A stretch of DNA of 64,000 nt from an uncultured Tateyamaria sp. (GTDB taxonomy: Bacteria > Pseudomonadota > Alphaproteobacteria > Rhodobacterales > Rhodobacteraceae): positions 248,001-312,000 of the forward strand of contig NZ_CANNES010000002.1 in the NCBI RefSeq assembly GCF_947503705.1. Direction: 5' to 3'. A program made the translations under genes and the position numbers. This document shows, piece by piece, positions 1 to 64,000 of the stretch; position 1 is the stretch's first letter; each line of letters starts with the position of its first letter. The notes under the pieces were generated by a model. That model saw only the letters and a program-made list of their open reading frames with translations, was not told the origin of the DNA and did no database searches.

Positions 1-1773
1 GAGGTCGATGCCGCCGTCATTATGGCTGGTCAGCGGGTTCAGGTGAACCCCACGGAAGCCAAGCGACGCCTCATTGCCCTTGAACCAGACAAGGCTGTGC
101 TTGCGCCAGTTCTCGTCATCGCGGTTCGGGTAGTCCTCGTGTGCATGCGCGCCCCGGCTTTCCTTGCGCGCGGCGGCTGCGGTGATCGTGGCCACCGCAT
201 TGGGCATCAGGTTGGTCAGCTCAAGCGTTTCCATCAGGTCAGAGTTCCAGACCAGCGACGTGTCGGTGACTTTCAAGTCGCTTTGCTTGGCGGCCACGTC
301 CTTCATCTTTTCCTCGCCCTCGGCGAGCGTCTTGTCTGTGCGGAACACGGCGGCGTCGGCCTGCATGGTTTTCTGCATTTCAAGGCGCAGTTCGGCGGTG
401 GGCACGTGGCCTTTGGCATAGCGCAACCCGTCAAAGCGGCTGAACGCGGCCTCGACCGAGCGTTGGTTTGGCGTGGGAACGGGCGTTTTGGGATCAACAA
501 TCTCGCCTGCGCGGATGGCGGCAGCCCGACCAAAGACCACAAGGTCGATGAGCGAGTTGGACCCGAGCCGGTTCGCCCCGTGGACCGAGGCACAACCCGC
601 CTCGCCCACAGCCATCAGGCCGGGTGAGACGTTGTCGGGATTGTCCTTGGTGGGGGCCAGCACTTCGCCCCAATAGTTCGTCGGGATGCCGCCCATGTTG
701 TAGTGCACGGTAGGCAGAACCGGGATCGGTTCCTTGGTCAGGTCAACACCGGCAAAGATACGCGCGGATTCCGAAATCCCCGGCAGGCGCAGGTCCAGCG
801 TTTCCTTGGGCAGGTGATTGAGGTGCAGGTGGATGTGATCTCCCTGTTCGCCCACACCGCGCCCTTCGCGGATTTCCATGGTCATGCAACGCGAAACCAC
901 GTCGCGGCTGGCCAGATCCTTGTAGGTCGGCGCGTAGCGTTCCATGAACCGCTCGCCCTCGGAGTTGGTGAGGTAACCGCCCTCGCCCCGTGCACCTTCG
1001 GTGATCAGGCAACCCGCACCGTAGATGCCGGTGGGATGGAATTGCACAAACTCCATATCCTGCAGGGGCAGACCGGCCCGCGCCGTCATGCCACCGCCGT
1101 CACCGGTGCAGGTGTGGGCCGATGTGGCGCTAAAGTACGCGCGGCCATACCCACCGGTCGCCAGCACAACCATCTTGGCGCTGAACAGGTGCATGGTGCC
1201 GTCATCCAGCTTCCAGCACAGCACGCCCTGGCACACGCCGTCTTCGGACATGATCAGATCGATGGCGAAATATTCAATGTAGAATTCCGCATTGTTCTTG
1301 AGCGACTGGCCATACAGCGTATGCAGGATCGCGTGGCCGGTCCGGTCAGCGGCGGCACAGGTGCGCTGCACCGGGGGGCCTTCACCAAATTCGGTTGTGT
1401 GGCCACCAAAGGGACGCTGGTAAATCTTGCCCTCTTCGGTGCGCGAGAAAGGCACGCCGTAATGTTCGAGTTCATAGACCGCCTTGGGTGCTTCGCGGGT
1501 AAGGTATTCCATCGCGTCCGTGTCACCCAGCCAGTCGGAGCCCTTGACCGTGTCATACATGTGCCACTGCCAGTTGTCGGGGCCCATATTGGACAGCGAC
1601 GCAGCAATGCCGCCTTGTGCAGCAACCGTGTGCGAGCGGGTCGGGAACACTTTGGTCACGCATGCCGTGCGCAGACCTTGCTCGGCCATACCCAGTGTCG
1701 CACGCAGTCCGGCACCGCCGGCACCGACGACCACGACGTCATATTCATGCGTCTCGTAATCATATGCAGCCAT
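1..1773 (-). CDS. sdhA: Succinate dehydrogenase flavoprotein subunit, partial
   Basis: Catalytic FAD subunit of complex II, oxidising succinate to fumarate at the cytoplasmic face of the inner membrane. The frame stays open to the left edge, giving 591 residues against roughly 600 for the family, so only about ten C-terminal residues are missing. Visible features are the dinucleotide motif GAGGAGLRA (about residues 18-26), the SHTVAAQGG segment whose His48 should carry covalent FAD, and [13 protein letters not shown] near the active-site arginine. The ATG at 1773 lies 41 bp downstream of sdhD and follows an AGGAGGCC-like ribosome site. sdhB is expected just beyond the window. It belongs to the sdhCDA(B) operon controlled by the paired palindromes at 2694-2724. 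Confidence 0.97.
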
Positions 1774-1814
1774 TTGTCAGGCCTCCTTTTTCAAAGCGCG
1801 ATGCGCCTGGTTCT

Positions 1815-2186
1815 TTACAGTGCCATCCGCGCAAGAGCGAACAGCCCAAAAGCGATTAGCCCGTAGGAAAATGCGCTGGTCGCGATCAAGGTCAACTTGC
1901 CCGCCGTTCCGTGCACATAGTCCTCGATGGCGGCATGGGCCTCGCGCATCAGGTGGACAACGATGACGATCAGCGACAACGCACAGACAATCGCCGGGAA
2001 CGGGCGGCTGAAATAGGCGATGACCTCTTGGTGGGTTCCGCCCAGCGCACCGTCAAAGATGAAAACAAACAGCGGCACCAGTGGCACCAGAAGGATCGAA
2101 CTGACCATCATCTGCCAGTGGTGGTGGGTGCCCTCACGACCAGAGCCAAGGCCGGTCACGCGTTTACGGTCTGTGATAAAGCGCAT
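1815..2186 (-). CDS. sdhD: Succinate dehydrogenase membrane anchor subunit
   Basis: 123-residue membrane anchor of complex II, which with SdhC binds haem b and ubiquinone. Three hydrophobic segments are visible (about residues 26-47, 60-80, 98-120). The N-terminal HHHWQMM stretch and the VHLMREAHAAIEDYVHG segment, with conserved histidines and aspartate, are characteristic of alphaproteobacterial SdhD. It lies between sdhC (11-bp gap) and sdhA (41-bp gap) in one operon. Assignment rests on position and topology as much as on sequence, because these anchors diverge strongly. Confidence 0.93.
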   Translation of the reverse strand: MRFITDRKRVTGLGSGREGTHHHWQMMVSSILLVPLVPLFVFIFDGALGGTHQEVIAYFSRPFPAIVCALSLIVIVVHLMREAHAAIEDYVHGTAGKLTLIATSAFSYGLIAFGLFALARMAL

Positions 2187-2197
2187 CTGAAAGCCTC

Positions 2198-2581
2198 CTA
2201 AACCGCTATGGCGACGATCAGGGTCAGCACAGTTGCCAGCCCGAACATCCCAATTGCCATCTTTTCCGAGACCTCGACTTCGACGAAATAGCCAAAGTCC
2301 CAGAGAGCGTGACGCAAACGGCCCAGCATGTGATAGAAAATGGCCCAGGTCGCCGCCAGCATGATCAGCTTGCCCAGCAGGCTGCGCAAAAGCCCATCAA
2401 CAGTTGCAAAGGCTTCAGCCGAACTTGCGGCGGCAACAAGCCATGCCACGACCAGCAAAGCGGCCCCGAGGCAAGCGATGCCCGTAATCCGCACCATGAT
2501 CGACGAAATCGAAGTCATCTGCGGGCGATAGATTTGCAAGTGCGGCGATAGCGGGCGGTTGCCCCGATTGACGTCGGCCAT
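2198..2581 (-). CDS. sdhC: Succinate dehydrogenase cytochrome b556 subunit
   Basis: 127-residue first gene of the sdh operon, the large cytochrome b anchor of complex II. The N-terminus reads MADVNRGNRPLSPHLQIYRP, the typical SdhC opening, and is followed by a SSIMVRITG segment with the quinone-site serine and arginine. A conserved HMLGRLRHALWD motif contains the haem-ligand histidine. Three membrane segments are present. The ATG at 2581 was chosen over the longer frame (to 2674) because it matches family N-termini and has an AAGGAC ribosome site just upstream. The longer start would also cut into the leader below the operator. Confidence 0.95.
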   Translation of the reverse strand: MADVNRGNRPLSPHLQIYRPQMTSISSIMVRITGIACLGAALLVVAWLVAAASSAEAFATVDGLLRSLLGKLIMLAATWAIFYHMLGRLRHALWDFGYFVEVEVSEKMAIGMFGLATVLTLIVAIAV

Positions 2582-2693
2582 AATGCGTCCTTTTTGTTCC
2601 CTGTCCCTTGATAACGCATTCTGTGCACGTGTCACGTGCCGACCCATCACAAATAGCGCGGTGTTTTGGCGCATTTTGCAGTTTATGCCAAAT

Positions 2694-2724
2694 TGTGATC
2701 ACACTTGAAAAGACTGTGATCACA
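2694..2724 (-). promoter_or_regulatory. Paired TGTGATCACA operator upstream of sdhC
   Basis: Two perfect 10-bp palindromes, TGTGATCACA, occupy 2694-2703 and 2715-2724, 21 bp apart start to start (two helical turns). They lie about 113-143 bp upstream of the sdhC start codon and just after the stop codon of the DUF1194 gene. The 11-bp spacer, read toward sdhC, contains CTTTTCAA. The same arrangement precedes sucC at 11543-11573. The palindrome shape fits a GntR/FadR-type dimer. AkgR, a reported regulator of TCA genes in Rhodobacter, is a candidate that I recall but cannot verify here. Confidence 0.8.
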
Positions 2725-2727
2725 ATC

Positions 2728-3390
2728 TTACGGGGTAGGCAGCAGTGTTACCTGTCTCGACGTCTCGCGCTGCAATTTGCGTTTGATTTGTTCGGGATAG
2801 TCCGCGAATCCGTTTGCCGTTGCCACAAAGGCTCCCGGACCGGTGATCACGTTTTCAAAGAAGTATGCCGTAAGGTCGGTTTGATCCGTCTCTATTGCCA
2901 TGGCGTTGACCGTGATATCGGCTGCATTCAGCGCACTGCGCTGTGTCGCCGGTTCAATCCCCTCATTGGACACGCCGTCGCCAGACACATCAATCACTTT
3001 GCGCACACAATCGGAGACAGGGGCAAAGGCATTGCGGCTGATTGCCAACGCCTCGCCGATGGCGGTCGAATAGTTGCGCCAAATGCGCAGGTCATTCTGT
3101 ATTGTGTCCGCCAGGGACAATACGTCGCCGTACCCTTTGATCTGCGTCCAAGGAACAGTCTGGCGTTGCCGCGATGATCCCGTCCATTGTACCAGGCTGA
3201 CCTGCGCGTCTTGATCGACCAACGCGTCAGCCACGATCCCATCGCGCAGGGCCAACGCCAGCCCGTCCATCTGGACGCGGTATTCATCCTTGTCGACGGA
3301 CCCCGACACATCGACCGCCAAAAGCAGTGCCAGTTCGCAGGCCTTCGCGGGTGTGGACATCAAAAGGAGTATGGCAATGCATCTCAACAT
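2728..3390 (-). CDS. DUF1194 (VWA-like) exported protein
   Basis: 220-residue protein with a signal peptide (hydrophobic residues 2-16, cleavage near AKAC). A von Willebrand A-like fold follows: the metal-site motif DVSGS at about residues 27-31, a conserved threonine region, and DVSGDGVSNEG at about 139-149. This matches the DUF1194 family, common in Rhodobacteraceae and of unknown function. It is probably periplasmic and might bind a divalent metal and a protein partner. It sits directly upstream of the sdh operator on the same strand, so read-through into sdhC is possible. It need not be related to succinate dehydrogenase. Confidence 0.85.
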   Translation of the reverse strand: MLRCIAILLLMSTPAKACELALLLAVDVSGSVDKDEYRVQMDGLALALRDGIVADALVDQDAQVSLVQWTGSSRQRQTVPWTQIKGYGDVLSLADTIQNDLRIWRNYSTAIGEALAISRNAFAPVSDCVRKVIDVSGDGVSNEGIEPATQRSALNAADITVNAMAIETDQTDLTAYFFENVITGPGAFVATANGFADYPEQIKRKLQRETSRQVTLLPTP

Positions 3391-3443
3391 CAGATCAGCC
3401 TAGCGTGGCGCGCGTCCAAACGCATCTCACTTTGGCGTGCCGG

Positions 3444-4151
3444 TCAATCCAGCACGTCAAAAAGGTCGCGCAAATGCGCTTCAAACTCGGTGCACATAAT
3501 AATTTGGACCTCGGCGGGATCGTAAAACGCGTTCGCCTCGCCACATTCTTCGATCACCACACCAACACGGTCAGGCAGGTTGAAATCCCCATTCAGTGCC
3601 GCAACTTCGGCGGCGATCACGTCCACGGTCAGATTGTCGAAGCCATTCGCTTCAAATTGCAAACTCGTGCCCTGCCCCGCAATATCGTCAAAGGCAGCAC
3701 TCCAACTGTCATAGGCCAGTTCAAATTCTTCGGGGCAGGTCTCTGCCCGATCCATAGGAAGGCCCATGTCGTCGGCGAAGTCCTCGCGAACCTCTGGGTT
3801 GGCCCCATAGAACAGACACACAGTGTTGTAAAAACGTTGTTCGTCCGGCCCATGCACATCCCAATAGGCCACGTCGCCCGCAACCTCGGCCTCACCCAAA
3901 AAGCCAAAGGCGGCGTCATAAGCAAGGTCGACCGCCGCCTCTTCTTCGTAAAACGCGTCTATCATCAGGATAGACGCGACATCGGCGGCGTCTTCCTCTT
4001 GTCCAAAAACGGGCAGGCCCAATACGTCGATCAGGGCATGGCCAAATTCATGGTAAAAGATGCCCAACAGGTTCGCTTCGACAAAGCCGTCCCGCGTCTC
4101 ATCCGCCCAGACAGGGCCCGCCAAGATCAAGAATGCCAACAGGTACCGCAT
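3444..4151 (-). CDS. DUF4344-type exported metallopeptidase
   Basis: 235 residues from the chosen ATG, with a clear signal peptide (RYLLAFLILAGPVWA) and a gluzincin-like HEFGHALI zinc motif at about residues 34-41. This fits the DUF4344 'putative metallopeptidase' family. The mature protein is very acidic and contains several cysteines that may pair in the periplasm. A longer frame begins at 4220, but its first 23 residues are Arg/Pro-rich and precede the signal peptide, so 4151 is preferred. The DUF1194 gene follows 53 bp downstream on the same strand. The substrate is unknown. Confidence 0.8.
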   Translation of the reverse strand: MRYLLAFLILAGPVWADETRDGFVEANLLGIFYHEFGHALIDVLGLPVFGQEEDAADVASILMIDAFYEEEAAVDLAYDAAFGFLGEAEVAGDVAYWDVHGPDEQRFYNTVCLFYGANPEVREDFADDMGLPMDRAETCPEEFELAYDSWSAAFDDIAGQGTSLQFEANGFDNLTVDVIAAEVAALNGDFNLPDRVGVVIEECGEANAFYDPAEVQIIMCTEFEAHLRDLFDVLD

Positions 4152-4238
4152 CGCGCCCTCCAAGGGATGGTTGGTGGGGCGTCGCGCGCGCGCAAGCGTC
4201 GGGCGCGCGTCACCCATCATCCCAACAGCAAATCATTT

Positions 4239-5270
4239 TCAGACCGGCATCAAAGCCCAGTAATCCAGATCGAGCAACACCTCGGGCAAGTATTTCCCAT
4301 CGTCACCCTTCAGCGCGAAGGGTGCACCTCCTTTGGTCGCCACCAGCCGCAAGCGGATCGCGCCCACACCGGGCGCGTCTGTTTCGGCCTTGTCCAGAAC
4401 TTCCGACCAGGCCCGGATCGTGTCACCGGACAGGCAGGGGTTTGCATGAGCGCCCCCGTTCAGGCCGACGACCATCTGCGCATTGGCCAACCCATTGAAG
4501 GACAGCGCGCGCGCCATGGAAATCACATGCCCGCCGTAGATCAGCCGACTGCCATCGGGGCGGGCCGAAGTGTTAAAATGCACCTTGGCCGTGTTCTGCC
4601 AGAGCCGCGTGGCCATCATATGCTCGGCCTCTTCCACGGTTACGCCATCCACATGGTCGATCCGCTCGCCAATTTCATAGTCGTCCCAGCGATGCGCCTC
4701 GCCCGCCAGGCCAAAGTCGTAATCTGAAAAATCGAGGCCTTGCGGCACAACCAAATTGCTTGCGCTTAGCGCGGGGGCGAGGTCTGGGATCACAGTCTTC
4801 GGGGCCGCGGCATCAAGGTCGCCCTTGCGCACCATGACCCAGCGCACATAGTCCAAGACCGTCTGCTCCCGCTGGTTCAACCCCGTTGTCCGTACCCAGA
4901 CGACACCGGATTTGCCGTTGGAATTCTCCTTGACCCCAATGACCTCAGATTGCGATCTGAGCGTATCGCCCGGCCAGACAGGGGCATGCCACCGCCCTTC
5001 GGCATAGCCCAGATTGGCCACGGCATTCAGCGATATATCCGGAACAGTTTTGCCAAAGATGATGTGAAAGGCGATCATGTCATCCAGCGGTGCTGCACCC
5101 AGCCCACAGCCTTGCGCAAACTGATCCGACGAATACAGCGCATGTCGCGCCGGATAGAGCATGTGATACAGCGCACGCTCCCCACCTGACACCGTGCGCG
5201 GCACCGCATGGTCGATCACCTCACCGACGCGGTAATCCTCGAAAAAGCGGCCCTTGTTAGTTTTGGCCAT
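4239..5270 (-). CDS. mch: Mesaconyl-C1-CoA hydratase (beta-methylmalyl-CoA dehydratase)
   Basis: 343 residues, the length of Rhodobacter Mch. In the ethylmalonyl-CoA pathway this double-hotdog MaoC enzyme hydrates mesaconyl-C1-CoA to beta-methylmalyl-CoA. The N-terminal half carries RFFEDYRVGEVIDHAVPRTVS, and the second hotdog begins near residue 190 with a hydratase-like DYEIGERIDHVDGVTV stretch. Together with mcl2 nearby, it supports acetate or propionyl-type carbon assimilation without isocitrate lyase. Its start overlaps the stop of the DUF1737 gene (TGATG), so the two are translationally coupled. Confidence 0.93.
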   Translation of the reverse strand: MAKTNKGRFFEDYRVGEVIDHAVPRTVSGGERALYHMLYPARHALYSSDQFAQGCGLGAAPLDDMIAFHIIFGKTVPDISLNAVANLGYAEGRWHAPVWPGDTLRSQSEVIGVKENSNGKSGVVWVRTTGLNQREQTVLDYVRWVMVRKGDLDAAAPKTVIPDLAPALSASNLVVPQGLDFSDYDFGLAGEAHRWDDYEIGERIDHVDGVTVEEAEHMMATRLWQNTAKVHFNTSARPDGSRLIYGGHVISMARALSFNGLANAQMVVGLNGGAHANPCLSGDTIRAWSEVLDKAETDAPGVGAIRLRLVATKGGAPFALKGDDGKYLPEVLLDLDYWALMPV

Positions 5271-5473
5271 CAGTGCTCTCCCAGCTTAACGTCCGGGGTG
5301 TAATCGCCCGGCACCTCTTTGGTGACCGCCTGACCACAACGCATGGTTCCTGCAGCATGATCCCAGGTTTGCGTCGGGCTGCCGTGCAGCGCCCACCCCT
5401 TGTTCAGCGCATCCGTGACCTTGTGACAAAAGGCTGATGTGTCTTCCTCAGACAAAAAGCGATACAAAATCAT
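5270..5473 (-). CDS. DUF1737 small protein
   Basis: 67-residue cytoplasmic protein beginning MILYRFLSEEDTSAFCHKV and containing LNKGWALHGSP, the hallmark of the DUF1737 family. No function is known; it resembles a small alpha/beta domain. It overlaps mch by one base and follows the NnrU-like gene by 3 bp. It therefore belongs to the mcl2 - NnrU - DUF1737 - mch operon. It may accompany the CoA-ester enzymes, but that is only inferred from gene order. Confidence 0.85.
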   Translation of the reverse strand: MILYRFLSEEDTSAFCHKVTDALNKGWALHGSPTQTWDHAAGTMRCGQAVTKEVPGDYTPDVKLGEH

Positions 5474-5476
5474 GAC

Positions 5477-6025
5477 TTACCCCGGGAATGGCCAGACACC
5501 GGCCCAAATGTGAATGGCCGCCACAACCCCAAACATGACCAGCGTGATCACGACCAGCAGAATGTCTTTCTTGGCCTCGCCAGGTGCGGGGCGTTCCCAA
5601 TTCGGCTCTGCCCGGTTGATCAGAACGACCGATCCGACAGCCCAGGCGAGCAAACCACCAAACAGAATGATCGAGGCCAAATCGCCATTGACCAGTAGGT
5701 GGGCCACGGCCCAGATCTTGACCGCTGTGAGTTGCGGGTGGCGCATCCTGCCACGCAGGCGGCCCGTGGTGGCCGACATGCCATAGACGAAAAAGGCAAC
5801 CAACATCAGTAGGTTGTTGATGTGGATCATAAAGCCAGGTGGATACCAGACCGGGATAAACGCCGCCCATTGATACCCAAAGATCATCGCCAGGACGCTG
5901 GCGACAATCAGCAGCGCGACGCCGCCTTTGCCCGCGTTGCCAAGGCTGGCGCGCAAGCCCGGGGCCAGGCGTTTGAAATAATGGGCCAGAATCCATAGGA
6001 GTAGTCCAAGGATCAAAAGGGTCAT
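5477..6025 (-). CDS. NnrU family membrane protein
   Basis: 182 residues with about five hydrophobic segments. It starts MTLLILGLLLWILAHYFKRL, and the conserved NnrU features RHPQLTAVKIWAVAHLLVNGD and GSVVLINRAEP are present. NnrU proteins were named for a link with nitric-oxide reduction, but no nitrogen-oxide genes are in this window. Here the gene sits between mcl2 (4-bp ATGA overlap) and DUF1737. The name therefore reflects family membership; a role in denitrification is not supported by the context. Confidence 0.88.
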   Translation of the reverse strand: MTLLILGLLLWILAHYFKRLAPGLRASLGNAGKGGVALLIVASVLAMIFGYQWAAFIPVWYPPGFMIHINNLLMLVAFFVYGMSATTGRLRGRMRHPQLTAVKIWAVAHLLVNGDLASIILFGGLLAWAVGSVVLINRAEPNWERPAPGEAKKDILLVVITLVMFGVVAAIHIWAGVWPFPG

Positions 6026-6885
6026 GTAGGTGTCTCCGCTGCGAGGGCCGCGATGGCCTCGGCTTTGGCCAAGGTCTCGCGCGCCGTCACGATGTGCAGA
6101 TTCTCGACGATACGTCCATCCACCACCGCCACCCCCTGGCCGCTGGCCTCGACGTCCTGAAAAGCCGCAATCTGACGGCGGGCCAGGTCCAACTCTGCCT
6201 CAGACGGGGAAAACGCGGTGTTGGCCACGTCCAGTTGCGCCGGGTGGATCAGCGTTTTGCCGTCAAAGCCCATGTCGCGCCCCTGGGCACATTCCACGGC
6301 CAAACCTTCGTCATCCTTGAACGCGTTGTAGACCCCGTCGACAATGGCCAACCCATGCGCCTTGGCCGCCAGCAGGCACAGGCCCAGACCCGTCATCAAG
6401 GGCAGGCGATCCGCACGAAATCGTGTTTGCAATTCCTTTGCCAGATCATTGGTGCCCATAACCATGCCCTGCAAAAGCGGGTGCGCGGCAATCGCCGCCG
6501 CGTTCAGCATGCCCAAGGGCGTTTCCATCATGGCCCAGAGCGGTGTGTCGCCTGTGATTTCGGCCAGCGCGTCCAGATCCGATGCGCTTGAGACCTTGGG
6601 CATCAAGATCGCATCGGCGCCCATCGCCTTGGCGGCGGCGGCATCGTCAGCGCCCCATTCAGTATCCAGCCCGTTGATACGCACGATCCGCATCCGCGCG
6701 CCATATCCACCCGTGGCCAAAGCCTCGGCCAAGGTTGCTCGCGCAGCCACCTTTTCATCCACAGACACCGCATCTTCGAGATCAAAGATGATCGCATCCG
6801 TCGCGAGACCCCGCGCCTTGTCGAGCGCGCGCGGTTTTGAACCGGGAATATAAAGGACAGAGCGGAGTGGGCGGGCAAAGGCCAT
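6022..6885 (-). CDS. mcl2: (3S)-malyl-CoA thioesterase
   Basis: 287-residue CitE-like TIM-barrel enzyme. The N-terminal RSVLYIPGSKPRALDKARGL and the FDLEDAV metal/CoA segment match Rhodobacter Mcl2 rather than Mcl1 (which reads CQLFGPGSR). Mcl2 hydrolyses (3S)-malyl-CoA to malate and CoA, releasing malate from the condensation of glyoxylate and acetyl-CoA. The KTLIHPAQ and HIVTARETLAKAEAI motifs support this. The ATG at 6885 was chosen because the 26 extra residues of the longer frame do not resemble the family. It heads the operon with NnrU, DUF1737 and mch. Confidence 0.9.
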   Translation of the reverse strand: MAFARPLRSVLYIPGSKPRALDKARGLATDAIIFDLEDAVSVDEKVAARATLAEALATGGYGARMRIVRINGLDTEWGADDAAAAKAMGADAILMPKVSSASDLDALAEITGDTPLWAMMETPLGMLNAAAIAAHPLLQGMVMGTNDLAKELQTRFRADRLPLMTGLGLCLLAAKAHGLAIVDGVYNAFKDDEGLAVECAQGRDMGFDGKTLIHPAQLDVANTAFSPSEAELDLARRQIAAFQDVEASGQGVAVVDGRIVENLHIVTARETLAKAEAIAALAAETPT

Positions 6886-7224
6886 GCGGGATTCCTCGGG
6901 GGACATAAAGTTGCGCGTTATGGGGCATTTATTTGCAGATAGTTCAAGGGGTGATTGCCGCATTGCAGCAATTTTACCTTGCCTGTGATGGGAAATCTCA
7001 AATGCGACAGATCACCGAACGGGCCGTTAACCATTATTTCAGGCTCTGGCGGCAGGCTTTGTACATTCCGAGACCTCCGGGAGGGCCGTTTCAGCAGGGC
7101 CGCTGAACAGTTTGACGGAGCGAGGCCGAGGGATGGAGATGGAACCGGCGCTGCCCGGTCATCGCCGGAACACCGGCAGGGCCAGATGACCAGAGGTGAT
7201 GCCTTTTGAGACAAAGGGCTGAAC
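6886..7224. other. Intergenic region between mcl2 and a divergent small exported gene
   Basis: 339 bp with no convincing coding sequence. It must hold the divergent promoters of mcl2 (minus) and the small exported gene (plus). A TTAACCAT octamer at 7027-7034 equals a CtrA half-site, but no second half lies 7 bp away. A short inverted repeat, TTCAGC/GCTGAA, lies around 7090-7105. I could not place reliable -35/-10 elements. Nothing else is recognisable. Confidence 0.5.
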
Positions 7225-7227
7225 GTG

Positions 7228-7560
7228 ATGATACGGAACATGAAATTCTTGAAGATGGGCGCAGTGGCCGCGACCTGTGGACTGACCATATTGACCGCCG
7301 GGCTGGCCAGCGCACAGCAGCAGCGCAATTGCGGGCCGCGCGATCTGGTGGTGGCGCGGCTGGCCGAGGGTTACGGCGAAACCCGTCAATCCATGGGGCT
7401 CGGCGCGAACAACGCAGTGATCGAGGTGTTTGCCTCGGATGAGAGCGGAACGTGGACGATCACGGTCACGACACCCAATGGGATGACCTGCCTTGTCGCC
7501 AGCGGTCAGGCGTTTGAAGCGTTGGCCGAAGCGCTCCCCGCGCAAGGCAACGATGCTTGA
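7228..7560 (+). CDS. Small exported protein of unknown function
   Basis: 110 residues with a standard signal peptide (basic start, hydrophobic core, likely cleavage ASA-QQ near residue 28). The mature domain is about 80 residues with two cysteines (NCGPRD and MTCLVA) that could form a disulfide, and an alternating pattern ESGTWTITVTTPNGMTC suggesting beta strands. The ATG at 7228 has AAAGGG nine bases upstream; a GTG at 7225 is also possible. It is flanked by divergent mcl2 and a strong terminator at 7617-7642, so it is probably monocistronic. I do not recognise a named family. Confidence 0.7.
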   Translation: MIRNMKFLKMGAVAATCGLTILTAGLASAQQQRNCGPRDLVVARLAEGYGETRQSMGLGANNAVIEVFASDESGTWTITVTTPNGMTCLVASGQAFEALAEALPAQGNDA

Positions 7561-7616
7561 GAAGACGATGGCGTAGAAAGCCTACGCCTCAGGGGGATGC
7601 GGCCAGCGTGGCGAAG

Positions 7617-7646
7617 AAAGGCGCACTTTCGAGTGCGCCTTTTGCA
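7617..7646 (+). terminator. Rho-independent terminator with TTCG loop
   Basis: Perfect 11-bp stem AAAGGCGCACT / AGTGCGCCTTT (7617-7627, 7632-7642) closing a TTCG tetraloop. The A-rich and T-rich stem ends make it usable in both directions. It lies 57 bp after the small exported gene and 64 bp beyond the 3' end of the convergent TauE gene. Confidence 0.85.
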
Positions 7647-7706
7647 TATGAGACACCCTTTGAGACGTTCCCTTGGCATACGCTCATATCCGTACGCAGC
7701 CCCGGT

Positions 7707-9590
<1,884 letters not shown>

Positions 9591-9612
9591 TTCGACCCGC
9601 TTGTGATTTTTT

Positions 9613-9643
9613 GGGCCGGATGCCGTCGCGTCCGGCCCTTTTT
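9613..9643 (+). terminator. Rho-independent terminator of mdh
   Basis: Perfect 8-bp stem GGGCCGGA / TCCGGCCC (9613-9620 and 9631-9638) with a 10-base loop and a run of five T residues. It ends only 8-17 bp before the possible start codons of the next gene, which leaves little room for a separate promoter. Confidence 0.9.
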
Positions 9644-9651
9644 ACGTCTAT

Positions 9652-10482
9652 ATGTATCATATGCCTCAGTCGCGCCCCATCGAACGCAAGTTGACAACCA
9701 TTCTGGCCGCGGATGCAGCCAACTACTCCGGTCGGATGCGTCGGGACGAAGAAGGCACGGTGCGTGCCCTTCGTGCGGCCCGCGAGGTGATCGACAGTGG
9801 CATCACCCGGGCGCATGGCAGGATCGCAAACACCTCCGGCGACGGGCTGATCGCGGAGTTTCCATCCGTCATTGACGCCGTCCGCTGCGCCATCGACATC
9901 CAACAAACGCTGAATGGCCGAGAGGACCTTTTGCCCTTCCGCCTTGGCGTGCACCTTGACGACGTGATCATCGAGGGCGAGGATTTGTTGGGGGACGGCG
10001 TGAACCTGGCGGCGCGGCTCCAGGAGATGGCTGAAATCGGCGGCGTTCTGGTCAGCCAACAGGTCCGCGACCATGTGCGTGACAAAATTCGCGGGGCCGA
10101 ATTGCGCCCCCTTGGCCCTGCTGCGCCAAAGCATCTCGATGAGGTTGGGCTTTATGCCGTTGTCGCGCCGGGACTGGTTGCCCCGCGCCTGCTCGACAAC
10201 CTGGGTCCTAAAGTGCCCAGACCAACGCCTAAGCCCGATCCCGCGCCAGAGCCTAAAGCGGTCTCACAAATGCCCTCTCACGCCATCGAGATGCGGAAAA
10301 ACTATGTCAAAACCCGCAAATTTATCTGGGTCGGCATTGCCGGTTTGGCCGGTGTCGATCTGATAACCGGAGCGCCGTTTCTGGTCACGGCGGTCCCAAC
10401 GGTCGGCCTAGGGTACTTGCTTTGGGACCGGTGGACCAAGCTGCGTGAAGTGGAAAAAGGGGCCCTCAGCCCAGAGAGCTGA
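9652..10482 (+). CDS. Class III adenylate/guanylate cyclase with C-terminal membrane domain
   Basis: 276 residues. The cyclase homology domain (about 13-170) has the first metal aspartate in TILAADAANYS, the second in NTSGDGLIAEF, and GDGVNLAARLQEMA, so it may be active. A Pro-rich linker (about 190-220) leads to a C-terminal hairpin of two membrane segments with short loops (about 228-262). The expected product is cyclic AMP; nucleotide preference cannot be fixed by eye. ATG 9652 or 9661 is possible. The gene starts right behind the mdh terminator, and its last 17 bp overlap the 3' end of the convergent glycosyltransferase gene. Confidence 0.85.
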   Translation: MYHMPQSRPIERKLTTILAADAANYSGRMRRDEEGTVRALRAAREVIDSGITRAHGRIANTSGDGLIAEFPSVIDAVRCAIDIQQTLNGREDLLPFRLGVHLDDVIIEGEDLLGDGVNLAARLQEMAEIGGVLVSQQVRDHVRDKIRGAELRPLGPAAPKHLDEVGLYAVVAPGLVAPRLLDNLGPKVPRPTPKPDPAPEPKAVSQMPSHAIEMRKNYVKTRKFIWVGIAGLAGVDLITGAPFLVTAVPTVGLGYLLWDRWTKLREVEKGALSPES

Positions 10483-11509
10483 GATCCAGCACGTCTGAAA
10501 TCCATGGATTTCGCCGGATCAAATCCGTGTCGAATGCGCTGGGAGATAAGGCAGCGGCATCCACCATGCCGGACGGATCAAACGGCACCTCTCGCATCAG
10601 ATCAAAGGCCTCCAACCGCGCGCGCCGTTCTGGCGTGAGTGAAAACAATGTTGCATGCGCCGCCCTGAAATCTTCCAACCGGTCCCCTTGTTCCAGCATC
10701 CAGTTGATTTGCGCCGCGCGGTGCCCTTGCAAAACCGCTTGCTGCACTTCCGCAGAGTTCAGCCGATAGCGCAAGAATTTCAGTGCCCAATGTAGAGGCG
10801 TCAGCCCATCAAAGTGCAGCAGCCGGGTGGTGGTCGACACCTGCTTTGGCGCGCGTTTCCAGCGCTCGGATCCTCGGATCGTGGCGTTGTGCACACCCAA
10901 TCGCAAGCCTTGCCGCACGGATACGCCGCTTTTGCCCGCGCCATGTGAATACTGACCCCGCTTCATGAACCTGGCAAAGTCACCAAAGGCGCGCGCGGCA
11001 TCCTCTGGCTCCAGATCAGAGGACGCACGAAAGGTGCCGTCAAACAGTTTCGACTGCGGCCCGTCAGGAAACAGTCGCTCCAACACGGGCAGGTTCAGTT
11101 CAGTTGTACCGCCCGTCAACGGGGCCAGCTCACCCGCCAGATGATCGTCTTGCCAAATGAACTCATCCGCATCGATGTGAAACAGCCAATCGGTCTGGGC
11201 GCGTCGTTGGGCAAAATTGGCGTTGATCGTCTGGCGGCGCATCTGCGAAGCAGGCCGCCCTTTCTCACCCATGCGTCCCCGCCAATAACCCCGATCACAG
11301 CCCACAGCGATACAGCCGTCAATGGCTTCGATCACAGGACGCGCAGGATCATCTGGATCATCAAAGAACACGTGTACCGCATGTGCGCCGGTCGCCAAGT
11401 GCCAGAGCACATTGGTCCGCACCAGGGCCAGAGGTTCGCAGACAGTCATGACCACGCCCCATGTCGGAGAGTGCTGAGTCTGCGTCGTTCCGGCGCGCAA
11501 GTCTGTCAC
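10466..11509 (-). CDS. Glycosyltransferase family 2-like protein
   Basis: 347 residues. It opens with the GT2 nucleotide-sugar pattern TWGVVMTVCEPLALVRTNVLWHLATGA, then HVFFDDPDD and a DADEFIW metal motif at about residues 114-120. It resembles the Glyco_tranf_2_4 group frequent in Rhodobacteraceae, which modify surface polysaccharide or glycans. Acceptor and donor are unknown. It is transcribed away from sucC and overlaps the 3' end of the cyclase gene by 17 bp on the opposite strand. The TGTGATCACA pair at 11543-11573 lies only 34 bp upstream of its start, so it too may respond to that operator. Confidence 0.8.
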   Translation of the reverse strand: MTDLRAGTTQTQHSPTWGVVMTVCEPLALVRTNVLWHLATGAHAVHVFFDDPDDPARPVIEAIDGCIAVGCDRGYWRGRMGEKGRPASQMRRQTINANFAQRRAQTDWLFHIDADEFIWQDDHLAGELAPLTGGTTELNLPVLERLFPDGPQSKLFDGTFRASSDLEPEDAARAFGDFARFMKRGQYSHGAGKSGVSVRQGLRLGVHNATIRGSERWKRAPKQVSTTTRLLHFDGLTPLHWALKFLRYRLNSAEVQQAVLQGHRAAQINWMLEQGDRLEDFRAAHATLFSLTPERRARLEAFDLMREVPFDPSGMVDAAALSPSAFDTDLIRRNPWISDVLDLSSLG

Positions 11510-11542
11510 GCGAATCCCCTATTCCACTGCCATTTCAAAATT

Positions 11543-11573
11543 TGTGATCACACTTTTCAAACGTGTGATCACA
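11543..11573 (+). promoter_or_regulatory. Paired TGTGATCACA operator upstream of sucC
   Basis: Two perfect TGTGATCACA palindromes at 11543-11552 and 11564-11573, again 21 bp apart, with an 11-bp spacer containing CTTTTCAA. They lie 115-145 bp upstream of the sucC start, the same distance as the sdhC pair. They are also close to the divergent glycosyltransferase start. The match in motif, spacing and distance makes chance unlikely. Confidence 0.8.
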
Positions 11574-11687
11574 AAAAACCGATTTCACCGCAAAAACCAG
11601 CCACTGCGACACCTTGGCCATTTACGCAGCCCTCAAACTTGGCCGATGAAGGCTCTAACTGATTGAGTTATACGGGACCGAACTGTC

Positions 11688-12881
11688 ATGAACATCCATG
11701 AATACCAAGCCAAAGCCCTTTTGCGCAGCTACGGGGCTCCGGTCTCTGACGGGCGCGTCGTTCTCAAGGCCGAAGACGCCAAGACGGCAGCGGGCGCGCT
11801 GGACGGCCCGCTGTGGGTGGTCAAGGCGCAAATCCACGCGGGCGGTCGCGGTAAGGGTACGTTCAAAGAGGCCGATGCCGGTGACAAAGGCGGTGTACGC
11901 CTGACCAAATCGGTCGAAGAGGCCGCAACAGAGGCCAAGAAGATGTTGGGCCGCACCCTGGTCACGCATCAGACCGGTCCCGTCGGCAAGCAAGTCAACC
12001 GCATCTATATCGAAGACGGTTCCGGAATCGAGACCGAGCTGTACCTCGCCCTTCTGGTAGATCGTCAAACCAGCCGCGTCAGCTTTGTCTGCTCCACCGA
12101 GGGCGGCATGGACATCGAAGAGGTTGCAGCCTCAACCCCCGAAAAAATCCTCAGCTTTTCCGTTGATCCGGCCACGGGTTACCAAGCCTTTCACGGTCGC
12201 CGCATTGCGTTCTCGCTGGGCCTCTCCGGCAAGCAGGTCAAGCAATGCGTGGGCCTGATGGGTCTGCTCTACAAAGCCTTCATCGAGAAAGACATGGAGA
12301 TGCTGGAGATCAACCCGCTGATCGTGACCGACAGCGGTGATCTGAAAGTGCTTGACGCCAAAGTGTCGTTTGACGGCAACGCGATGTACCGCCACGCCGA
12401 CATCAACGAGCTGCGCGACGAGACGGAGGAAGACCCCAAGGAACTCGCCGCCTCGAAATACGACCTCAACTATATTGCGCTGGATGGCGAAATTGGCTGC
12501 ATGGTCAACGGCGCGGGTCTGGCCATGGCCACGATGGACATCATCAAGCTTTATGGGGCCGAGCCCGCCAATTTCCTCGACGTGGGCGGTGGTGCGACCA
12601 AGGAAAAGGTGACCGAGGCGTTCAAGATCATCACCTCTGACCCGCAGGTCAAAGGCATCCTGGTCAATATCTTTGGCGGTATCATGCGCTGCGATGTGAT
12701 CGCCGAGGGTGTTGTGGCCGCTGTGAAAGAGGTCGGCCTCAAGGTGCCGCTGGTTGTCCGCCTCGAAGGCACGAACGTGCAGCAGGGCAAAGACATCATC
12801 AACAACTCGGGCCTGGACGTGATTGCAGCCGACGACCTGAAAGATGGCGCGCAAAAGATCGTGAAAGCGGTCAAGGGCTGA
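11688..12881 (+). CDS. sucC: Succinyl-CoA synthetase beta subunit
   Basis: 397 residues. It forms the ADP/GDP-specific ATP-grasp half of the enzyme that interconverts succinyl-CoA and succinate with substrate-level phosphorylation. It begins [19 protein letters not shown], and the nucleotide segment [14 protein letters not shown] and phosphohistidine-loop segment [15 protein letters not shown] are present. Subunit interface and metal-site residues look intact. It is followed 12 bp later by an exported-protein gene that separates it from sucD. Control by the paired palindromes at 11543-11573 is inferred. Confidence 0.97.
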
Positions 12882-12893
12882 GGGCCAAACGGG

Positions 12894-13451
12894 ATGCTGA
12901 CCTTCGCTCTGACACCAGCGGCTGGCCATGTGAACACTCTTTGGCGACGGATCGCACAGGGTGTGGCCGTGCTGTGTGCCATAGGCGGCGCCACCAATGC
13001 CACGGCCGATAGCGACCCGGCCTTGGCGGCGTTTCGGGATATGTGCTTTTCGCCGTTTCTAACGGCCGCCACCGCACGCGCCGCTTTTGACCTACCGGGG
13101 GTCCGCGCAGAGTTTTATGACCTCGACCCGTTTTCCAACGTCGCCCCCTCGCTCGTAACTGGACGTGCAGCCACACCGGGCACGGATCGGCGCTGCGAGG
13201 TGGCGTTCGATGGGGTCCGCTTGCAAGACGCCTATCTGGCCGTTGCCCAAGCGGTCGAGGTCGAACGGCTGGACAGAAAGGTTCCCGTACCTCCCGAATT
13301 TGTTGTGCAATCCGGGGCCTTTTTGGTCGATGCGCGACAACTGAATCCAAACCGTATCGCCGTCGTGCAAGTGGGCTTGCGCCCCGGCCCGAACGGCCAA
13401 GAGACATTTCTGTCGGTGGAGCGGTTGAACCCGCTGTCCGACCAAAACTAA
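12894..13451 (+). CDS. Exported hypothetical protein between sucC and sucD
   Basis: 185 residues with a late hydrophobic stretch (about residues 20-37, [20 protein letters not shown]) that reads as a signal peptide with an extended N-region. A GTG at 12930 would give a more normal signal length. The mature part (about 145 residues) has three cysteines and no domain I recognise; the C-terminus reads as beta-rich (RIAVVQVGL). It sits 12 bp after sucC and 12 bp before sucD, so it is certainly in the same transcript. Why an exported protein lies between the two subunits of a cytoplasmic enzyme is unexplained. Confidence 0.75.
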
Positions 13452-13463
13452 GGAACCACACGC

Positions 13464-14348
13464 ATGGCCGTACTCATCGACGAAAACACCAAAGTGATCT
13501 GCCAGGGCCTGACCGGCTCTCAAGGGACATTCCACACCGAGCAAGCGATTGCCTATGGCACAAAGATGGTCGGCGGCGTGACCCCCGGGAAGGGCGGCAT
13601 GACCCACCTTGATCTGCCCGTCTATGACAGCGTGCACGAGGCGATGGCGCGGACAGAGGCCAACGCATCCGTGATTTACGTCCCACCCCCCTTTGCTGCG
13701 GACTCGATCCTTGAGGCCATCGACGCTGAAATGCCGCTGATCGTCTGCATCACCGAAGGCATCCCGGTTCTCGACATGATGAAGGTTGAGCGGGCGTTGG
13801 AAGGCTCCAAATCTCGCCTTGTGGGTCCCAACTGCCCCGGCGTGATCACACCTGACGCTTGCAAGATCGGCATCATGCCCGGCCACATCCACAAGCGCGG
13901 GTCCTGTGGGGTTGTGTCCCGCTCGGGCACGCTGACCTATGAGGCGGTCAAGCAGACCACCGATCTGGGCATCGGCCAGTCCTCCGCCGTTGGCATCGGC
14001 GGTGACCCGATCAAAGGGACCGAGCATATCGACGTGCTGGAGATGTTCCTGGCCGACCCCGAAACCACCTCGATCATCATGATCGGTGAGATTGGCGGCA
14101 GCGCCGAAGAAGACGCGGCCCAGTTCCTCGCCGACGAGAAAAAAGCAGGCCGCTGGAAGCCCACCGCCGGTTTCATCGCGGGCCGCACGGCCCCTCCCGG
14201 CCGCCGCATGGGCCACGCCGGCGCGATCGTTGCAGGCGGCAAAGGCGGCGCCGAGGACAAGATCGAAGCCATGCGCGCCGCGGGCATCGTTGTGGCTGAC
14301 AGCCCGGCGACCCTGGGCGAGGCCGTAATGGAGGCGATCAAGGGCTGA
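13464..14348 (+). CDS. sucD: Succinyl-CoA synthetase alpha subunit
   Basis: 294 residues. It binds CoA in an N-terminal Rossmann fold ([13 protein letters not shown], about residues 17-29) and carries the phosphorylated histidine, His251, in [16 protein letters not shown]. The [10 protein letters not shown] segment is also typical. It pairs with SucC, encoded 0.6 kb upstream. The downstream 291 bp contain two hairpins but no clear T-run terminator. Confidence 0.97.
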
Positions 14349-14442
14349 GCAACGTCCCGATACAGGGGCCGCGTTCAGCAAACGGATTATCAAGAGGGAA
14401 CGGGACGGGTTCGCCACCTCGCACCCCCTTGAATACAAAGGC

Positions 14443-14500
14443 CCCGGCAACAGTGAAGTCAGTTGCCGGGTCAGGGTGAACCGGGTGGCAGCCTGCCACC
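14443..14500 (+). other. Two adjacent hairpins after sucD
   Basis: The 291-bp gap between sucD and the next gene holds two perfect inverted repeats. CCCGGCAAC / GTTGCCGGG is at 14443-14451 and 14462-14470, and GGTGGCA / TGCCACC at 14484-14490 and 14494-14500. Neither is followed by a T-run. They may protect the 3' end of the sucCD mRNA or form part of a leader for the following gene. Confidence 0.5.
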
Positions 14501-14639
14501 GGAACGGAGTGAAGACGCGTGAAACCGTCAACATCAAAGAGAGCGTCCCATCCCGCACGGCGGGCGACCGCCTCGGCCATCGGGTTGCGATCCCGTTTCC
14601 TTGCGAGTCTTATCCTGTGCGAGCGGGGGGCGGCCTGAG

Positions 14640-15374
14640 ATGCTTTATTCCAGCGCGCACAAGTTCATCTACTCCCAGCTTCCCCGGTCTGGAAGCACGT
14701 CAACGGCGATCTCGCTGCGGCGCTATTGCGGCCCGCCCCGTTGGGTGCAGGACACGCCATCATGCCCCGAAGTTGTATCGGAGCAAGGTGTGATTGGACA
14801 GATTCAGAGGCGCGGGCCCGCGTTTGTACGCTCTCGGTTTTTTGTCCACATGCCACTGGCGGAAATCAAACAAGAGATTGGCCCCGCCATTTGGGACAGC
14901 TGCGAAATCCTGTCGAATATCAGAAACCCCTTTTCGCGCGTGGTCTCCCTTTACAATGTCCGGATCAAGCAAGGGCATTCGCCGCAACCAGCGGATGTCG
15001 ATGACGCGCGCGCAGAGCTTGAGCAAAGCCTCGAAATCGAGGCATTTGCCGCGCATACCCATATGATGATGCATATCGACGGCACGTTTGCCATCGATAC
15101 GGCCTTTCCCAATGAAACGCTGGATGAGGCGTTGGACACCTGGGCGCATGCAAAGGGATTGCGAGACTTCCCGCAGGACCAGCCACGCAGACAAGTGAAC
15201 ACAAATAACGTGGCTGGGCGTCCCGCCGAAGACTTGCTGACAGAAACTGTTCGCAGCCAAATTCTCGAACACTTTGGCTGGTTTTTCGACCTGTTCGGTT
15301 ATTCCCGAAACGTCTCGGACGCGCATCTGCCCCCTGCACAGCATGCCCCAGCCCAAGCATCGGTGGCCTCGTGA
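14640..15374 (+). CDS. Sulfotransferase-family-like protein
   Basis: 244 residues. The N-terminal FIYSQLPRSGSTST resembles the 5'-phosphosulfate loop that binds PAPS, and NIRNPFSRVVSLYN near residue 105 resembles the 3'-phosphate-binding RxPxxRxxSxY motif of sulfotransferases. It could transfer sulfate to a glycan or be an inactive relative. It lies alone between sucD and sucA on the same strand. The ATG at 14640 was preferred over the one at 14601 because the phosphosulfate loop then begins close to the N-terminus. Function and link to the TCA operon are unknown. Confidence 0.65.
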   Translation: MLYSSAHKFIYSQLPRSGSTSTAISLRRYCGPPRWVQDTPSCPEVVSEQGVIGQIQRRGPAFVRSRFFVHMPLAEIKQEIGPAIWDSCEILSNIRNPFSRVVSLYNVRIKQGHSPQPADVDDARAELEQSLEIEAFAAHTHMMMHIDGTFAIDTAFPNETLDEALDTWAHAKGLRDFPQDQPRRQVNTNNVAGRPAEDLLTETVRSQILEHFGWFFDLFGYSRNVSDAHLPPAQHAPAQASVAS

Positions 15375-15436
15375 TGCGCGTGGCTGCGACATATCTCCAG
15401 GGTCACAAGCGCATTTTTTGCGCCGACTGGCCCAAC

Positions 15437-15462
15437 GAAATTCACCAATTTCCGTACCGGAA
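15437..15462 (+). promoter_or_regulatory. Overlapping palindromes upstream of sucA
   Basis: GAAATT-CACC-AATTTC (15437-15452) overlaps TTCCG-TAC-CGGAA (15450-15462), about 105-130 bp upstream of the sucA start in the 193-bp gap after the sulfotransferase-like gene. Both are perfect inverted repeats. They may mark an operator for a separate sucAB-lpd promoter, or a leader hairpin. No match to the TGTGATCACA motif is present here. Confidence 0.35.
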
Positions 15463-15567
15463 CCTGCCCGGCGGAACAGGCCTCTTTCTCGCGCGTGACC
15501 CCAGTCGAACAGACTGCGCGACCGGTTTCCTGTCTCCGTCTTCGGCAAAACTCAGCGTGGTATCCCA

Positions 15568-18525
15568 ATGACCGACCAATCCCCCAACGACCAGTTCCAT
15601 GCCTCCTCCTTCATGCAGGGGCACAATGCGGAATATCTGGAACAGATGTATGCCCGCTATGCCGGGGATCCGAACGCGGTCGACGAGGCGTGGCAGGCGT
15701 TTTTCAAGGCGATGGGCGATGATGAGGTCAGCGTGAAACAAGAGGCGTCCGGCCCGTCCTGGGCTCGGGGCGATTGGCCGCCGATGCCCGGTGATGACCT
15801 GACCCAAGCCCTCACCGGCGAGTGGGCCGCGCCGGCGGAAGTCAAAGGGGCCGGTGAAAAGATCAAGGCCAAGGCCACCGAGAAGGGCGTCGAGGTTTCC
15901 AACGACCAGATCAAGCGCGCTGTTCTTGACAGTATCCGCGCCCTGATGATCATTCGCGCCTACCGCATCCGGGGCCACCTTGTCGCTGACCTTGATCCGC
16001 TTGGCATGCGTGATCAGACTCCCCACCCCGAGCTTGATCCAAAATCCTACGGCTTTACCGAGGCCGACATGGACCGTCCGATCTTTATCGACAAGGTGCT
16101 GGGCCTCGATGTGGCCACCATGCGCGAGATCATCGACATCGTGAAACGCACTTATTGCGGCACCTTTGCCCTGCAATACATGCACATCTCCAACCCCGAA
16201 GAGGCCGGTTGGCTCAAGGAACGAATTGAGGGACTGGGCAAGGAAATCCAGTTCACCCGTGAGGGCCGCAAGGCGATCCTGAACAAGATGGTCGAGGCCG
16301 AGGGCTTTGAGAAATTCCTGCACGTCAAATACATGGGCACCAAGCGGTTTGGCCTTGATGGCGGTGAAAGCCTAATCCCCGCGATGGAGCAGATCATCAA
16401 GCGTGGCGGTGCGCTTGGCGTCAAGGAAATCGTGATCGGCATGCCCCACAGGGGCCGTCTGTCCGTTCTGGCCAACGTGATGGCCAAACCCTACAAGGCG
16501 ATCTTCAACGAATTCCAGGGCGGAAGCTTCAAACCCGAAGATGTCGATGGCTCGGGCGATGTGAAATACCACCTCGGTGCGTCCAGCGACCGTGAGTTCA
16601 GCGGCAATTCCGTACACCTCAGCCTGACGGCTAACCCCAGCCACCTTGAAGCTGTGAATCCTGTCGTTCTGGGCAAGGCTCGCGCGAAACAGGATCAACT
16701 GAAGGACGAGGAACGCACCTCTGTCATGCCCATCCTGCTGCACGGCGATGCAGCCTTTGCCGGTCAGGGCGTTGTGGCGGAGTGTTTCGCCCTGTCCGGC
16801 CTCAAGGGCCACAAAGCAGGCGGCACAATGCATATCGTGGTCAACAACCAGATCGGGTTTACCACGGCGCCGCACTTCTCGCGCTCGTCCCCTTATCCCA
16901 CTGACAATGCGTTGGTAGTCGAAGCACCGATTTTCCACGTGAACGGTGACGATCCCGAGGCCGTGGTGCACGCTGCCAAGGTTGCCACCGAGTTCCGCCA
17001 GAAATTCCACAAGGACGTGGTCATCGACATCTTCTGCTACCGCCGGTTCGGCCACAACGAGGGCGACGAGCCCATGTTCACCAACCCGGTGATGTATAAG
17101 AAGATCAAAAAGCAAAAGACGACCCTGACGCTGTACACAGAGCGTTTGGTGCGCGACGGGTTGATCCCCGAAGGCGAAATCGAGGATATGAAGGCCGCGT
17201 TCCAGGCACGCATGAACGAAGAGTTCGAGGCCGGCAAAGACTACAAACCCAACAAGGCCGATTGGCTGGACGGCAAGTGGTCGCATCTGGACAAAAACAA
17301 GGACGACTACCAGCGCGGCAAGACCGCCATCGCGCCCGAGACTTTCGAAGAAGTCGGCCGCGCCCTGTCGACGGTTCCCGATGGTTTCCCGCTGCACAAA
17401 ACTGTGGGTCGCCTGATGGACACCAAAAAGGCGATGTTTGAAAGCGGCGAAGGTTTTGACTGGGCAACTGGCGAGGCGCTGGCCTTTGGCTCGCTCTTGA
17501 CGGAGGGCTACCCGGTGCGTCTGGCAGGCCAGGACAGCACGCGCGGCACCTTCAGCCAGCGGCACTCGGGTCTGGTCAATCAGGAAACCGAAGAACGGTA
17601 CTTCCCGTTGAACTCGGTTCGTCCCGGACAAGCACAATACGAAGTTATCGATTCCATGCTGTCGGAATATGCGGTGCTGGGTTTTGAATACGGCTATTCG
17701 CTGGCAGAACCCAACGCTCTCACCCTGTGGGAAGCGCAGTTCGGCGACTTTGCCAACGGCGCGCAGATCATGTTCGACCAGTTCATCAGCTCTGGTGAAA
17801 GCAAATGGCTGCGCATGTCGGGCCTTGTGGTCCTGCTGCCCCACGGGTTCGAGGGCCAAGGGCCGGAACACTCCTCAGCCCGGCTGGAACGGTTCCTGCA
17901 AATGTGCGGCCAGGACAACTGGATCGTCGCCAATTGCACAACGCCTGCAAACTATTTCCACATTCTGCGCCGTCAGATCCACCGCGACTTCCGCAAGCCG
18001 CTGATCCTGATGACGCCCAAATCTCTGCTGCGCCACAAGCTGGCGGTCAGCAAGGCCGAGGAATTCACCACCGGCAGCAGCTTCCACCGCGTGCTCTGGG
18101 ACGACGCCCAATTCGGCAATTCCGACACCGAACTGGTGGCCGATGACAAGATCAAGCGCGTCGTCATGTGTTCGGGCAAGGTGTATTACGACCTGCTGGA
18201 AGAACGCGACGCCCGCGGTATCGACGATGTCTATCTGCTGCGCTTTGAACAGTTCTACCCCTTCCCCGCCCAATCGGCGGTGAAAGAGCTGGAACGGTTC
18301 AAAGGGGCCGAAATGGTCTGGTGCCAGGAAGAGCCCAAGAACCAGGGCGGTTGGACCTTTATCGAGCCGAACCTGGAATGGGTTCTGGGCCGGATCAACG
18401 CCAAACATACGCGGCCCGTTTACGTTGGCCGCGCGACCTCCGCATCGCCCGCCACCGGTCTGGCCAGCATGCACAAGAAACAACAAGCCGCTCTCGTCGA
18501 CGAAGCGCTGACCATCAAAGGATAA
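15568..18525 (+). CDS. sucA: 2-oxoglutarate dehydrogenase E1 component
   Basis: 985-residue thiamine-diphosphate enzyme that decarboxylates 2-oxoglutarate and passes the succinyl group to the SucB lipoyl arm. It starts with the E1o N-terminal segment ending in [13 protein letters not shown]. The thiamine-diphosphate fold includes [18 protein letters not shown] and the GDAAFAGQG...NNQIGFTT cofactor signature (about residues 393-432). The C-terminal part contains the [16 protein letters not shown] active-site stretch. Length is normal. sucB follows 4 bp later. Confidence 0.98.
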
Positions 18526-18529
18526 GACC

Positions 18530-20029
18530 ATGACCACAGAAGTCCGCGTGCCCACCCTGGGCGAAAGCGTCACCGAAGCCACCGTTGCCACCTGGTTCAA
18601 GAAGCCAGGCGAAGCCGTTGCCGTAGATGAAATGCTTTGCGAGTTAGAAACTGACAAGGTGACCGTCGAAGTGCCCTCGCCCGTTGCAGGCACATTGGGC
18701 GACATTGTCGCCGCCGAGGGCGAAACCGTGGGCGTCGATGCCTTGCTGGCGACAATCTCCGAAGGGGCCGCAGCAGATGCGCCTGCTGCAGAGCCCAAGG
18801 ACGAAGCGCCTGCACCTGCAGAAAGCGCAGAAGCAAGCAGCGTGGACGTCATGGTCCCCACTTTGGGCGAAAGCGTGACGGAGGCGACCGTCAGCACATG
18901 GTTCAAGGCCGTGGGTGACGCCGTGGCGCAAGACGAAATGCTCTGCGAGCTTGAAACCGATAAGGTCAGCGTCGAGGTTCCCGCCCCTGCTGCCGGTGTC
19001 TTGGCCGAGATCAGCGCGCCCGAAGGCACGACAGTGGATACCAGCGCGAAGCTCGCTGTTATATCGGCCTCTGGCGCGGTTGCCGCAAGCGCACCTGCGC
19101 CCGCCGCAGCGTCCGCACCCGCCGCCTCGTCCAAGGATGTTGAGGATGCGCCATCAGCCAAAAAAGCGATGGCAGAGGCAGGCGTCAGCCGTGACCAGGT
19201 CACCGGCACAGGCCGCGATGGCCGCGTGATGAAAGACGACGTGGCCCGCGCCGTGGCCGCTGCCGCCAGCGCACCCGCACCCGCCGCAGCCCCGGCAATG
19301 CCCCGCGCGCCCGTCGCCGCCGATGATGCGGCCCGCGAGGAACGGGTCAAGATGACCCGCCTGCGCCAGACCATCGCCAAGCGCCTCAAGGACAGCCAGA
19401 ACACTGCCGCCATGCTCACCACCTATAACGAGGTCGACATGACCGAGGTGATGGCGCTGCGCAACGAATACAAAGACCTGTTTTTAAAGAAACACGGGGT
19501 CAAACTGGGCTTCATGTCCTTCTTCACCAAAGCGTGCTGCCACGCCCTCAAGGAGGTGCCCGAGGTCAATGCCGAAATTGACGGCACTGATGTGGTCTAC
19601 AAAAACTTCGTCCATATGGGCATTGCCGCGGGCACGCCCCAAGGCCTCGTGGTGCCTGTGATCCGGGATGCAGACGCCATGGGTTTTGCCGCCATCGAAA
19701 AGGCCATTGCCGAAAAAGGCGCCCGCGCGCGGGACGGCAAACTGTCGATGGCAGAGATGCAGGGCGGCACTTTCACGATCTCAAACGGCGGCGTCTACGG
19801 CTCGTTGATGAGTTCCCCGATCCTGAACCCACCACAATCAGGCATCCTCGGCATGCACAAAATCCAGGACCGCCCCATGGCCATCGGTGGCCAGGTCGTG
19901 ATCCGGCCGATGATGTATCTGGCACTCAGCTACGACCACCGGATCGTGGACGGCAAAGGGGCGGTCACGTTCCTTGTTCGGGTGAAAGAAGCGCTGGAAG
20001 ACCCACGGCGGTTGTTGATGGATTTGTAG
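18530..20029 (+). CDS. sucB: Dihydrolipoyl succinyltransferase E2 with two lipoyl domains
   Basis: 499 residues, about 90 longer than the usual single-lipoyl E2o. Two nearly identical lipoyl domains are visible: residues 1-78 with acceptor Lys43 (ETDKVTVE) and 105-180 with Lys145 (ETDKVSVE). They are joined by an Ala/Pro-rich linker. A peripheral subunit-binding domain follows (about 208-240). The catalytic domain has His470 in [11 protein letters not shown] and the Thr/Gly-rich [14 protein letters not shown] core. It is the scaffold of the 2-oxoglutarate dehydrogenase complex. The two-lipoyl form appears to be an internal tandem duplication. Confidence 0.97.
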
Positions 20030-20062
20030 AAATTAGCTTAAGGGAGTTATGGGCCATGTGGA

Positions 20063-20449
20063 TTGTTGGGACTAATTGCAGCCCTAGTTGTGGATAGCGT
20101 AGCTAGCATAGATTGGCCGACTTTTGTCGCAGCAATCGGCATCGGATCACTGCTTACTGTCATTGTTCAGTCTGTTCTCTCACATCACCAAGAGAGGCGA
20201 CAACGGCAATGGACCGAACGACGCAACGCTTTCATTGGCTTTTTAGAGACCTGGAGAGATCAAGACAAAGAAGGTGTTACAGTGGAGAATAGGTTCGATG
20301 TTGGTCACTGGATGTTACGGTGCGAATTGGTTGGGTCCAAAAGACTAGCAAATGCTCTAAGCGATTGGCATTCGGCGGAACCAGAAAGTGAGGAGCGCGC
20401 TAACGCGTTTGCACGGCTCAAAAACGCAATGAAAAAGGATTTAAGATGA
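20063..20449 (+). CDS. Small AT-rich membrane-anchored hypothetical protein
   Basis: 128 residues from a TTG start (a GTG at 20090 is an alternative), with an AGGGAG site at 20041-20046. One membrane segment (about residues 18-40) is followed by a charged cytoplasmic part starting HHQERRQRQWTERRNAF. Base composition is visibly richer in A and T than the flanking TCA genes, which suggests recent acquisition. It overlaps the next gene by 4 bp (ATGA), so it is integrated in the operon. No family is recognised. Confidence 0.6.
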   Translation: MLGLIAALVVDSVASIDWPTFVAAIGIGSLLTVIVQSVLSHHQERRQRQWTERRNAFIGFLETWRDQDKEGVTVENRFDVGHWMLRCELVGSKRLANALSDWHSAEPESEERANAFARLKNAMKKDLR

Positions 20450-20838
20450 GCCCCGAACTCACCTATCTCACCTACGCCGTGATCCTGCTGATCGCACACA
20501 TGCTGATCCAGGCCACATTATCGGACTTGTCAAAAGGGATCGGATGGGCGCTTGGCCCCCAGGATGAAAAGCGGGACCCCAGCGTTGTCGCGGGCCGCCT
20601 TGAACGGGCGCTCACCAACTACGTCTACAATCTGCCCGCCTTCATTGCGCTGGCCCTCACCCTCAAGGTTACAGGTCTGGGCACGGAAACAACGGCCCTC
20701 GGCGCTGCGATCTGGTTCTGGGCCCGGGTCGCGTATGTTCCCGCCTACGCGTCGGCCATACCCCTGACCCGTTCCGTCGCATGGTTCACCTCGCTGGGCG
20801 GTTTGGTCCTGATGATCCTGCCGTTGCTGGGCGCGTGA
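20446..20838 (+). CDS. MAPEG family membrane protein (first copy)
   Basis: 130 residues with four membrane segments and the MAPEG core RLERALTNYVYNLPAFIALAL, ending in the typical ARVAYVPAYASAIP stretch. MAPEG proteins include glutathione S-transferases and peroxidases of lipid substrates; many bacterial members are uncharacterised. It is the first of two MAPEG genes that flank a 181-aa protein inside the sucAB-lpd region. Its stop overlaps the GTG start of the next gene (GTGA). Confidence 0.85.
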   Translation: MSPELTYLTYAVILLIAHMLIQATLSDLSKGIGWALGPQDEKRDPSVVAGRLERALTNYVYNLPAFIALALTLKVTGLGTETTALGAAIWFWARVAYVPAYASAIPLTRSVAWFTSLGGLVLMILPLLGA

Positions 20839-21380
20839 AATTGCGGGCCGCATATGATCGGGCTGTCGCCGCGCGGCGTGCCTTTGCCCTCCCGGGCTAT
20901 CCGACCTTGGCACAAGCCGGGTTTGACGGAGATTATGTGTCGCCCATCCAGATTACGTCGGGCAATCTGACAGGCCCCTTGCTGATGTCCAAGGACTGGT
21001 TGGATGCCCCATCGGCACACAAACATCGCGAGACGTTGCGTGTCACCGGCTATCTGCCCAACAACCCGTTCAATCAGGTGGTCAACCGGGTTTTGACCCT
21101 CTTGGGGATGTGCCGGACCGATATCTATATCACGCCGATCTTTCACCTGCTGACGCCCACACGCTCCTCCACCATCCCGGTTGCGGCCGCGCGCGCAAGC
21201 TTTGACGCCGTGGGGCGGTTCGAATTGATGGGGCGTCGGCCCGTAGCACTCGGTACAGACAGTGCGCGGGTACTTGAGCATTTTGGCGTCGATCACGTCA
21301 AAGCGCCCCACCCTTCGGCACGGATCGGCAGCTATGATGCGCGGGCCGAATTGATTGCGCAGGCGGTTCGGGCGACATGA
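20835..21380 (+). CDS. Hypothetical protein, possibly uracil-DNA-glycosylase-like fold
   Basis: 181 residues from a GTG at 20835 that overlaps the preceding stop codon. The central DGDYVSPIQITSGNLTGPLLMSKDWL and the C-terminal LMGRRPVALGTDSARVLEHFGV followed by KAPHPSARIG recall the second half of uracil-DNA glycosylases (a beta strand, 'lLG..A', then an HPS motif). The usual N-terminal catalytic motif is not evident, so activity is doubtful. An upstream ATG frame from 20781 would overlap the MAPEG gene and is rejected. It lies between two MAPEG genes, with ATGA coupling to the second. Confidence 0.6.
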   Translation: MKLRAAYDRAVAARRAFALPGYPTLAQAGFDGDYVSPIQITSGNLTGPLLMSKDWLDAPSAHKHRETLRVTGYLPNNPFNQVVNRVLTLLGMCRTDIYITPIFHLLTPTRSSTIPVAAARASFDAVGRFELMGRRPVALGTDSARVLEHFGVDHVKAPHPSARIGSYDARAELIAQAVRAT

Positions 21381-21787
21381 CACCTGAGCTGACGGCACTC
21401 ACCCTCGCGGCCTTGCTTCAGGTGGTCCAATTCGTGCTTATGGCCGTGCCCGCCAACCTTGAGCTTGGGCCCGCCAAAACCGCCTCGCCCCGCGACCGCG
21501 ACCGGCTTGGCGGCGATGTCGAAGACCTGCTGAGCAAACGAACTGCGCGCCTTTACCGCGCCTTGGACAACCATTTCGAAGGGCTGATCCTCTTTACCAT
21601 TGCATGCGTGGTGGTGACTGTAGCGGAAAAGTCCGGCACGCTCACAGCGACATGTGCCTATATCTACCTGATCGCGCGCATCGCCTATGTTCCGGCTTAT
21701 GCGTTCGGCCTCAGCCCATGGCGCAGCTATATCTGGTTCGTGGGTTTCGGAGCCACGACGGTCATGCTGATCGCGGCACTGCTATGA
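21377..21787 (+). CDS. MAPEG family membrane protein (second copy)
   Basis: 136 residues with four membrane segments and the MAPEG core RLYRALDNHFEGLILFTIACVVV, then ARIAYVPAYAFGLSPWRSYIW. It shares only the family pattern with the copy at 20446, so the pair is either an old duplication or independent members. It is coupled to the preceding gene by an ATGA overlap and ends 76 bp before lpdA. Catalytic activity cannot be judged by eye. Confidence 0.85.
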   Translation: MTPELTALTLAALLQVVQFVLMAVPANLELGPAKTASPRDRDRLGGDVEDLLSKRTARLYRALDNHFEGLILFTIACVVVTVAEKSGTLTATCAYIYLIARIAYVPAYAFGLSPWRSYIWFVGFGATTVMLIAALL

Positions 21788-21863
21788 TTTTTCGCTGGCT
21801 ACAAATATTCCGGTGGGTTGAGGGCAGCGTCCCCGCCCCGCACTCAACAAAAGGACCGACACA

Positions 21864-23252
21864 ATGGCTTCTTACGACGTAATCATCATCGGCTCCGGCC
21901 CCGGCGGCTATGTCTGCGCCATCCGCTGTGCGCAACGGGGCCTGAAAACAGCGATCGTCGAAGGGCGCGAGACGCTTGGTGGCACCTGCCTCAACGTGGG
22001 TTGCATCCCTTCCAAGGCACTGCTGCACGCCTCCCACATGCTGCACGAGGCAGAGCACAACTTTGCCACCATGGGCCTCAAGGGCAAAAGCCCTTCCGTC
22101 GATTGGAAACAGATGCTGACCTACAAGGAAGACACGATTGGCCAGAATACCAAGGGCGTCGAATTCCTGATGAAAAAGAACAAGATAGACTGGCTCAAGG
22201 GTTGGGGTAGCATCCCAGAGGTGGGCAGGGTCAAGGTGGGCGACGAGGTCCACGAGGCAAAGTCCATCATCATTGCGTCCGGGTCTGAACCGGCCAGCCT
22301 GCCCGGTGTCGAGGTCGACGAAAAGGTTGTCGTGACGTCCACCGGCGCGCTCGAGCTTGGCAAAATCCCCAAAAAGTTGGTGGTGATCGGGGCCGGCGTC
22401 ATCGGACTGGAGCTTGGCTCCGTCTACAAGCGCTTGGGCGCTGAGGTAGAGGTGATCGAATTCCTTGATGCGATCACCCCCGGCATGGACGCTGAAGTGC
22501 AACGCCAGTTCCAGAAGATTCTCGTGAAACAAGGCATCAGCTTTACCATGGGGGCGGCAGTGCAAAAGGTCGAGACGACCAAAACAAAGGCCAAGGTACA
22601 CTACAAACTACGCAAGGATGATAGCGACCAGGTGGTCGATGCTGATGTCGTTCTGGTGGCCACGGGTCGTAAACCTTATGTCGAGGGTCTGGGCCTGGAA
22701 GCGCTTGGGATCAAGATGACCAAACGCGGGCAGATCGCGGTAGATGCCCATTGGCAAACGAATGTGCCGGGCATCTACGCCATAGGCGACGTGATCGAAG
22801 GGCCCATGCTCGCCCACAAGGCCGAAGACGAAGGGATGGCCGCGGCCGACCAGATTGCGGGGCATCATGGCCACGTCAACTATGGCGTGATCCCCGGCGT
22901 CATCTACACCCACCCCGAGGTCGGCAATGTGGGCGAGACCGAGGAAACCCTCAAGGAACAGGGCCGCAAGTACAAGGTCGGAAAATTCAGCTTTATGGGC
23001 AACGGCCGGGCCAAGGCCAATTTCGCGGGCGACGGGTTCGTGAAAATCCTGGCCGATGCGGAAACCGATCGCATCCTGGGCGCACATATCATCGGCCCCG
23101 CTGCCGGCGACCTAATCCACGAGATTTGCGTTGCGATGGAGTTTGGCGCATCCGCCGAAGATCTGGCACTGACCTGCCACGCGCACCCCACCTATTCCGA
23201 AGCCGTCCGCGAGGCGGCGCTGGCCTGCGGTCTCGGCGCAATCCACGCATAA
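21864..23252 (+). CDS. lpdA: Dihydrolipoamide dehydrogenase (E3)
   Basis: 462-residue flavoprotein that reoxidises dihydrolipoamide with NAD. It has the FAD motif [12 protein letters not shown] (residues 10-21), the redox disulfide Cys42-Cys47 in [13 protein letters not shown], the NAD motif [12 protein letters not shown], and the C-terminal catalytic HAHPTYSE. It closes the sucA-sucB region. Another E3 for pyruvate dehydrogenase may exist elsewhere. A hairpin terminator follows at 23261. Confidence 0.97.
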
Positions 23253-23260
23253 GGGCCATG

Positions 23261-23294
23261 GCGCGTCCCGCCGATGGGACGCGCATCTGTTTTC
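23261..23294 (+). terminator. Terminator after lpdA
   Basis: Perfect 9-bp stem GCGCGTCCC / GGGACGCGC (23261-23269 and 23276-23284) with a 6-base loop and a short downstream TGTTTT. It begins 9 bp after the lpdA stop codon. Confidence 0.75.
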
Positions 23295-23467
23295 GGCAAA
23301 GCTTTTCCGAAATAGGACCGCGCGATCAGAGGAAACCTGCCCATGGGCGGTTTGCCTCCGATCTCGCGCTTCCCGCGCAATTCCCTTTTGTCACAGACGT
23401 GCTTTGTAGGTGATCCAAGCGGTGCCGTCCGGCCCGTGTTTTTGGAACGATTGCAAAGGATGACAGC

Positions 23468-23971
23468 ATGGATCGACGCAGCACATTGAAACTGATCGGC
23501 GGCGGCGCAGCACTGGCGGCCTTGGGCGCCTGTGCCGCGCCACAAGGCGCGGACATTATCGACGTAGCCTCTGGTAACCCGAACTTCTCAACCCTTGTGG
23601 CAGCCATACAGGCGGCGGGTCTGGTGGATACGCTCAGAAGCGAGGGGCCTTTTACGGTTTTTGCGCCGACCAACGACGCCTTTGCGGCCTTGCCTGCGGG
23701 AACCGTGGAAAGCCTGCTCTTGCCCGAGAACAAGGATCAATTGGTCAATATCCTGACTTATCATGTGGTACGTGGCCAGATCACCGCCGGAGACGTGCTG
23801 GGTACCCAACAGAGTGTAGTGACCTTGCAGGGCGGCGTTCTGGCCGTCGATGGAACCGTGGGCAAGGTTGGCACGGGGGTGACCGTGAACGGGGCCAACG
23901 TCGTTCAAGCAGATGTCTTTGCGACAAACGGTGTGATCCATGCGATCGACCAGGTGTTGCTGCCCGAGTAA
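23468..23971 (+). CDS. Fasciclin-domain lipoprotein
   Basis: 167 residues. The N-terminus carries twin arginines (MDRRSTLKLIGGGAALAALGAC) and a lipobox with Cys22, suggesting a lipoprotein, perhaps Tat-exported. A single FAS1 domain follows, with FTVFAPTNDAF, LLPENKDQLVNILTYHVV and the closing NGVIHAIDQVLLP. Such proteins are linked to surface adhesion. It stands alone between the lpdA terminator and a pair of hairpins shared with the convergent PPOX gene. Confidence 0.92.
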   Translation: MDRRSTLKLIGGGAALAALGACAAPQGADIIDVASGNPNFSTLVAAIQAAGLVDTLRSEGPFTVFAPTNDAFAALPAGTVESLLLPENKDQLVNILTYHVVRGQITAGDVLGTQQSVVTLQGGVLAVDGTVGKVGTGVTVNGANVVQADVFATNGVIHAIDQVLLPE

Positions 23972-23997
23972 TCTGGCATCAGATGTCAGGGGCGAAG

Positions 23998-24042
23998 CGG
24001 AATTTGACACAAATTCCGGCAGTTTTCCGATCATCGGAAAAC
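23998..24042. terminator. Double hairpin between convergent genes
   Basis: Two perfect stems sit between the fasciclin gene (plus) and the PPOX gene (minus). CGGAATTT / AAATTCCG is at 23998-24005 and 24011-24018. GTTTTCCG / CGGAAAAC is at 24022-24029 and 24035-24042. The first is followed by GCAGTTTT on the plus strand and the second supplies T residues in its stem for either direction. They probably act as a bidirectional terminator. Confidence 0.65.
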
Positions 24043-24043
24043 G

Positions 24044-24646
24044 TCACCACATGGTGCGGGCCGCGCGCTCGGGCCATTCGGCATCGTAAGCTGCACCGCC
24101 TTCTTCCCCCGACGAGGCTTCCGCCAGAATCTCTCCCACTGTCGGAAGCCCATCGGTCACCTCACCAGACCAAACCCCGCCTCGGATCACGGCGCGAGCG
24201 CATTGGGTGTAAACCTCGCCCACCCGGATCACGATAACCGTCGCGGGCTGGCGCGTACCCTTGGCAAAACGCGCCCGCAGCGCTTCATCTGTCGTCAAAC
24301 GGGCCGCTCCATTTATCCGCACAATTGTATTCGAGCCCGGGATCATGAACATCAGTGACACCCGCCCATCCGTTACGATGTTGCGCAGTGAATCCAGGCG
24401 ATTGTTGCCACGCCAATCGGGCATCGCCAGCGTTTTGGTATCAAGCGCCGTGACTACGGGTCCATCGTCCCCGCGAGGGCTTCCATCAGTGCCCTCAGGG
24501 CCGACAGTCGTCAAAACGCAAAAGCGCGATGCCGCAATCCACTTGGCGTAAAGCGGCGTCAGATGATCGGCGACTTTGCGCAGCGACGGCTGGCCCGGCT
24601 TGCCATAAAGCGCCTCCAGCTCTGCGATATCTTCAACGTAATCCAT
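24044..24646 (-). CDS. PPOX-type FMN flavoprotein (MSMEG_1061-like)
   Basis: 200 residues with the pyridoxamine-phosphate-oxidase split barrel. Typical features are FCVLTTVGPEGTDGSPRGD, LAMPDWRGNNRLDSLRNI and the FMIPGSNTIVRINGAARL strand pair. It fits the MSMEG_1061 FMN-dependent subfamily, whose substrates are not settled. Its start overlaps the plsC stop by 14 bp, so it is the last gene of the ftsE-ftsX-plsC operon. Confidence 0.88.
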   Translation of the reverse strand: MDYVEDIAELEALYGKPGQPSLRKVADHLTPLYAKWIAASRFCVLTTVGPEGTDGSPRGDDGPVVTALDTKTLAMPDWRGNNRLDSLRNIVTDGRVSLMFMIPGSNTIVRINGAARLTTDEALRARFAKGTRQPATVIVIRVGEVYTQCARAVIRGGVWSGEVTDGLPTVGEILAEASSGEEGGAAYDAEWPERAARTMW

Positions 24647-25361
24647 CGGGATCGAACCCTCCCTCGCGCATCAGCGCGTCCGAGCGCGCCTCGACCGTTT
24701 CCTCCAGATGGGCGAGAAACGCGTCCCGCTCCATCCCCGGAGCGATGGAAGGCATAAATTCGACCACCGCCAAGCCAGGTTTGCGCCACATGCCCTTGCG
24801 GGGCCAGAAGACGCCAACATTGGTGGCCACGGGCACGCAGGCCTGGCCCAACTGTTCGTACAATACCGCCGTGCCCACCTTGTAGGGCACCTTGACCCCG
24901 GGTGCCACGCGCGTGCCTTGCGAATAGATGATCAACTGGCCGGGATCGACCAATCCGGCCTCAACGTCCCGCACCATCTTTCCGATGGCTGCCCCACGTT
25001 TTCCCCGTTCCACTGGCACACAGTCGAGCCGTTTGGCGTAAAAGCCGATGATCGGGGTCCACAAGATGTCTCGCTTCATGATGAACTTGGCCGAAGGCAG
25101 AGCCGTAAAGATCATCATGATATCGAGGAAGGATTGATGTTTGGCTGCGATCAAAACCTCGCCCTCAGGCACCTCGCCGCGCACTTCGGCCCGGATGCCA
25201 ACCATCCAGCGCATCGTCCAGAAGACGTAGCGGCTATAGGCCTTGCAACAAGCCCGCGCACCATCTTTACTCAGAAGTGCATAGGGCAGATAGGCCAGCC
25301 CATAGACCAGCATCATCACATACATCTGGAGGATAAACAGGTAAGAGCGCAGCCGTTGCAT
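24633..25361 (-). CDS. plsC: 1-acylglycerol-3-phosphate acyltransferase
   Basis: 242 residues. It acylates lysophosphatidate to phosphatidate for phospholipid synthesis at the inner membrane. A membrane segment (about 7-30) precedes the catalytic AAKHQSFLDIMM motif (HX4D variant, His75-Asp80) and the acyl-acceptor motif LIIYSQGTR, a variant of the usual FPEGTR. The frame is open to 25781, but the upstream part lies within ftsX and is Gly/Arg-rich, so the ATG at 25361, overlapping the ftsX stop, is the start. Confidence 0.9.
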   Translation of the reverse strand: MQRLRSYLFILQMYVMMLVYGLAYLPYALLSKDGARACCKAYSRYVFWTMRWMVGIRAEVRGEVPEGEVLIAAKHQSFLDIMMIFTALPSAKFIMKRDILWTPIIGFYAKRLDCVPVERGKRGAAIGKMVRDVEAGLVDPGQLIIYSQGTRVAPGVKVPYKVGTAVLYEQLGQACVPVATNVGVFWPRKGMWRKPGLAVVEFMPSIAPGMERDAFLAHLEETVEARSDALMREGGFDPDGLR

Positions 25362-26266
25362 CACGAGATCGTCCTTAATGCGCGATCCGCCGCGAGGGCG
25401 GTCGCCGCCAGCGCAACCGCGCCGGAAATGATGGGCAGCAACAGTGGCACCAGCCACCCTGCCCCTTGAAAGCCAAGGCCTGTCAGAAACCCTGGCGTAT
25501 CTCCGCCTGATGGCATCAACCAGACCGCCAAGAGCCCAATAGCGACGCCAACCGCAGAGCCCACGAAGGCCCGCAAGGTAAATCGGCGGACAAAGGCCTG
25601 CGCGATATAGCTGTCGGTGGCCCCCACAAGCCGGAGAACGTGGATCACCTGCGAATTGGCCGCCAAGGCCGCGTTGGCGGCAAGCGTGACCATCGCCGCA
25701 ACCGCCGCCAGGATCAGCAGGGCCGCCCCCCATCCCAGCAAGCGCAAGCGTTGGGCAGCCGCCACCAAAGGCGCGCGCCACCGGCTGTGATCATCCAACA
25801 CCGCCCCCGGCACTTCGGCCGCAAGGCGCAAGCGTAGCCCTGTAGGGTCAAATCCGGGTTGGGTCGATGTAATCTCGATCAGCCGGGGGACAGGCAGGCT
25901 GTCCAGCGGCAGGTCCTGGCCAAACCAGGGGGCCAAGAGCGCCTGTTGTTCGGCGTCGCTGAGCGCGCGGGCCCCGGCGACACCCGGCGTGGTCTGCAAC
26001 ACCTGCAAGGCCGCCGCGGTCTGGATCGCGCGCTGGTCCAGCGGGGCCACGATACGGATCGTGGCCGTTTGCGCCAACTCATCCCCCCACCGCGTCGCCA
26101 AACGGCCGCTGGCCAGCGACAGCGCCAGAGCAAAGACGGCGAGGAAGGCCATGGCACCAGAAGCAAAGAGTGTCAGTTGGGCGGTAAAGCCCGTGGGCGG
26201 CACAACCCGGTCTGCATGGCGATCCCCTGCCATCAAGGACATGACGCTGCGCAGGTTGAAGATCAC
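25361..26266 (-). CDS. ftsX: Cell division ABC permease FtsX
   Basis: 301 residues. The topology is that of FtsX: an N-terminal membrane segment (about 28-50), a large periplasmic domain, then three C-terminal segments, with VIHVLRLVGATDSYIAQAFVRRF, the usual FtsX cytoplasmic-loop signature. With FtsE it couples ATP hydrolysis to activation of peptidoglycan hydrolases at the division site. It overlaps ftsE by 4 bp and plsC by 1 bp. No hydrolase partner is encoded next to it. Confidence 0.92.
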   Translation of the reverse strand: MIFNLRSVMSLMAGDRHADRVVPPTGFTAQLTLFASGAMAFLAVFALALSLASGRLATRWGDELAQTATIRIVAPLDQRAIQTAAALQVLQTTPGVAGARALSDAEQQALLAPWFGQDLPLDSLPVPRLIEITSTQPGFDPTGLRLRLAAEVPGAVLDDHSRWRAPLVAAAQRLRLLGWGAALLILAAVAAMVTLAANAALAANSQVIHVLRLVGATDSYIAQAFVRRFTLRAFVGSAVGVAIGLLAVWLMPSGGDTPGFLTGLGFQGAGWLVPLLLPIISGAVALAATALAADRALRTIS

Positions 26267-26940
26267 AGATCCGCCCCCGCCAATTGCACGCGCCGGTTCG
26301 AGATCCGTAACACACGGGCCTGCACCTGAGCCTTGGCGGCCCGGATCAAGGACAGATCATGGGTGGCGATCAGCACGGTCTTGCCCATGCGGTTCAGCTC
26401 CACCAGCAACTGAAGCAACCGTTGAGACATATCCCAATCCACGTTGCCCGTCGGCTCGTCGGCCAGCACGACATCTGGGGACATGATTACAGCGCGCGCC
26501 AATGCGGCCCTTTGCCGTTCGCCGCCGGACAGTTCGGGCGGCAAAGCCCCCGCTCGCGCGGTGAGGCCCACCCAAGACATCAACTCGCCCAAGTCAGGAC
26601 CAGCAACTTCGGCATGACGGCCGGAGACCGTCAGCGGCAACGCAATATTGTCGGCTACGGGCAGATGATCCAGAAACTGCACATCCTGATGCACCACACC
26701 GATCTTGCGGCGGATCATTGCCACATGGTCACGCTGCAAACCGCGCACATCTGCCTCAAATACTCGGACATGACCTGCCGTGGGCAGCAGCGCGCCATAA
26801 CACAGTTTAAGGAAAGTCGTCTTGCCCGCCCCCGACGGACCGGTCAGAAAATGGAACGAACCGGGGGCCAATTTGACGGAAATATCCGACAAAAGCTCGC
26901 CGCCGCCATAACTGTAGGCCACATTTTCCAGCTCAATCAC
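26263..26940 (-). CDS. ftsE: Cell division ABC ATPase FtsE
   Basis: 225 residues from GTG at 26940, giving the usual FtsE N-terminus IELENVAYSYGGGELL. It has Walker A GPSGAGKTT, ABC signature ELSGGERQRAALARA, Walker B VVLADEPTGNVD and switch His in ATHDLSLI. A longer ATG frame (26982) lacks a ribosome site and adds 14 non-conserved residues, whereas GAGGGCAG precedes the GTG. It heads an ftsE-ftsX-plsC-PPOX operon, divergent from the zinc-ribbon gene. Confidence 0.92.
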   Translation of the reverse strand: MIELENVAYSYGGGELLSDISVKLAPGSFHFLTGPSGAGKTTFLKLCYGALLPTAGHVRVFEADVRGLQRDHVAMIRRKIGVVHQDVQFLDHLPVADNIALPLTVSGRHAEVAGPDLGELMSWVGLTARAGALPPELSGGERQRAALARAVIMSPDVVLADEPTGNVDWDMSQRLLQLLVELNRMGKTVLIATHDLSLIRAAKAQVQARVLRISNRRVQLAGADL

Positions 26941-27084
26941 GCCTGCCCTCGCCTTTGTTGACCTGTTGTGCCCCAGCACCATGCGGGTTTCAATCTGAAT
27001 GCCGGGCAGGTTCAGTTGCGTTTATGACTTTTCTGCGCCCGCCCTACAACATATGGTAAGCCAGAGGATGAGACAGGGAACGAC

Positions 27085-27900
27085 ATGCGGCTAATCTGCC
27101 CCAATTGCGACGCCCAATATGAGGTTGTGGATGATGTCATTCCGACCGAGGGGCGGGACGTTCAATGTTCCAACTGCGGCCAGACCTGGTACCAGCATCA
27201 CCCTGATCACATGCCCGAAGAGGCCATTCAGGAACCCGACGCGCCCGAAGATCTTGTTGAGCCTGACGACACCCCAGCCGAGGATGAAGAACGGGCGACA
27301 ACTCCTGAACCACAACGCCGTGAACTTGACCCGTCCGTCGCCGATATCCTGCGCCAAGAGGCCGAGTTGGAAAGCAAGGCCCGGGCCGAAGAGACCAGCG
27401 GTCTCGAAAGCCAGCCCGATCTGGGCCTGGACGCGGCCGAAAGCGAAACCGACCGCCGTGCCCGCGAGGCCCGTGAACGCATGGCCCGGATGCGGGGCGA
27501 AGACCCAACGCCGGAACATGTCTCCGAAGCAACCGCTGCGGCGGCTGCCCTTGGATCGCGCCGTGACCTGCTGCCCGATATCGAAGAGATCAATTCGACG
27601 CTCCGATCAACCAGCGACCGTCAATCCGGCACCACAGCAGAACCGGGGCCTGACCCTGCGCCTCAGGCCTCGGGCGGGTCCGGGTTTCGGCGTGGCTTTG
27701 TGCTGATGATTGTGCTGGCATGTATCCTGGCCGCAATCTATGTGATGGCACCGCAGATTGCGCAATCTGTTCCCGGCGTTGACCCGTACCTCAGTGCCTT
27801 TGTGGCCCAAGTAGACACCGCCCGATCCTGGCTTGATGGTCAGGTCGAACAGCTTTTGACCTGGCTTGACACTGTGGCCTCGTCACAAGACGGGGGTTAA
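27085..27900 (+). CDS. Zinc-ribbon (MJ0042-type) membrane protein
   Basis: 271 residues. The N-terminal CPNC-x(20)-CSNC zinc ribbon (residues 5-32) is the MJ0042 domain. A long acidic, Glu/Arg-rich disordered stretch (about 45-195) follows, then one membrane segment (about 210-230, GFVLMIVLACILAAIYVMA) and a short periplasmic tail. In alphaproteobacteria such genes usually sit divergent to ftsEX, as here. A regulatory or envelope-sensing role is possible but unproven. Confidence 0.87.
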   Translation: MRLICPNCDAQYEVVDDVIPTEGRDVQCSNCGQTWYQHHPDHMPEEAIQEPDAPEDLVEPDDTPAEDEERATTPEPQRRELDPSVADILRQEAELESKARAEETSGLESQPDLGLDAAESETDRRAREARERMARMRGEDPTPEHVSEATAAAAALGSRRDLLPDIEEINSTLRSTSDRQSGTTAEPGPDPAPQASGGSGFRRGFVLMIVLACILAAIYVMAPQIAQSVPGVDPYLSAFVAQVDTARSWLDGQVEQLLTWLDTVASSQDGG

Positions 27901-27938
27901 AGCGCGGGTTCAAGCGCGGACCCACACCTCAGCCTTTC

Positions 27939-30569
27939 TCAAAACCGATCAAGCAACCGGCCAAGGTAGTCCAGCTCGACGTCCGGACGTTCGCCTTCGC
28001 CCGAACGGCGGCGGATTTCATCCAGCAGATCGCGCGCGCGACGATAGACGTCTTCGCCCTGCAAGAGCCCCTCTTCGGTGCCTACGCTGCCATTTGATCC
28101 CGAATCGCGGCCGAGTGGGTCTTGCGCCTCGGCGCGGCGATCAGCCTCGGACGTGCCTTGGCCCTGTTGGCCTGCTTGCTGTTCCTGCTGCATGGCCTCA
28201 CCCAAGGCGCGCATGCCCTCGCGAAGGGCCTCCATCGCCTGAGATTGGTTGTCGATGGCGTCGGCAAAATTGCGCTGGCGCAGGGCCTCTTCAGCCCCGT
28301 CCATTGCACGACCCGCCCTGTCCAGAGCATCGCGCGCGGCATCGCCTTCGGGCGTGCCCGCCCCGGGCAGGCTGCCTTGCTGGCGGCGCAATTCGTCACG
28401 CAGCGCCTGCTGGCGATCGGCCAAGCTGCCTTGCCCTTGGCTATCGCCTTCGCCGCCCTGGTTCTGGCCTTGTTGCTGCCCTTGACCGCCTTGTTCCCCA
28501 GCGCCTTCCTGACGTCCTTCACCTTGGCCGCCCTCGGTATGTTCGTTGCCCCGACCCTGACCTCCGCTTCGGCCTTCATTGCCTTGGCTTTCGCCCGCCT
28601 GTGCATTCGGGTTGAACTGTTCCTGCAGATCGCGGAAGGCCTGATCGCTGAGGCCCTGCTGATCGCGCAACGTCTCGGCCAGCCCTTCCATGGCCTGTTC
28701 GCCCGCACTTTGCCCATTCTGGCCTTCGCCACCCTGGGTGACGCGCATGTTCTCCAGTAACTCCTGAAGCTCTTGCAAAGCCTGCTCGGCTTCGGCCATG
28801 CGGCCTTGCTCCATCAACTCCTGAATACGGTCCATCATTCTCTGCAGATCGTCTTGGGTCATCTGCATCTGGTTTTGCGGGTCACCCGACTGCGGCTGAT
28901 CCGGGTTCTGTTCGGCATTCCGCTGGGATTGCTGCATCAGCTGGCGCAGGTAATCATCGGTCGCCCGGCGTAACTCGCGCATCAGTTCTTCAATCTCGGC
29001 CTCGCTGGCCCCATCGCGCATTGCCTGATTCAAACGTTCCTGTGCCTCGCGCAGTCGTTCCAGCGCACTGGTCAGGTCCCCTTCTTCGATGGCGAGAGCC
29101 AGACCCCACAGATCATCGGCCAGATCGCTTTGCTGCTCATCGGTCAGCCCATAGCTCGCCAAAGTCTCAAGCCGGGTGATCGCGCGGCTCAGACGCAAGC
29201 GGTTGGTGTCCTTGCGAAACACATCGTCGGGGCGATGGGCGACGGCGCGCAGAATTTGACCGATCCGTACCGCGTTGCCCCGCGCCCACAGAAGGTCGCG
29301 ACGTTGTTCGATGATGGCGGCAGCCAGCGGGTCGAAAAAACGGCGACCCGGCAGGATAATGTCGCGCGGCTCTGACAACGCCTGTTGTTCGGCGGCATCC
29401 AACGCGCTCAGCGTCACGGTCACCGGCAAATTGGCCCAGGGGTGTTCCGAGAAATCCTCGATCAGGCTTTCTTCAAAATCTGTCCGGTCGCCCGCGACCG
29501 GCATAGGGAGCGCAACGGTAATTTCAGGGCGCGGGTCGGGGGCAATGGTCAACCCATGTCGGCGATCCACCGCATTTAGATCAAGTACGATGCGCGCCTC
29601 GCCCGCCTCGACGCCGTAATCGTCGGTGGCAGCGAAGGGCAATGTCATCTGGCCCAATGCGTTGCTGTCCGCGTTGCCGATAATGTCGATTTCGGGCACC
29701 TCATCCGGCAGGACCGCCACCTCCCAAGTGCGTCCGCCCGGGCCGTTCACTGAAATCTCGCCCTCTTGCACGACGATGAAGTCTTGTTCGGGGGCTGAGG
29801 CCGGGGGCAACTCACCCGTGCGCCCCGACACAGTTTCCGCCACGGTCAAAGCGCCAACCTCACCATAGAGGCGCAGGGTGATCAGGCTGCCCGCAGGCAC
29901 AGCCAGGGTCCCGTCGGCCACATCGTTGAGGTAGATCGTGGGCCGTCCGGTGTAACGCGGGCTTTCGGCCCAACCTTCCCAAACGGCACCACCGGCAAGG
30001 CCAGCATTGCCGCCCGGGCCCATTTCGGCAACCGACCCGACACGCCAGATCGAGCCAAATATAAGCGCCACGGCAAAACCAAGCACCGCCACATAGCGCA
30101 ATGCAAAAGGATCGCGCCGCGCGATGCGCAGGTCAGCGGGCACAGCCTCAGCTTGCGCAGCGCGGGCTGACATCCGGGCCTGGTGTGCACGCCACACGGC
30201 TGTCGAAGCCGCATCGCTTTCGCCGATGGCCTGGCTGTCCATCAACGCCTGGACCGGCCGCCCGGGAAGTGTTTCGTCTAGACGGGCCAAAGCAGCCGCA
30301 TGGCTCGGAATTCGGAAGCGCGCAAATGCGTAGACCAAGGCCGCCGCGCCCGCGAGGGCCGCAATAACCGCAAAAGCCCATACAACTTCGACCATCACGC
30401 TGTCTTGCAGACCCAGCATGAGAACTGCCAGCACAGCCAAGCAAACCGTGACCAACGGCCACGCCGCCTGCCAGAGGTTTTCAGCAAACATTCCGGCCCG
30501 CGTCAAACGCAGGGGCCAGCGCAGGGCGTTCAAGCCCTTGCGCACGTCATGCCGGGAAAAATTGGCCAT
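27939..30569 (-). CDS. TIGR02302 / DUF4175 family membrane protein
   Basis: 876 residues. Membrane segments near the N-terminus (about 35-90 and 155-175) precede a large domain matching the DUF4175/TIGR02302 family of alphaproteobacteria. The region of about 490-600 is helical and Glu/Gln-rich. Residues of about 650-790 form a low-complexity Gly/Gln/Glu block, and the C-terminus reads VELDYLGRLLDRF. Function is unknown; an envelope role is often supposed. It follows lysA by 42 bp. The low-complexity part explains several spurious reading frames on the plus strand. Confidence 0.88.
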   Translation of the reverse strand: MANFSRHDVRKGLNALRWPLRLTRAGMFAENLWQAAWPLVTVCLAVLAVLMLGLQDSVMVEVVWAFAVIAALAGAAALVYAFARFRIPSHAAALARLDETLPGRPVQALMDSQAIGESDAASTAVWRAHQARMSARAAQAEAVPADLRIARRDPFALRYVAVLGFAVALIFGSIWRVGSVAEMGPGGNAGLAGGAVWEGWAESPRYTGRPTIYLNDVADGTLAVPAGSLITLRLYGEVGALTVAETVSGRTGELPPASAPEQDFIVVQEGEISVNGPGGRTWEVAVLPDEVPEIDIIGNADSNALGQMTLPFAATDDYGVEAGEARIVLDLNAVDRRHGLTIAPDPRPEITVALPMPVAGDRTDFEESLIEDFSEHPWANLPVTVTLSALDAAEQQALSEPRDIILPGRRFFDPLAAAIIEQRRDLLWARGNAVRIGQILRAVAHRPDDVFRKDTNRLRLSRAITRLETLASYGLTDEQQSDLADDLWGLALAIEEGDLTSALERLREAQERLNQAMRDGASEAEIEELMRELRRATDDYLRQLMQQSQRNAEQNPDQPQSGDPQNQMQMTQDDLQRMMDRIQELMEQGRMAEAEQALQELQELLENMRVTQGGEGQNGQSAGEQAMEGLAETLRDQQGLSDQAFRDLQEQFNPNAQAGESQGNEGRSGGQGRGNEHTEGGQGEGRQEGAGEQGGQGQQQGQNQGGEGDSQGQGSLADRQQALRDELRRQQGSLPGAGTPEGDAARDALDRAGRAMDGAEEALRQRNFADAIDNQSQAMEALREGMRALGEAMQQEQQAGQQGQGTSEADRRAEAQDPLGRDSGSNGSVGTEEGLLQGEDVYRRARDLLDEIRRRSGEGERPDVELDYLGRLLDRF

Positions 30570-30611
30570 GTGTTTCGCGTCCCTTGTCGGCGGCGCGGCG
30601 CACCATAGCGC

Positions 30612-31877
30612 CTAAAGCCATGGTGGGATGGTATCGCGATTTATCATTTCGTCAAACGTCGGACGTGCGCGGATCACCGCGTATTGATCACCATGCACCA
30701 AAACTTCCGGAATCAGGGGCCTGGTATTGTATTCGCTGCTCATTACCGCGCCATATGCCCCAGCCGAGCGGAAGGCGACCAGCTCGCCGGCAGCCACGGG
30801 GGGCATCATTCGCTGTTTGGCAAAGGTATCACCAGATTCGCAAACCGGCCCGACGATATCGATCGGGGCCTGTTCGGTGCCGGGTGCCGGTTCAATCACC
30901 GGGATGATATCGTGATGGGCCTCGTACATGGCGGGGCGAATGAGGTCATTCATCGCACCATCGAGGATCAGGAAATTGCGGCCCTCGCCGGATTTCACAT
31001 AGATCACTTCGCTGATCATGCAGCCCGCATTGCCCGCGATCAGACGACCCGGCTCAATCTCGATCTCACATCCCAAGTGGCCCACGGTTCGCTTGACGAG
31101 CGCGCCGTAATCGGTCGGCAATGGCGGGGCCTCGTTGCTGCGTGCGTAAGGGATGCCCAGACCACCGCCCAGATCGAGACGGCGAATGTTGTGGCCATCG
31201 GCGCGCAGGATCTCGGTCAACTCTGCGACCTTTTGATAGGCCAGCTCAAACGGGGCCAGATCGGTCAGTTGCGATCCGATATGCACGTCGATGCCGATGA
31301 CATCCAGATGCTCCATCGCACCCGCCATGGCATAGACCTCGCGGGCGCGCGCGATCGGGATGCCGAACTTGTTCTCGGATTTGCCGGTGGCAATCTTGGC
31401 ATGGGTTTTGGCATCCACATCTGGGTTTACGCGGATGGTAATTGGGGCGGTCACACCGACCTCGCATGCGACGCGGTTCAAAACCTCCATCTCAGGCTCT
31501 GACTCCACATTAAACTGGCGGATGCCGCCCTTCAACGCGAGGCGGATTTCATCTGCCGTTTTGCCAATGCCGGAAAACACGATCTTGTCACCTGGTACGC
31601 CCGCAGCCTTGGCGCGCATATATTCGCCGCCAGACACCACGTCCATGCCTGCGCCTGCCTGCGCCAAAGTCTTGAGGATCGCCTGATTACTGGCCGCCTT
31701 CATCGCATAGCAAACAAGGTGGTCGGTCCCTTCCAGCGCCTCGTCCAGCATTCGGTAGTGCCGCAACAACGTCGCGGTTGAATAGACATAAAACGGAGTG
31801 CCCACTGCCGCGGCAATCTCGGCGATGGGGACGTCCTCGGCGTGCAAAGCGCCATCTTTGTAAATAAAATGATCCAT
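30612..31877 (-). CDS. lysA: Diaminopimelate decarboxylase
   Basis: 421-residue PLP enzyme making L-lysine from meso-diaminopimelate. It has Lys60 (CYAMKAASN, PLP Schiff base), VVSGGEYMRAKAAG, HIGSQLTDL, the glycine loop DLGGGLGIPY, EPGRLIAGNAG, and the second-subunit active-site Cys in GPVCESGD. The MKAAS sequence differs slightly from the common VKANS. The gene follows argH by about 1.8 kb in the same orientation, with small genes between. Confidence 0.97.
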   Translation of the reverse strand: MDHFIYKDGALHAEDVPIAEIAAAVGTPFYVYSTATLLRHYRMLDEALEGTDHLVCYAMKAASNQAILKTLAQAGAGMDVVSGGEYMRAKAAGVPGDKIVFSGIGKTADEIRLALKGGIRQFNVESEPEMEVLNRVACEVGVTAPITIRVNPDVDAKTHAKIATGKSENKFGIPIARAREVYAMAGAMEHLDVIGIDVHIGSQLTDLAPFELAYQKVAELTEILRADGHNIRRLDLGGGLGIPYARSNEAPPLPTDYGALVKRTVGHLGCEIEIEPGRLIAGNAGCMISEVIYVKSGEGRNFLILDGAMNDLIRPAMYEAHHDIIPVIEPAPGTEQAPIDIVGPVCESGDTFAKQRMMPPVAAGELVAFRSAGAYGAVMSSEYNTRPLIPEVLVHGDQYAVIRARPTFDEMINRDTIPPWL

Positions 31878-31937
31878 GACCCGCGCCGTGTATCGGGCCG
31901 CGGGTCACAGATCAATCGGGCAAATGCACGGCTGTTG

Positions 31938-33119
31938 TCAGCGCTTTTTCTTCATCGCGGCCTGCATGCGGGCCACGGCCTTGTCCTGCCGGTCGACAAC
32001 ACGATCCCAAATCGGCGCGAGGTCAGGGTTATGCAGGCCACGGCCCGTGCCCATCTGATACAGCATGTGAGACGGGTTGTCGTTGCATTCCAGAACTTTG
32101 GGCCCCTCATGGGTGACCGCGATGTCAAAGCCGCATACGCCAAATTCAGGAAAGACAGCGTGGGCCTGAACAGCAATATCAAGGGTCTCTTGCCAGTGTG
32201 GCAGTAGGGCGCCTTCCAAGGTCGCGCCGGAGACCGGGTGTCGGGCCAGCTGTTCCGCCGCAGGGCCAGTGCCTCGAATGCAGGATTTGACGGCACCAGT
32301 GCTCAGGTCAAGGTCGGCCAAAAGGCTGCCTTCTTGCCAGAAATTATCCGACATGGCCGTGGGTGCGGGCATTTTCCATACTGCATACACCGGCTTGGGG
32401 CCACTGCCGTCATTGGCCGTCAGTACCCGCACACAGCCAATCGCTGGGCCAGCGATGCGCGCCATCTCGGGATGCGGATCAAGGGCCGTCTGGAACAGGA
32501 ACCCGCCGGGATAGCGATCCATGACCTCAGCCGCAAAATCGGCAATCGGACGGGCCTCGCCATTGGCCAGGCGCAGCGTCTCGCCTTCCTTGCTGTCGAT
32601 ACGGACAGACCCTTCGGACAATGAGCCGAAATAGGGTTTTCCAAAGATCGGATATGTGGCGTCATCGCGCAAGAACGCGGCAAGGCTCTCCGCATCGCGC
32701 ATCACCGGCATATTGCCGACCGACAAATGGCCGCTGGAAATGGCCTGTGTCCGGGCCGTCGCGATGCCAAGCTGTTCCAGAAGTTGCGTATACAAAAGTT
32801 TGTTGCCCACAAAGGACCGCGTCGGAACGGCAATCGGCGGGTTCATCGCCGTGTTCAGGGCGTTGATGCCACCCTGGCCCAGAAACTCACGCTTCTGTGC
32901 CATCGGGATGGCCGGATCATAAAGGCGAAGGCTGTAATATTCGTTTGAGCCAAGCTTTTGCTTGCCGCCCCGCATCGCGAATATCTCGCGCATCTGACGA
33001 AGCGGATGCACGCCGTGATCCTGCATAACTTGTGCGATCATGGATGCCGCTGGTTTCTTGGGCGCGTCAGGCCCGACCAAAAGTGCGCCCTGTGGCGCGT
33101 TCATGCTTGCGTCGCTCAT
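31938..33119 (-). CDS. Sugar-transfer-associated ATP-grasp protein
   Basis: 393 residues from ATG 33119. The C-terminal two thirds look like an ATP-grasp fold: PIFGKPYFGSLSEGSVRI (nucleotide-binding lysine region), GFLFQTALDPHPEMA, CGFDIAVTHEGPKVLECNDNPSH (metal-binding E-x-N). This matches the 'sugar-transfer associated ATP-grasp' family often linked to polysaccharide genes. The ligation substrate is unknown. A frame starting at 33212 adds 31 residues without similarity to the family. It stands between lysA and the DUF2834 gene on the same strand. Confidence 0.78.
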   Translation of the reverse strand: MSDASMNAPQGALLVGPDAPKKPAASMIAQVMQDHGVHPLRQMREIFAMRGGKQKLGSNEYYSLRLYDPAIPMAQKREFLGQGGINALNTAMNPPIAVPTRSFVGNKLLYTQLLEQLGIATARTQAISSGHLSVGNMPVMRDAESLAAFLRDDATYPIFGKPYFGSLSEGSVRIDSKEGETLRLANGEARPIADFAAEVMDRYPGGFLFQTALDPHPEMARIAGPAIGCVRVLTANDGSGPKPVYAVWKMPAPTAMSDNFWQEGSLLADLDLSTGAVKSCIRGTGPAAEQLARHPVSGATLEGALLPHWQETLDIAVQAHAVFPEFGVCGFDIAVTHEGPKVLECNDNPSHMLYQMGTGRGLHNPDLAPIWDRVVDRQDKAVARMQAAMKKKR

Positions 33120-33231
33120 TGCGTTGCCCCGCTTTGATGCCAGTTTTCTGCTCTGACATCCGTATAAGTGGCAAAAATGGCGACATTTGGGCGGGATTGT
33201 TTCCAATTCCACTCAAATTGAAGTGACTTGG

Positions 33232-33549
33232 CTATTGGATGGGGCGAGACCGCAAAAACAAATACAGGGGCAGACCGCAGCTGACCCCGATGCAGAACGT
33301 GGCCGGAATCGCGACAAGGGCCAACCAGTTCCGGCGCACAGCCACTTCGGAAATGATCCAGACCGTCAGCGCCACGGCTGCGATGGTCAGGTCCCAGACC
33401 AGACCGCTCGTCGCGGCGTTCACATGCCAGGCGTCAACCATGGCCATGAGGTCATAGCCGTTCGCGTTGAACCACGTGATGAAATAATACATCGGGTGGA
33501 TCGCGCCCCAGACGGCCAAGGCGAGGTAAAGGATACGGACGGGCGACAT
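33232..33549 (-). CDS. DUF2834 membrane protein
   Basis: 105 residues with three membrane segments: VRILYLALAVWGAIHPMYYFITWF, LVWDLTIAAVALTVWIISE and LVAIPATFCIGVSCGLPLYLFL. These fit the DUF2834 family. The conserved charged dyad VWD and the R-x-x-W pair are present. Function is unknown. ATG 33549 is preferred over the one at 33603 because family members start just before the first membrane segment. It lies 4 bp after the 58-aa lipoprotein gene. Confidence 0.82.
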   Translation of the reverse strand: MSPVRILYLALAVWGAIHPMYYFITWFNANGYDLMAMVDAWHVNAATSGLVWDLTIAAVALTVWIISEVAVRRNWLALVAIPATFCIGVSCGLPLYLFLRSRPIQ

Positions 33550-33553
33550 CGTT

Positions 33554-33730
33554 CTAGAAAATGCCGACGCCGACGCGCAGCGGCCCTTTGGACACACCCA
33601 CACTGGCCCCTGTATGCAACCCGCCCGGGCCGATACCGATGTTCAGGTTCGCGGATGGCTGAACCGGTTCGCCATCCACCCCACAGGCGACAAGGCCCAG
33701 CAGGGCAACAACAGACAAAATACGGATCAT
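33554..33730 (-). CDS. 58-residue lipoprotein between argH and DUF2834
   Basis: A short reading frame of 58 residues starts at an ATG that overlaps the argH stop (ATGA). It encodes a signal peptide [16 protein letters not shown] whose LVAC lipobox makes Cys16 the lipidated residue. The mature 43 residues are Gly/Val-rich with alternating hydrophobics ([18 protein letters not shown], ending VGVGIF), suggesting a beta-hairpin. In other proteobacteria the tiny lipoprotein LptM occupies the gap before lysA, but its CGxKGPL motif is missing here, so homology is not claimed. Confidence 0.75.
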
Positions 33731-35121
33731 AACAACACCTCTTTCCAGCGGGCGACCTGCGCGCGGACCTGAGATGGCGCGGTGCCCCCATAGGATGTAC
33801 GCGATGCGACCGAGTTTTCCACGCCCAAAACGTCGAAAACATCCTGAGTGATGCCCTCATGCGCGGATTTCATCTGTTCCAACGTGAGATCCGGCAAGTC
33901 ACAGCCTTGAGATTCGGCCACTGCCACAAGCGATCCGGTGATGTGATGCGCGTCCCGGAAAGGCAGGCCCAAGACACGCACCAACCAATCGGCCAGATCC
34001 GTGGCTGTGCTAAAACCAGACCCGGCGGCGGCGGCGAGGCTCTCGCGATTGGCACTCATGTCGCGCACCATCCCGTCCATCGCCGCCAGCGCAAGCATCC
34101 AGTTGTCAGCGGCATCAAACACCTGTTCCTTGTCTTCCTGCATGTCCTTGGAATAGGCCAGCGGCAGCCCCTTCATCACCATCATCAGGGCCGTGTTGGC
34201 GCCGAAAATGCGTCCGACCTTGGCGCGGATCAACTCGGCGGCATCCGGGTTTTTCTTTTGCGGCATAATGCTGGACCCGGTCGAGAACCGGTCCGACAAC
34301 GTGACAAAGCGGAACTGGGCGCTGGACCAAATCACCAACTCTTCGGCAAAGCGGGAAAGGTGCATGGCGCAGATGCTGGCCGTGCTCAGAAATTCGAGGG
34401 CAAAGTCGCGATCACTTACCGCGTCGAGGCTGTTGGCCGCCGGTCGATCAAAGCCCAACGCCTCTGCCGTCATCTGTCGATCAATCGGGAACGACGTGCC
34501 CGCAAGCGCGGCCGCACCCAGGGGCGCTTCGTTCATGCGCGCACGAGCATCGCGAACGCGCGACAAATCCCGGCCGAACATCTCGACATATGCCATCATG
34601 TGATGGCCCCACGTCACCGGCTGGGCCGTTTGCAAATGAGTAAAACCGGGCATAACCCAGTCGGCCCCCGCCTCTGCCTGTTCCAGCAATGCAGCAATCA
34701 GCGACAACAGCGCCCCTTCGGCGGCGTCACACTGATCGCGCACCCACAACTTGAAATCCGTCGCCACCTGGTCGTTGCGGGACCGACCTGTATGCAAACG
34801 GCCTGCCGGTTCGCCGATTACCTCTTTCAGGCGCGCTTCGACATTCATGTGAATGTCTTCCAAGGCAGTCGAAAACTGGAACGTGCCTGTTTCAATCTCT
34901 GACAAGACCGTGAGCAGACCTTCCCGGATCGCCTCGACATCCTTATCACTCAGAATACCGGTGGCCCCCAACATGGCCGCATGGGCACGCGAGCCTGCAA
35001 TATCCTGGGACGCCATACGCTGGTCAAAGCCGATCGAGGCATTAATTGCCTCCATGATCGCGTCTGGGCCAGCGGCAAAGCGGCCGCCCCACATGGTATT
35101 GGCGGATTTATCATCGGTCAT
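33727..35121 (-). CDS. argH: Argininosuccinate lyase
   Basis: 464-residue fumarase-superfamily enzyme that splits argininosuccinate into arginine and fumarate. It has [11 protein letters not shown] at the start, the [13 protein letters not shown] motif, the [15 protein letters not shown] catalytic region and the signature [12 protein letters not shown] with the catalytic serine. ATG 35121 is chosen over 35148 because the family begins near TMWGGRF. It lies 25 bp from the divergent tlpA-like gene, so each promoter must lie inside the other gene's 5' end. It is coupled to the 58-aa lipoprotein gene. Confidence 0.97.
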
Positions 35122-35146
35122 CGGATGGCCCCATTGAGGAAGAGAC

Positions 35147-35713
35147 ATGAAAAGAATACTTGCTGCCGCCCTCTACATGGCCCTCGCCTTGGGCGCAATT
35201 CCCAGCCACGCCGATACCGCCGCTGCCGCAGCGCTGCGGACAGGCGATATGAAAAAGCTGATCTTCCACAGCACGCCAGAGGCCGCGTCCAACGCCGCCT
35301 TCAACCTGGCCGATGATGCGGGGACACAAAGCCTTGAGGTTTACCGAGGCAAATATATCCTGCTGAACTTCTGGGCCACCTGGTGCGCGCCCTGTCGGCA
35401 CGAGATGCCGATGCTGTCTGCGCTGCAAACCGAATTTGGCGGTGACGATTTCGAGGTGGTTACCATAGCCACAGGGCGCAATTCGCCCGCAGGTATCGTC
35501 AAGTTTTTCAACGATACCGGCATCGACAACCTGCCCCGCCATCAGGACCCAAAACAGAAACTGGCCAGCCAAATGGGCATTTTCGGCTTGCCGATCACAG
35601 TGATCATCGACCCCGAAGGCCGTGAAATTGCGCGGCTGCGTGGAGACGCTGATTGGGCCAGTGACAGCGCCAGGGCGATCATCGCAGAATTGATCGGTGC
35701 GGGCGAAAGTTAA
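35147..35713 (+). CDS. TlpA/ResA-like thiol-disulfide oxidoreductase
   Basis: 188 residues with a signal peptide (about 1-22) and a periplasmic thioredoxin fold. The WCAPC active site is at about 80-84, followed by [25 protein letters not shown] with the cis-proline loop. It matches the TlpA family, which reduces disulfides in cytochrome c or copper-site maturation. A good GAGGAAG ribosome site precedes the ATG at 35147. The divergent arrangement with argH, with starts only 25 bp apart, is recurrent in Rhodobacteraceae as far as I recall. Confidence 0.9.
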
Positions 35714-35792
35714 CGCGCCAGGCGTCGCGCGATCCTGCTTTCTCTGTTCCAAGTAAATCGCGGGAGGGCGAAGGGGCAGAACCCCAACCCGC

Positions 35793-36857
35793 TCAAGCCG
35801 CGTGGTTCAGGATCGCAGCTTCGCTCGCGCTCAGGTTCCGGCGTGCATAGTCACCGTATGTGTGGGCGTCGAATTCAAGCTGTGGAAAGCCCTCAAGCAA
35901 GCGCGCCCGATCGCCGTCATCCAAAGTGGACAACGCGGCGTTGGCGGGATGAAAGCTCTCGGTCTCGACGCCGTTGGCTCGTAAAATCTCGTGACGGGGC
36001 AACAGCAGATGAACGTAAGTCACCTCGCGAACCTTCAGATCGACGGTAATAGTAGTGCCGTTGATCAGGTCCTTGGCCGCAACCAAAACCTCCGGCGTGT
36101 TGAAAAGCGACCGGGCCACATCCCCCTGGATCAGCATGCGGTGCTCCGGCGAAACCAGCAATTCCAAATCGGGTCGCTCTACCCCCAATGCGCCTGAGGC
36201 GATGCGCACAGGGCGCAACTTTGGCATCGCAAAAAGGCGCGCGCCCGTCATGCGGCGGGCTCCGACCCAAAGGATTTCCTGCGCGCCATTGTCCTTGGTC
36301 TGAACACGATCGCCTTCGCTCAGCTCTTCTATGTGCTTGGGGCCATCCGGTGTGTCAATCAACGTACCCGGCGTGAAACATATCACACCGCCCGAACTGG
36401 GTGCTGTGCGATCACTTGGTGACGTGTTCAGAGTATGATGGACAATCCACAAGTCCGCATTGCGGGGTGGAATATCGTCGATGAACATCAGCAGTGGCGG
36501 GGCGCCTGTGCCCACTTCGATCAACGTGACGGTATAGCTTTTGGCCCCATCGGTGACGACAAAACTGCTGTCTGCCATCGGGCTACCATCGTCTTCGGGC
36601 AGCGTCCGCAGAGGCGTGCGATCCATCGCTGCCCCCACCAAACGGTGTACCATGCGCGCTGCCCTGCGCCGCATCACCTCAGATCCGTCTGCCCCATCCA
36701 AGCGCAATACATTTTGCGGACCGTCCACACGCACAGCGTCCCCACGCCATGCCCATGCGGCACCAACAGTCAGTGACTGCACCGGTGCGGCCTCAAGACC
36801 GTCCACTTCTGTTTGCGACCAGGAGATGACAAACGTGCCACGAAAGCCCGTTCCCAT
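35793..36857 (-). CDS. Hint (hedgehog/intein-like) domain protein
   Basis: 354 residues. The Hint domain begins near residue 159 with CFTPGTLIDTPDGPKHIEEL, containing the conserved N-terminal cysteine, and continues to YVHLLLPRHEILRANGVETESFHP. This is the Rhodobacteraceae Hint family. The N-terminal 150 residues form a separate beta-rich region. Such proteins may self-process, but no C-extein is evident. A full CtrA box lies 32-47 bp upstream of the start codon. It is followed by no obvious terminator and appears monocistronic. Confidence 0.85.
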   Translation of the reverse strand: MGTGFRGTFVISWSQTEVDGLEAAPVQSLTVGAAWAWRGDAVRVDGPQNVLRLDGADGSEVMRRRAARMVHRLVGAAMDRTPLRTLPEDDGSPMADSSFVVTDGAKSYTVTLIEVGTGAPPLLMFIDDIPPRNADLWIVHHTLNTSPSDRTAPSSGGVICFTPGTLIDTPDGPKHIEELSEGDRVQTKDNGAQEILWVGARRMTGARLFAMPKLRPVRIASGALGVERPDLELLVSPEHRMLIQGDVARSLFNTPEVLVAAKDLINGTTITVDLKVREVTYVHLLLPRHEILRANGVETESFHPANAALSTLDDGDRARLLEGFPQLEFDAHTYGDYARRNLSASEAAILNHAA

Positions 36858-36888
36858 TGCCTGTATGCCTGCCTAGTTTATTTTTTTA

Positions 36889-36904
36889 TTAACGATAGGT
36901 TAAC
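36889..36904 (-). promoter_or_regulatory. CtrA box upstream of the Hint gene
   Basis: TTAACGATAGGTTAAC matches the CtrA consensus TTAA-N7-TTAAC exactly. It lies in a short AT-rich stretch (36876-36960), 32-47 bp upstream of the Hint gene ATG, the usual position for CtrA near a promoter. CtrA governs motility, gene transfer agents and signalling in Roseobacter relatives. That the Hint gene belongs to the regulon is inferred from this match alone. Confidence 0.7.
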
Positions 36905-37049
36905 AAACAAGACCTAGCCAAGGAAGGCATTTTAAGTGATGAAAAACAATTAGTTACAACGATAAGTTGAGGTGGTGCACGAATACATCAAAGGCCAGCC
37001 ACAACATCTAGAGGGTGGCGATACCTCAACCACAAGTCGTGAGTTTGAT

Positions 37050-37967
37050 CTAGAAACCTAGGCGAAAGCGAACCGAGCCAACGATTTGACCCTCGGGCTG
37101 GCCTTCAAATTCCTCGCCCAGATAGGTGACCCCGTAAAAGCCCGACAGACCGCTTTCGCCCTGCCACATGACCCCTGCGCGTAACCGTTCCCGAGACGAC
37201 GCCACTTCAAAGCCCCGATCTTCGGGCAGAAACGCGCTGTCCGCTACATGTGCAATATCAGCGCCCAGCACAAAGCTATAGCCCGTCCAGTCGCCCGTAA
37301 TCGCACGATACCGCTGACCCGTGACGCTGTCGCGCACCAGCAATTCATCCTGACCCATCTCGCCAAAGGTCAGGTCAAAGCCTGCGCGCAGCATCGTTTC
37401 GACCCCGGCCCGGCCTTCTACGAAAGGACGTAGTGACGTCCGTTCGCCTAAGGCAAAGCTCTGGCCGGTTTCCACCACAAGTGACGGCTCCACGCTATTG
37501 GCGATCTGAGCATTCAGAACAGTGTCAGAGGGCCGACGGATGCCAAAGATGTCGTGGAACCAGTCCTGAAAATCGTCAAGGCCCGTTTGCGGCCCGATCA
37601 CGACCAGGTCGCTGCCCACGGCAAACTCGGTCTGACCGCGTTGAAAATGCGTGTGCAAGCCGATGGACAAGGCCCCGGCATAGGGCCGATCGCCCGGATC
37701 CGGGCTGCGCAGGTTGTCAGGGGCCAGAATCTCGGCACCCAGGCGCAGCTCAAGCAACTGGCCAAACCCTTCGGGCGCCTGACCCGCCCAGGACGGTCCC
37801 CAGACCCGCGACGACGCGATGGACCCGGTGCGCCACCTGTCTTTGCCATCGCCGAAAAAGTCGTTGGTGATCAGGCGGCCATAGCCGAGGCGCGTCCGCT
37901 CTTGGGCATAAGATGGGTGCGGGAGGCATAGCAACGCCAAAAGCGCTGCGGTCAATACTCGAAACAT
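37050..37967 (-). CDS. LpxR-type lipid A deacylase-like outer-membrane protein
   Basis: 305 residues with a signal peptide (MFRVLTAALLALLCLPHPSYA) and a beta-barrel pattern ending in VRFRLGF with a terminal Phe. The N-terminal NDFFGDGKDRWRTGS, DRPYAGALSIGLH and the later GQTEFAVGSDLVVIGPQTG match the DUF2219/LpxR family, which removes 3'-acyl chains from lipid A. The residues expected at the catalytic site cannot be checked by eye. ATG 37967 has AGGACGAC upstream; the longer frame from 38129 would add 54 residues before the signal peptide. Confidence 0.82.
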   Translation of the reverse strand: MFRVLTAALLALLCLPHPSYAQERTRLGYGRLITNDFFGDGKDRWRTGSIASSRVWGPSWAGQAPEGFGQLLELRLGAEILAPDNLRSPDPGDRPYAGALSIGLHTHFQRGQTEFAVGSDLVVIGPQTGLDDFQDWFHDIFGIRRPSDTVLNAQIANSVEPSLVVETGQSFALGERTSLRPFVEGRAGVETMLRAGFDLTFGEMGQDELLVRDSVTGQRYRAITGDWTGYSFVLGADIAHVADSAFLPEDRGFEVASSRERLRAGVMWQGESGLSGFYGVTYLGEEFEGQPEGQIVGSVRFRLGF

Positions 37968-38239
37968 CAAGTCGTCCTGATCAAATGTGCCCCCCCGGGC
38001 AAGATCGGGATACTGGACAGCCTGCGGATTGGCTAGTGCGGATCGGCCACAGTGAATATTTGTTGGCAGTTCACGCGCCTTTCTTTCGCCACGAAAAGGG
38101 CTGGATCGGTAACGGGTCATACGCTTCACCCAGCGTTTCGCGGTTAGTCAAAAAGCTGACGCGAACGCTGTCCGAATGCCGGGGCGTCACACACCCCGCA
38201 AAAGCCTCAAACCGACGTAAATCTGTGCAGGTGCTCAGC
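37968..38239. other. Intergenic region between nrdJ and lpxR-like gene
   Basis: 272 bp on the downstream side of nrdJ. It presumably contains the nrdJ terminator and the promoter of the lpxR-like gene. A GGGG/CCCC repeat around GGGGCGTCACACACCCC (about 38181-38197) could form a hairpin but has no T-run. No convincing short gene was found in any frame. Confidence 0.4.
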
Positions 38240-40531
38240 TCAACCGCACTTGGAGAAACCGCAGGACGCGCATGTCATACAGCCTTCGATCATCCGCATC
38301 TCATAGCTTCCACAGCTAGAGCATGACTTGCCGCGGGGCGCACTCAGTTGCACGGCATCGGCCTTGGGGTCAGATTTCAGACCCATGCCCTCGCCCTCGA
38401 TAAAACCGATGACAACCATATGCTGTTCAATCACGCCGCCAATGGCCGCCAAAATGGACGGGATATACTTGCCCCCCATCCATGCGCCGCCACGCGGATC
38501 AAACACTGCTTTCAGTTCTTCCACAACAAAAGACACGTCTCCGCCGCGCCGGAACACCGCCGAAATCATACGGGTCAGGGCCACGGTCCAGGCAAAATGC
38601 TCCATATTCTTGGAATTAATGAACACCTCAAATGGACGACGATGGCCACCAATGACCAGATCGTTGATGGTGATATAGAGGGCATGCTCGCTATCCGGCC
38701 ATTTGACTTTGTAGGTGCTGCCCTCCAACGCGTTCGGCCGGTCCAGGGGTTCGGCCATATAGATGACATCGCCATGGGGCTGCATCGGCTCAGTGTCCCC
38801 ATCGGCCATCACTGTGGCCTCGGCTGGCTTCTTCTCTTCAGAAATACTCAAAACCGAACCGGTCACGTCATTGGGACGGTAAGTCGTGCAGCCTTTGCAA
38901 CCCTGATCCCAAGCCGCCATATAGACATCCTTGAAGTCACCAAAACTGATATCCTCGGGGCAGTTGATGGTCTTGGAGATCGACGAGTCCACCCATTTTT
39001 GCGCTGCGGCCTGCATTTTCACATGCTCGATGGGCGCCAACGTCTGAGCGTTAACAAAATAGTCGGGCAAAGGCGCATCGCCTTTCAGATCGCGCCACAT
39101 CTGCACGGCATAATCCACGACCTCCTCTTCGGTGCGCGAGCCGTCCTTCTGCAAGACTTTGCGGGTATATGCATAAGCAAAGACGGGCTCGATCCCCGAG
39201 CTGACATTGCCTGCATAGAGCGAAATCGTCCCTGTCGGCGCAATCGAGGTGAGCAAAGCATTGCGGATGCCGTGTTCGGCAATTGCGTCGCGTACATCTT
39301 CATCCATCGCCATCATGGAGCCACTCGCGAGGTAGCCATCTGCGTCAAACAGCGGGAATGCGCCCTTCTCCTTCGCCAATTGCACCGAACTCAGGTATGC
39401 GGCGCGGGCAATCGTTTTCAACCAGCGCTCGGTCTGACGCGCCGCCGCGTCGGAGCCATAGCGCAGGCCTAACATCAACAGCGCATCCGCCAGCCCCGTT
39501 ACGCCCAGGCCAATGCGACGCTTGGCGGCGGCCTCGCGGGCCTGCGCCTCCAGCGGGAACTTGGACGCATCGACCACGTTGTCCATCATCCGCACGGCCG
39601 TCGCGACCAGATCGGCCAACGCCTCTTCATCCAACTCGGCTGCTGCGTCAAACGGTTCTGTCACCAAACGAGCGAGGTTGATCGAGCCCAGCAAACAGGC
39701 GCCATAAGGCGGCAGGGGCTGCTCTCCGCACGGGTTCGTCGCGGCGATGGTCTCGCAATAGTTCAGGTTATTCGCCGCATTGATCCGGTCGATAAAAATC
39801 ACACCGGGCTCGGCATAATCATAGGTGGCTTTCATGATGCCGTCCCAAAGGGCACGCGCCTGCACAGTCTTGTAGACGGTGCCGTCAAAAACCAGGTCCC
39901 ATGGCCCATCCGCCTTCACGGCCTCCATGAACGGATCGGTGACCAGAACCGACACGTTAAACATGCGCAAACGGGCCGCGTCGGATTTGGCAGTGATGAA
40001 ATCCTCGATGTCCGGGTGATCACAGCGCATCGTAGCCATCATTGCACCCCGGCGCGACCCCGCCGACATGATCGTGCGACACATCGCATCCCACACATCC
40101 ATAAACGACAGCGGTCCAGAGGCATCCGCTGCCACGCCTTTGACACCTGCGCCCTTCGGCCGGATGGTCGAGAAATCGTAACCGATGCCGCCCCCCTGCT
40201 GCATGGTCAGCGCCGCCTCTTTCAGCATCTCGAAAATGCCACCCATGCTGTCGGGGATCGTACCCATGACAAAGCAGTTGAACAAAGTCACCGACCGCGC
40301 CGTGCCCGCCCCTGCCGTAATCCGACCCGCAGGCAGAAATTTGAAATCCTCCAGGGCCTCATAGAACTTGCCTTCCCACGCCGTCGGCGTCTCTTCTACG
40401 CTTGCCAGGTCGCGGGCGATGCGGCGCCAGCTGTCTTCGACAGTGACGTCGATGGGCGTGCCATCGGCCTCTTTGAACCGGTATTTCATATCCCAGATCT
40501 GTTCGGCGATTGGCGCGGCAAAGCGTGTCAT
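38240..40531 (-). CDS. nrdJ: Adenosylcobalamin-dependent ribonucleotide reductase (class II)
   Basis: 763 residues. It reduces ribonucleotides to deoxyribonucleotides using a B12-generated thiyl radical, so it works with or without oxygen. Visible are RSVTLFNCFV (active-site cysteine), the NPCGEQPLPPYGAC loop with the catalytic Cys/Glu, PTGTISLYAGNVSSGIEP, and a C-terminal zinc ribbon CSSCG...CASCGFSKCG. No ATP cone is evident. ATG 40531 replaces a longer frame (40606) whose extra 25 residues are unrelated. No cobalamin riboswitch was seen upstream. Confidence 0.95.
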   Translation of the reverse strand: MTRFAAPIAEQIWDMKYRFKEADGTPIDVTVEDSWRRIARDLASVEETPTAWEGKFYEALEDFKFLPAGRITAGAGTARSVTLFNCFVMGTIPDSMGGIFEMLKEAALTMQQGGGIGYDFSTIRPKGAGVKGVAADASGPLSFMDVWDAMCRTIMSAGSRRGAMMATMRCDHPDIEDFITAKSDAARLRMFNVSVLVTDPFMEAVKADGPWDLVFDGTVYKTVQARALWDGIMKATYDYAEPGVIFIDRINAANNLNYCETIAATNPCGEQPLPPYGACLLGSINLARLVTEPFDAAAELDEEALADLVATAVRMMDNVVDASKFPLEAQAREAAAKRRIGLGVTGLADALLMLGLRYGSDAAARQTERWLKTIARAAYLSSVQLAKEKGAFPLFDADGYLASGSMMAMDEDVRDAIAEHGIRNALLTSIAPTGTISLYAGNVSSGIEPVFAYAYTRKVLQKDGSRTEEEVVDYAVQMWRDLKGDAPLPDYFVNAQTLAPIEHVKMQAAAQKWVDSSISKTINCPEDISFGDFKDVYMAAWDQGCKGCTTYRPNDVTGSVLSISEEKKPAEATVMADGDTEPMQPHGDVIYMAEPLDRPNALEGSTYKVKWPDSEHALYITINDLVIGGHRRPFEVFINSKNMEHFAWTVALTRMISAVFRRGGDVSFVVEELKAVFDPRGGAWMGGKYIPSILAAIGGVIEQHMVVIGFIEGEGMGLKSDPKADAVQLSAPRGKSCSSCGSYEMRMIEGCMTCASCGFSKCG

Positions 40532-40630
40532 GATGGCATCCCCATGGTGGTCGTCGATTCTGTTCGCGGCAGTGCAGGCAAGCAACCTACGCCAATTGCG
40601 CCACAACCACTAGTGAAAAACAAGCGCTGG

Positions 40631-40646
40631 CCACCAAATCTAGGGG
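40631..40646 (-). promoter_or_regulatory. NrdR-box-like site, promoter-proximal
   Basis: Read toward nrdJ, CCCCTAGATTTGGTGG keeps the six most conserved positions of the NrdR consensus acaCwAtATaTwGtgt (C4, A6, A8, T9, T11, G13), with about 10 of 16 matches overall. It is about 100 bp upstream of the nrdJ start codon. It pairs with a stronger site at 40686-40701. Confidence 0.35.
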
Positions 40647-40664
40647 TGCGGCAACCACAACACC

Positions 40665-40692
40665 TTGCAGCTTTGGGCAAGTCCGCTACAAT
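40665..40692 (+). promoter_or_regulatory. Candidate promoter of the DUF1489 gene
   Basis: TTGCAG (40665-40670) and TACAAT (40687-40692), separated by 16 bp, resemble a housekeeping promoter on the plus strand. They would start a transcript about 30 nt before the GTG start of the DUF1489 gene. Confidence 0.45.
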
Positions 40693-40701
40693 ATTTGGTG
40701 T
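40686..40701 (-). promoter_or_regulatory. NrdR-box-like site, distal
   Basis: Read toward nrdJ, ACACCAAATATTGTAG matches 12 of 16 NrdR consensus positions, including all six conserved ones. The distance to the proximal site is 55 bp, not the usual 31-33, which weakens the case. The site also overlaps a TACAAT that may be the -10 element of the divergent DUF1489 gene. Confidence 0.45.
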
Positions 40702-40728
40702 GTATCGAGGGTGAGACAGGGGCGAGTC

Positions 40729-40737
40729 TGTGGATAA
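40729..40737 (-). promoter_or_regulatory. DnaA box (TTATCCACA)
   Basis: The minus strand carries a perfect TTATCCACA, the high-affinity DnaA box, straddling the start codon of the DUF1489 gene and about 200 bp upstream of nrdJ. A single box can occur by chance, but DnaA control of ribonucleotide reductase genes is known in other bacteria. Confidence 0.4.
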
Positions 40738-41161
40738 CTACATCAACTTGATCAAGCTTTCGGTGGGATCCGAGACGATGGACGACCTTGTTGCATGGCA
40801 GGCAACCAAGCGGGCACAGACACCCGATGGCCTGCCCCGCCACGTCACCCGCATGTGGCCCAAGCGCGAAGCCGAGATCCTCAATGGCGGCTCGATCTTT
40901 TGGGTGATCAAGGGCGTGTTGACCTGCCGACAGCGGATCCTGCGCCTGGACGAATATATCGGCCAGGACGGCATCCGCCGCTGCGCCATCGTGTCCGACC
41001 CGGAACTGGTCCGCGTGCAATCGGCCCTAAAACGTCCCTTTCAGGGGTGGCGCTATCTCAAGCCGGGCGACACGCCGCCAGACCTGCCCAAAGGCCGCGC
41101 GAGTGAAGAGCCGCTTCCCATCGAATTGAACCGCGCTCTGGCCGAGATTGGCGTGCTCTGA
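40730..41161 (+). CDS. DUF1489 protein
   Basis: 143 residues from GTG 40730 (VDNYINLIKLSVG). This matches the alphaproteobacterial DUF1489 family, with ATKRAQTPDGLPRHVTRMWPKR, GGSIFWVIKGVLTCRQRIL and the FQGWRYL segment. Function is unknown; it is a small cytoplasmic protein with no membrane segment. It is divergent from nrdJ and convergent with the SDR gene, with only 21 bp between the stop codons. Confidence 0.88.
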   Translation: MDNYINLIKLSVGSETMDDLVAWQATKRAQTPDGLPRHVTRMWPKREAEILNGGSIFWVIKGVLTCRQRILRLDEYIGQDGIRRCAIVSDPELVRVQSALKRPFQGWRYLKPGDTPPDLPKGRASEEPLPIELNRALAEIGVL

Positions 41162-41182
41162 TCTCCCGCAATACAGCGCAGG

Positions 41183-41926
41183 TCACGAAAAAAGCATCCC
41201 GCCATTGATGTCGAAATTGGCCCCAGTGATGAACGCGCTGTCATCGCAGGCAAGGAACAACACCAGATTGGCAACATCTTCGACAGTGCCCTGCCGCTTG
41301 ACGGGTGCTGCAGCCTCAAAACCGCGACGGCCCGCATCCGGCGTGTGCACGTTGTGAAAATCAGTGTCGATCATGCCGGGGCAGAGCGCATTGACACGGA
41401 TATCCGGGCCCAGTTCCTTGGCCAGCCCCCGCGTCATCGTCATGATCGCCCCTTTGGACGTGGCATAGGGCACGGCGCCCGGCCCACCTCCATCGCGGCC
41501 CGCCTGACTGGCTAGGTTTACAATTGCACCTTTGCTCATGTGAGCCAGACAGGCCTTGGTCATCATAAAGGTACTGGTCAGGTTCAAATCCATCACCGTA
41601 TGCCAATGATCCAACGTGGACTCCGCCAGCGTTTTGCGGGCAACCAAACCACCCGCGTTGTTAACCAGCACTTGCAGCCCGCCAAACTCGGTGACCGTTT
41701 GATCGACAAGCGCATCGACTTCAGTCTGCTTGGTCAAATCGCCCTGCATCGCAAAGGCGCGCCCGCCCGCAGCTTTTATCTGTGCGACGACGTCATCTGC
41801 GCCCGCACTGCTGGCAAAATAGTTGATCGCGACACTGGCCCCCTCAGCGGCAAGCTTTAGCGCGGCGGCAGCGCCAATGTCGCGGCCACCTCCGGTCACG
41901 ATTGCGGATTGTCCTGCGAGTTTCAT
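41183..41926 (-). CDS. Short-chain dehydrogenase/reductase
   Basis: 247 residues with a classical SDR fold: TGGGRDIGAAAALKL (cofactor loop), NNAGG, the catalytic Ser in VNLASQAGRDGGGPG, Tyr-Lys in YATSKGAI, and PGMIDTDFH. It resembles 3-oxoacyl-ACP reductase-type sugar or acid dehydrogenases. It ends the TRAP operon, so it probably oxidises the imported compound or a derivative. The exact substrate is unknown. Confidence 0.88.
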   Translation of the reverse strand: MKLAGQSAIVTGGGRDIGAAAALKLAAEGASVAINYFASSAGADDVVAQIKAAGGRAFAMQGDLTKQTEVDALVDQTVTEFGGLQVLVNNAGGLVARKTLAESTLDHWHTVMDLNLTSTFMMTKACLAHMSKGAIVNLASQAGRDGGGPGAVPYATSKGAIMTMTRGLAKELGPDIRVNALCPGMIDTDFHNVHTPDAGRRGFEAAAPVKRQGTVEDVANLVLFLACDDSAFITGANFDINGGMLFS

Positions 41927-41981
41927 GAAAAGCCTCTACGCGTTGAAGTTTCGTTAAGCGATTCCGATCACCGCGCCACCG

Positions 41982-42860
41982 TCAGGGCGTGCGTTTCAGG
42001 AAAAGGTCAAAGATTTCGGGCACATTCCCGTCGCCCATGCCCGCATCCAAAGCGGCCAGCAAGTTTGCGGCGGTGCCTTCTGCAATCTCGGCCCGACTAC
42101 CCATGTCCGCGACCATCTGGACAAAATATCCGATGTCCTTGTTCGCGTTGGCGATGGAAAAGCCCAGGTCGCTGACCCCATCGACGGCATAATTCTTGCA
42201 AAACTGCATGAAAGGCGAGTTGGACGGCCCCGCGGACATGATGTCGAAAAGCTGTTGGCCATCGATGCCCGCCTGTTTGGCCACTGCAAAAGCTTGCGCC
42301 ATGGTGCAAACGGTGGTCATGCCCATGAAGTTGTTGATCAGCTTGGTCGCGTGCCCTGCCCCCAGATCACCCACGTGAAAGACGTTCTCGCCCAGCACAT
42401 TCAGGACCGGTTTGACGGTCTCAAAGGTGTCGACATCACCGGCCGCCATGATGTTCAGCAAACCATCCTTGGCATGTGCAGGGGTCCGGCCCAGAGGGGC
42501 GTCTATCATCCCCGCGCCCTTCGCCGACAGATCGACACCGATCTTGCGGGTAGAGGTCGGGATTGAGGTCCCGAAGTCAATCACCACCGCCCCCGCGCGA
42601 ATACCCGCCAGGATGCCATCTTCGCCATAGATCAGGCTTTCCACCACTTGGGATGTCGTCACACAAAGCATCACAATATCACTGGCGGACGCCAGGGCCT
42701 TGGCCGATTTGACCTCTGACGCACCACGCGCGACGGTCGTGGCCACGACCTCTGCGTTGCGGCCCATGACAACCAGATCAAAGCCATTATTTTGCAGGCA
42801 TTCAGCCATGTTGCTGCCCATCAGGCCGAGGCCAATGAAACCGATGACAGGATGTGCCAT
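41982..42860 (-). CDS. 3-hydroxyisobutyrate dehydrogenase-family oxidoreductase
   Basis: 292 residues of the beta-hydroxyacid dehydrogenase family: the cofactor motif GFIGLGLMGSNMAE (residues 6-19), the substrate-binding VVIDFGTSIPTSTR segment, and the catalytic lysine in GHATKLINNFM. Relatives include tartronate-semialdehyde reductase, threonate dehydrogenase and sulfolactaldehyde reductase. The neighbouring TRAP transporter for an organic acid favours a hydroxyacid substrate. It ends 55 bp before the SDR gene and starts 3 bp after the GlcG-like gene. Confidence 0.85.
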   Translation of the reverse strand: MAHPVIGFIGLGLMGSNMAECLQNNGFDLVVMGRNAEVVATTVARGASEVKSAKALASASDIVMLCVTTSQVVESLIYGEDGILAGIRAGAVVIDFGTSIPTSTRKIGVDLSAKGAGMIDAPLGRTPAHAKDGLLNIMAAGDVDTFETVKPVLNVLGENVFHVGDLGAGHATKLINNFMGMTTVCTMAQAFAVAKQAGIDGQQLFDIMSAGPSNSPFMQFCKNYAVDGVSDLGFSIANANKDIGYFVQMVADMGSRAEIAEGTAANLLAALDAGMGDGNVPEIFDLFLKRTP

Positions 42861-42863
42861 GTC

Positions 42864-43298
42864 TTACTCCTCAAGCATTTTATCGTTGGAAAAGGCGGCG
42901 ACAGCGGCCTGAGCGACTTGCAAATCCTGGGCAGGAGACCCGGAACTGATCCCGATCCCACCGACAACGACACCATCCGCAAAGACCGGCAAGCCGCCCG
43001 CAACGGTTACCATGCGCCCACCCAGCGTGGACGATATGCCATGGGCCGGCATGCCCGGTTGATTGACCTCGCCCAGCACATCAGTCCCCTTTTGAACGCC
43101 CGCGGCGGTAAAGCTTTTGTCGATGGCCAGGCCGATGCTGGTGATCTTGCCACCATCCATACGCTCAAAGGCGATGAGGTTGCCGCTTTCGTCTGTGACG
43201 GCGATGCACATTGGCACTCCGATCTCTTGCGCCTTGGCGCGGGCTCCTGCGATCAGCGCGTGAGCGTCCTGTATATCGAGCCGTTTGAGTGTCAGCAT
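42864..43298 (-). CDS. GlcG/HbpS-family protein
   Basis: 144 residues. The GlcG-like domain is clear from IAVTDESGNLIAFERMDG, SIGLAIDKSFTAAG and the glycine-rich GGLPVFADGVVVGGIGISSGSPAQD. Members are found with glycolate and hydroxyacid operons, and some bind haem. The ATG at 43298 has AAGGA seven bases upstream; a GTG one codon earlier is possible. It lies in the TRAP operon between dctM and the hydroxyacid dehydrogenase gene. Confidence 0.88.
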   Translation of the reverse strand: MLTLKRLDIQDAHALIAGARAKAQEIGVPMCIAVTDESGNLIAFERMDGGKITSIGLAIDKSFTAAGVQKGTDVLGEVNQPGMPAHGISSTLGGRMVTVAGGLPVFADGVVVGGIGISSGSPAQDLQVAQAAVAAFSNDKMLEE

Positions 43299-43316
43299 CA
43301 CGTCATCCTTTGCGCA

Positions 43317-44603
43317 TCAGTTGCCAATGATCAGGTTTGGCAGTGTCAGGGAAATGGCAGGGACAAAGGTGATCAGCATCAGTGCGGCAAAGATGGCCAG
43401 ATAGAATGGCCAGATCGTACGCACGGCCTTTTCCATCGGCAGCTTGCCCACCGCACAGCCCACAAAAAGGCATGTGCCGACAGGCGGCGTACAGAGGCCC
43501 AGGCCCAGGTTCACCAACAGGATCATGCCGAATTGTAGCGGATCGATGCCCAGCATGTTCATGACCGGCAAGAAGATCGGCGTGCAGATCAGGATCAGCG
43601 CCGCCATGTCCATTATCATGCCCAACAACAGCAGCACGGCATTGATCATCAACAGAATCAGGATCGGGTTTTCAGTGATGCCCAGCAGGAACTCGACCGT
43701 CTTGGTCGGCACCCGGTTGAAGGTCAGCATATAGGCAAAGGCACCGGCACAGGCGATTAGGATCATGACCATTGACGTGGTCCGCACCGAGGAAATGACA
43801 GCCGTCTTGAAGGCCTCCCACGTGAGACTGCGATAGACGACAAGCGTTACGATAAAGGCGTACATGGCCCCGAACGCACCGGATTCCGTGACAGTAAAGA
43901 CGCCCGACAGGACCCCGCCCACAATGATCACGGCCGTCAAAAGGCCCGGGATCGAACCGACAAAGGCGATGGCAAGGGCGGTCCAGCCGGGAAACTGCTC
44001 TGCCTGATAGCCGCGTTTGACCGCGACCACATAGGCGGCAATCGCCAGACAACAGCACATCAGAACACCAGGGACGACGCCCGCGAGAAACAGCTTTGAG
44101 ATTGACACCGCCCCGCCCGTGGCCAGTGCAAAGATGATCATGTTGTGGCTGGGCGGGATGATGATGCCTGCGATGGACGAGGTGACGGTGACGTTCACGG
44201 CATAGTCCGCGTCATAGCCCTTGTCCTTCATCACCGGGATCAGGATCGACCCCAGCGCCGAGATATCGGCGATGGCCGACCCGGAAATGCCGCCAAAGAG
44301 CATGGACGAAAACACGTTCACAATGCCCAGACCGCCCCGCACCGCGCCAACGGCGGCTTGAGCGAATTTGACCAGGCGCATGGCGATACCGCCATGAAAC
44401 ATCAACTCGCCCGCAAAGATGAAAAACGGGATCGCCATCAGGGAAAACACGTTTATCCCCGACACGATGCGTTGAAAGCCTACGAATAGGGGCAGCCCTT
44501 CGAACCAGAAAGCGGCCAACGCCGAAATGCCAAGCGCATAGGCCACGGGCGTGCCGATAATAACGCAAAGGGCAAAAACCCCCAAGAGAACCATAAGTCC
44601 CAT
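43317..44603 (-). CDS. dctM: TRAP transporter large permease
   Basis: 428 residues with about twelve membrane segments. It includes MAIPFFIFAGELM, the MLFGGISGSAIADISALGSILIPVM block and the late NLGLGLCTPPVGTCLFVGCAVGK block, all typical of DctM. It moves a substrate delivered by DctP using a sodium gradient. The frame runs back to 44762 within dctQ, but the family start is MGLMVLLGVFALCVI at 44603, 2 bp after the dctQ stop. Confidence 0.95.
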   Translation of the reverse strand: MGLMVLLGVFALCVIIGTPVAYALGISALAAFWFEGLPLFVGFQRIVSGINVFSLMAIPFFIFAGELMFHGGIAMRLVKFAQAAVGAVRGGLGIVNVFSSMLFGGISGSAIADISALGSILIPVMKDKGYDADYAVNVTVTSSIAGIIIPPSHNMIIFALATGGAVSISKLFLAGVVPGVLMCCCLAIAAYVVAVKRGYQAEQFPGWTALAIAFVGSIPGLLTAVIIVGGVLSGVFTVTESGAFGAMYAFIVTLVVYRSLTWEAFKTAVISSVRTTSMVMILIACAGAFAYMLTFNRVPTKTVEFLLGITENPILILLMINAVLLLLGMIMDMAALILICTPIFLPVMNMLGIDPLQFGMILLVNLGLGLCTPPVGTCLFVGCAVGKLPMEKAVRTIWPFYLAIFAALMLITFVPAISLTLPNLIIGN

Positions 44604-44605
44604 GA

Positions 44606-45139
44606 CTATCCCTGATCTATATTGTCTTGTCGCACATCCAGCCCAAGGCACAGGCGGATGAGGTGACGGGTGGAAAAGAGGAACAAAAGAGCGCCGCTGA
44701 TTGTCAGGGGCAGCGAACGCAGCCCCTCTGACCACTGGATAAGCGGAATCAGGGTGTTCCATTTGAACTTGGTCAGCTCGATCCCGTACCAGAACATCAT
44801 GCCCCCAAATCCGGCCATCAGAATGTCAGAGACGAAGACAAAAACCGAGCGTACCCGCGTCGGCACCATGTTGCGGAATATCACAACCGACAGATGCGTA
44901 TGGTTATGCACCCCTGCCGCCGCGCCCAGAAAGGCGATGACCATCACCAGTAACAGCGACACCTGTTCGACCCATGTAGGCGTGTCGTTCAGGACGTAGC
45001 GGCCGAATACCAGCCAGGCAAAGATCGCCGTCATCACAACAAGTGCGATACCTGCCAGCAAGACACATATCCGGGCAAGAAGATCATAGGCTGCGTCCAT
45101 CCATTTCAAGGCGGCAGGTGGTGTGTGTGGATCTCGCAT
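44606..45139 (-). CDS. dctQ: TRAP transporter small permease
   Basis: 177 residues with four membrane segments. The DctQ signature GRYVLNDTPTWVEQVSLLLVM and the AAGVHNHTHLSVVIF region are present. It is the small membrane subunit that pairs with DctM. A hairpin followed by T residues separates it from dctP upstream. Confidence 0.93.
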   Translation of the reverse strand: MRDPHTPPAALKWMDAAYDLLARICVLLAGIALVVMTAIFAWLVFGRYVLNDTPTWVEQVSLLLVMVIAFLGAAAGVHNHTHLSVVIFRNMVPTRVRSVFVFVSDILMAGFGGMMFWYGIELTKFKWNTLIPLIQWSEGLRSLPLTISGALLFLFSTRHLIRLCLGLDVRQDNIDQG

Positions 45140-45156
45140 AAGAACCCCTCTGAGGC

Positions 45157-45189
45157 AAAACGCCCGGCATCCAGAGGTGGAGCCGGGCG
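45157..45189 (-). terminator. Hairpin attenuator between dctP and dctQ
   Basis: An 8-bp perfect stem CGCCCGGC / GCCGGGCG (45161-45168 and 45182-45189), read on the minus strand, is followed by TTTT. It lies just after dctP and before dctQ in an otherwise continuous operon. Partial termination here would yield more binding protein than permease, as seen in many binding-protein transport operons. Confidence 0.7.
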
Positions 45190-45216
45190 CTCTTTGTATT
45201 GACGCGTCAGCGCGGC

Positions 45217-46191
45217 TTATTCAGTGGCGCGCGCCATATCGACCAGGGATGCCATATCGGGGTTGGCCGCCAGGTAGTCAGCATAGACCGCATCCATTGC
45301 AGATTGGAACGGTGCTTTGTCGGCAATCTCGTTCACCTTGATCCCCGCCGCTTCCACGTCTGCGCGGGCCTGCTCTGATCCGACAGCCCACAGTTCGCGC
45401 TGGTACAGGGCCGCTTCTTGGGCTGCACCGCGAACGGCCGCCTGCATGTCAGCCGACAGCGCGTTGAACTTGGTTGTGTTTACACAGATGCACTCAGGAA
45501 TGATCAGGTGCTCGGACAGCGAATAGTGCGAGGTCACCTCATAGTGACCAACGCTCTTGAACGAAGGGAAGTTGTTTTCCGCGCCGTCCACAACGCCGGT
45601 CTTCAGAGCCTGCTGCACTTCGGAGAAGGCCATGGGAGAAGGGTTGCCGCCCATTTCGGCGATCATCGCGGTGTAGAGGTCGTTGTTCATTACCCGGATC
45701 TTGAGGCCTTCAACATCCGCAGGTGTGTTGATCGGTTTCTGGGCATAGAACGACCGTGCCCCGGCATCAAACCACGCGAGCGGAAGAATGCCTGCCTCGC
45801 CCATCGCTCCGGCAACGACTGCGCCCGCATCGCCTTCCATGACCCGGAACATGTGCGGCACACTTTTGAAGATGAAGGGCAACGACACAAGGTTGGCCTC
45901 TTTGACCATCGGGCCGATGGGGCCGAGGTTGAAGTTGCCGATCTCGATCGCACCAATGCGGACCTGCTCGATCGCATCAGGTTGCGAGCCAAGGACACCG
46001 CCGTGGAACACGTCCACGGTCACTTCACCGCCCGTGGCCGTGTCGACCAGCTCGGCAAAGCGGTCCATCGCAGCAGTGTTCGGGTGGCCGTCATTGTGGA
46101 TGTTCCAGGCGCGCCAGCCGTCGGCGGACGCGGATGTTGCAATCAAAGCGACAGCCGTTGCAGCCGCTAAAAGCGATTTCGTGAAAGTCAT
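45217..46191 (-). CDS. dctP: TRAP transporter substrate-binding protein
   Basis: 324 residues with a signal peptide (MTFTKSLLAAATAVALIATSASA) and the DctP fold. The ligand arginine lies in the EGLKIRVMNND segment, and the signature SEVQQALKTGVVDGAENNFPSF is clear. The GAENN form is common in sugar-acid (uronate/aldonate) binding TRAP proteins, so a sugar acid is the best guess. The start follows a strong GGAGGAG site. It is the first gene of the operon and is divergent from the GntR regulator. Confidence 0.93.
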   Translation of the reverse strand: MTFTKSLLAAATAVALIATSASADGWRAWNIHNDGHPNTAAMDRFAELVDTATGGEVTVDVFHGGVLGSQPDAIEQVRIGAIEIGNFNLGPIGPMVKEANLVSLPFIFKSVPHMFRVMEGDAGAVVAGAMGEAGILPLAWFDAGARSFYAQKPINTPADVEGLKIRVMNNDLYTAMIAEMGGNPSPMAFSEVQQALKTGVVDGAENNFPSFKSVGHYEVTSHYSLSEHLIIPECICVNTTKFNALSADMQAAVRGAAQEAALYQRELWAVGSEQARADVEAAGIKVNEIADKAPFQSAMDAVYADYLAANPDMASLVDMARATE

Positions 46192-46513
46192 GGGTTCTCC
46201 TCCCCGTTTTATTTTGGACAGGATTTGGCTTTTGTTGATTAAGGGAGGCGGTGCGCACATTGCTTCCCACTTCCTCCCAGAGCCAGAATCACTGATGGCA
46301 CCATAAGGAGACTAGTATCCAAGTTCTGTCAACAATTGCCTTCTAGGATGTCAGTTTGCTTGACAGCCACAAAGACACGTCTATGCATCTAATGCAGGTG
46401 GGCGATCAAAGCCGTGCAAAAACACCATAACGATTTTTACCCTGATTTCATAAACTTACGCTGATATAGGTTACGGGAATCGGAACAACACAAGAGGGCT
46501 AGCGCAAGACATC
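46192..46513. other. Intergenic control region between dctP and the GntR gene
   Basis: 322 bp without a gene. It contains the inverted pair CTGTCAA (46326-46332) and TTGACAG (46360-46366), 27 bp apart, whose arms are also consensus -35 elements pointing outward to each gene. The remaining sequence near the gntR start (46430-46500) is AT-rich, with no further clear repeat. This is where the GntR protein should bind. Confidence 0.55.
46326..46387. promoter_or_regulatory. Divergent promoter pair with inverted TTGACA arms
   Basis: On the plus strand TTGACA (46360-46365) is followed after 16 bp by TATGCA (46382-46387), a plausible promoter for the GntR gene. On the minus strand TTGACA (46332-46327) faces dctP, though its -10 is unclear. 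The two arms form an inverted repeat that could also be the operator. Confidence 0.4.
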
Positions 46514-47182
46514 GTGGACGACTTTACCAGACGAACGACAACAGATGCCGTCTATGAAAAGCTGCATGACGAGATTGTTTCGCTCCAGATTCTGCCCGGC
46601 ACCAAGCTGTCGGAAACAGAAGTCGCGCGTCGATTTGGCGTGTCGCGCCAACCTGTCCGCAACGCCTTTACCAAGCTTGGGAACGAAGACCTGCTGGTGA
46701 TCCGCCCGCAAAAAGCGACCGAAGTGCGTGGCTTTTCAATGGAACGGGTGGAGCTTGCCCGGCTCGTTCGCCTGGCCGTCGAGCTAGAGATCGTGCACCG
46801 CGCAGTCGAGGTTTGGGACGCACTGCGCGAGGCAAAACTGGCCGAAAACATCGCCTTACAAGAGCAGGCCATTGCAGACGGCGATCTGACTACCTTTCAT
46901 GCGCTGGATTATGATTTTCACAAACTGATCTACGAGCTCAGCGGCAATCCACTTGCCTTTGATGTGATGTTGGAATGCAAACAGAAAGTCGACCGTCTGT
47001 GCCTGCTCAGTCTTGGCAAGGCGAGCGAGGCCGGCGCAATCCTCGCCGATCACCGCAACATCGCAACTGGGTTGGCGTCCGGCAGTCTGGAGCAGGCGCA
47101 AGGTTCCATGCGAAAACACCTGTCTCGCCTCGACGAGACGATCGCCTTTATTCACAAAACGCATCCCGACTACTTTGAATAG
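46514..47182 (+). CDS. GntR-family (FCD-domain) transcriptional regulator
   Basis: 222 residues from GTG 46514. The N-terminal winged helix shows AVYEKLHDEIVSLQILPGTKL and the helix-turn-helix ETEVARRFGVSRQPVRNAFTKL. The C-terminal all-helical FCD ligand domain has metal-site histidines (ALDYDFHKLIYEL, ADHRNI, MRKHLSRL). Ligands are usually small organic acids. Divergence from the TRAP operon makes it the likely local regulator, and autoregulation is plausible. Confidence 0.92.
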   Translation: MDDFTRRTTTDAVYEKLHDEIVSLQILPGTKLSETEVARRFGVSRQPVRNAFTKLGNEDLLVIRPQKATEVRGFSMERVELARLVRLAVELEIVHRAVEVWDALREAKLAENIALQEQAIADGDLTTFHALDYDFHKLIYELSGNPLAFDVMLECKQKVDRLCLLSLGKASEAGAILADHRNIATGLASGSLEQAQGSMRKHLSRLDETIAFIHKTHPDYFE

Positions 47183-47195
47183 GGCTGCGCGCCTG

Positions 47196-47711
47196 TCAGG
47201 CCGTACCCCGTTCAGGCCGGTCATTGGTGATGTTGAAAATCATACCGTCCAGCAACTCTTCGAGGTCAGGACGCGCCGCCGGGCCATTCGAAATATCGAC
47301 CAACATCAGCGTTCCGTTCGGGCGAATGGCAAAGGCCCCCGGCTCTGCAAACAGGCTGTCTGTTTCAGCCTCTGACAACGGCTCAGAGACATAAAGCCCA
47401 AGGGCACGCATCTGTGCTTCGCTCATGCCGTAACACAGGTCAAAATCCAATCCGAACTCGGCCTTATCTGCCATTGCCTTGGCCTCGGTGTCGGCGGACA
47501 CAACCGCAACATCCATGATCTCTTGCCAGTCTGCCAGAACCGCATTCAGTTTGTTGAGGAACCGTTTGCAGCGGGGGCAGTGGCGGCCCCGGTAGACGAA
47601 CAGCATGGTCCAACGATCCTTGGTCTGACCAATAGTGATCGGGTCATCGCCCCCTGCCACGGCAAAGGTCATTTCCGCGATCTTTGCGCCCACATTTGGT
47701 CTGGCTGTCAT
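47196..47711 (-). CDS. Peroxiredoxin-like (AhpC/TSA) protein
   Basis: 171 residues of a cytoplasmic thioredoxin-fold protein. The first strand and active-site region are WTMLFVYRGRHCPRCKRFLN, giving a CPRC motif where peroxiredoxins place TxxC. This belongs to the 'redoxin/peroxiredoxin-like' family. It could act as a peroxidase or disulfide reductase. It ends 13 bp from the GntR gene on the opposite strand and lies downstream of hisG in the same direction, but is probably independent. Confidence 0.82.
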   Translation of the reverse strand: MTARPNVGAKIAEMTFAVAGGDDPITIGQTKDRWTMLFVYRGRHCPRCKRFLNKLNAVLADWQEIMDVAVVSADTEAKAMADKAEFGLDFDLCYGMSEAQMRALGLYVSEPLSEAETDSLFAEPGAFAIRPNGTLMLVDISNGPAARPDLEELLDGMIFNITNDRPERGTA

Positions 47712-47770
47712 AACCGGTTCATCCTCTGCAACGTTGAACGCACCCTATGCCCAGCCCATAGATCACGCAA

Positions 47771-48460
47771 CTAGCGCAACCGTTCGAGCAAGCCGCGCAA
47801 AATCTGCCGGTCTGCGTCGCTGACCTCCGCCACCCGGCTCCGCCAGAGTGTCGCCTGGCTGGCCAGGATCAACCCATCGGACAAAACCTTGAGGTGATTG
47901 GCCCGCAAGGTCTCTCCGCTCGACGTGATGTCGGCAATGGCCTCGGCCGTCTCGTTCGCGACCGTCCCTTCGGTCGCGCCTTGGCTGTCGACCAGTGCAT
48001 AATCCGCCACACCTGCATCGCGCAGGAAATCCCGCACCAGCCGGTGGTATTTCGTGGCAATCCGTAACCGAAACCCATGGCGGGCGCGAAACACCGCCGC
48101 CACTGCATCCAGATCTTCGGTCAGGTCCACATCCACCCACCCTTGCGGGACTGCCAGGATCAGGTCGGCATGGCCAAACCCCATTTCGGCCACCGGCTCG
48201 ACCTGCTGTTCCCAACGAGGTAGTTTTTCATGCACAAGATCGGTGCCCGTCACCCCCAGATGGATGCGACCCGCCGCCAATTCACGTGGCATTTCGCCTG
48301 CCGACAACAGCACCAAGGATACACAATCGACACCCGACACTTCGCCTGCATATTCGCGGTCAGATCCGGTACGCGACAAATGCACCCCGCGTTTTGCAAA
48401 CCATTCAAACGTCTTTTCCATCAGCCGTCCCTTGGACGGCACGCCAAGTTTGACGGTCAT
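47771..48460 (-). CDS. hisG: ATP phosphoribosyltransferase, short form
   Basis: 229 residues. It catalyses the first step of histidine synthesis. This is the short form that lacks the C-terminal regulatory domain and needs HisZ: KLGVPSKGRLMEKTFEWFAKRG at the N-terminus, DLVHEKLPRW, and the phosphate-binding segment VDSQGATEGTVANETAEAI. It overlaps hisZ by 4 bp (ATGA), consistent with stoichiometric production. Confidence 0.96.
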   Translation of the reverse strand: MTVKLGVPSKGRLMEKTFEWFAKRGVHLSRTGSDREYAGEVSGVDCVSLVLLSAGEMPRELAAGRIHLGVTGTDLVHEKLPRWEQQVEPVAEMGFGHADLILAVPQGWVDVDLTEDLDAVAAVFRARHGFRLRIATKYHRLVRDFLRDAGVADYALVDSQGATEGTVANETAEAIADITSSGETLRANHLKVLSDGLILASQATLWRSRVAEVSDADRQILRGLLERLR

Positions 48461-49527
48461 GATGCAGCCTCCAACTGGGCCACAAGGCCGGGGCGCAGAA
48501 CACCACCCACAGCCGGGATTTCCTGGCCGTTGCCAAGTCGACGGGTCAGCGCGTCATAACGCCCGCCACTGGCAATCGCAGGCAGGTCAGGCCGCGCCTC
48601 GGCATAAAGGCCAAAGACAAAGCCATCGTAATATTCCATCGAGGTGCGGCCAAAGCTGGTCTCGAAGCCCAGTTGATCCACATCCACACCGCGTTTAGCC
48701 AAGGCGTCAATGCGTTGATCAACCCGGCGGACGGCTGGGACAATGGCAGGTAGATCAGCACTCAGGTTGCGCAACTGCTGCACGGCAAAAGGCAAGGTTT
48801 CACGCACCGCCAACAAAGCATCCAAGCTGTCCATCTCGGCGGCGCTGATTGGCGGTTCCTGAGCGTCGGCGCGCAGGGCTGCAATCCGGTCGTCGATCTC
48901 AGTCTGCGTGCGCATACCAGTCAATGGCGCCTCATTGGGCACGTCGCCCGCAAGCAGTGCCGCGCGGCTTGATGGCAAAGGCGCGCGGCCCGCAAAACGG
49001 TCAAGCAGGGCCCGAAACCGGCGCGGTCGCCAGATGTGACGGCGCAACGCCTCCTTACGTCGATCCGTGGTCCGAAGCCCGTCGACGGCGGCCAGCAAAA
49101 TGCCGATATCGCCCGTAGCCGCGCGCAAATCCAGATGGGTCACCGCCTGGGAAATCAGGGCAAACACCTCCGCGTCCGCGGCCGCAGGGTCGGCACGGTC
49201 AAAGACCTCATAACCCGTTTGCAGATACTCATTGGCGCGGTCCGGGTCGTCTTCCTGGCGGCGAAACACCTCGCCCGCATAGGTGTAGCGCGCCGGTTCC
49301 GCCCCGTGCGCCATATGCATCTGTACCACCGGCACCGTGAAATCAGGTCGCAGCATTTGCTCGCCCCGCAACGCATCGCTGGTCACGTAGGCCCGCGCGC
49401 GGATGTCCTCGCCATATAGGTCCAAGAGCAGTTCGGCCGACTGCAGAATAGGTGGTTCCACGATTACGCCACCCTGCGCCACAAAGCCGTCGCGCAGGGC
49501 CAGTGCCCGGGTCCGCGCATCGGTCAT
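48457..49527 (-). CDS. hisZ: ATP phosphoribosyltransferase regulatory subunit
   Basis: 356-residue histidyl-tRNA-synthetase paralogue that activates short HisG and mediates histidine feedback. It has the class II core ([14 protein letters not shown] in motif 2 position and a late [14 protein letters not shown]), but lacks a full tRNA-charging active site. The ATG at 49527 overlaps the hisS stop (ATGA); a frame from 49602 is rejected. Gene order hisS-hisZ-hisG suggests one operon with coupled translation. Confidence 0.94.
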
Positions 49528-50999
49528 TGGTCGAGGATCTCGCGCACTTTGGCCAGCATCTGATCGCGGGGCACTTCGAACTGGCTGGGCCGGTCTTTCC
49601 ATTCGTCATGGGTCGCGGTTTCGGCGATCTTGGCCCCGAGGATCAGGTCCTTGATCTGCACCACCCCGCGTTCCTTTTCGTCGCCACCTTCGATGATGGC
49701 AATCGGGCTGCCGCGCTTGTCCGCGTATTTCAACTGGTTGCCAAAGTTCTTGGGGTTGCCGAGATAGACTTCGGCCCGGATGCCCGCCTGCCGCAACTCG
49801 GCCACCATAGCCTGATAGTCGGCCATACGGTCACGGTCCATCACGGTGACAACGACGGGGCCTGCCGCCTCTGCGCCCGACCGACCGGTTGCGCGCAGTG
49901 CGGCAAGCAAGCGGTCTACGCCAATGGAAATGCCTGTTGCCGGCACTTCCTGCCCGGTAAAGCGCTTGACCAGATCGTCATACCGCCCGCCGCCTGCGAC
50001 CGAACCAAAGTTGCGCGGACGGCCCTTTTCATCTTTGACTTCAAAAGTCAGCTCGGCCTCATAGACGGGACCTGTGTAGTAGCCAAGGCCGCGCACAACA
50101 GACGGGTCGATAATGATGCGATCAGGGCCATAGCCCGCAGCATCCAGCAGCGCCGCAATCTCTTCCAACTCGTCCACGCCCTTGCTGCCAACGTCAGAGC
50201 CTGACACCAGTTCGCGCAACCGCGCGACAGTAGCAGCACCGGTATCCCGCTTGGCCTCCATAAAGCCCATCACGATGTCAGCTTGCGCGTCGCCAAGACC
50301 GGCACCATCGGTGAAATCACCGCTTTCGTCCTTGCGGCCTGCACCCAGCAACGCATGCACGCCGTCAGGACCCAGGCGATCCAGCTTGTCGATGGCCCGC
50401 AGAACGATGCCGCGCTCGGCCTCTTTGTCGTCGCCCGCGAGGCCCGCAACCTCCATCACGCCGTTCAAAACCTTGCGGTTGTTAATGCGGATCACATAGT
50501 CGCCACGGGCAATGCCCACGGCTTCCAACGTGTCGGACAGCATCGCACAAATCTCGGCATCTGCAGCCATGGACGCTGATCCAACCGTGTCTGCATCACA
50601 TTGATAAAACTGGCGAAACCGGCCCGGACCCGGCTTTTCATTGCGCCAAACCGGGCCCATCGTATAGCGGCGATAAGGGCTGGGCAGATCATTGCGGTGC
50701 TGGGCATAGACGCGGGCCAAAGGGGCCGTCATGTCATAGCGCAGCGCCAGCCAATCGCCATCCTCCTCCTGCCAGGCAAAGACACCCTCGTTCGGGCGAT
50801 CCACATCGGGCAGAAACTTGCCCAGCGCCTCGACGGTCTCGACCGCACTCGATTCCAGCGCATCAAAACCATAGCGATGATAGACCCCGGCAATCGCGCG
50901 CAGCATCTCTGCACGCTCGGTCACATCCTTGCCGAAATAGTCGGCAAATCCCTTGGGCGTCTGCGCCTTGGGGCGGGGGGTCTTCTTGGGCTTGGCCAT
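49524..50999 (-). CDS. hisS: Histidyl-tRNA synthetase
   Basis: 491 residues, class II synthetase. Motif 2 is visible in [28 protein letters not shown], the histidine-specific loop in [13 protein letters not shown] and motif 3 in [17 protein letters not shown]-terminal anticodon domain follows ([22 protein letters not shown]). A Lys/Pro-rich start ([16 protein letters not shown]) is slightly longer than in E. coli. It is the first gene of the histidine operon and divergent from slyX. Confidence 0.97.
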
Positions 51000-51116
51000 C
51001 GTGCCACTCCGTTTGATACACGGGCGCGGGATAGCCTAGGCAGTGACGCGGGGCAAGGCGCACGTCGGGCTTGTCAGGGGCTGCGCAATGGCCCACATGA
51101 CGGGCAGGAGGCTGAT

Positions 51117-51311
51117 ATGCAAAAGCTCGAAGAACAGATCGCCCATCTGACCCGCACCGTCGATGACCTGTCAGAGATCGTGGCGCGCCAAGAAGGCGAG
51201 ATTGCCATTCTGACCCGGCGTGTCCAATTGCTGATGGAGCGCGAAGGCGCGCGCGAGGCCCAAGGGGGTGGCGGCGTTGTGGTTGGGGACGAACGTCCAC
51301 CGCACTACTGA
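51117..51311 (+). CDS. slyX: SlyX-like small protein
   Basis: 64 residues, essentially one coiled coil (QKLEEQIAHLTRTVDDLSEIV...EIAILTRRVQLLMERE) plus the characteristic C-terminal DERPPHY tail. The ATG at 51117 follows CAGGAGG. SlyX proteins are widespread with no settled function. It is divergent from hisS, and convergent with the lipoprotein gene ending 51364. The longer upstream frame through the hisS antisense region is not coding. Confidence 0.93.
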   Translation: MQKLEEQIAHLTRTVDDLSEIVARQEGEIAILTRRVQLLMEREGAREAQGGGGVVVGDERPPHY

Positions 51312-51363
51312 GTGCTTTGACAGATGTGCGAGTTGACAGTCCGGGAGCCTCAAATCGCGCAGA

Positions 51364-52407
51364 CTATGGTGTTTTCAAAGCGGCGGCTAAAACGACGCCT
51401 TCGTGCAACAGCATATCCGCCCAGCGCGCGTTTTCCTCGAAACGCTCGTAGGCGCTCACAAACACTGTCGTTTGTTCAAGCCGATCCACCCGTGTGCCGC
51501 AAGGCTTGGATTTGCCAACGCGGCATATCCGGGATTTGACCTTTTCGTAGGCTTTGTCCGTCGTCGAATAGGGATACTCCTTGGCCGGTAGCCCATAACG
51601 CAGTTGTTCGTGCATCTGTGGCGTGCCGAAAAGCGCGAGGGCAGCCGTGAACTGACGCGGGCAATGGTCGGTAAAACCCGTCACATAAAAAGTGCGCGGC
51701 ATGTCCCCGTCCGGCACCGTGTCATAAAGCTTGTAGCTGGCTCCCTTACGTGCCGCTTGGGCGACCAGTTTACCAAGCTTCTCGCCACGTGCCTCACACA
51801 CCCGTGCGATCTCGCCAAAGGGGATGACGGCTCCGAAAGACACATCGGCCGTATCGACGCCTCTGACCTCATCCTTGCGCGGCGCGACCAAATTCAACAG
51901 GCCCCGCGGCCTTGGGTCGGGGGTTGGCTCGGCCACAGCTTCAATAACGGAACTTTCCGGGGTTTCCAAAGCCAGGACCAAGACCGGAACACTCGCAGTC
52001 ACGACCTCTTCCCCTGCGTCGATGGCCGCCTGTGAAGCAGCGGCGCGGCGCAGCCATCCCAATACACTTTTGGGCCGTTTTGGTTCTGCAACAGTTTCGG
52101 CCAGCGGCTCTGCGGTCGGGCTTTCGAGTGACATGGCCACCGCTGCCCCGACAGCATCCGCAGCTTCATCTGTTGGCACGGCATCATGCGCAGAGAGGGC
52201 GCTCGCATCGGGCGCCGGTTCAGACCGGCGAAAGAGGCCCGCGAAAATCGGCCGATCAGCGCTCACTTCTTCGGGTGGCGCCAAGACGCTTCGGGTGCTG
52301 TCGGCGGGTACAAAATCGGCGTCGGTCACTTGCTCGACCCCGGCAAGCGGATCGCCGCAGCCTGCCAGCACCGCCATCAGCGGCACAATGATCCACCCCT
52401 TGCGCAT
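51364..52407 (-). CDS. Lipoprotein of unknown function
   Basis: 347 residues. A short signal peptide with lipobox LAGC places the lipidated cysteine at about residue 17. The next ~190 residues are Ala/Glu/Pro-rich and probably disordered. The C-terminal ~150 residues form a compact domain with cysteines (VCEARGEKLG, TDHCPRQFTAALALFG, RICRVGKSKPCGTRVD). It is recurrent in Rhodobacteraceae as a hypothetical. GGAGG about ten bases upstream fixes the ATG at 52407 rather than 52434. It is downstream of dnaE on the same strand. Confidence 0.72.
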   Translation of the reverse strand: MRKGWIIVPLMAVLAGCGDPLAGVEQVTDADFVPADSTRSVLAPPEEVSADRPIFAGLFRRSEPAPDASALSAHDAVPTDEAADAVGAAVAMSLESPTAEPLAETVAEPKRPKSVLGWLRRAAASQAAIDAGEEVVTASVPVLVLALETPESSVIEAVAEPTPDPRPRGLLNLVAPRKDEVRGVDTADVSFGAVIPFGEIARVCEARGEKLGKLVAQAARKGASYKLYDTVPDGDMPRTFYVTGFTDHCPRQFTAALALFGTPQMHEQLRYGLPAKEYPYSTTDKAYEKVKSRICRVGKSKPCGTRVDRLEQTTVFVSAYERFEENARWADMLLHEGVVLAAALKTP

Positions 52408-52500
52408 CCCGCGCGCCCTCCGTTCCCTCGACATTCGCTTTGGTAAACAAAGTCCTAACGGCTCGGATACGCCGCGTCCAGTTGGACGCCCCGAAGTGAG

Positions 52501-55500
52501 TTACAGATCGTGCACGTCAACGACGCCCGAGAGCGATTTGATCGCGCCTTTGATTTGCGGCGTTACCGGAAAATCGCCGCCCAGATCCATCTCGACCTCG
52601 CCCGGCAGACTGTCATCCATCAGGCATATGGTAATGGGCCCCCGCCCCGCGGCCTTGGCCGCTTGGCGTGCGCCGTCCAGGACCGACGCCACCGAGGCGA
52701 GCGCGGTTGGCTCATCCACGAAAATGCGCAGACCCATCCCTTCAACATCCGCCACGACCGTATCAATCGCCGCCACAGAGCGGCCCAACAGCTTGAGCTG
52801 ATCACTTTCCATCGTGGCCTCGACTGTGACGATCACCTTGTTGCCAGCCACCAGAATATCCTGGGCCTTTTCAAGACTGTCCGAGAATAGAGTGACCTCG
52901 AACGCGCCGGTTGTGTCGGACATCTGGCAAAAGGCAAATCGGTTACCGCGTGCCGACTTGCGGATTTGCAGACCCGCCACCACACCCGCCAGTTTGGCAA
53001 CCGACGGTTGGGTTTCGGCCTTGGCCGTCACCTCGTCCAGCGTGACGATCCCCTTGCGTTTCAGCGGCCCCATATAGTCGTCCAGCGGATGGCCAGAAAG
53101 ATAAAATCCCACGGCCTTGAACTCTTCACCCAGCCGTTCGGCAGGCAGCCAATCATCCACCGGCATCATGCGCGGTTCGGGCAGATCATCGCCCGCTTCG
53201 CCAAACAGAGACACTTGGTTGCTGGATTTCTGGTCATGCACCGCTGCCGAATAAGCGCCCAGCGCATCCAGCCCGTCAAAGACGCGCCGCCGGTTGGGAT
53301 CAAGCTGATCAAAAGCGCCTGCGCGCGCCAGCATCTCCAGTGGCCGCTTGCCAACCCGTTTCAAGTCAACCCGGCGCGCAAAATCAAACAAGTTTACAAA
53401 CGGCTTGTCGGGGCTGTTGGCATCCTCAGGATCAGACCTGCGGCCAGCAACCACCAGTCGCATCGCCTCAACGCCCACATTCTTCAGCGCGCCCAGCGCA
53501 TAGACCAGCGCGCCATCGGCAACCTTGAACGTCGCATCACTGCGGTTCACGCAAGGCGGCACATAGGGCAGTTCCAGCGCTTTGCGGACCTCTTCGAAAT
53601 ACACGGCGAGTTTGTCGGTCAGGTGGATATCGCAGTTCATGACGCCCGCCATGAACTCCACCGGGTGGTTCGCCTTGAGCCACGCCGTTTGATAGCTGAC
53701 GACGGCGTAGGCCGCCGCGTGGGATTTGTTGAAACCGTAGTTGGCGAACTTGTCCAGCAGGTTCCAGACCTCGATCGCCTTGGGTTCATCCACGCCGTTC
53801 TCAGCCGCCCCCTTGAGGAATTTGGGCCGCTCTGCGTCCATCGCCTCTTGAATCTTTTTCCCCATGGCGCGGCGCAACAGGTCCGCACCGCCAAGCGAAT
53901 AGCCCGCCATTTCCTGGGCAATCTGCATCACCTGTTCCTGGTAAACGATGATGCCCTGGGTTTCGTCCAGAATGTGGTCAATCGTCGGGTGTAGCTGCTC
54001 ACGCTCGGACAGCCCGTTTTTCACCTCGCAGAATTTCGGAATATTCTCCATCGGGCCGGGGCGATAAAGGGCCACAAGAGCGATGATGTCCTCGATGCAA
54101 TCCGGTTTCATCCGCTTGAGGGCATCAATCATGCCCGAGCTTTCCACCTGGAACACCGCAACCGTTTTGCCCGCCGCATAAAGCTTATAGGACGGTTCGT
54201 CATCCAGCGGGATGCCGCCAATGTCGTTCTCCATCCCGTCGGCAGGGGTATAGAGTTCGGTGCCATCCGCCGCGATATGCAGGGGGCGACCTGTGCCTAG
54301 GATCTGTTCGACCGCGTTCTGGATCACCGTCAGGGTTTTCAGGCCCAAAAAGTCAAACTTGACCAGCCCCGCCTGTTCCACCCATTTCATGTTGAACTGG
54401 GTGGCAGGCATGTCGGACCGCGGGTCTTGATAAAGCGGCACAAGCGCGTCCAGGGGCCGGTCGCCGATCACGACACCGGCGGCGTGGGTCGATGCGTTAC
54501 GCAACAAACCTTCGACCTGTTGGCCGTATTCCAACAGGCGGGCGACGACTTCCTCGTTGCGGGCTTCTTCACGCAGACGCGGCTCGTCCGTCAGGGCCTT
54601 TTCGATGCTGACGGGTTTCACGCCCTCGACGGGGATCAGCTTGGACAGCCGGTCCACCTGCCCGTAAGGCATCTGCAAAACACGGCCAATGTCGCGCACA
54701 GCGGCCTTTGACAAAAGCGCCCCAAAGGTGATGATCTGCCCCACCTTGTCGCGGCCGTATTTCTCCTGGACATAGCGGATGACTTCTTCCCGCCGGTCCA
54801 TGCAGAAATCGATGTCAAAGTCGGGCATGCTGACCCGTTCGGGGTTAAGGAAGCGTTCGAACAGCAGCGCGTATCGCAACGGATCAAGGTCAGTGACCGT
54901 CAGGGCATAGGCCACGAGACTGCCCGCACCAGACCCACGGCCCGGCCCCACCGGAATATTCTGTTCCTTGGCCCATTTGATGAAATCGGCCACGATCAGG
55001 AAGTAGCCCGGAAAGCCCATGCCCTCGATGATATCCAGTTCGAAATCCAGGCGCTTCTGGTACTCTTCCACGCTCGCCGCATGAGGGATAACCTTGAGCC
55101 GCTCGACCAGCCCAGCATTGGCCTGCTTGCGCAACTCTTCCACCTCGTCATCCGCAAACTTGGGCAGGATCGGGTCACGGCGATAGGCCATGAATGCGCA
55201 ACGGTGTGCAATTTCTACTGTATTCTCAATTGCTTCCGGCAAGTCCGCGAACAGAGCAACCATTTCGGATTGCGACTTGAAATAGTGTTGGGCGGTCAGG
55301 CGACGGCGCGGTTCCTGCTGATCGACATATGCGCCATCAGCGATGCAGATCAGCGCGTCATGGCTCTCATACATGTCGGCCTTGGGGAAATAGACATCAT
55401 TGGTGGCCACCAAAGGCAGGTCCATCACATAGGCCATCTCGACAAAGCCGCGTTCGGTCAGACGCTCGGCCTCGGGCTGGCCACCTTCGCCCGGGTGGCG

Positions 55501-56028
55501 CTGCAACTCGACATAAAGGCGGTCGTCAAAAGCGGCGGCCAAGCGATCCATCAGCACCTGCGCCGCAGGACGCTGTGCCGTCTGCAACAACTTGCCCACT
55601 GGCCCTTCCGGCCCGCCCGTCAAACAGATCACACCGGCCGAATGGCCCGCCAATTCCTCGACCGTGACATGGGGAAGCTCTGACCCCTCGCGCAGGTAGA
55701 GGCATGAGTTCAGCTTCATCAGGTTTTCATAGCCCGCCTCACTTTGGGCCAGCAGCACAACGGGGGCCGGGTCCTTTGGCCGCTCACCCGGACGGGGTAC
55801 AAGGTACTGCACATCGACCTGACAGCCGATGATTGGCTGCACGCCTGCGCCAGCCATACCCACCGAAAATTCAAGTGCCGCAAACATGTTGTTGGTGTCG
55901 GTCAGGGCGATGGCGGGCATGCCTGCCTTGCGCACGAGGTCGGGCAGCTTTTTGAGGCGCATGGCCCCTTCCAGCAGCGAATATTCGGAATGGGTGCGCA
56001 GGTGAATGAATCGGGGCGTATCTGACAT
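52501..56028 (-). CDS. dnaE: DNA polymerase III alpha subunit
   Basis: 1175 residues, typical for the replicative polymerase. The N-terminal PHP domain begins [17 protein letters not shown]. The catalytic palm carries [17 protein letters not shown] and [14 protein letters not shown], with the metal-binding aspartates. The helix-hairpin-helix and OB domains follow ([25 protein letters not shown] near residue 1020). Motifs are intact. It is divergent from xdhA with 209 bp between starts. Confidence 0.97.
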
Positions 56029-56237
56029 GGCTCCAGCCTAAGCCCAGCCCGCCCCCATATCCAGTGGTGCCGCAAAGTTATGCACACCAAATCAGGCACG
56101 CCGCGTCGCGCGCGATGGCTATTGCCAAGACCCCGCACCCGCGCATAGCCTATTGGGCAACATGCCCGCGCCCACCTCTACGCCGCATCGAGGTCGCGCA
56201 GATGAACAGGGCTTTGGTACCGCGGCAGGTCACTCTC

Positions 56238-57617
56238 ATGCGCACCACATTTCTTCTCAACGGAAGGAACGTCACCGCCGATACATCACCCACCACCACA
56301 CTTCTGGATTGGCTCCGCGAGGAACAGGCGCTGACCGGCACGAAAGAGGGCTGCAACGAAGGCGATTGCGGGGCCTGTTCCGTCATGGTCACGGATGCGG
56401 ATGGCGCACGCGCGCTCAACGCCTGCATCCTCTTCATGCCCCAAGTCGAGGGCAAGGCCGTGCGCACCGTCGAAGGTATCGCGGCCCCCGATGGCACATT
56501 GCACCCGGTACAAGAGGCGATGGTAGATCATCACGGCAGCCAATGCGGGTTCTGCACGCCCGGGTTCATCACCACCATGGCCACCGCGCACCTGAACGGG
56601 GCCACGGATCACGACACGCAGCTTGCGGGCAACCTGTGCCGCTGCACCGGCTATGCGCCAATCATCCGCGCCGCCAAGGCCGCCGAACACGCACCCATCC
56701 CCGAACATATGCACGACCAAGCGCTTCTTTCGGCCAAAAATATCCCGGGAACGGCGCAGACGGGGACAGAGCCCCCAACCACCCCCGACGCCCTCGCGAA
56801 ATGGATGGATCAGAACCCGGGTGGCACGCTTGTCGCCGGGGCGACGGATGTGGGGCTCTGGGTGACCAAGGGTTTTCGCGAACTGGGGCCAACGGCGTTT
56901 CTCAACCGCATCCCAGAGCTGTCCGGCGTCACGATCAGCGACACCGAAATCCGCATCGGGGCCGGGACAACCCTGACAGAACTGCAAGACGCCATTGCGC
57001 CGCTCCACCCCAGCTTTGGGGAATTGATCCGGCGCTATGGCTCTGTGCAGGTACGCAATGCCGCCACGATCGGCGGCAACATCGCCAATGGCTCGCCCAT
57101 TGGCGACGGTTCCCCCGCACTGATCGCCCTCGGTGCCACTCTGCATTTGCGCAGCATCGATGGCCCCCGGTCACTGCCGCTCCAAGATTTCTTTGTCAAC
57201 TATGGCAAACAGGATCGCGCACCCAATGAGTTTGTTGAGGCGATCACAATTCCCCGGCAAGCGGACTACTTGCGCTGCTACAAACTGTCGAAACGCTTTG
57301 ACCAAGACATCTCGGCCGTGTGCGGATGCCTCTGGATCGAGGTGCAGGATGGCATCGTGCACACCGCACGGCTCGCCTATGGCGGCATGGCCGGCACCCC
57401 GACACGCGCCGCCGCAGCCGAGGCCGCGCTTACGGACCAACCGTGGCAAGAGGACACTGTGCGCGCGGCAATGGACGCCCTGTCCCGCGACTTTACCCCG
57501 CTCAGCGATATGCGCGCATCGGCGGCCTACCGCATGGAGACCGCGCAAAACATGATCTGGCGATACTGGACAGAGGACCAGGGCCTCGCGACGGACATAC
57601 TGGACGTGACCCCATGA
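56238..57617 (+). CDS. xdhA: Xanthine dehydrogenase small subunit
   Basis: 459 residues combining a [2Fe-2S] N-terminal half ([11 protein letters not shown], then CGFCTPGF and NLCRCTGY) with an FAD domain ([30 protein letters not shown]). It passes electrons from the molybdenum subunit to NAD during oxidation of hypoxanthine and xanthine to urate. ATG 56238 begins the family sequence RTTFLLNG; the longer frame from 56064 is not conserved. xdhB follows with an ATGA overlap. Confidence 0.96.
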
Positions 57618-59911
57618 GCGTCGCTAAGCCCCTGCCACATGACGCTGCTCGTCTGCATGTGAAAGGCCAGGCCCGCTATGTGGACGACATGCCGATGCCG
57701 AAGGGCGCGCTGCACCTCGCGTTCGGCCTAAGCCCGAAAGCCAGCGGGCACATCACCGCGATGGACCTGCAGGCAGTGCACAATGCCCCGGATGTGGTGG
57801 CTGTCCTGACTGCAAGCGACCTGCCCTTTGCCAATGACGTGTCACCCTCTGCGCATGATGAGCCGCTGCTGGCCACAGGCGAGGTTCATTACATGGGCCA
57901 GCCGGTGTTCATGGTCATCGCGCGCAGCCACCTCGCCGCGCGCTTTGCCGCCCGCCAAGGCAAGATCGAGATCGCCGAGACCACCCCGATTTTCAGCATC
58001 GAGGATGCTTTGGCCGCGGACAGCCGTTTTGAAGACGGCCCGCGGATTTACCAACGCGGTGATACCCAAACCGGGCTTGGAGGGGCAAAGCACCGCCTTT
58101 CAGGGCGGTTTCATATTGGCGGCCAGGAACATTTCTACCTCGAAGGCCAGGCTGCACTCGCCCTGCCCGGCGAGGCGGGGGACATGCATGTCATCTCCTC
58201 CACTCAGCACCCGACGGAAATCCAGCACAAGGTGGCCGACGCAATAGGGTTGCCAATGCACGCCGTCCGGGTCGAGACGCGGCGCATGGGGGGTGGTTTT
58301 GGCGGCAAGGAAAGCCAGGGCAACGCGCTCGCAGTGGCCTGTGCGGTGGCTGCGCGGCAGACCGGTAAACCCTGCAAGATGCGCTATGACCGCGATGACG
58401 ACATGATCATCACCGGCAAACGCCACGATTTCCGCATCGACTATGATGTGGGCTTTGACGGCGCGGGTCGCATCACGGCGCTGGATGTTCATCACTACAC
58501 CCGCTGCGGCTGGGCCATGGACCTGTCCTTGCCTGTTGCGGATCGGGCCATGCTGCATGCCGACAACGCCTATTGGTTGCCCCATGTCCGCATCGAAAGC
58601 CACCGTCTACGCACCAACACGCAGTCGGCCACCGCCTTTCGCGGCTTTGGCGGCCCGCAAGGCATGATCGGGATGGAGCGAATCGTGGATCATGTCGCCG
58701 CCCATCTGGGTCTTGATCCGCTGATCGTGCGCCAAAGGAATTTTTATGCGGCCGTCGGGGATATTTCCAGCCAGGAGAAGGTGCAGACGACGCCCTATGG
58801 CCAGCCGGTTGAGGACTTCGTTCTGGATCGGATGGTGGATCAGTTGGTTTTGTCCTCGGACTATCAAACCCGGCGACGTGCGGTTGCCGATTGGAACGCT
58901 ACCAATCCCGTCTTGAAAAAAGGTATTGCCCTGAGCCCCGTGAAGTTCGGCATTTCCTTTACCCTGACCCACCTCAATCAGGCCGGCGCCTTGGTCCATG
59001 TTTATGCAGACGGGTCGATCCACCTGAACCACGGCGGGACAGAGATGGGCCAAGGCCTGTTTCAGAAGGTGGCCCAAGTGGCCGCCAGCCGCTTTGGCGT
59101 GCCATTGGAGATGGTCAAGATCACGGCAACCGACACCGCCAAAGTGCCGAACACATCGGCCACCGCCGCGTCTTCCGGGACAGATTTGAACGGCATGGCC
59201 GTCAAGGCAGCTTGCGACACCATTCGCGCCCGCATGGCCGACCATCTGGCCAAACTGCACCAATGCCGCCCGGATCAGGTTGTGTTCGACGATGGCCAGG
59301 TCACTGCGGGCACTAGAACCTACAGCTTTGCCGAGGTGGCGGCCATGGCCCATCAGGCTCGGATCAGCCTGTCCTCCACCGGGTTCTACAAAACACCCGA
59401 TATCGAGTGGGACCGGATCAAAGGCCATGGTCGCCCATTTTTCTATTTCGCCTATGGGGCAGCGGTCACCGAAGTCGTTATCGACACCCTGACAGGCGAG
59501 AACCGGATCTTGCGTGCTGATATCCTACACGATGCAGGGGCTTCGCTGAACCCCGCGCTGGATCTGGGCCAGGTCGAGGGCGGGTATGTTCAGGGCGCGG
59601 GCTGGCTTACCACCGAAGAGCTGGTTTGGGACGATCATGGACATTTGCGGACCCATGCGCCCTCCACCTACAAAATACCGGCCTGCTCCGATCGCCCTGA
59701 TGTGTTCAACGTAGCCCTCTGGGAGGGCGAGAACCGGGCCGACACGATATACAAATCAAAGGCCGTCGGGGAGCCGCCGTTGATGCTCGGCATTTCCGCC
59801 TTTTTGGCGCTGTCGGATGCGGTGGCGGCTTGCGGGCCACACTATCCCGATCTGCACGCCCCTGCGACGGCCGAAGCCGTGCTTGCGGCCATCCACCGGG
59901 CGCGGGGCTGA
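57614..59911 (+). CDS. xdhB: Xanthine dehydrogenase molybdopterin subunit
   Basis: 765 residues binding molybdopterin. Visible are [12 protein letters not shown] (cofactor binding), the substrate arginine region [12 protein letters not shown], the cofactor loop [13 protein letters not shown] and the catalytic glutamate in [11 protein letters not shown]. It is coupled to xdhA (ATGA) and to xdhC (TGATG). An apparent extension to 57320 lies over xdhA and is not real. Confidence 0.96.
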
Positions 59912-60864
59912 TGCTCGACCTTGAGGCACTGTCCTGGGCGTTGGAGGCGCATCCGGTGGTCGTGCGCGTCGTTCTGGTTGACGTGCGCGGATCGACGCCG
60001 CGCGGCGCAGGCACCGCGATGCTGATCTGGGACGACGGGGCGTCGGGCACCATCGGCGGGGGCCGGTTGGAGTGGGAAGTGACCACAGCAGCGCGAGACA
60101 TGTTGGCCATAGGCGCGACAGAACCCGCGCTGCGCACATTCGCATTGGGGCCTGCGTTGAACCAGTGCTGTGGCGGTGCCGTGACTGTTGTACTCGAACG
60201 CTGGGATGCGGCCCGTTTTCGGGAAATGAGCCCTGATTATTCTGGCATACACGTCCGTCCGGTTACTGCGAACGCGGGCGATATGCCCCCGATCTTGCGG
60301 CGCAAATGTGAGGCATGGGCGGGGCGTGACGCGCCGTTGCCGACGACGCTGCAAGGGGGCTGGCTGGCCGAGGCCATCTGGCGCAATCGCCGTCCCGTCT
60401 ACATCTATGGGGCCGGGCATGTGGGGCATGCGCTGGCGCGCGTGTTGCACCCAATGCCCGACCTTGAGGTCATTGTCAGCGACGCGCGCGTGACGGAACT
60501 TGCCAAGCTGCCAGACCAGATCAGCGTCACCGCGTCCCCACCCGCCCAAGCGGTGATGCAGGCCCCGGATGGGGCGGCGCATCTCATCATGACCCACGAC
60601 CACGATCTGGACCTGGCGCTTTGCCACGGCTTGTTAGGGCGGTCCTTTGCCTATGCCGGGTTGATCGGGTCGGCCACGAAATGGGCGCGCTTTCGATCTC
60701 GGCTGGCAGCTTTGGGTCACGCGGATGCCGACATATCGCGCATCACTTGCCCCATCGGCGACCCGGCCCTTGGAAAACATCCGCAGGCTATTGCTGTAGG
60801 GGTCGCTGCGCAGTTACTAAAGATCAAGGCCCCAAAGCGGGCCATGGGGGACGAATTCGCATGA
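59911..60864 (+). CDS. xdhC: Xanthine dehydrogenase accessory protein
   Basis: 317 residues of the XdhC/CoxI family. It binds and sulfurates the molybdenum cofactor and inserts it into XdhB. Marks are DVRGSTPRGAGTAMLI, GTIGGGRLEW, NQCCGGAV with conserved cysteines, and a Rossmann motif YGAGHVGHALARV, ending with GHPQAIAV-like GKHPQAIAVGVAAQLL. It overlaps both neighbours by a few bases, so it is part of the xdhABC-ABC operon. Confidence 0.94.
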   Translation: MLDLEALSWALEAHPVVVRVVLVDVRGSTPRGAGTAMLIWDDGASGTIGGGRLEWEVTTAARDMLAIGATEPALRTFALGPALNQCCGGAVTVVLERWDAARFREMSPDYSGIHVRPVTANAGDMPPILRRKCEAWAGRDAPLPTTLQGGWLAEAIWRNRRPVYIYGAGHVGHALARVLHPMPDLEVIVSDARVTELAKLPDQISVTASPPAQAVMQAPDGAAHLIMTHDHDLDLALCHGLLGRSFAYAGLIGSATKWARFRSRLAALGHADADISRITCPIGDPALGKHPQAIAVGVAAQLLKIKAPKRAMGDEFA

Positions 60865-62378
60865 CAGCACCTCTGCTGGACCTCTCCGGTGTGACCAAGG
60901 CCTATCCTGGCGTGGTAGCCAACGATTCCGTTCACCTGACGATTGCACCGGGCGAAATTCATGCCCTTCTGGGCGAAAACGGGGCGGGCAAATCAACTCT
61001 GGTCAAGATGATCTATGGGCTCGTCAAACCAGATGCAGGCACGATGCAGATGCATGGGGCCGCCTATGCACCAACCGACCCAAGGGCCGCGCGGGCGGCC
61101 GGTGTGGGCATGGTGTTTCAGCACTTCTCGCTCTTCGACGCGCTCAGCGTGGCAGAAAACATCGCCCTCGGGATGGAGGCTCCGCCGCCCATGCGCACGC
61201 TGGCCGCGCGTATCCGCGAGGTGTCTGAAACTTACGGTTTGCCTTTGGCCCCCGACCGGATTGTCGGGGACTTGTCGGCGGGCGAACGGCAACGGGTCGA
61301 GATCATTCGCTGTCTGCTTCAGGACCCCAAACTGTTGATCATGGATGAACCGACCTCGGTTCTGACACCGCAAGAGGTGGATATCCTGTTTCAGACTCTG
61401 CGCAAGCTGAGCGGCGAGGGCACCGCGATCCTGTATATCTCGCACAAGCTTGAGGAAATTCGCGCGCTTTGCGACGAGGCGACGATTCTGCGGAGTGGCA
61501 AGGTCGTGGGCGACTGCGTACCACGCGAAACATCAGCCCGAGACATGGCCGAAATGATGGTCGGCGCGATCCTTGCCGTGCCAAAACGGGGCGCGCCTGC
61601 CCTTGGTGCGGTCAAACTGGCAGTGTCGGGGTTGTCCGTACCGTCTCCTTCGGCCTTCGGCATGGCGCTCAAGGAAATCTCCTTTGAAGTGCAGGCGGGC
61701 GAAGTTCTGGGCATTGGCGGCGTGGCTGGCAATGGGCAGGACGAATTGCTGGCTGTTTTGTCGGGCGAGTTGCGCTCTGACCCCGGAATGGTCGCCTTTG
61801 ACGGTCTTGAATTACACAAGGCAGGTCCAGAAACGCGGCGCGCCATGGGCCTTTTGGCCGCCCCCGAAGAACGCCTGGGCCATGCAGCCGCCCCAAATAT
61901 GTCGCTGACTGAAAACGCGATGCTGACCGGTGTCGCCCGCGAGGGGCTGGCCACGCGCGGGATGCTGAACTGGGCCAAAACCCGCAGCTTTGCCGAGCGG
62001 ATCATCAAGGATTTTGACGTGCGCACGCCGGGGCCAGAGAACGCGGCACGGTCGCTATCGGGGGGTAATTTGCAGAAATTCGTAATCGGGCGCGAGGTGT
62101 TGCAACGCCCTGAGGTTCTGGTCGTCAATCAGCCGACCTGGGGCGTGGATGCCTCCGCCGCTGCGGCGATCCGGCAATCCTTGATGGACCTGGCGGCAGG
62201 CGGGGCCGCGGTGATCGTGATCAGCCAGGATCTGGACGAGTTGATGGAAATATCAGACCGCTTCGCCGCCTTGAATGAAGGCCGCTTATCGCCGCCAGTA
62301 TCCACCCAAGGCCTGGACGTCGAACAGATCGGCCTGATGCTGGGCGGCGCCCACGGGATGGAGGTCGCACATGTTTGA
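60861..62378 (+). CDS. ABC transporter ATPase, purine/nucleoside-importer type
   Basis: 505 residues with two nucleotide-binding domains, the architecture of the BMP-family (nucleoside) and sugar importers. Domain 1 has GENGAGKST, LSAGERQRVEIIRCLL and LLIMDEPTSVLTP. Domain 2 has a degenerate Walker A (GVAGNGQDELL) and LSGGNLQKFVIGREVL, with VVNQPTWGVD. It overlaps xdhC by 4 bp. The permease pair and xdh context point to purines or nucleosides as cargo. Confidence 0.92.
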   Translation: MTAPLLDLSGVTKAYPGVVANDSVHLTIAPGEIHALLGENGAGKSTLVKMIYGLVKPDAGTMQMHGAAYAPTDPRAARAAGVGMVFQHFSLFDALSVAENIALGMEAPPPMRTLAARIREVSETYGLPLAPDRIVGDLSAGERQRVEIIRCLLQDPKLLIMDEPTSVLTPQEVDILFQTLRKLSGEGTAILYISHKLEEIRALCDEATILRSGKVVGDCVPRETSARDMAEMMVGAILAVPKRGAPALGAVKLAVSGLSVPSPSAFGMALKEISFEVQAGEVLGIGGVAGNGQDELLAVLSGELRSDPGMVAFDGLELHKAGPETRRAMGLLAAPEERLGHAAAPNMSLTENAMLTGVAREGLATRGMLNWAKTRSFAERIIKDFDVRTPGPENAARSLSGGNLQKFVIGREVLQRPEVLVVNQPTWGVDASAAAAIRQSLMDLAAGGAAVIVISQDLDELMEISDRFAALNEGRLSPPVSTQGLDVEQIGLMLGGAHGMEVAHV

Positions 62379-62432
62379 GTGCCGTCCTCCTGGGAGGATT
62401 AATTTGGAACAGAGATGCAGGAGGCCGCGCCC

Positions 62433-63515
62433 ATGATCCGGCTTGAGGCGCGCCCACAGCCCTCGGCGGCGATGGCGTATGCAACGCCTGTCTTGGCGGT
62501 TGTGCTGACCATGATCTTTGGCGGCGTGCTCTTTGCCATTCTGGGCAAGGACCCGATTGACGCGATCATCACCATTTTCTGGGAGCCGCTGTTTGGCGAG
62601 TTTTCCTTCTTTTACCGCCCCCAACTGCTGATCAAAGGCGCGCCTTTGGTCCTGATCGCCATTGGCTTGGCGCTCGGATTCAAGGCAGGCATCTGGAACA
62701 TTGGGGCCGAAGGGCAATACATCGTCGGCGCCATCTGTGGTGCTGCGGCGGGCCTTGCGTTTTACCCGCTGGAAAGTGTATTCATCTTTCCACTGATGAT
62801 TTTGGCGGGCGCTTTGGGGGGATGTCTATGGGCGCTGATCCCCGGTATCCTGAAGGTGAAATTCGGCACGAACGAGATCCTCGTATCGCTGATGCTGGTC
62901 TATGTAGCAGAGCAGCTTTTGGCCTCCATGTCATTGGGATTGCTGAAAAATCCGGAAGGGTTCGGATTTCCGGGCTCGCGCAACCTGCAACAGTATCCGT
63001 CCGCACATAATGCCGAACTGATTGCTGATACAGGCATGCATTGGGGCGTCGTGGCAGCCCTGATCGCAGTGATTTTCGCCTATGTGCTACTGAGCCGTCA
63101 TCGCCTTGGCTTTGCCATTCGGGTCACGGGCGAGGCGCCGCGCGCCGCCAAATTTGGTGGGGTAAACCCGAGCCGATTGATCCTGTTCTGCCTCGGGATG
63201 TCAGGGTTGTTGGCAGGGCTCGCCGGCTTTTTCGAGGTGTCGGGGCCTGCCGGACAAATCACCATAGACTTTAATGTGGGCTATGGGTTCACAGCTATCA
63301 TCGTGGCCTTCCTGGGGCGGCTCAATCCGCTGGGAATTGTGGCGGCGGGTTTGCTGATGGCGCTCACGTATATCGGCGGGGACATTGCGCAATCCCAACT
63401 GGGCCTGCCTGCAGCGGCGATACAGGTGTTTCAGGGGATGCTGTTGTTTTTCCTGCTCGCGCTGGACGTACTGACGAATTACCGCGTGCGGTTTGGAACG
63501 GGGGAAGTCGCGTGA
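62433..63515 (+). CDS. ABC transporter permease 1, purine/nucleoside type
   Basis: 360 residues with about nine membrane segments. The hallmark FKAGIWNIGAEGQYIVGAICGA and GTNEILVSLMLVYVAEQLL, then VTGEAPRAAKFGGVNPSRL (ATPase-coupling loop), match permeases of nucleoside importers. The ATG at 62433 is set by AGGAGG eight bases upstream. A short CCTCC/GGAGG repeat lies in the 54-bp gap before it. Confidence 0.92.
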   Translation: MIRLEARPQPSAAMAYATPVLAVVLTMIFGGVLFAILGKDPIDAIITIFWEPLFGEFSFFYRPQLLIKGAPLVLIAIGLALGFKAGIWNIGAEGQYIVGAICGAAAGLAFYPLESVFIFPLMILAGALGGCLWALIPGILKVKFGTNEILVSLMLVYVAEQLLASMSLGLLKNPEGFGFPGSRNLQQYPSAHNAELIADTGMHWGVVAALIAVIFAYVLLSRHRLGFAIRVTGEAPRAAKFGGVNPSRLILFCLGMSGLLAGLAGFFEVSGPAGQITIDFNVGYGFTAIIVAFLGRLNPLGIVAAGLLMALTYIGGDIAQSQLGLPAAAIQVFQGMLLFFLLALDVLTNYRVRFGTGEVA

Positions 63516-63916
63516 GTGTGAGGATGGCGACGCTTTTCGTCTTGTTTGCAAGCAACCTCGCGTCGGCGAGTGCGTATCACGATTGCACCGCACCTTTGGT
63601 TTTGCCGCTGAATGTTTCTCCCCCGGAACCCGAACTCGTCTTTCAACTCACCCTGTCAGATCATGATCAACCTTCTCCATTTGTCGGGCAAGGCACTGCC
63701 TTCAATGGCGCTGTCGCAAACGATATGATTTGGCGCGGCTTTTGGTTCAAGAGACAAGGCGAATTGCATATGAGCGGGCTTGTCGAGGTGGACGGACAAA
63801 AAGAAGAGTGGCAGGCGAGCGGGATGTCCGTCGAAGACGTCTTTATGATCCTGACGATAGATCGCGGCGACGGCATCCCATTGATGGTGCGTTGCTTGCC
63901 GAAGGAGCATGTTTGA
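63512..63916 (+). CDS. Small exported hypothetical protein inside the ABC operon
   Basis: 134 residues from GTG 63512, with a signal peptide (RMATLFVLFASNLASASA) and a short mature domain containing two cysteines (HDCTAP and VRCLPKEH) and the segment DMIWRGFWFKRQGELHMSGLVEVDG. It sits exactly between the two permease genes, with GTGA and TGATG overlaps on each side, so it is co-translated with them. No family is recognised. It might be a periplasmic accessory to transport, since the classical binding protein is not yet seen. Confidence 0.65.
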   Translation: MSVRMATLFVLFASNLASASAYHDCTAPLVLPLNVSPPEPELVFQLTLSDHDQPSPFVGQGTAFNGAVANDMIWRGFWFKRQGELHMSGLVEVDGQKEEWQASGMSVEDVFMILTIDRGDGIPLMVRCLPKEHV

Positions 63917-64000
63917 TGGACCTTTCCGCAATCAACCCCGTCCTGCTGATCGCCGCCATGATCGCCGCCTCAACTCCCATTCTGTTGGCTGCAATTGGCG
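63916..64000 (+). CDS. ABC transporter permease 2, partial
   Basis: The ATG at 63916 overlaps the preceding stop. It opens DLSAINPVLLIAAMIAAS and continues off the right edge after 28 residues. AAGGAG at 63902-63907 supplies the ribosome site. The hydrophobic start and position fit the second permease of a two-permease nucleoside importer. The rest of the system, including a binding protein, is beyond the window. Confidence 0.75.
   Translation, partial: MDLSAINPVLLIAAMIAASTPILLAAIG

Follow-up and report, generated by a model that had tools for sequence, protein, structure and literature searches.

Here we examined a 64,000-nt stretch of DNA (the window), in which the sdh and suc operons are each preceded by a pair of palindromic decamers, TGTGATCACA, and we conclude that these pairs most likely belong to the AkgR regulon, given that the same decamer stands at a GntR/FCD regulator gene of the genome, that this gene has an orthologue in the position of RSP_0981, and that one paper names a corresponding core among AkgR sites while another predicts the same targets for RSP_0981. 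It is very probable, in our judgement, that the pairs are sites of the AkgR orthologue, which would co-activate sdh and suc from one face of the helix while probably repressing its own gene. The sequences themselves show the sites, their spacing and conservation, their co-occurrence with the regulator and their phased distance to the predicted sdh promoter; from these we infer binding, activation, autorepression and the effector. This analysis adds the 21- or 20-bp spacing of the pairs, the co-occurrence of regulator and operators and the phasing of the operators to the predicted sdh -35 element. Such a regulon would connect one identified regulator with two operons of central metabolism throughout a large family of bacteria.

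Paired decamers before sdhC and sucC

The features of the two loci are as follows.

2694-2703, no strand: putative AkgR-type operator proximal to sdhC, exact TGTGATCACA; pair conserved in the family
2704-2714, minus strand: 11-bp AT-rich spacer GTCTTTTCAAG; spacer centre AT-rich in relatives
2715-2724, no strand: putative AkgR-type operator distal to sdhC, exact TGTGATCACA
2630-2635, minus strand: predicted sdh -35, GTGACA, separated from the proximal operator by 58 bp; same element in relatives
2608-2613, minus strand: predicted sdh -10, TATCAA, 16 bp past the -35
2198-2581, minus strand: sdhC, first gene of the sdh operon, start placed at 2581 (Pfam Sdh_cyt, 5.2e-26)
1815-2186, minus strand: sdhD (Pfam Sdh_cyt, 1.7e-8)
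11543-11552, no strand: putative AkgR-type operator distal to sucC, exact TGTGATCACA
11553-11563, plus strand: 11-bp AT-rich spacer CTTTTCAAACG
11564-11573, no strand: putative AkgR-type operator proximal to sucC, exact TGTGATCACA; pair upstream of sucC in relatives
11688-12881, plus strand: sucC, beta chain of succinyl-CoA synthetase, heading the suc cluster (Pfam ATP-grasp_2, Ligase_CoA)
13464-14348, plus strand: sucD, succinyl-CoA synthetase alpha chain (Pfam CoA_binding, Ligase_CoA)
15568-18525, plus strand: sucA, 2-oxoglutarate dehydrogenase E1 (Pfam E1_dh, OxoGdeHyase_C)
10466-11509, minus strand: divergent glycosyltransferase-family-2 gene, GTG start (Pfam Glyco_tranf_2_4)

Exact matching confirmed the paired decamers that an earlier sequence-only reading had described at 2694/2715 and 11543/11564, with no fifth exact copy of TGTGATCACA within the 64-kb window; 0.05 copies are expected there by chance, and none of 100 shuffles reached four. 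The uniform layout proposed for the pairs holds for the 21-bp period, the 11-bp spacer and the presence of CTTTTCAA in both spacers (GTCTTTTCAAG on the minus strand read towards sdhC, CTTTTCAAACG on the plus strand read towards sucC), but CTTTTCAA is offset by two bases between the two loci. As a conserved spacer signal CTTTTCAA was ruled out, relatives keeping only the AT-richness of the spacer centre (mean AT of 0.83 at sucC and 0.70 at sdhC, with flanks at 0.40-0.53). The distances to the start codons are similar, as had been claimed, although the proposed 113-145 bp are corrected to 112 bp for sdhC (start at 2581, protein MADVNRGNRP...) and 114 bp for sucC (start at 11688); likewise the suc pair does lie close to the divergent glycosyltransferase, but 33 bp rather than 34 bp from its candidate GTG start at 11509.

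Nine exact decamers exist genome-wide, comprising the four window sites, one copy before a GntR gene and four copies inside open reading frames (three in ABC-transporter, aldehyde-dehydrogenase and AMP-binding genes, the fourth where a frame is open over the entire 3-kb locus). Paired decamers with up to three mismatches were found at the sdhC and sucC sites only, and the genome scan that the earlier reading had proposed hence yielded no surplus of unrelated copies. Its proposed survey of relatives was also favourable: 149 genera of the family Rhodobacteraceae were scanned and 126 have the pair (up to two mismatches), and all 97 pair rows, from 70 loci fetched, lie upstream of sdhC or sucC, which lends computational support to the suggested coordination of the two operons. 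Outside the family, 285 genomes of the class were sampled and the pair (up to two mismatches) was matched in one of them, G295, where it precedes a different GntR/FCD gene; because a reversed control pattern was also matched in one outside-family genome (G222), this single match is at chance level by count. Shuffles, genome-wide pair scan and family-wide conservation together rule out chance repeats as the origin of the pairs in the window.

The spacing within pairs is nearly always N11 or N10, that is, a 21- or 20-bp period, in support of the earlier proposal of two adjacent dimers on one helix face. Among the 75 plus-strand rows listed, tallied from hand-entered lengths, we counted 63 N11, 7 N10 and one each of N5, N12, N14, N17 and N21, the N5 and N17 rows both coming from one cluster of three decamers in G125, which lies inside a long open reading frame.

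The GntR/FCD regulator and its co-occurrence with the pairs

The GntR gene with the decamer lies outside the window, on another contig than sdh and suc (G000:C1:1008924-1009571), and encodes GntR and FCD domains (Pfam). Its decamer begins 17 bp before the gene and is the genome's sole other copy outside open reading frames. Orthologues in relatives share this arrangement: among 80 named relatives kept out of 525 found, all 80 have the decamer (up to two mismatches) within 60 bp of the start, 73 of them exactly, and among 31 further loci (this genome, the 29 genera next in relatedness and G051) 29 have it, 27 of them exactly. No upstream decamer was found at the gene in G126 or in a genome that we take to be R. 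sphaeroides from a reaction-centre sequence, so autoregulation would not be general.

In this presumed R. sphaeroides genome both pairs are present, as in the window, and the orthologue (76% identical) is the eighth gene counting from sdhC, the place that RSP_0981 holds relative to RSP_0974; by this hand count of genes, with sdhC taken as RSP_0974, the orthologue occupies the RSP_0981 position. The arrangement of akgR differs between the two genomes, being one open reading frame beyond sdhB and without a decamer there, whereas here it is on a separate contig with a decamer of its own.

AkgR, which we equate with RSP_0981, has a regulon in Rhodobacter sphaeroides that was reportedly treated by Imam, Noguera and Donohue in mBio in 2015, and RSP_1663 is presumably the LacI-family protein CceR. 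RSP_0981 was predicted to regulate sucCD, sdh and alpha-ketoglutarate dehydrogenase (PMC4344238), and a second paper places GTGATCAC among AkgR sites and terms AkgR an activator (PMC6365646). The same features were found here, in that the core GTGATCAC occurs within TGTGATCACA at all four window sites, the pairs precede sdhC and sucC, the latter followed by sucD and sucA, and the GntR/FCD protein is orthologous to RSP_0981 by domains, 76% identity and gene position. The earlier naming of a GntR/FadR-type regulator, with AkgR as candidate, has therefore gained ground. RSP_1663 was also predicted to act on sdh, together with mdh, but its motif, [AGT]GTT-N6-8-AAC[ACT], is not this decamer (PMC4344238).

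Regulator and pair also occur together among the 149 genera, 123 having both, 10 the regulator only, 3 the pair only and 13 neither (p = 3e-10, the kinship of genomes being ignored). These counts were compiled by hand from the pair and regulator listings, and regulator matches weaker than 1e-50 were counted as paralogues. Among the regulator-only genomes, G009, G055, G058 and G143 have two sites each at sucC, spaced by 20 bp in three and by 21 bp with three mismatches in one; G061, G069, G087 and G133 each contain, at some place in the genome, an exact pair spaced by 20 or 22 bp; and the remaining two, G122 and G147, are both less than 80% complete. The pair-only genomes, without a clear akgR, are G019, G096 and G114. 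At sucC, examined in 13 genomes without a clear akgR, the pair was found in G019 and G114 only and was absent in the other 11, with one weak site each in G109 and G017. The assembly of G096 is 77% complete, and those of G019 and G114 consist of 210 and 320 contigs.

Promoter phasing and alternative explanations

Before sdhC the pair (up to three mismatches) was found in 113 of 128 akgR-positive genomes and in none of the other 15, the 7 of 149 genomes without an sdhC match having been left out. A -35 element was recognisable in 96 of the 113 genera with the pair (17 lacked one), and in these 96 the operator-to--35 distance is 55-60 bp or whole helical turns away from that; with the looser hexamer [GT]TGAC, 4 of 104 matches are out of phase (at 41, 50, 85 and 85). 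A distance kept in whole turns fits an activator that would touch RNA polymerase from one face. For sucC, no convincing sigma-70 -35/-10 was found in the window, and in relatives a TT-rich -35-like element lies 46-47 bp past the pair in 17 of 39 best hits.

In the reading that we favour, two AkgR dimers would bind the same face of the DNA, two helical turns from each other, ahead of the sdhC promoter and likewise of the sucC promoter. By contacting RNA polymerase from there they would turn on the two operons jointly, and the levels of succinyl-CoA synthetase, 2-oxoglutarate dehydrogenase and succinate dehydrogenase may thereby vary as one block. Through the single site at the akgR start, which this genome shares with almost every close relative that we examined, AkgR probably represses its own gene.

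Proteins of the GntR/FCD family are commonly repressors, and the lone site at the start of the regulator gene resembles a repressor site, so the pairs might instead be bound by dimers that block or loop the promoters and release sdh and suc upon a signal. We regard this as improbable: most pairs are placed 46-60 bp ahead of the predicted -35, which is too distant for a direct block, and their fixed phase to this element suits an activator, although a distant repressor could also give phase dependence; in addition, AkgR is termed an activator in PMC6365646. The decamers could also be bound by another GntR/FCD protein of the genome, which has 17 GntR-domain matches. The Pseudomonas GntR regulator of deoxyribonate catabolism, PS417_07240, 32% identical to AkgR, has the same core palindrome GTGATCAC and is described with other targets and one site per promoter, as opposed to the pairs here (PMC6365646), and the pair of G295 stands before a different GntR/FCD gene. 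The decamer alone thus cannot name the regulator. This explanation is nevertheless very unlikely, since only one of the 17 GntR loci, that of the AkgR orthologue, has an exact decamer (about 1.5 kb scanned on each side), AkgR orthologues retain it, and whether a genome has the pair goes with whether it has the gene.

Binding by a CRP/FNR-type protein is suggested by the TGTGA and TCACA halves of the decamer, which resemble CRP sites. In CRP sites, however, these halves are separated by a 6-bp gap, while here they abut. With this zero gap and the co-occurrence of the pairs with the GntR gene, and with CRP-analogous proteins not predicted in R. sphaeroides (PMC4344238), we rejected such operators and consider this the most remote of the explanations.

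Third pairs and the double operator as a possible module

The double operator may be a geometric module of two GntR/FCD dimers, spaced by two turns and required to face RNA polymerase, in which the sdh promoter shifts by whole turns only and which can be added to a further gene of the TCA cycle, as with fumC in one genus; on these sequence comparisons we hold the chances of this to be about even. If true, the module would amount to an experiment of nature, spanning the whole family, on face-of-helix activation, with a built-in negative loop on akgR, in a protein family best known for repressors, and it would provide a testable rule for GntR/FCD activation, namely two-turn pair spacing and a whole-turn distance between operator and promoter.

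Three pairs each were counted in G022, G042, G115, G125 and G135, and the third pairs of G042 and G115 were inspected. That of G115 (two mismatches) lies within a transaldolase gene and was taken as chance. We found fumC in 29 of 30 chosen genomes, 27 of which, the window's genome included, lack a decamer within 300 bp of it, one mismatch being allowed; the other two are G039, with one exact decamer, and G042, whose third pair lies 123 bp before fumC, which encodes fumarase, the enzyme that follows in the cycle.

Operator pairs at sdhC and sucC

Four copies of the decamer TGTGATCACA, and no others, are present in the window, against an expectation of 0.05, and they form two pairs, each with a 21-bp period:

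sdh pair: upstream of sdhC (minus strand, start 2581), gap 112 bp
suc pair: upstream of sucC (start 11688), gap 114 bp

A search of all 31 contigs of the genome (4.43 Mb) gave nine exact decamers, and no pair besides those at sdhC and sucC even when as many as three mismatches were tolerated. Four of the five decamers outside the window pairs lie within open reading frames, while the fifth starts 17 bp ahead of the ATG of a gene for a GntR/FCD regulator of 216 residues (C1:1008924-1009571; here akgR, the candidate AkgR orthologue), the only one of the 17 GntR loci of the genome at which the exact decamer is present. Three bases separate the distal sdh operator from the end of a gene for a DUF1194/VWA-domain protein (window 2728-3390, on the minus strand like sdhC).

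The pair with an 11-bp spacer (N11, up to two mismatches) was found in 126 of the 149 genera of the family, and the reversed control gave zero matches among the same genera. In a class-wide sample of 289 genomes the pair appeared in four, comprising three of the four genomes of the same family and one of the 285 others, and the control here matched once too (G222). The sole pair found outside the family lies just before a gene for another GntR/FCD regulator, and the palindrome may be used by GntR/FCD proteins more widely:

G295 pair: L209 (G295:C189), 991-1021; neighbours, a TonB-receptor gene and a short-chain dehydrogenase gene

In 70 loci fetched around pairs already detected in the family-wide N11 search, all 97 pair matches (up to three mismatches) were upstream of sucC or sdhC, and removal of duplicates left 39 sucC and 35 sdhC promoters with a pair, counting the window's two. 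With spacers of any length between 0 and 30 permitted, N11 accounted for 63 and N10 (20-bp period) for seven of the 75 exact pairs among the matches listed.

The regulator gene and its identity

All 80 named relatives kept of the 525 found, including Tateyamaria, Sulfitobacter, Roseobacter and Ruegeria, have a decamer with at most two mismatches (73 exact) within 60 bp of the akgR start. Of 31 further akgR loci, which come from the genome of the window, from the next 29 genera in order of closeness and from G051 (identified here as Rhodobacter sphaeroides), 29 carry it (27 exact), the akgR genes of G126 and G051 having no decamer upstream. The N11 pair is present in 123 of 133 genomes with an akgR orthologue versus three of 16 without one (Fisher p 3e-10, relatedness ignored). 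Several of the exceptions with akgR dissolve, because the sucC regions of four such genomes all showed two sites at the usual place, with a 20-bp period in three and a 21-bp period with three mismatches in one.

G051 matches the R. sphaeroides reaction-centre L chain at 100%, and its akgR orthologue, 76% identical, lies downstream of the sdh operon. The gene order read from the list of open reading frames is sdhC, sdhD, sdhA, two small frames, sdhB, a reverse frame and, eighth, the GntR gene, which suggests that the latter is RSP_0981, provided that sdhC is RSP_0974. We take RSP_0981 to be AkgR. PMC4344238 gives the sdh range as RSP_0974-6, which suggests that sdhC is RSP_0974, and lists sucCD, sdh and alpha-ketoglutarate dehydrogenase as predicted targets of the GntR regulator RSP_0981. 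PMC6365646 names the operator core among the sites of AkgR. Motif, regulator type and target set are already known for R. sphaeroides, and the window's genome is a new instance; the double-site geometry and phasing were not found described in the literature excerpts covered by a limited search, and we make no claim that they are unpublished.

A gene for a YgjP-like metallopeptidase is directly upstream of the akgR orthologue in both the window's genome and G051 (L025 732-1424; L184 11844-12653); akgR and sdh are on different contigs in the former, yet this neighbour is common to the two. The window's genome also encodes a reaction-centre L chain (G000:C14:35293-36129; 71% identical to the R. 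sphaeroides query), and its organism is therefore probably an anoxygenic phototroph.

Geometry of the sdh promoter and proposed regulation

Comparison of the sequences upstream of sdhC from 142 of the 149 genera (any spacer between N5 and N25, at most three mismatches) identified a pair in 113 of 128 akgR-positive genera (N11 in 100, N10 in 12, N9 in one) and in two of 14 without akgR (G096 and G114). CGTGAC or GTGACA occurs 25-95 bp downstream of the pair in 96 of these 113 akgR-positive promoters, and its absence from the other 17 limits the phasing rule. A TAtnAa element follows 16 bp after the hexamer (first two positions T 0.89 and A 0.83 in the 96 promoters), and the two together read as a predicted sigma-70-type promoter, in the window as follows:

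2635-2630, minus: predicted sdh promoter hexamer GTGACA
2613-2608, minus: predicted sdh promoter element TATCAA

Shuffled stretches gave a mean of 3.6 hexamers against 99 observed. The hexamer starts 55-60 bp past the proximal site in 84 of the 96 promoters and at 35, 46-48, 67-70 or 79 in the other 12, and each of these 12 distances differs by no more than 2.5 bp from 57.5 plus a multiple of 10.5 (Rayleigh R 0.83 and p about 3e-4, without correction for relatedness). With a looser hexamer four of 104 matches were out of phase, and the distance between these 104 matches and the start codon ranged from 54 to 141. Because hexamer distances are phased while start-codon distances vary, operators and sdh promoter appear to be held in helical phase with the leader length free.

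That AkgR binds the pairs is inferred from sequence, and the most likely reading is that two AkgR dimers activate both sdhC and sucC from them. At each pair the dimers would sit on one face of the DNA with two turns between them and activate the gene through contact with RNA polymerase; the single site near the akgR start codon would probably mediate self-repression. A rival explanation, a repressor acting at a distance through the pairs, would require phasing as well; AkgR is termed an activator in PMC6365646.

Third pairs and fumC

Five genomes have a third pair. Two of these are among the matches listed: that of G115 is inside a transaldolase gene, and that of G042 stands 123 bp ahead of fumC, which encodes fumarase. 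The operator module therefore seems to extend to the next TCA enzyme in one genus:

G042 fumC pair: L351 1493-1523 (G042:C16:228292-228322); N11, one mismatch, geometry as in the other pairs

G042 was the only one of the 29 fumC-bearing genomes checked with a pair before fumC; G039 has a single exact decamer there, and the remaining 27 have none. Three exact decamers within 52 bp, with periods of 15 and 27 bp, occur at G125:C6:303624-303675 (L353), and this triplet is probably a coding repeat, since it sits in a long open reading frame, which by eye resembles adenine deaminase.
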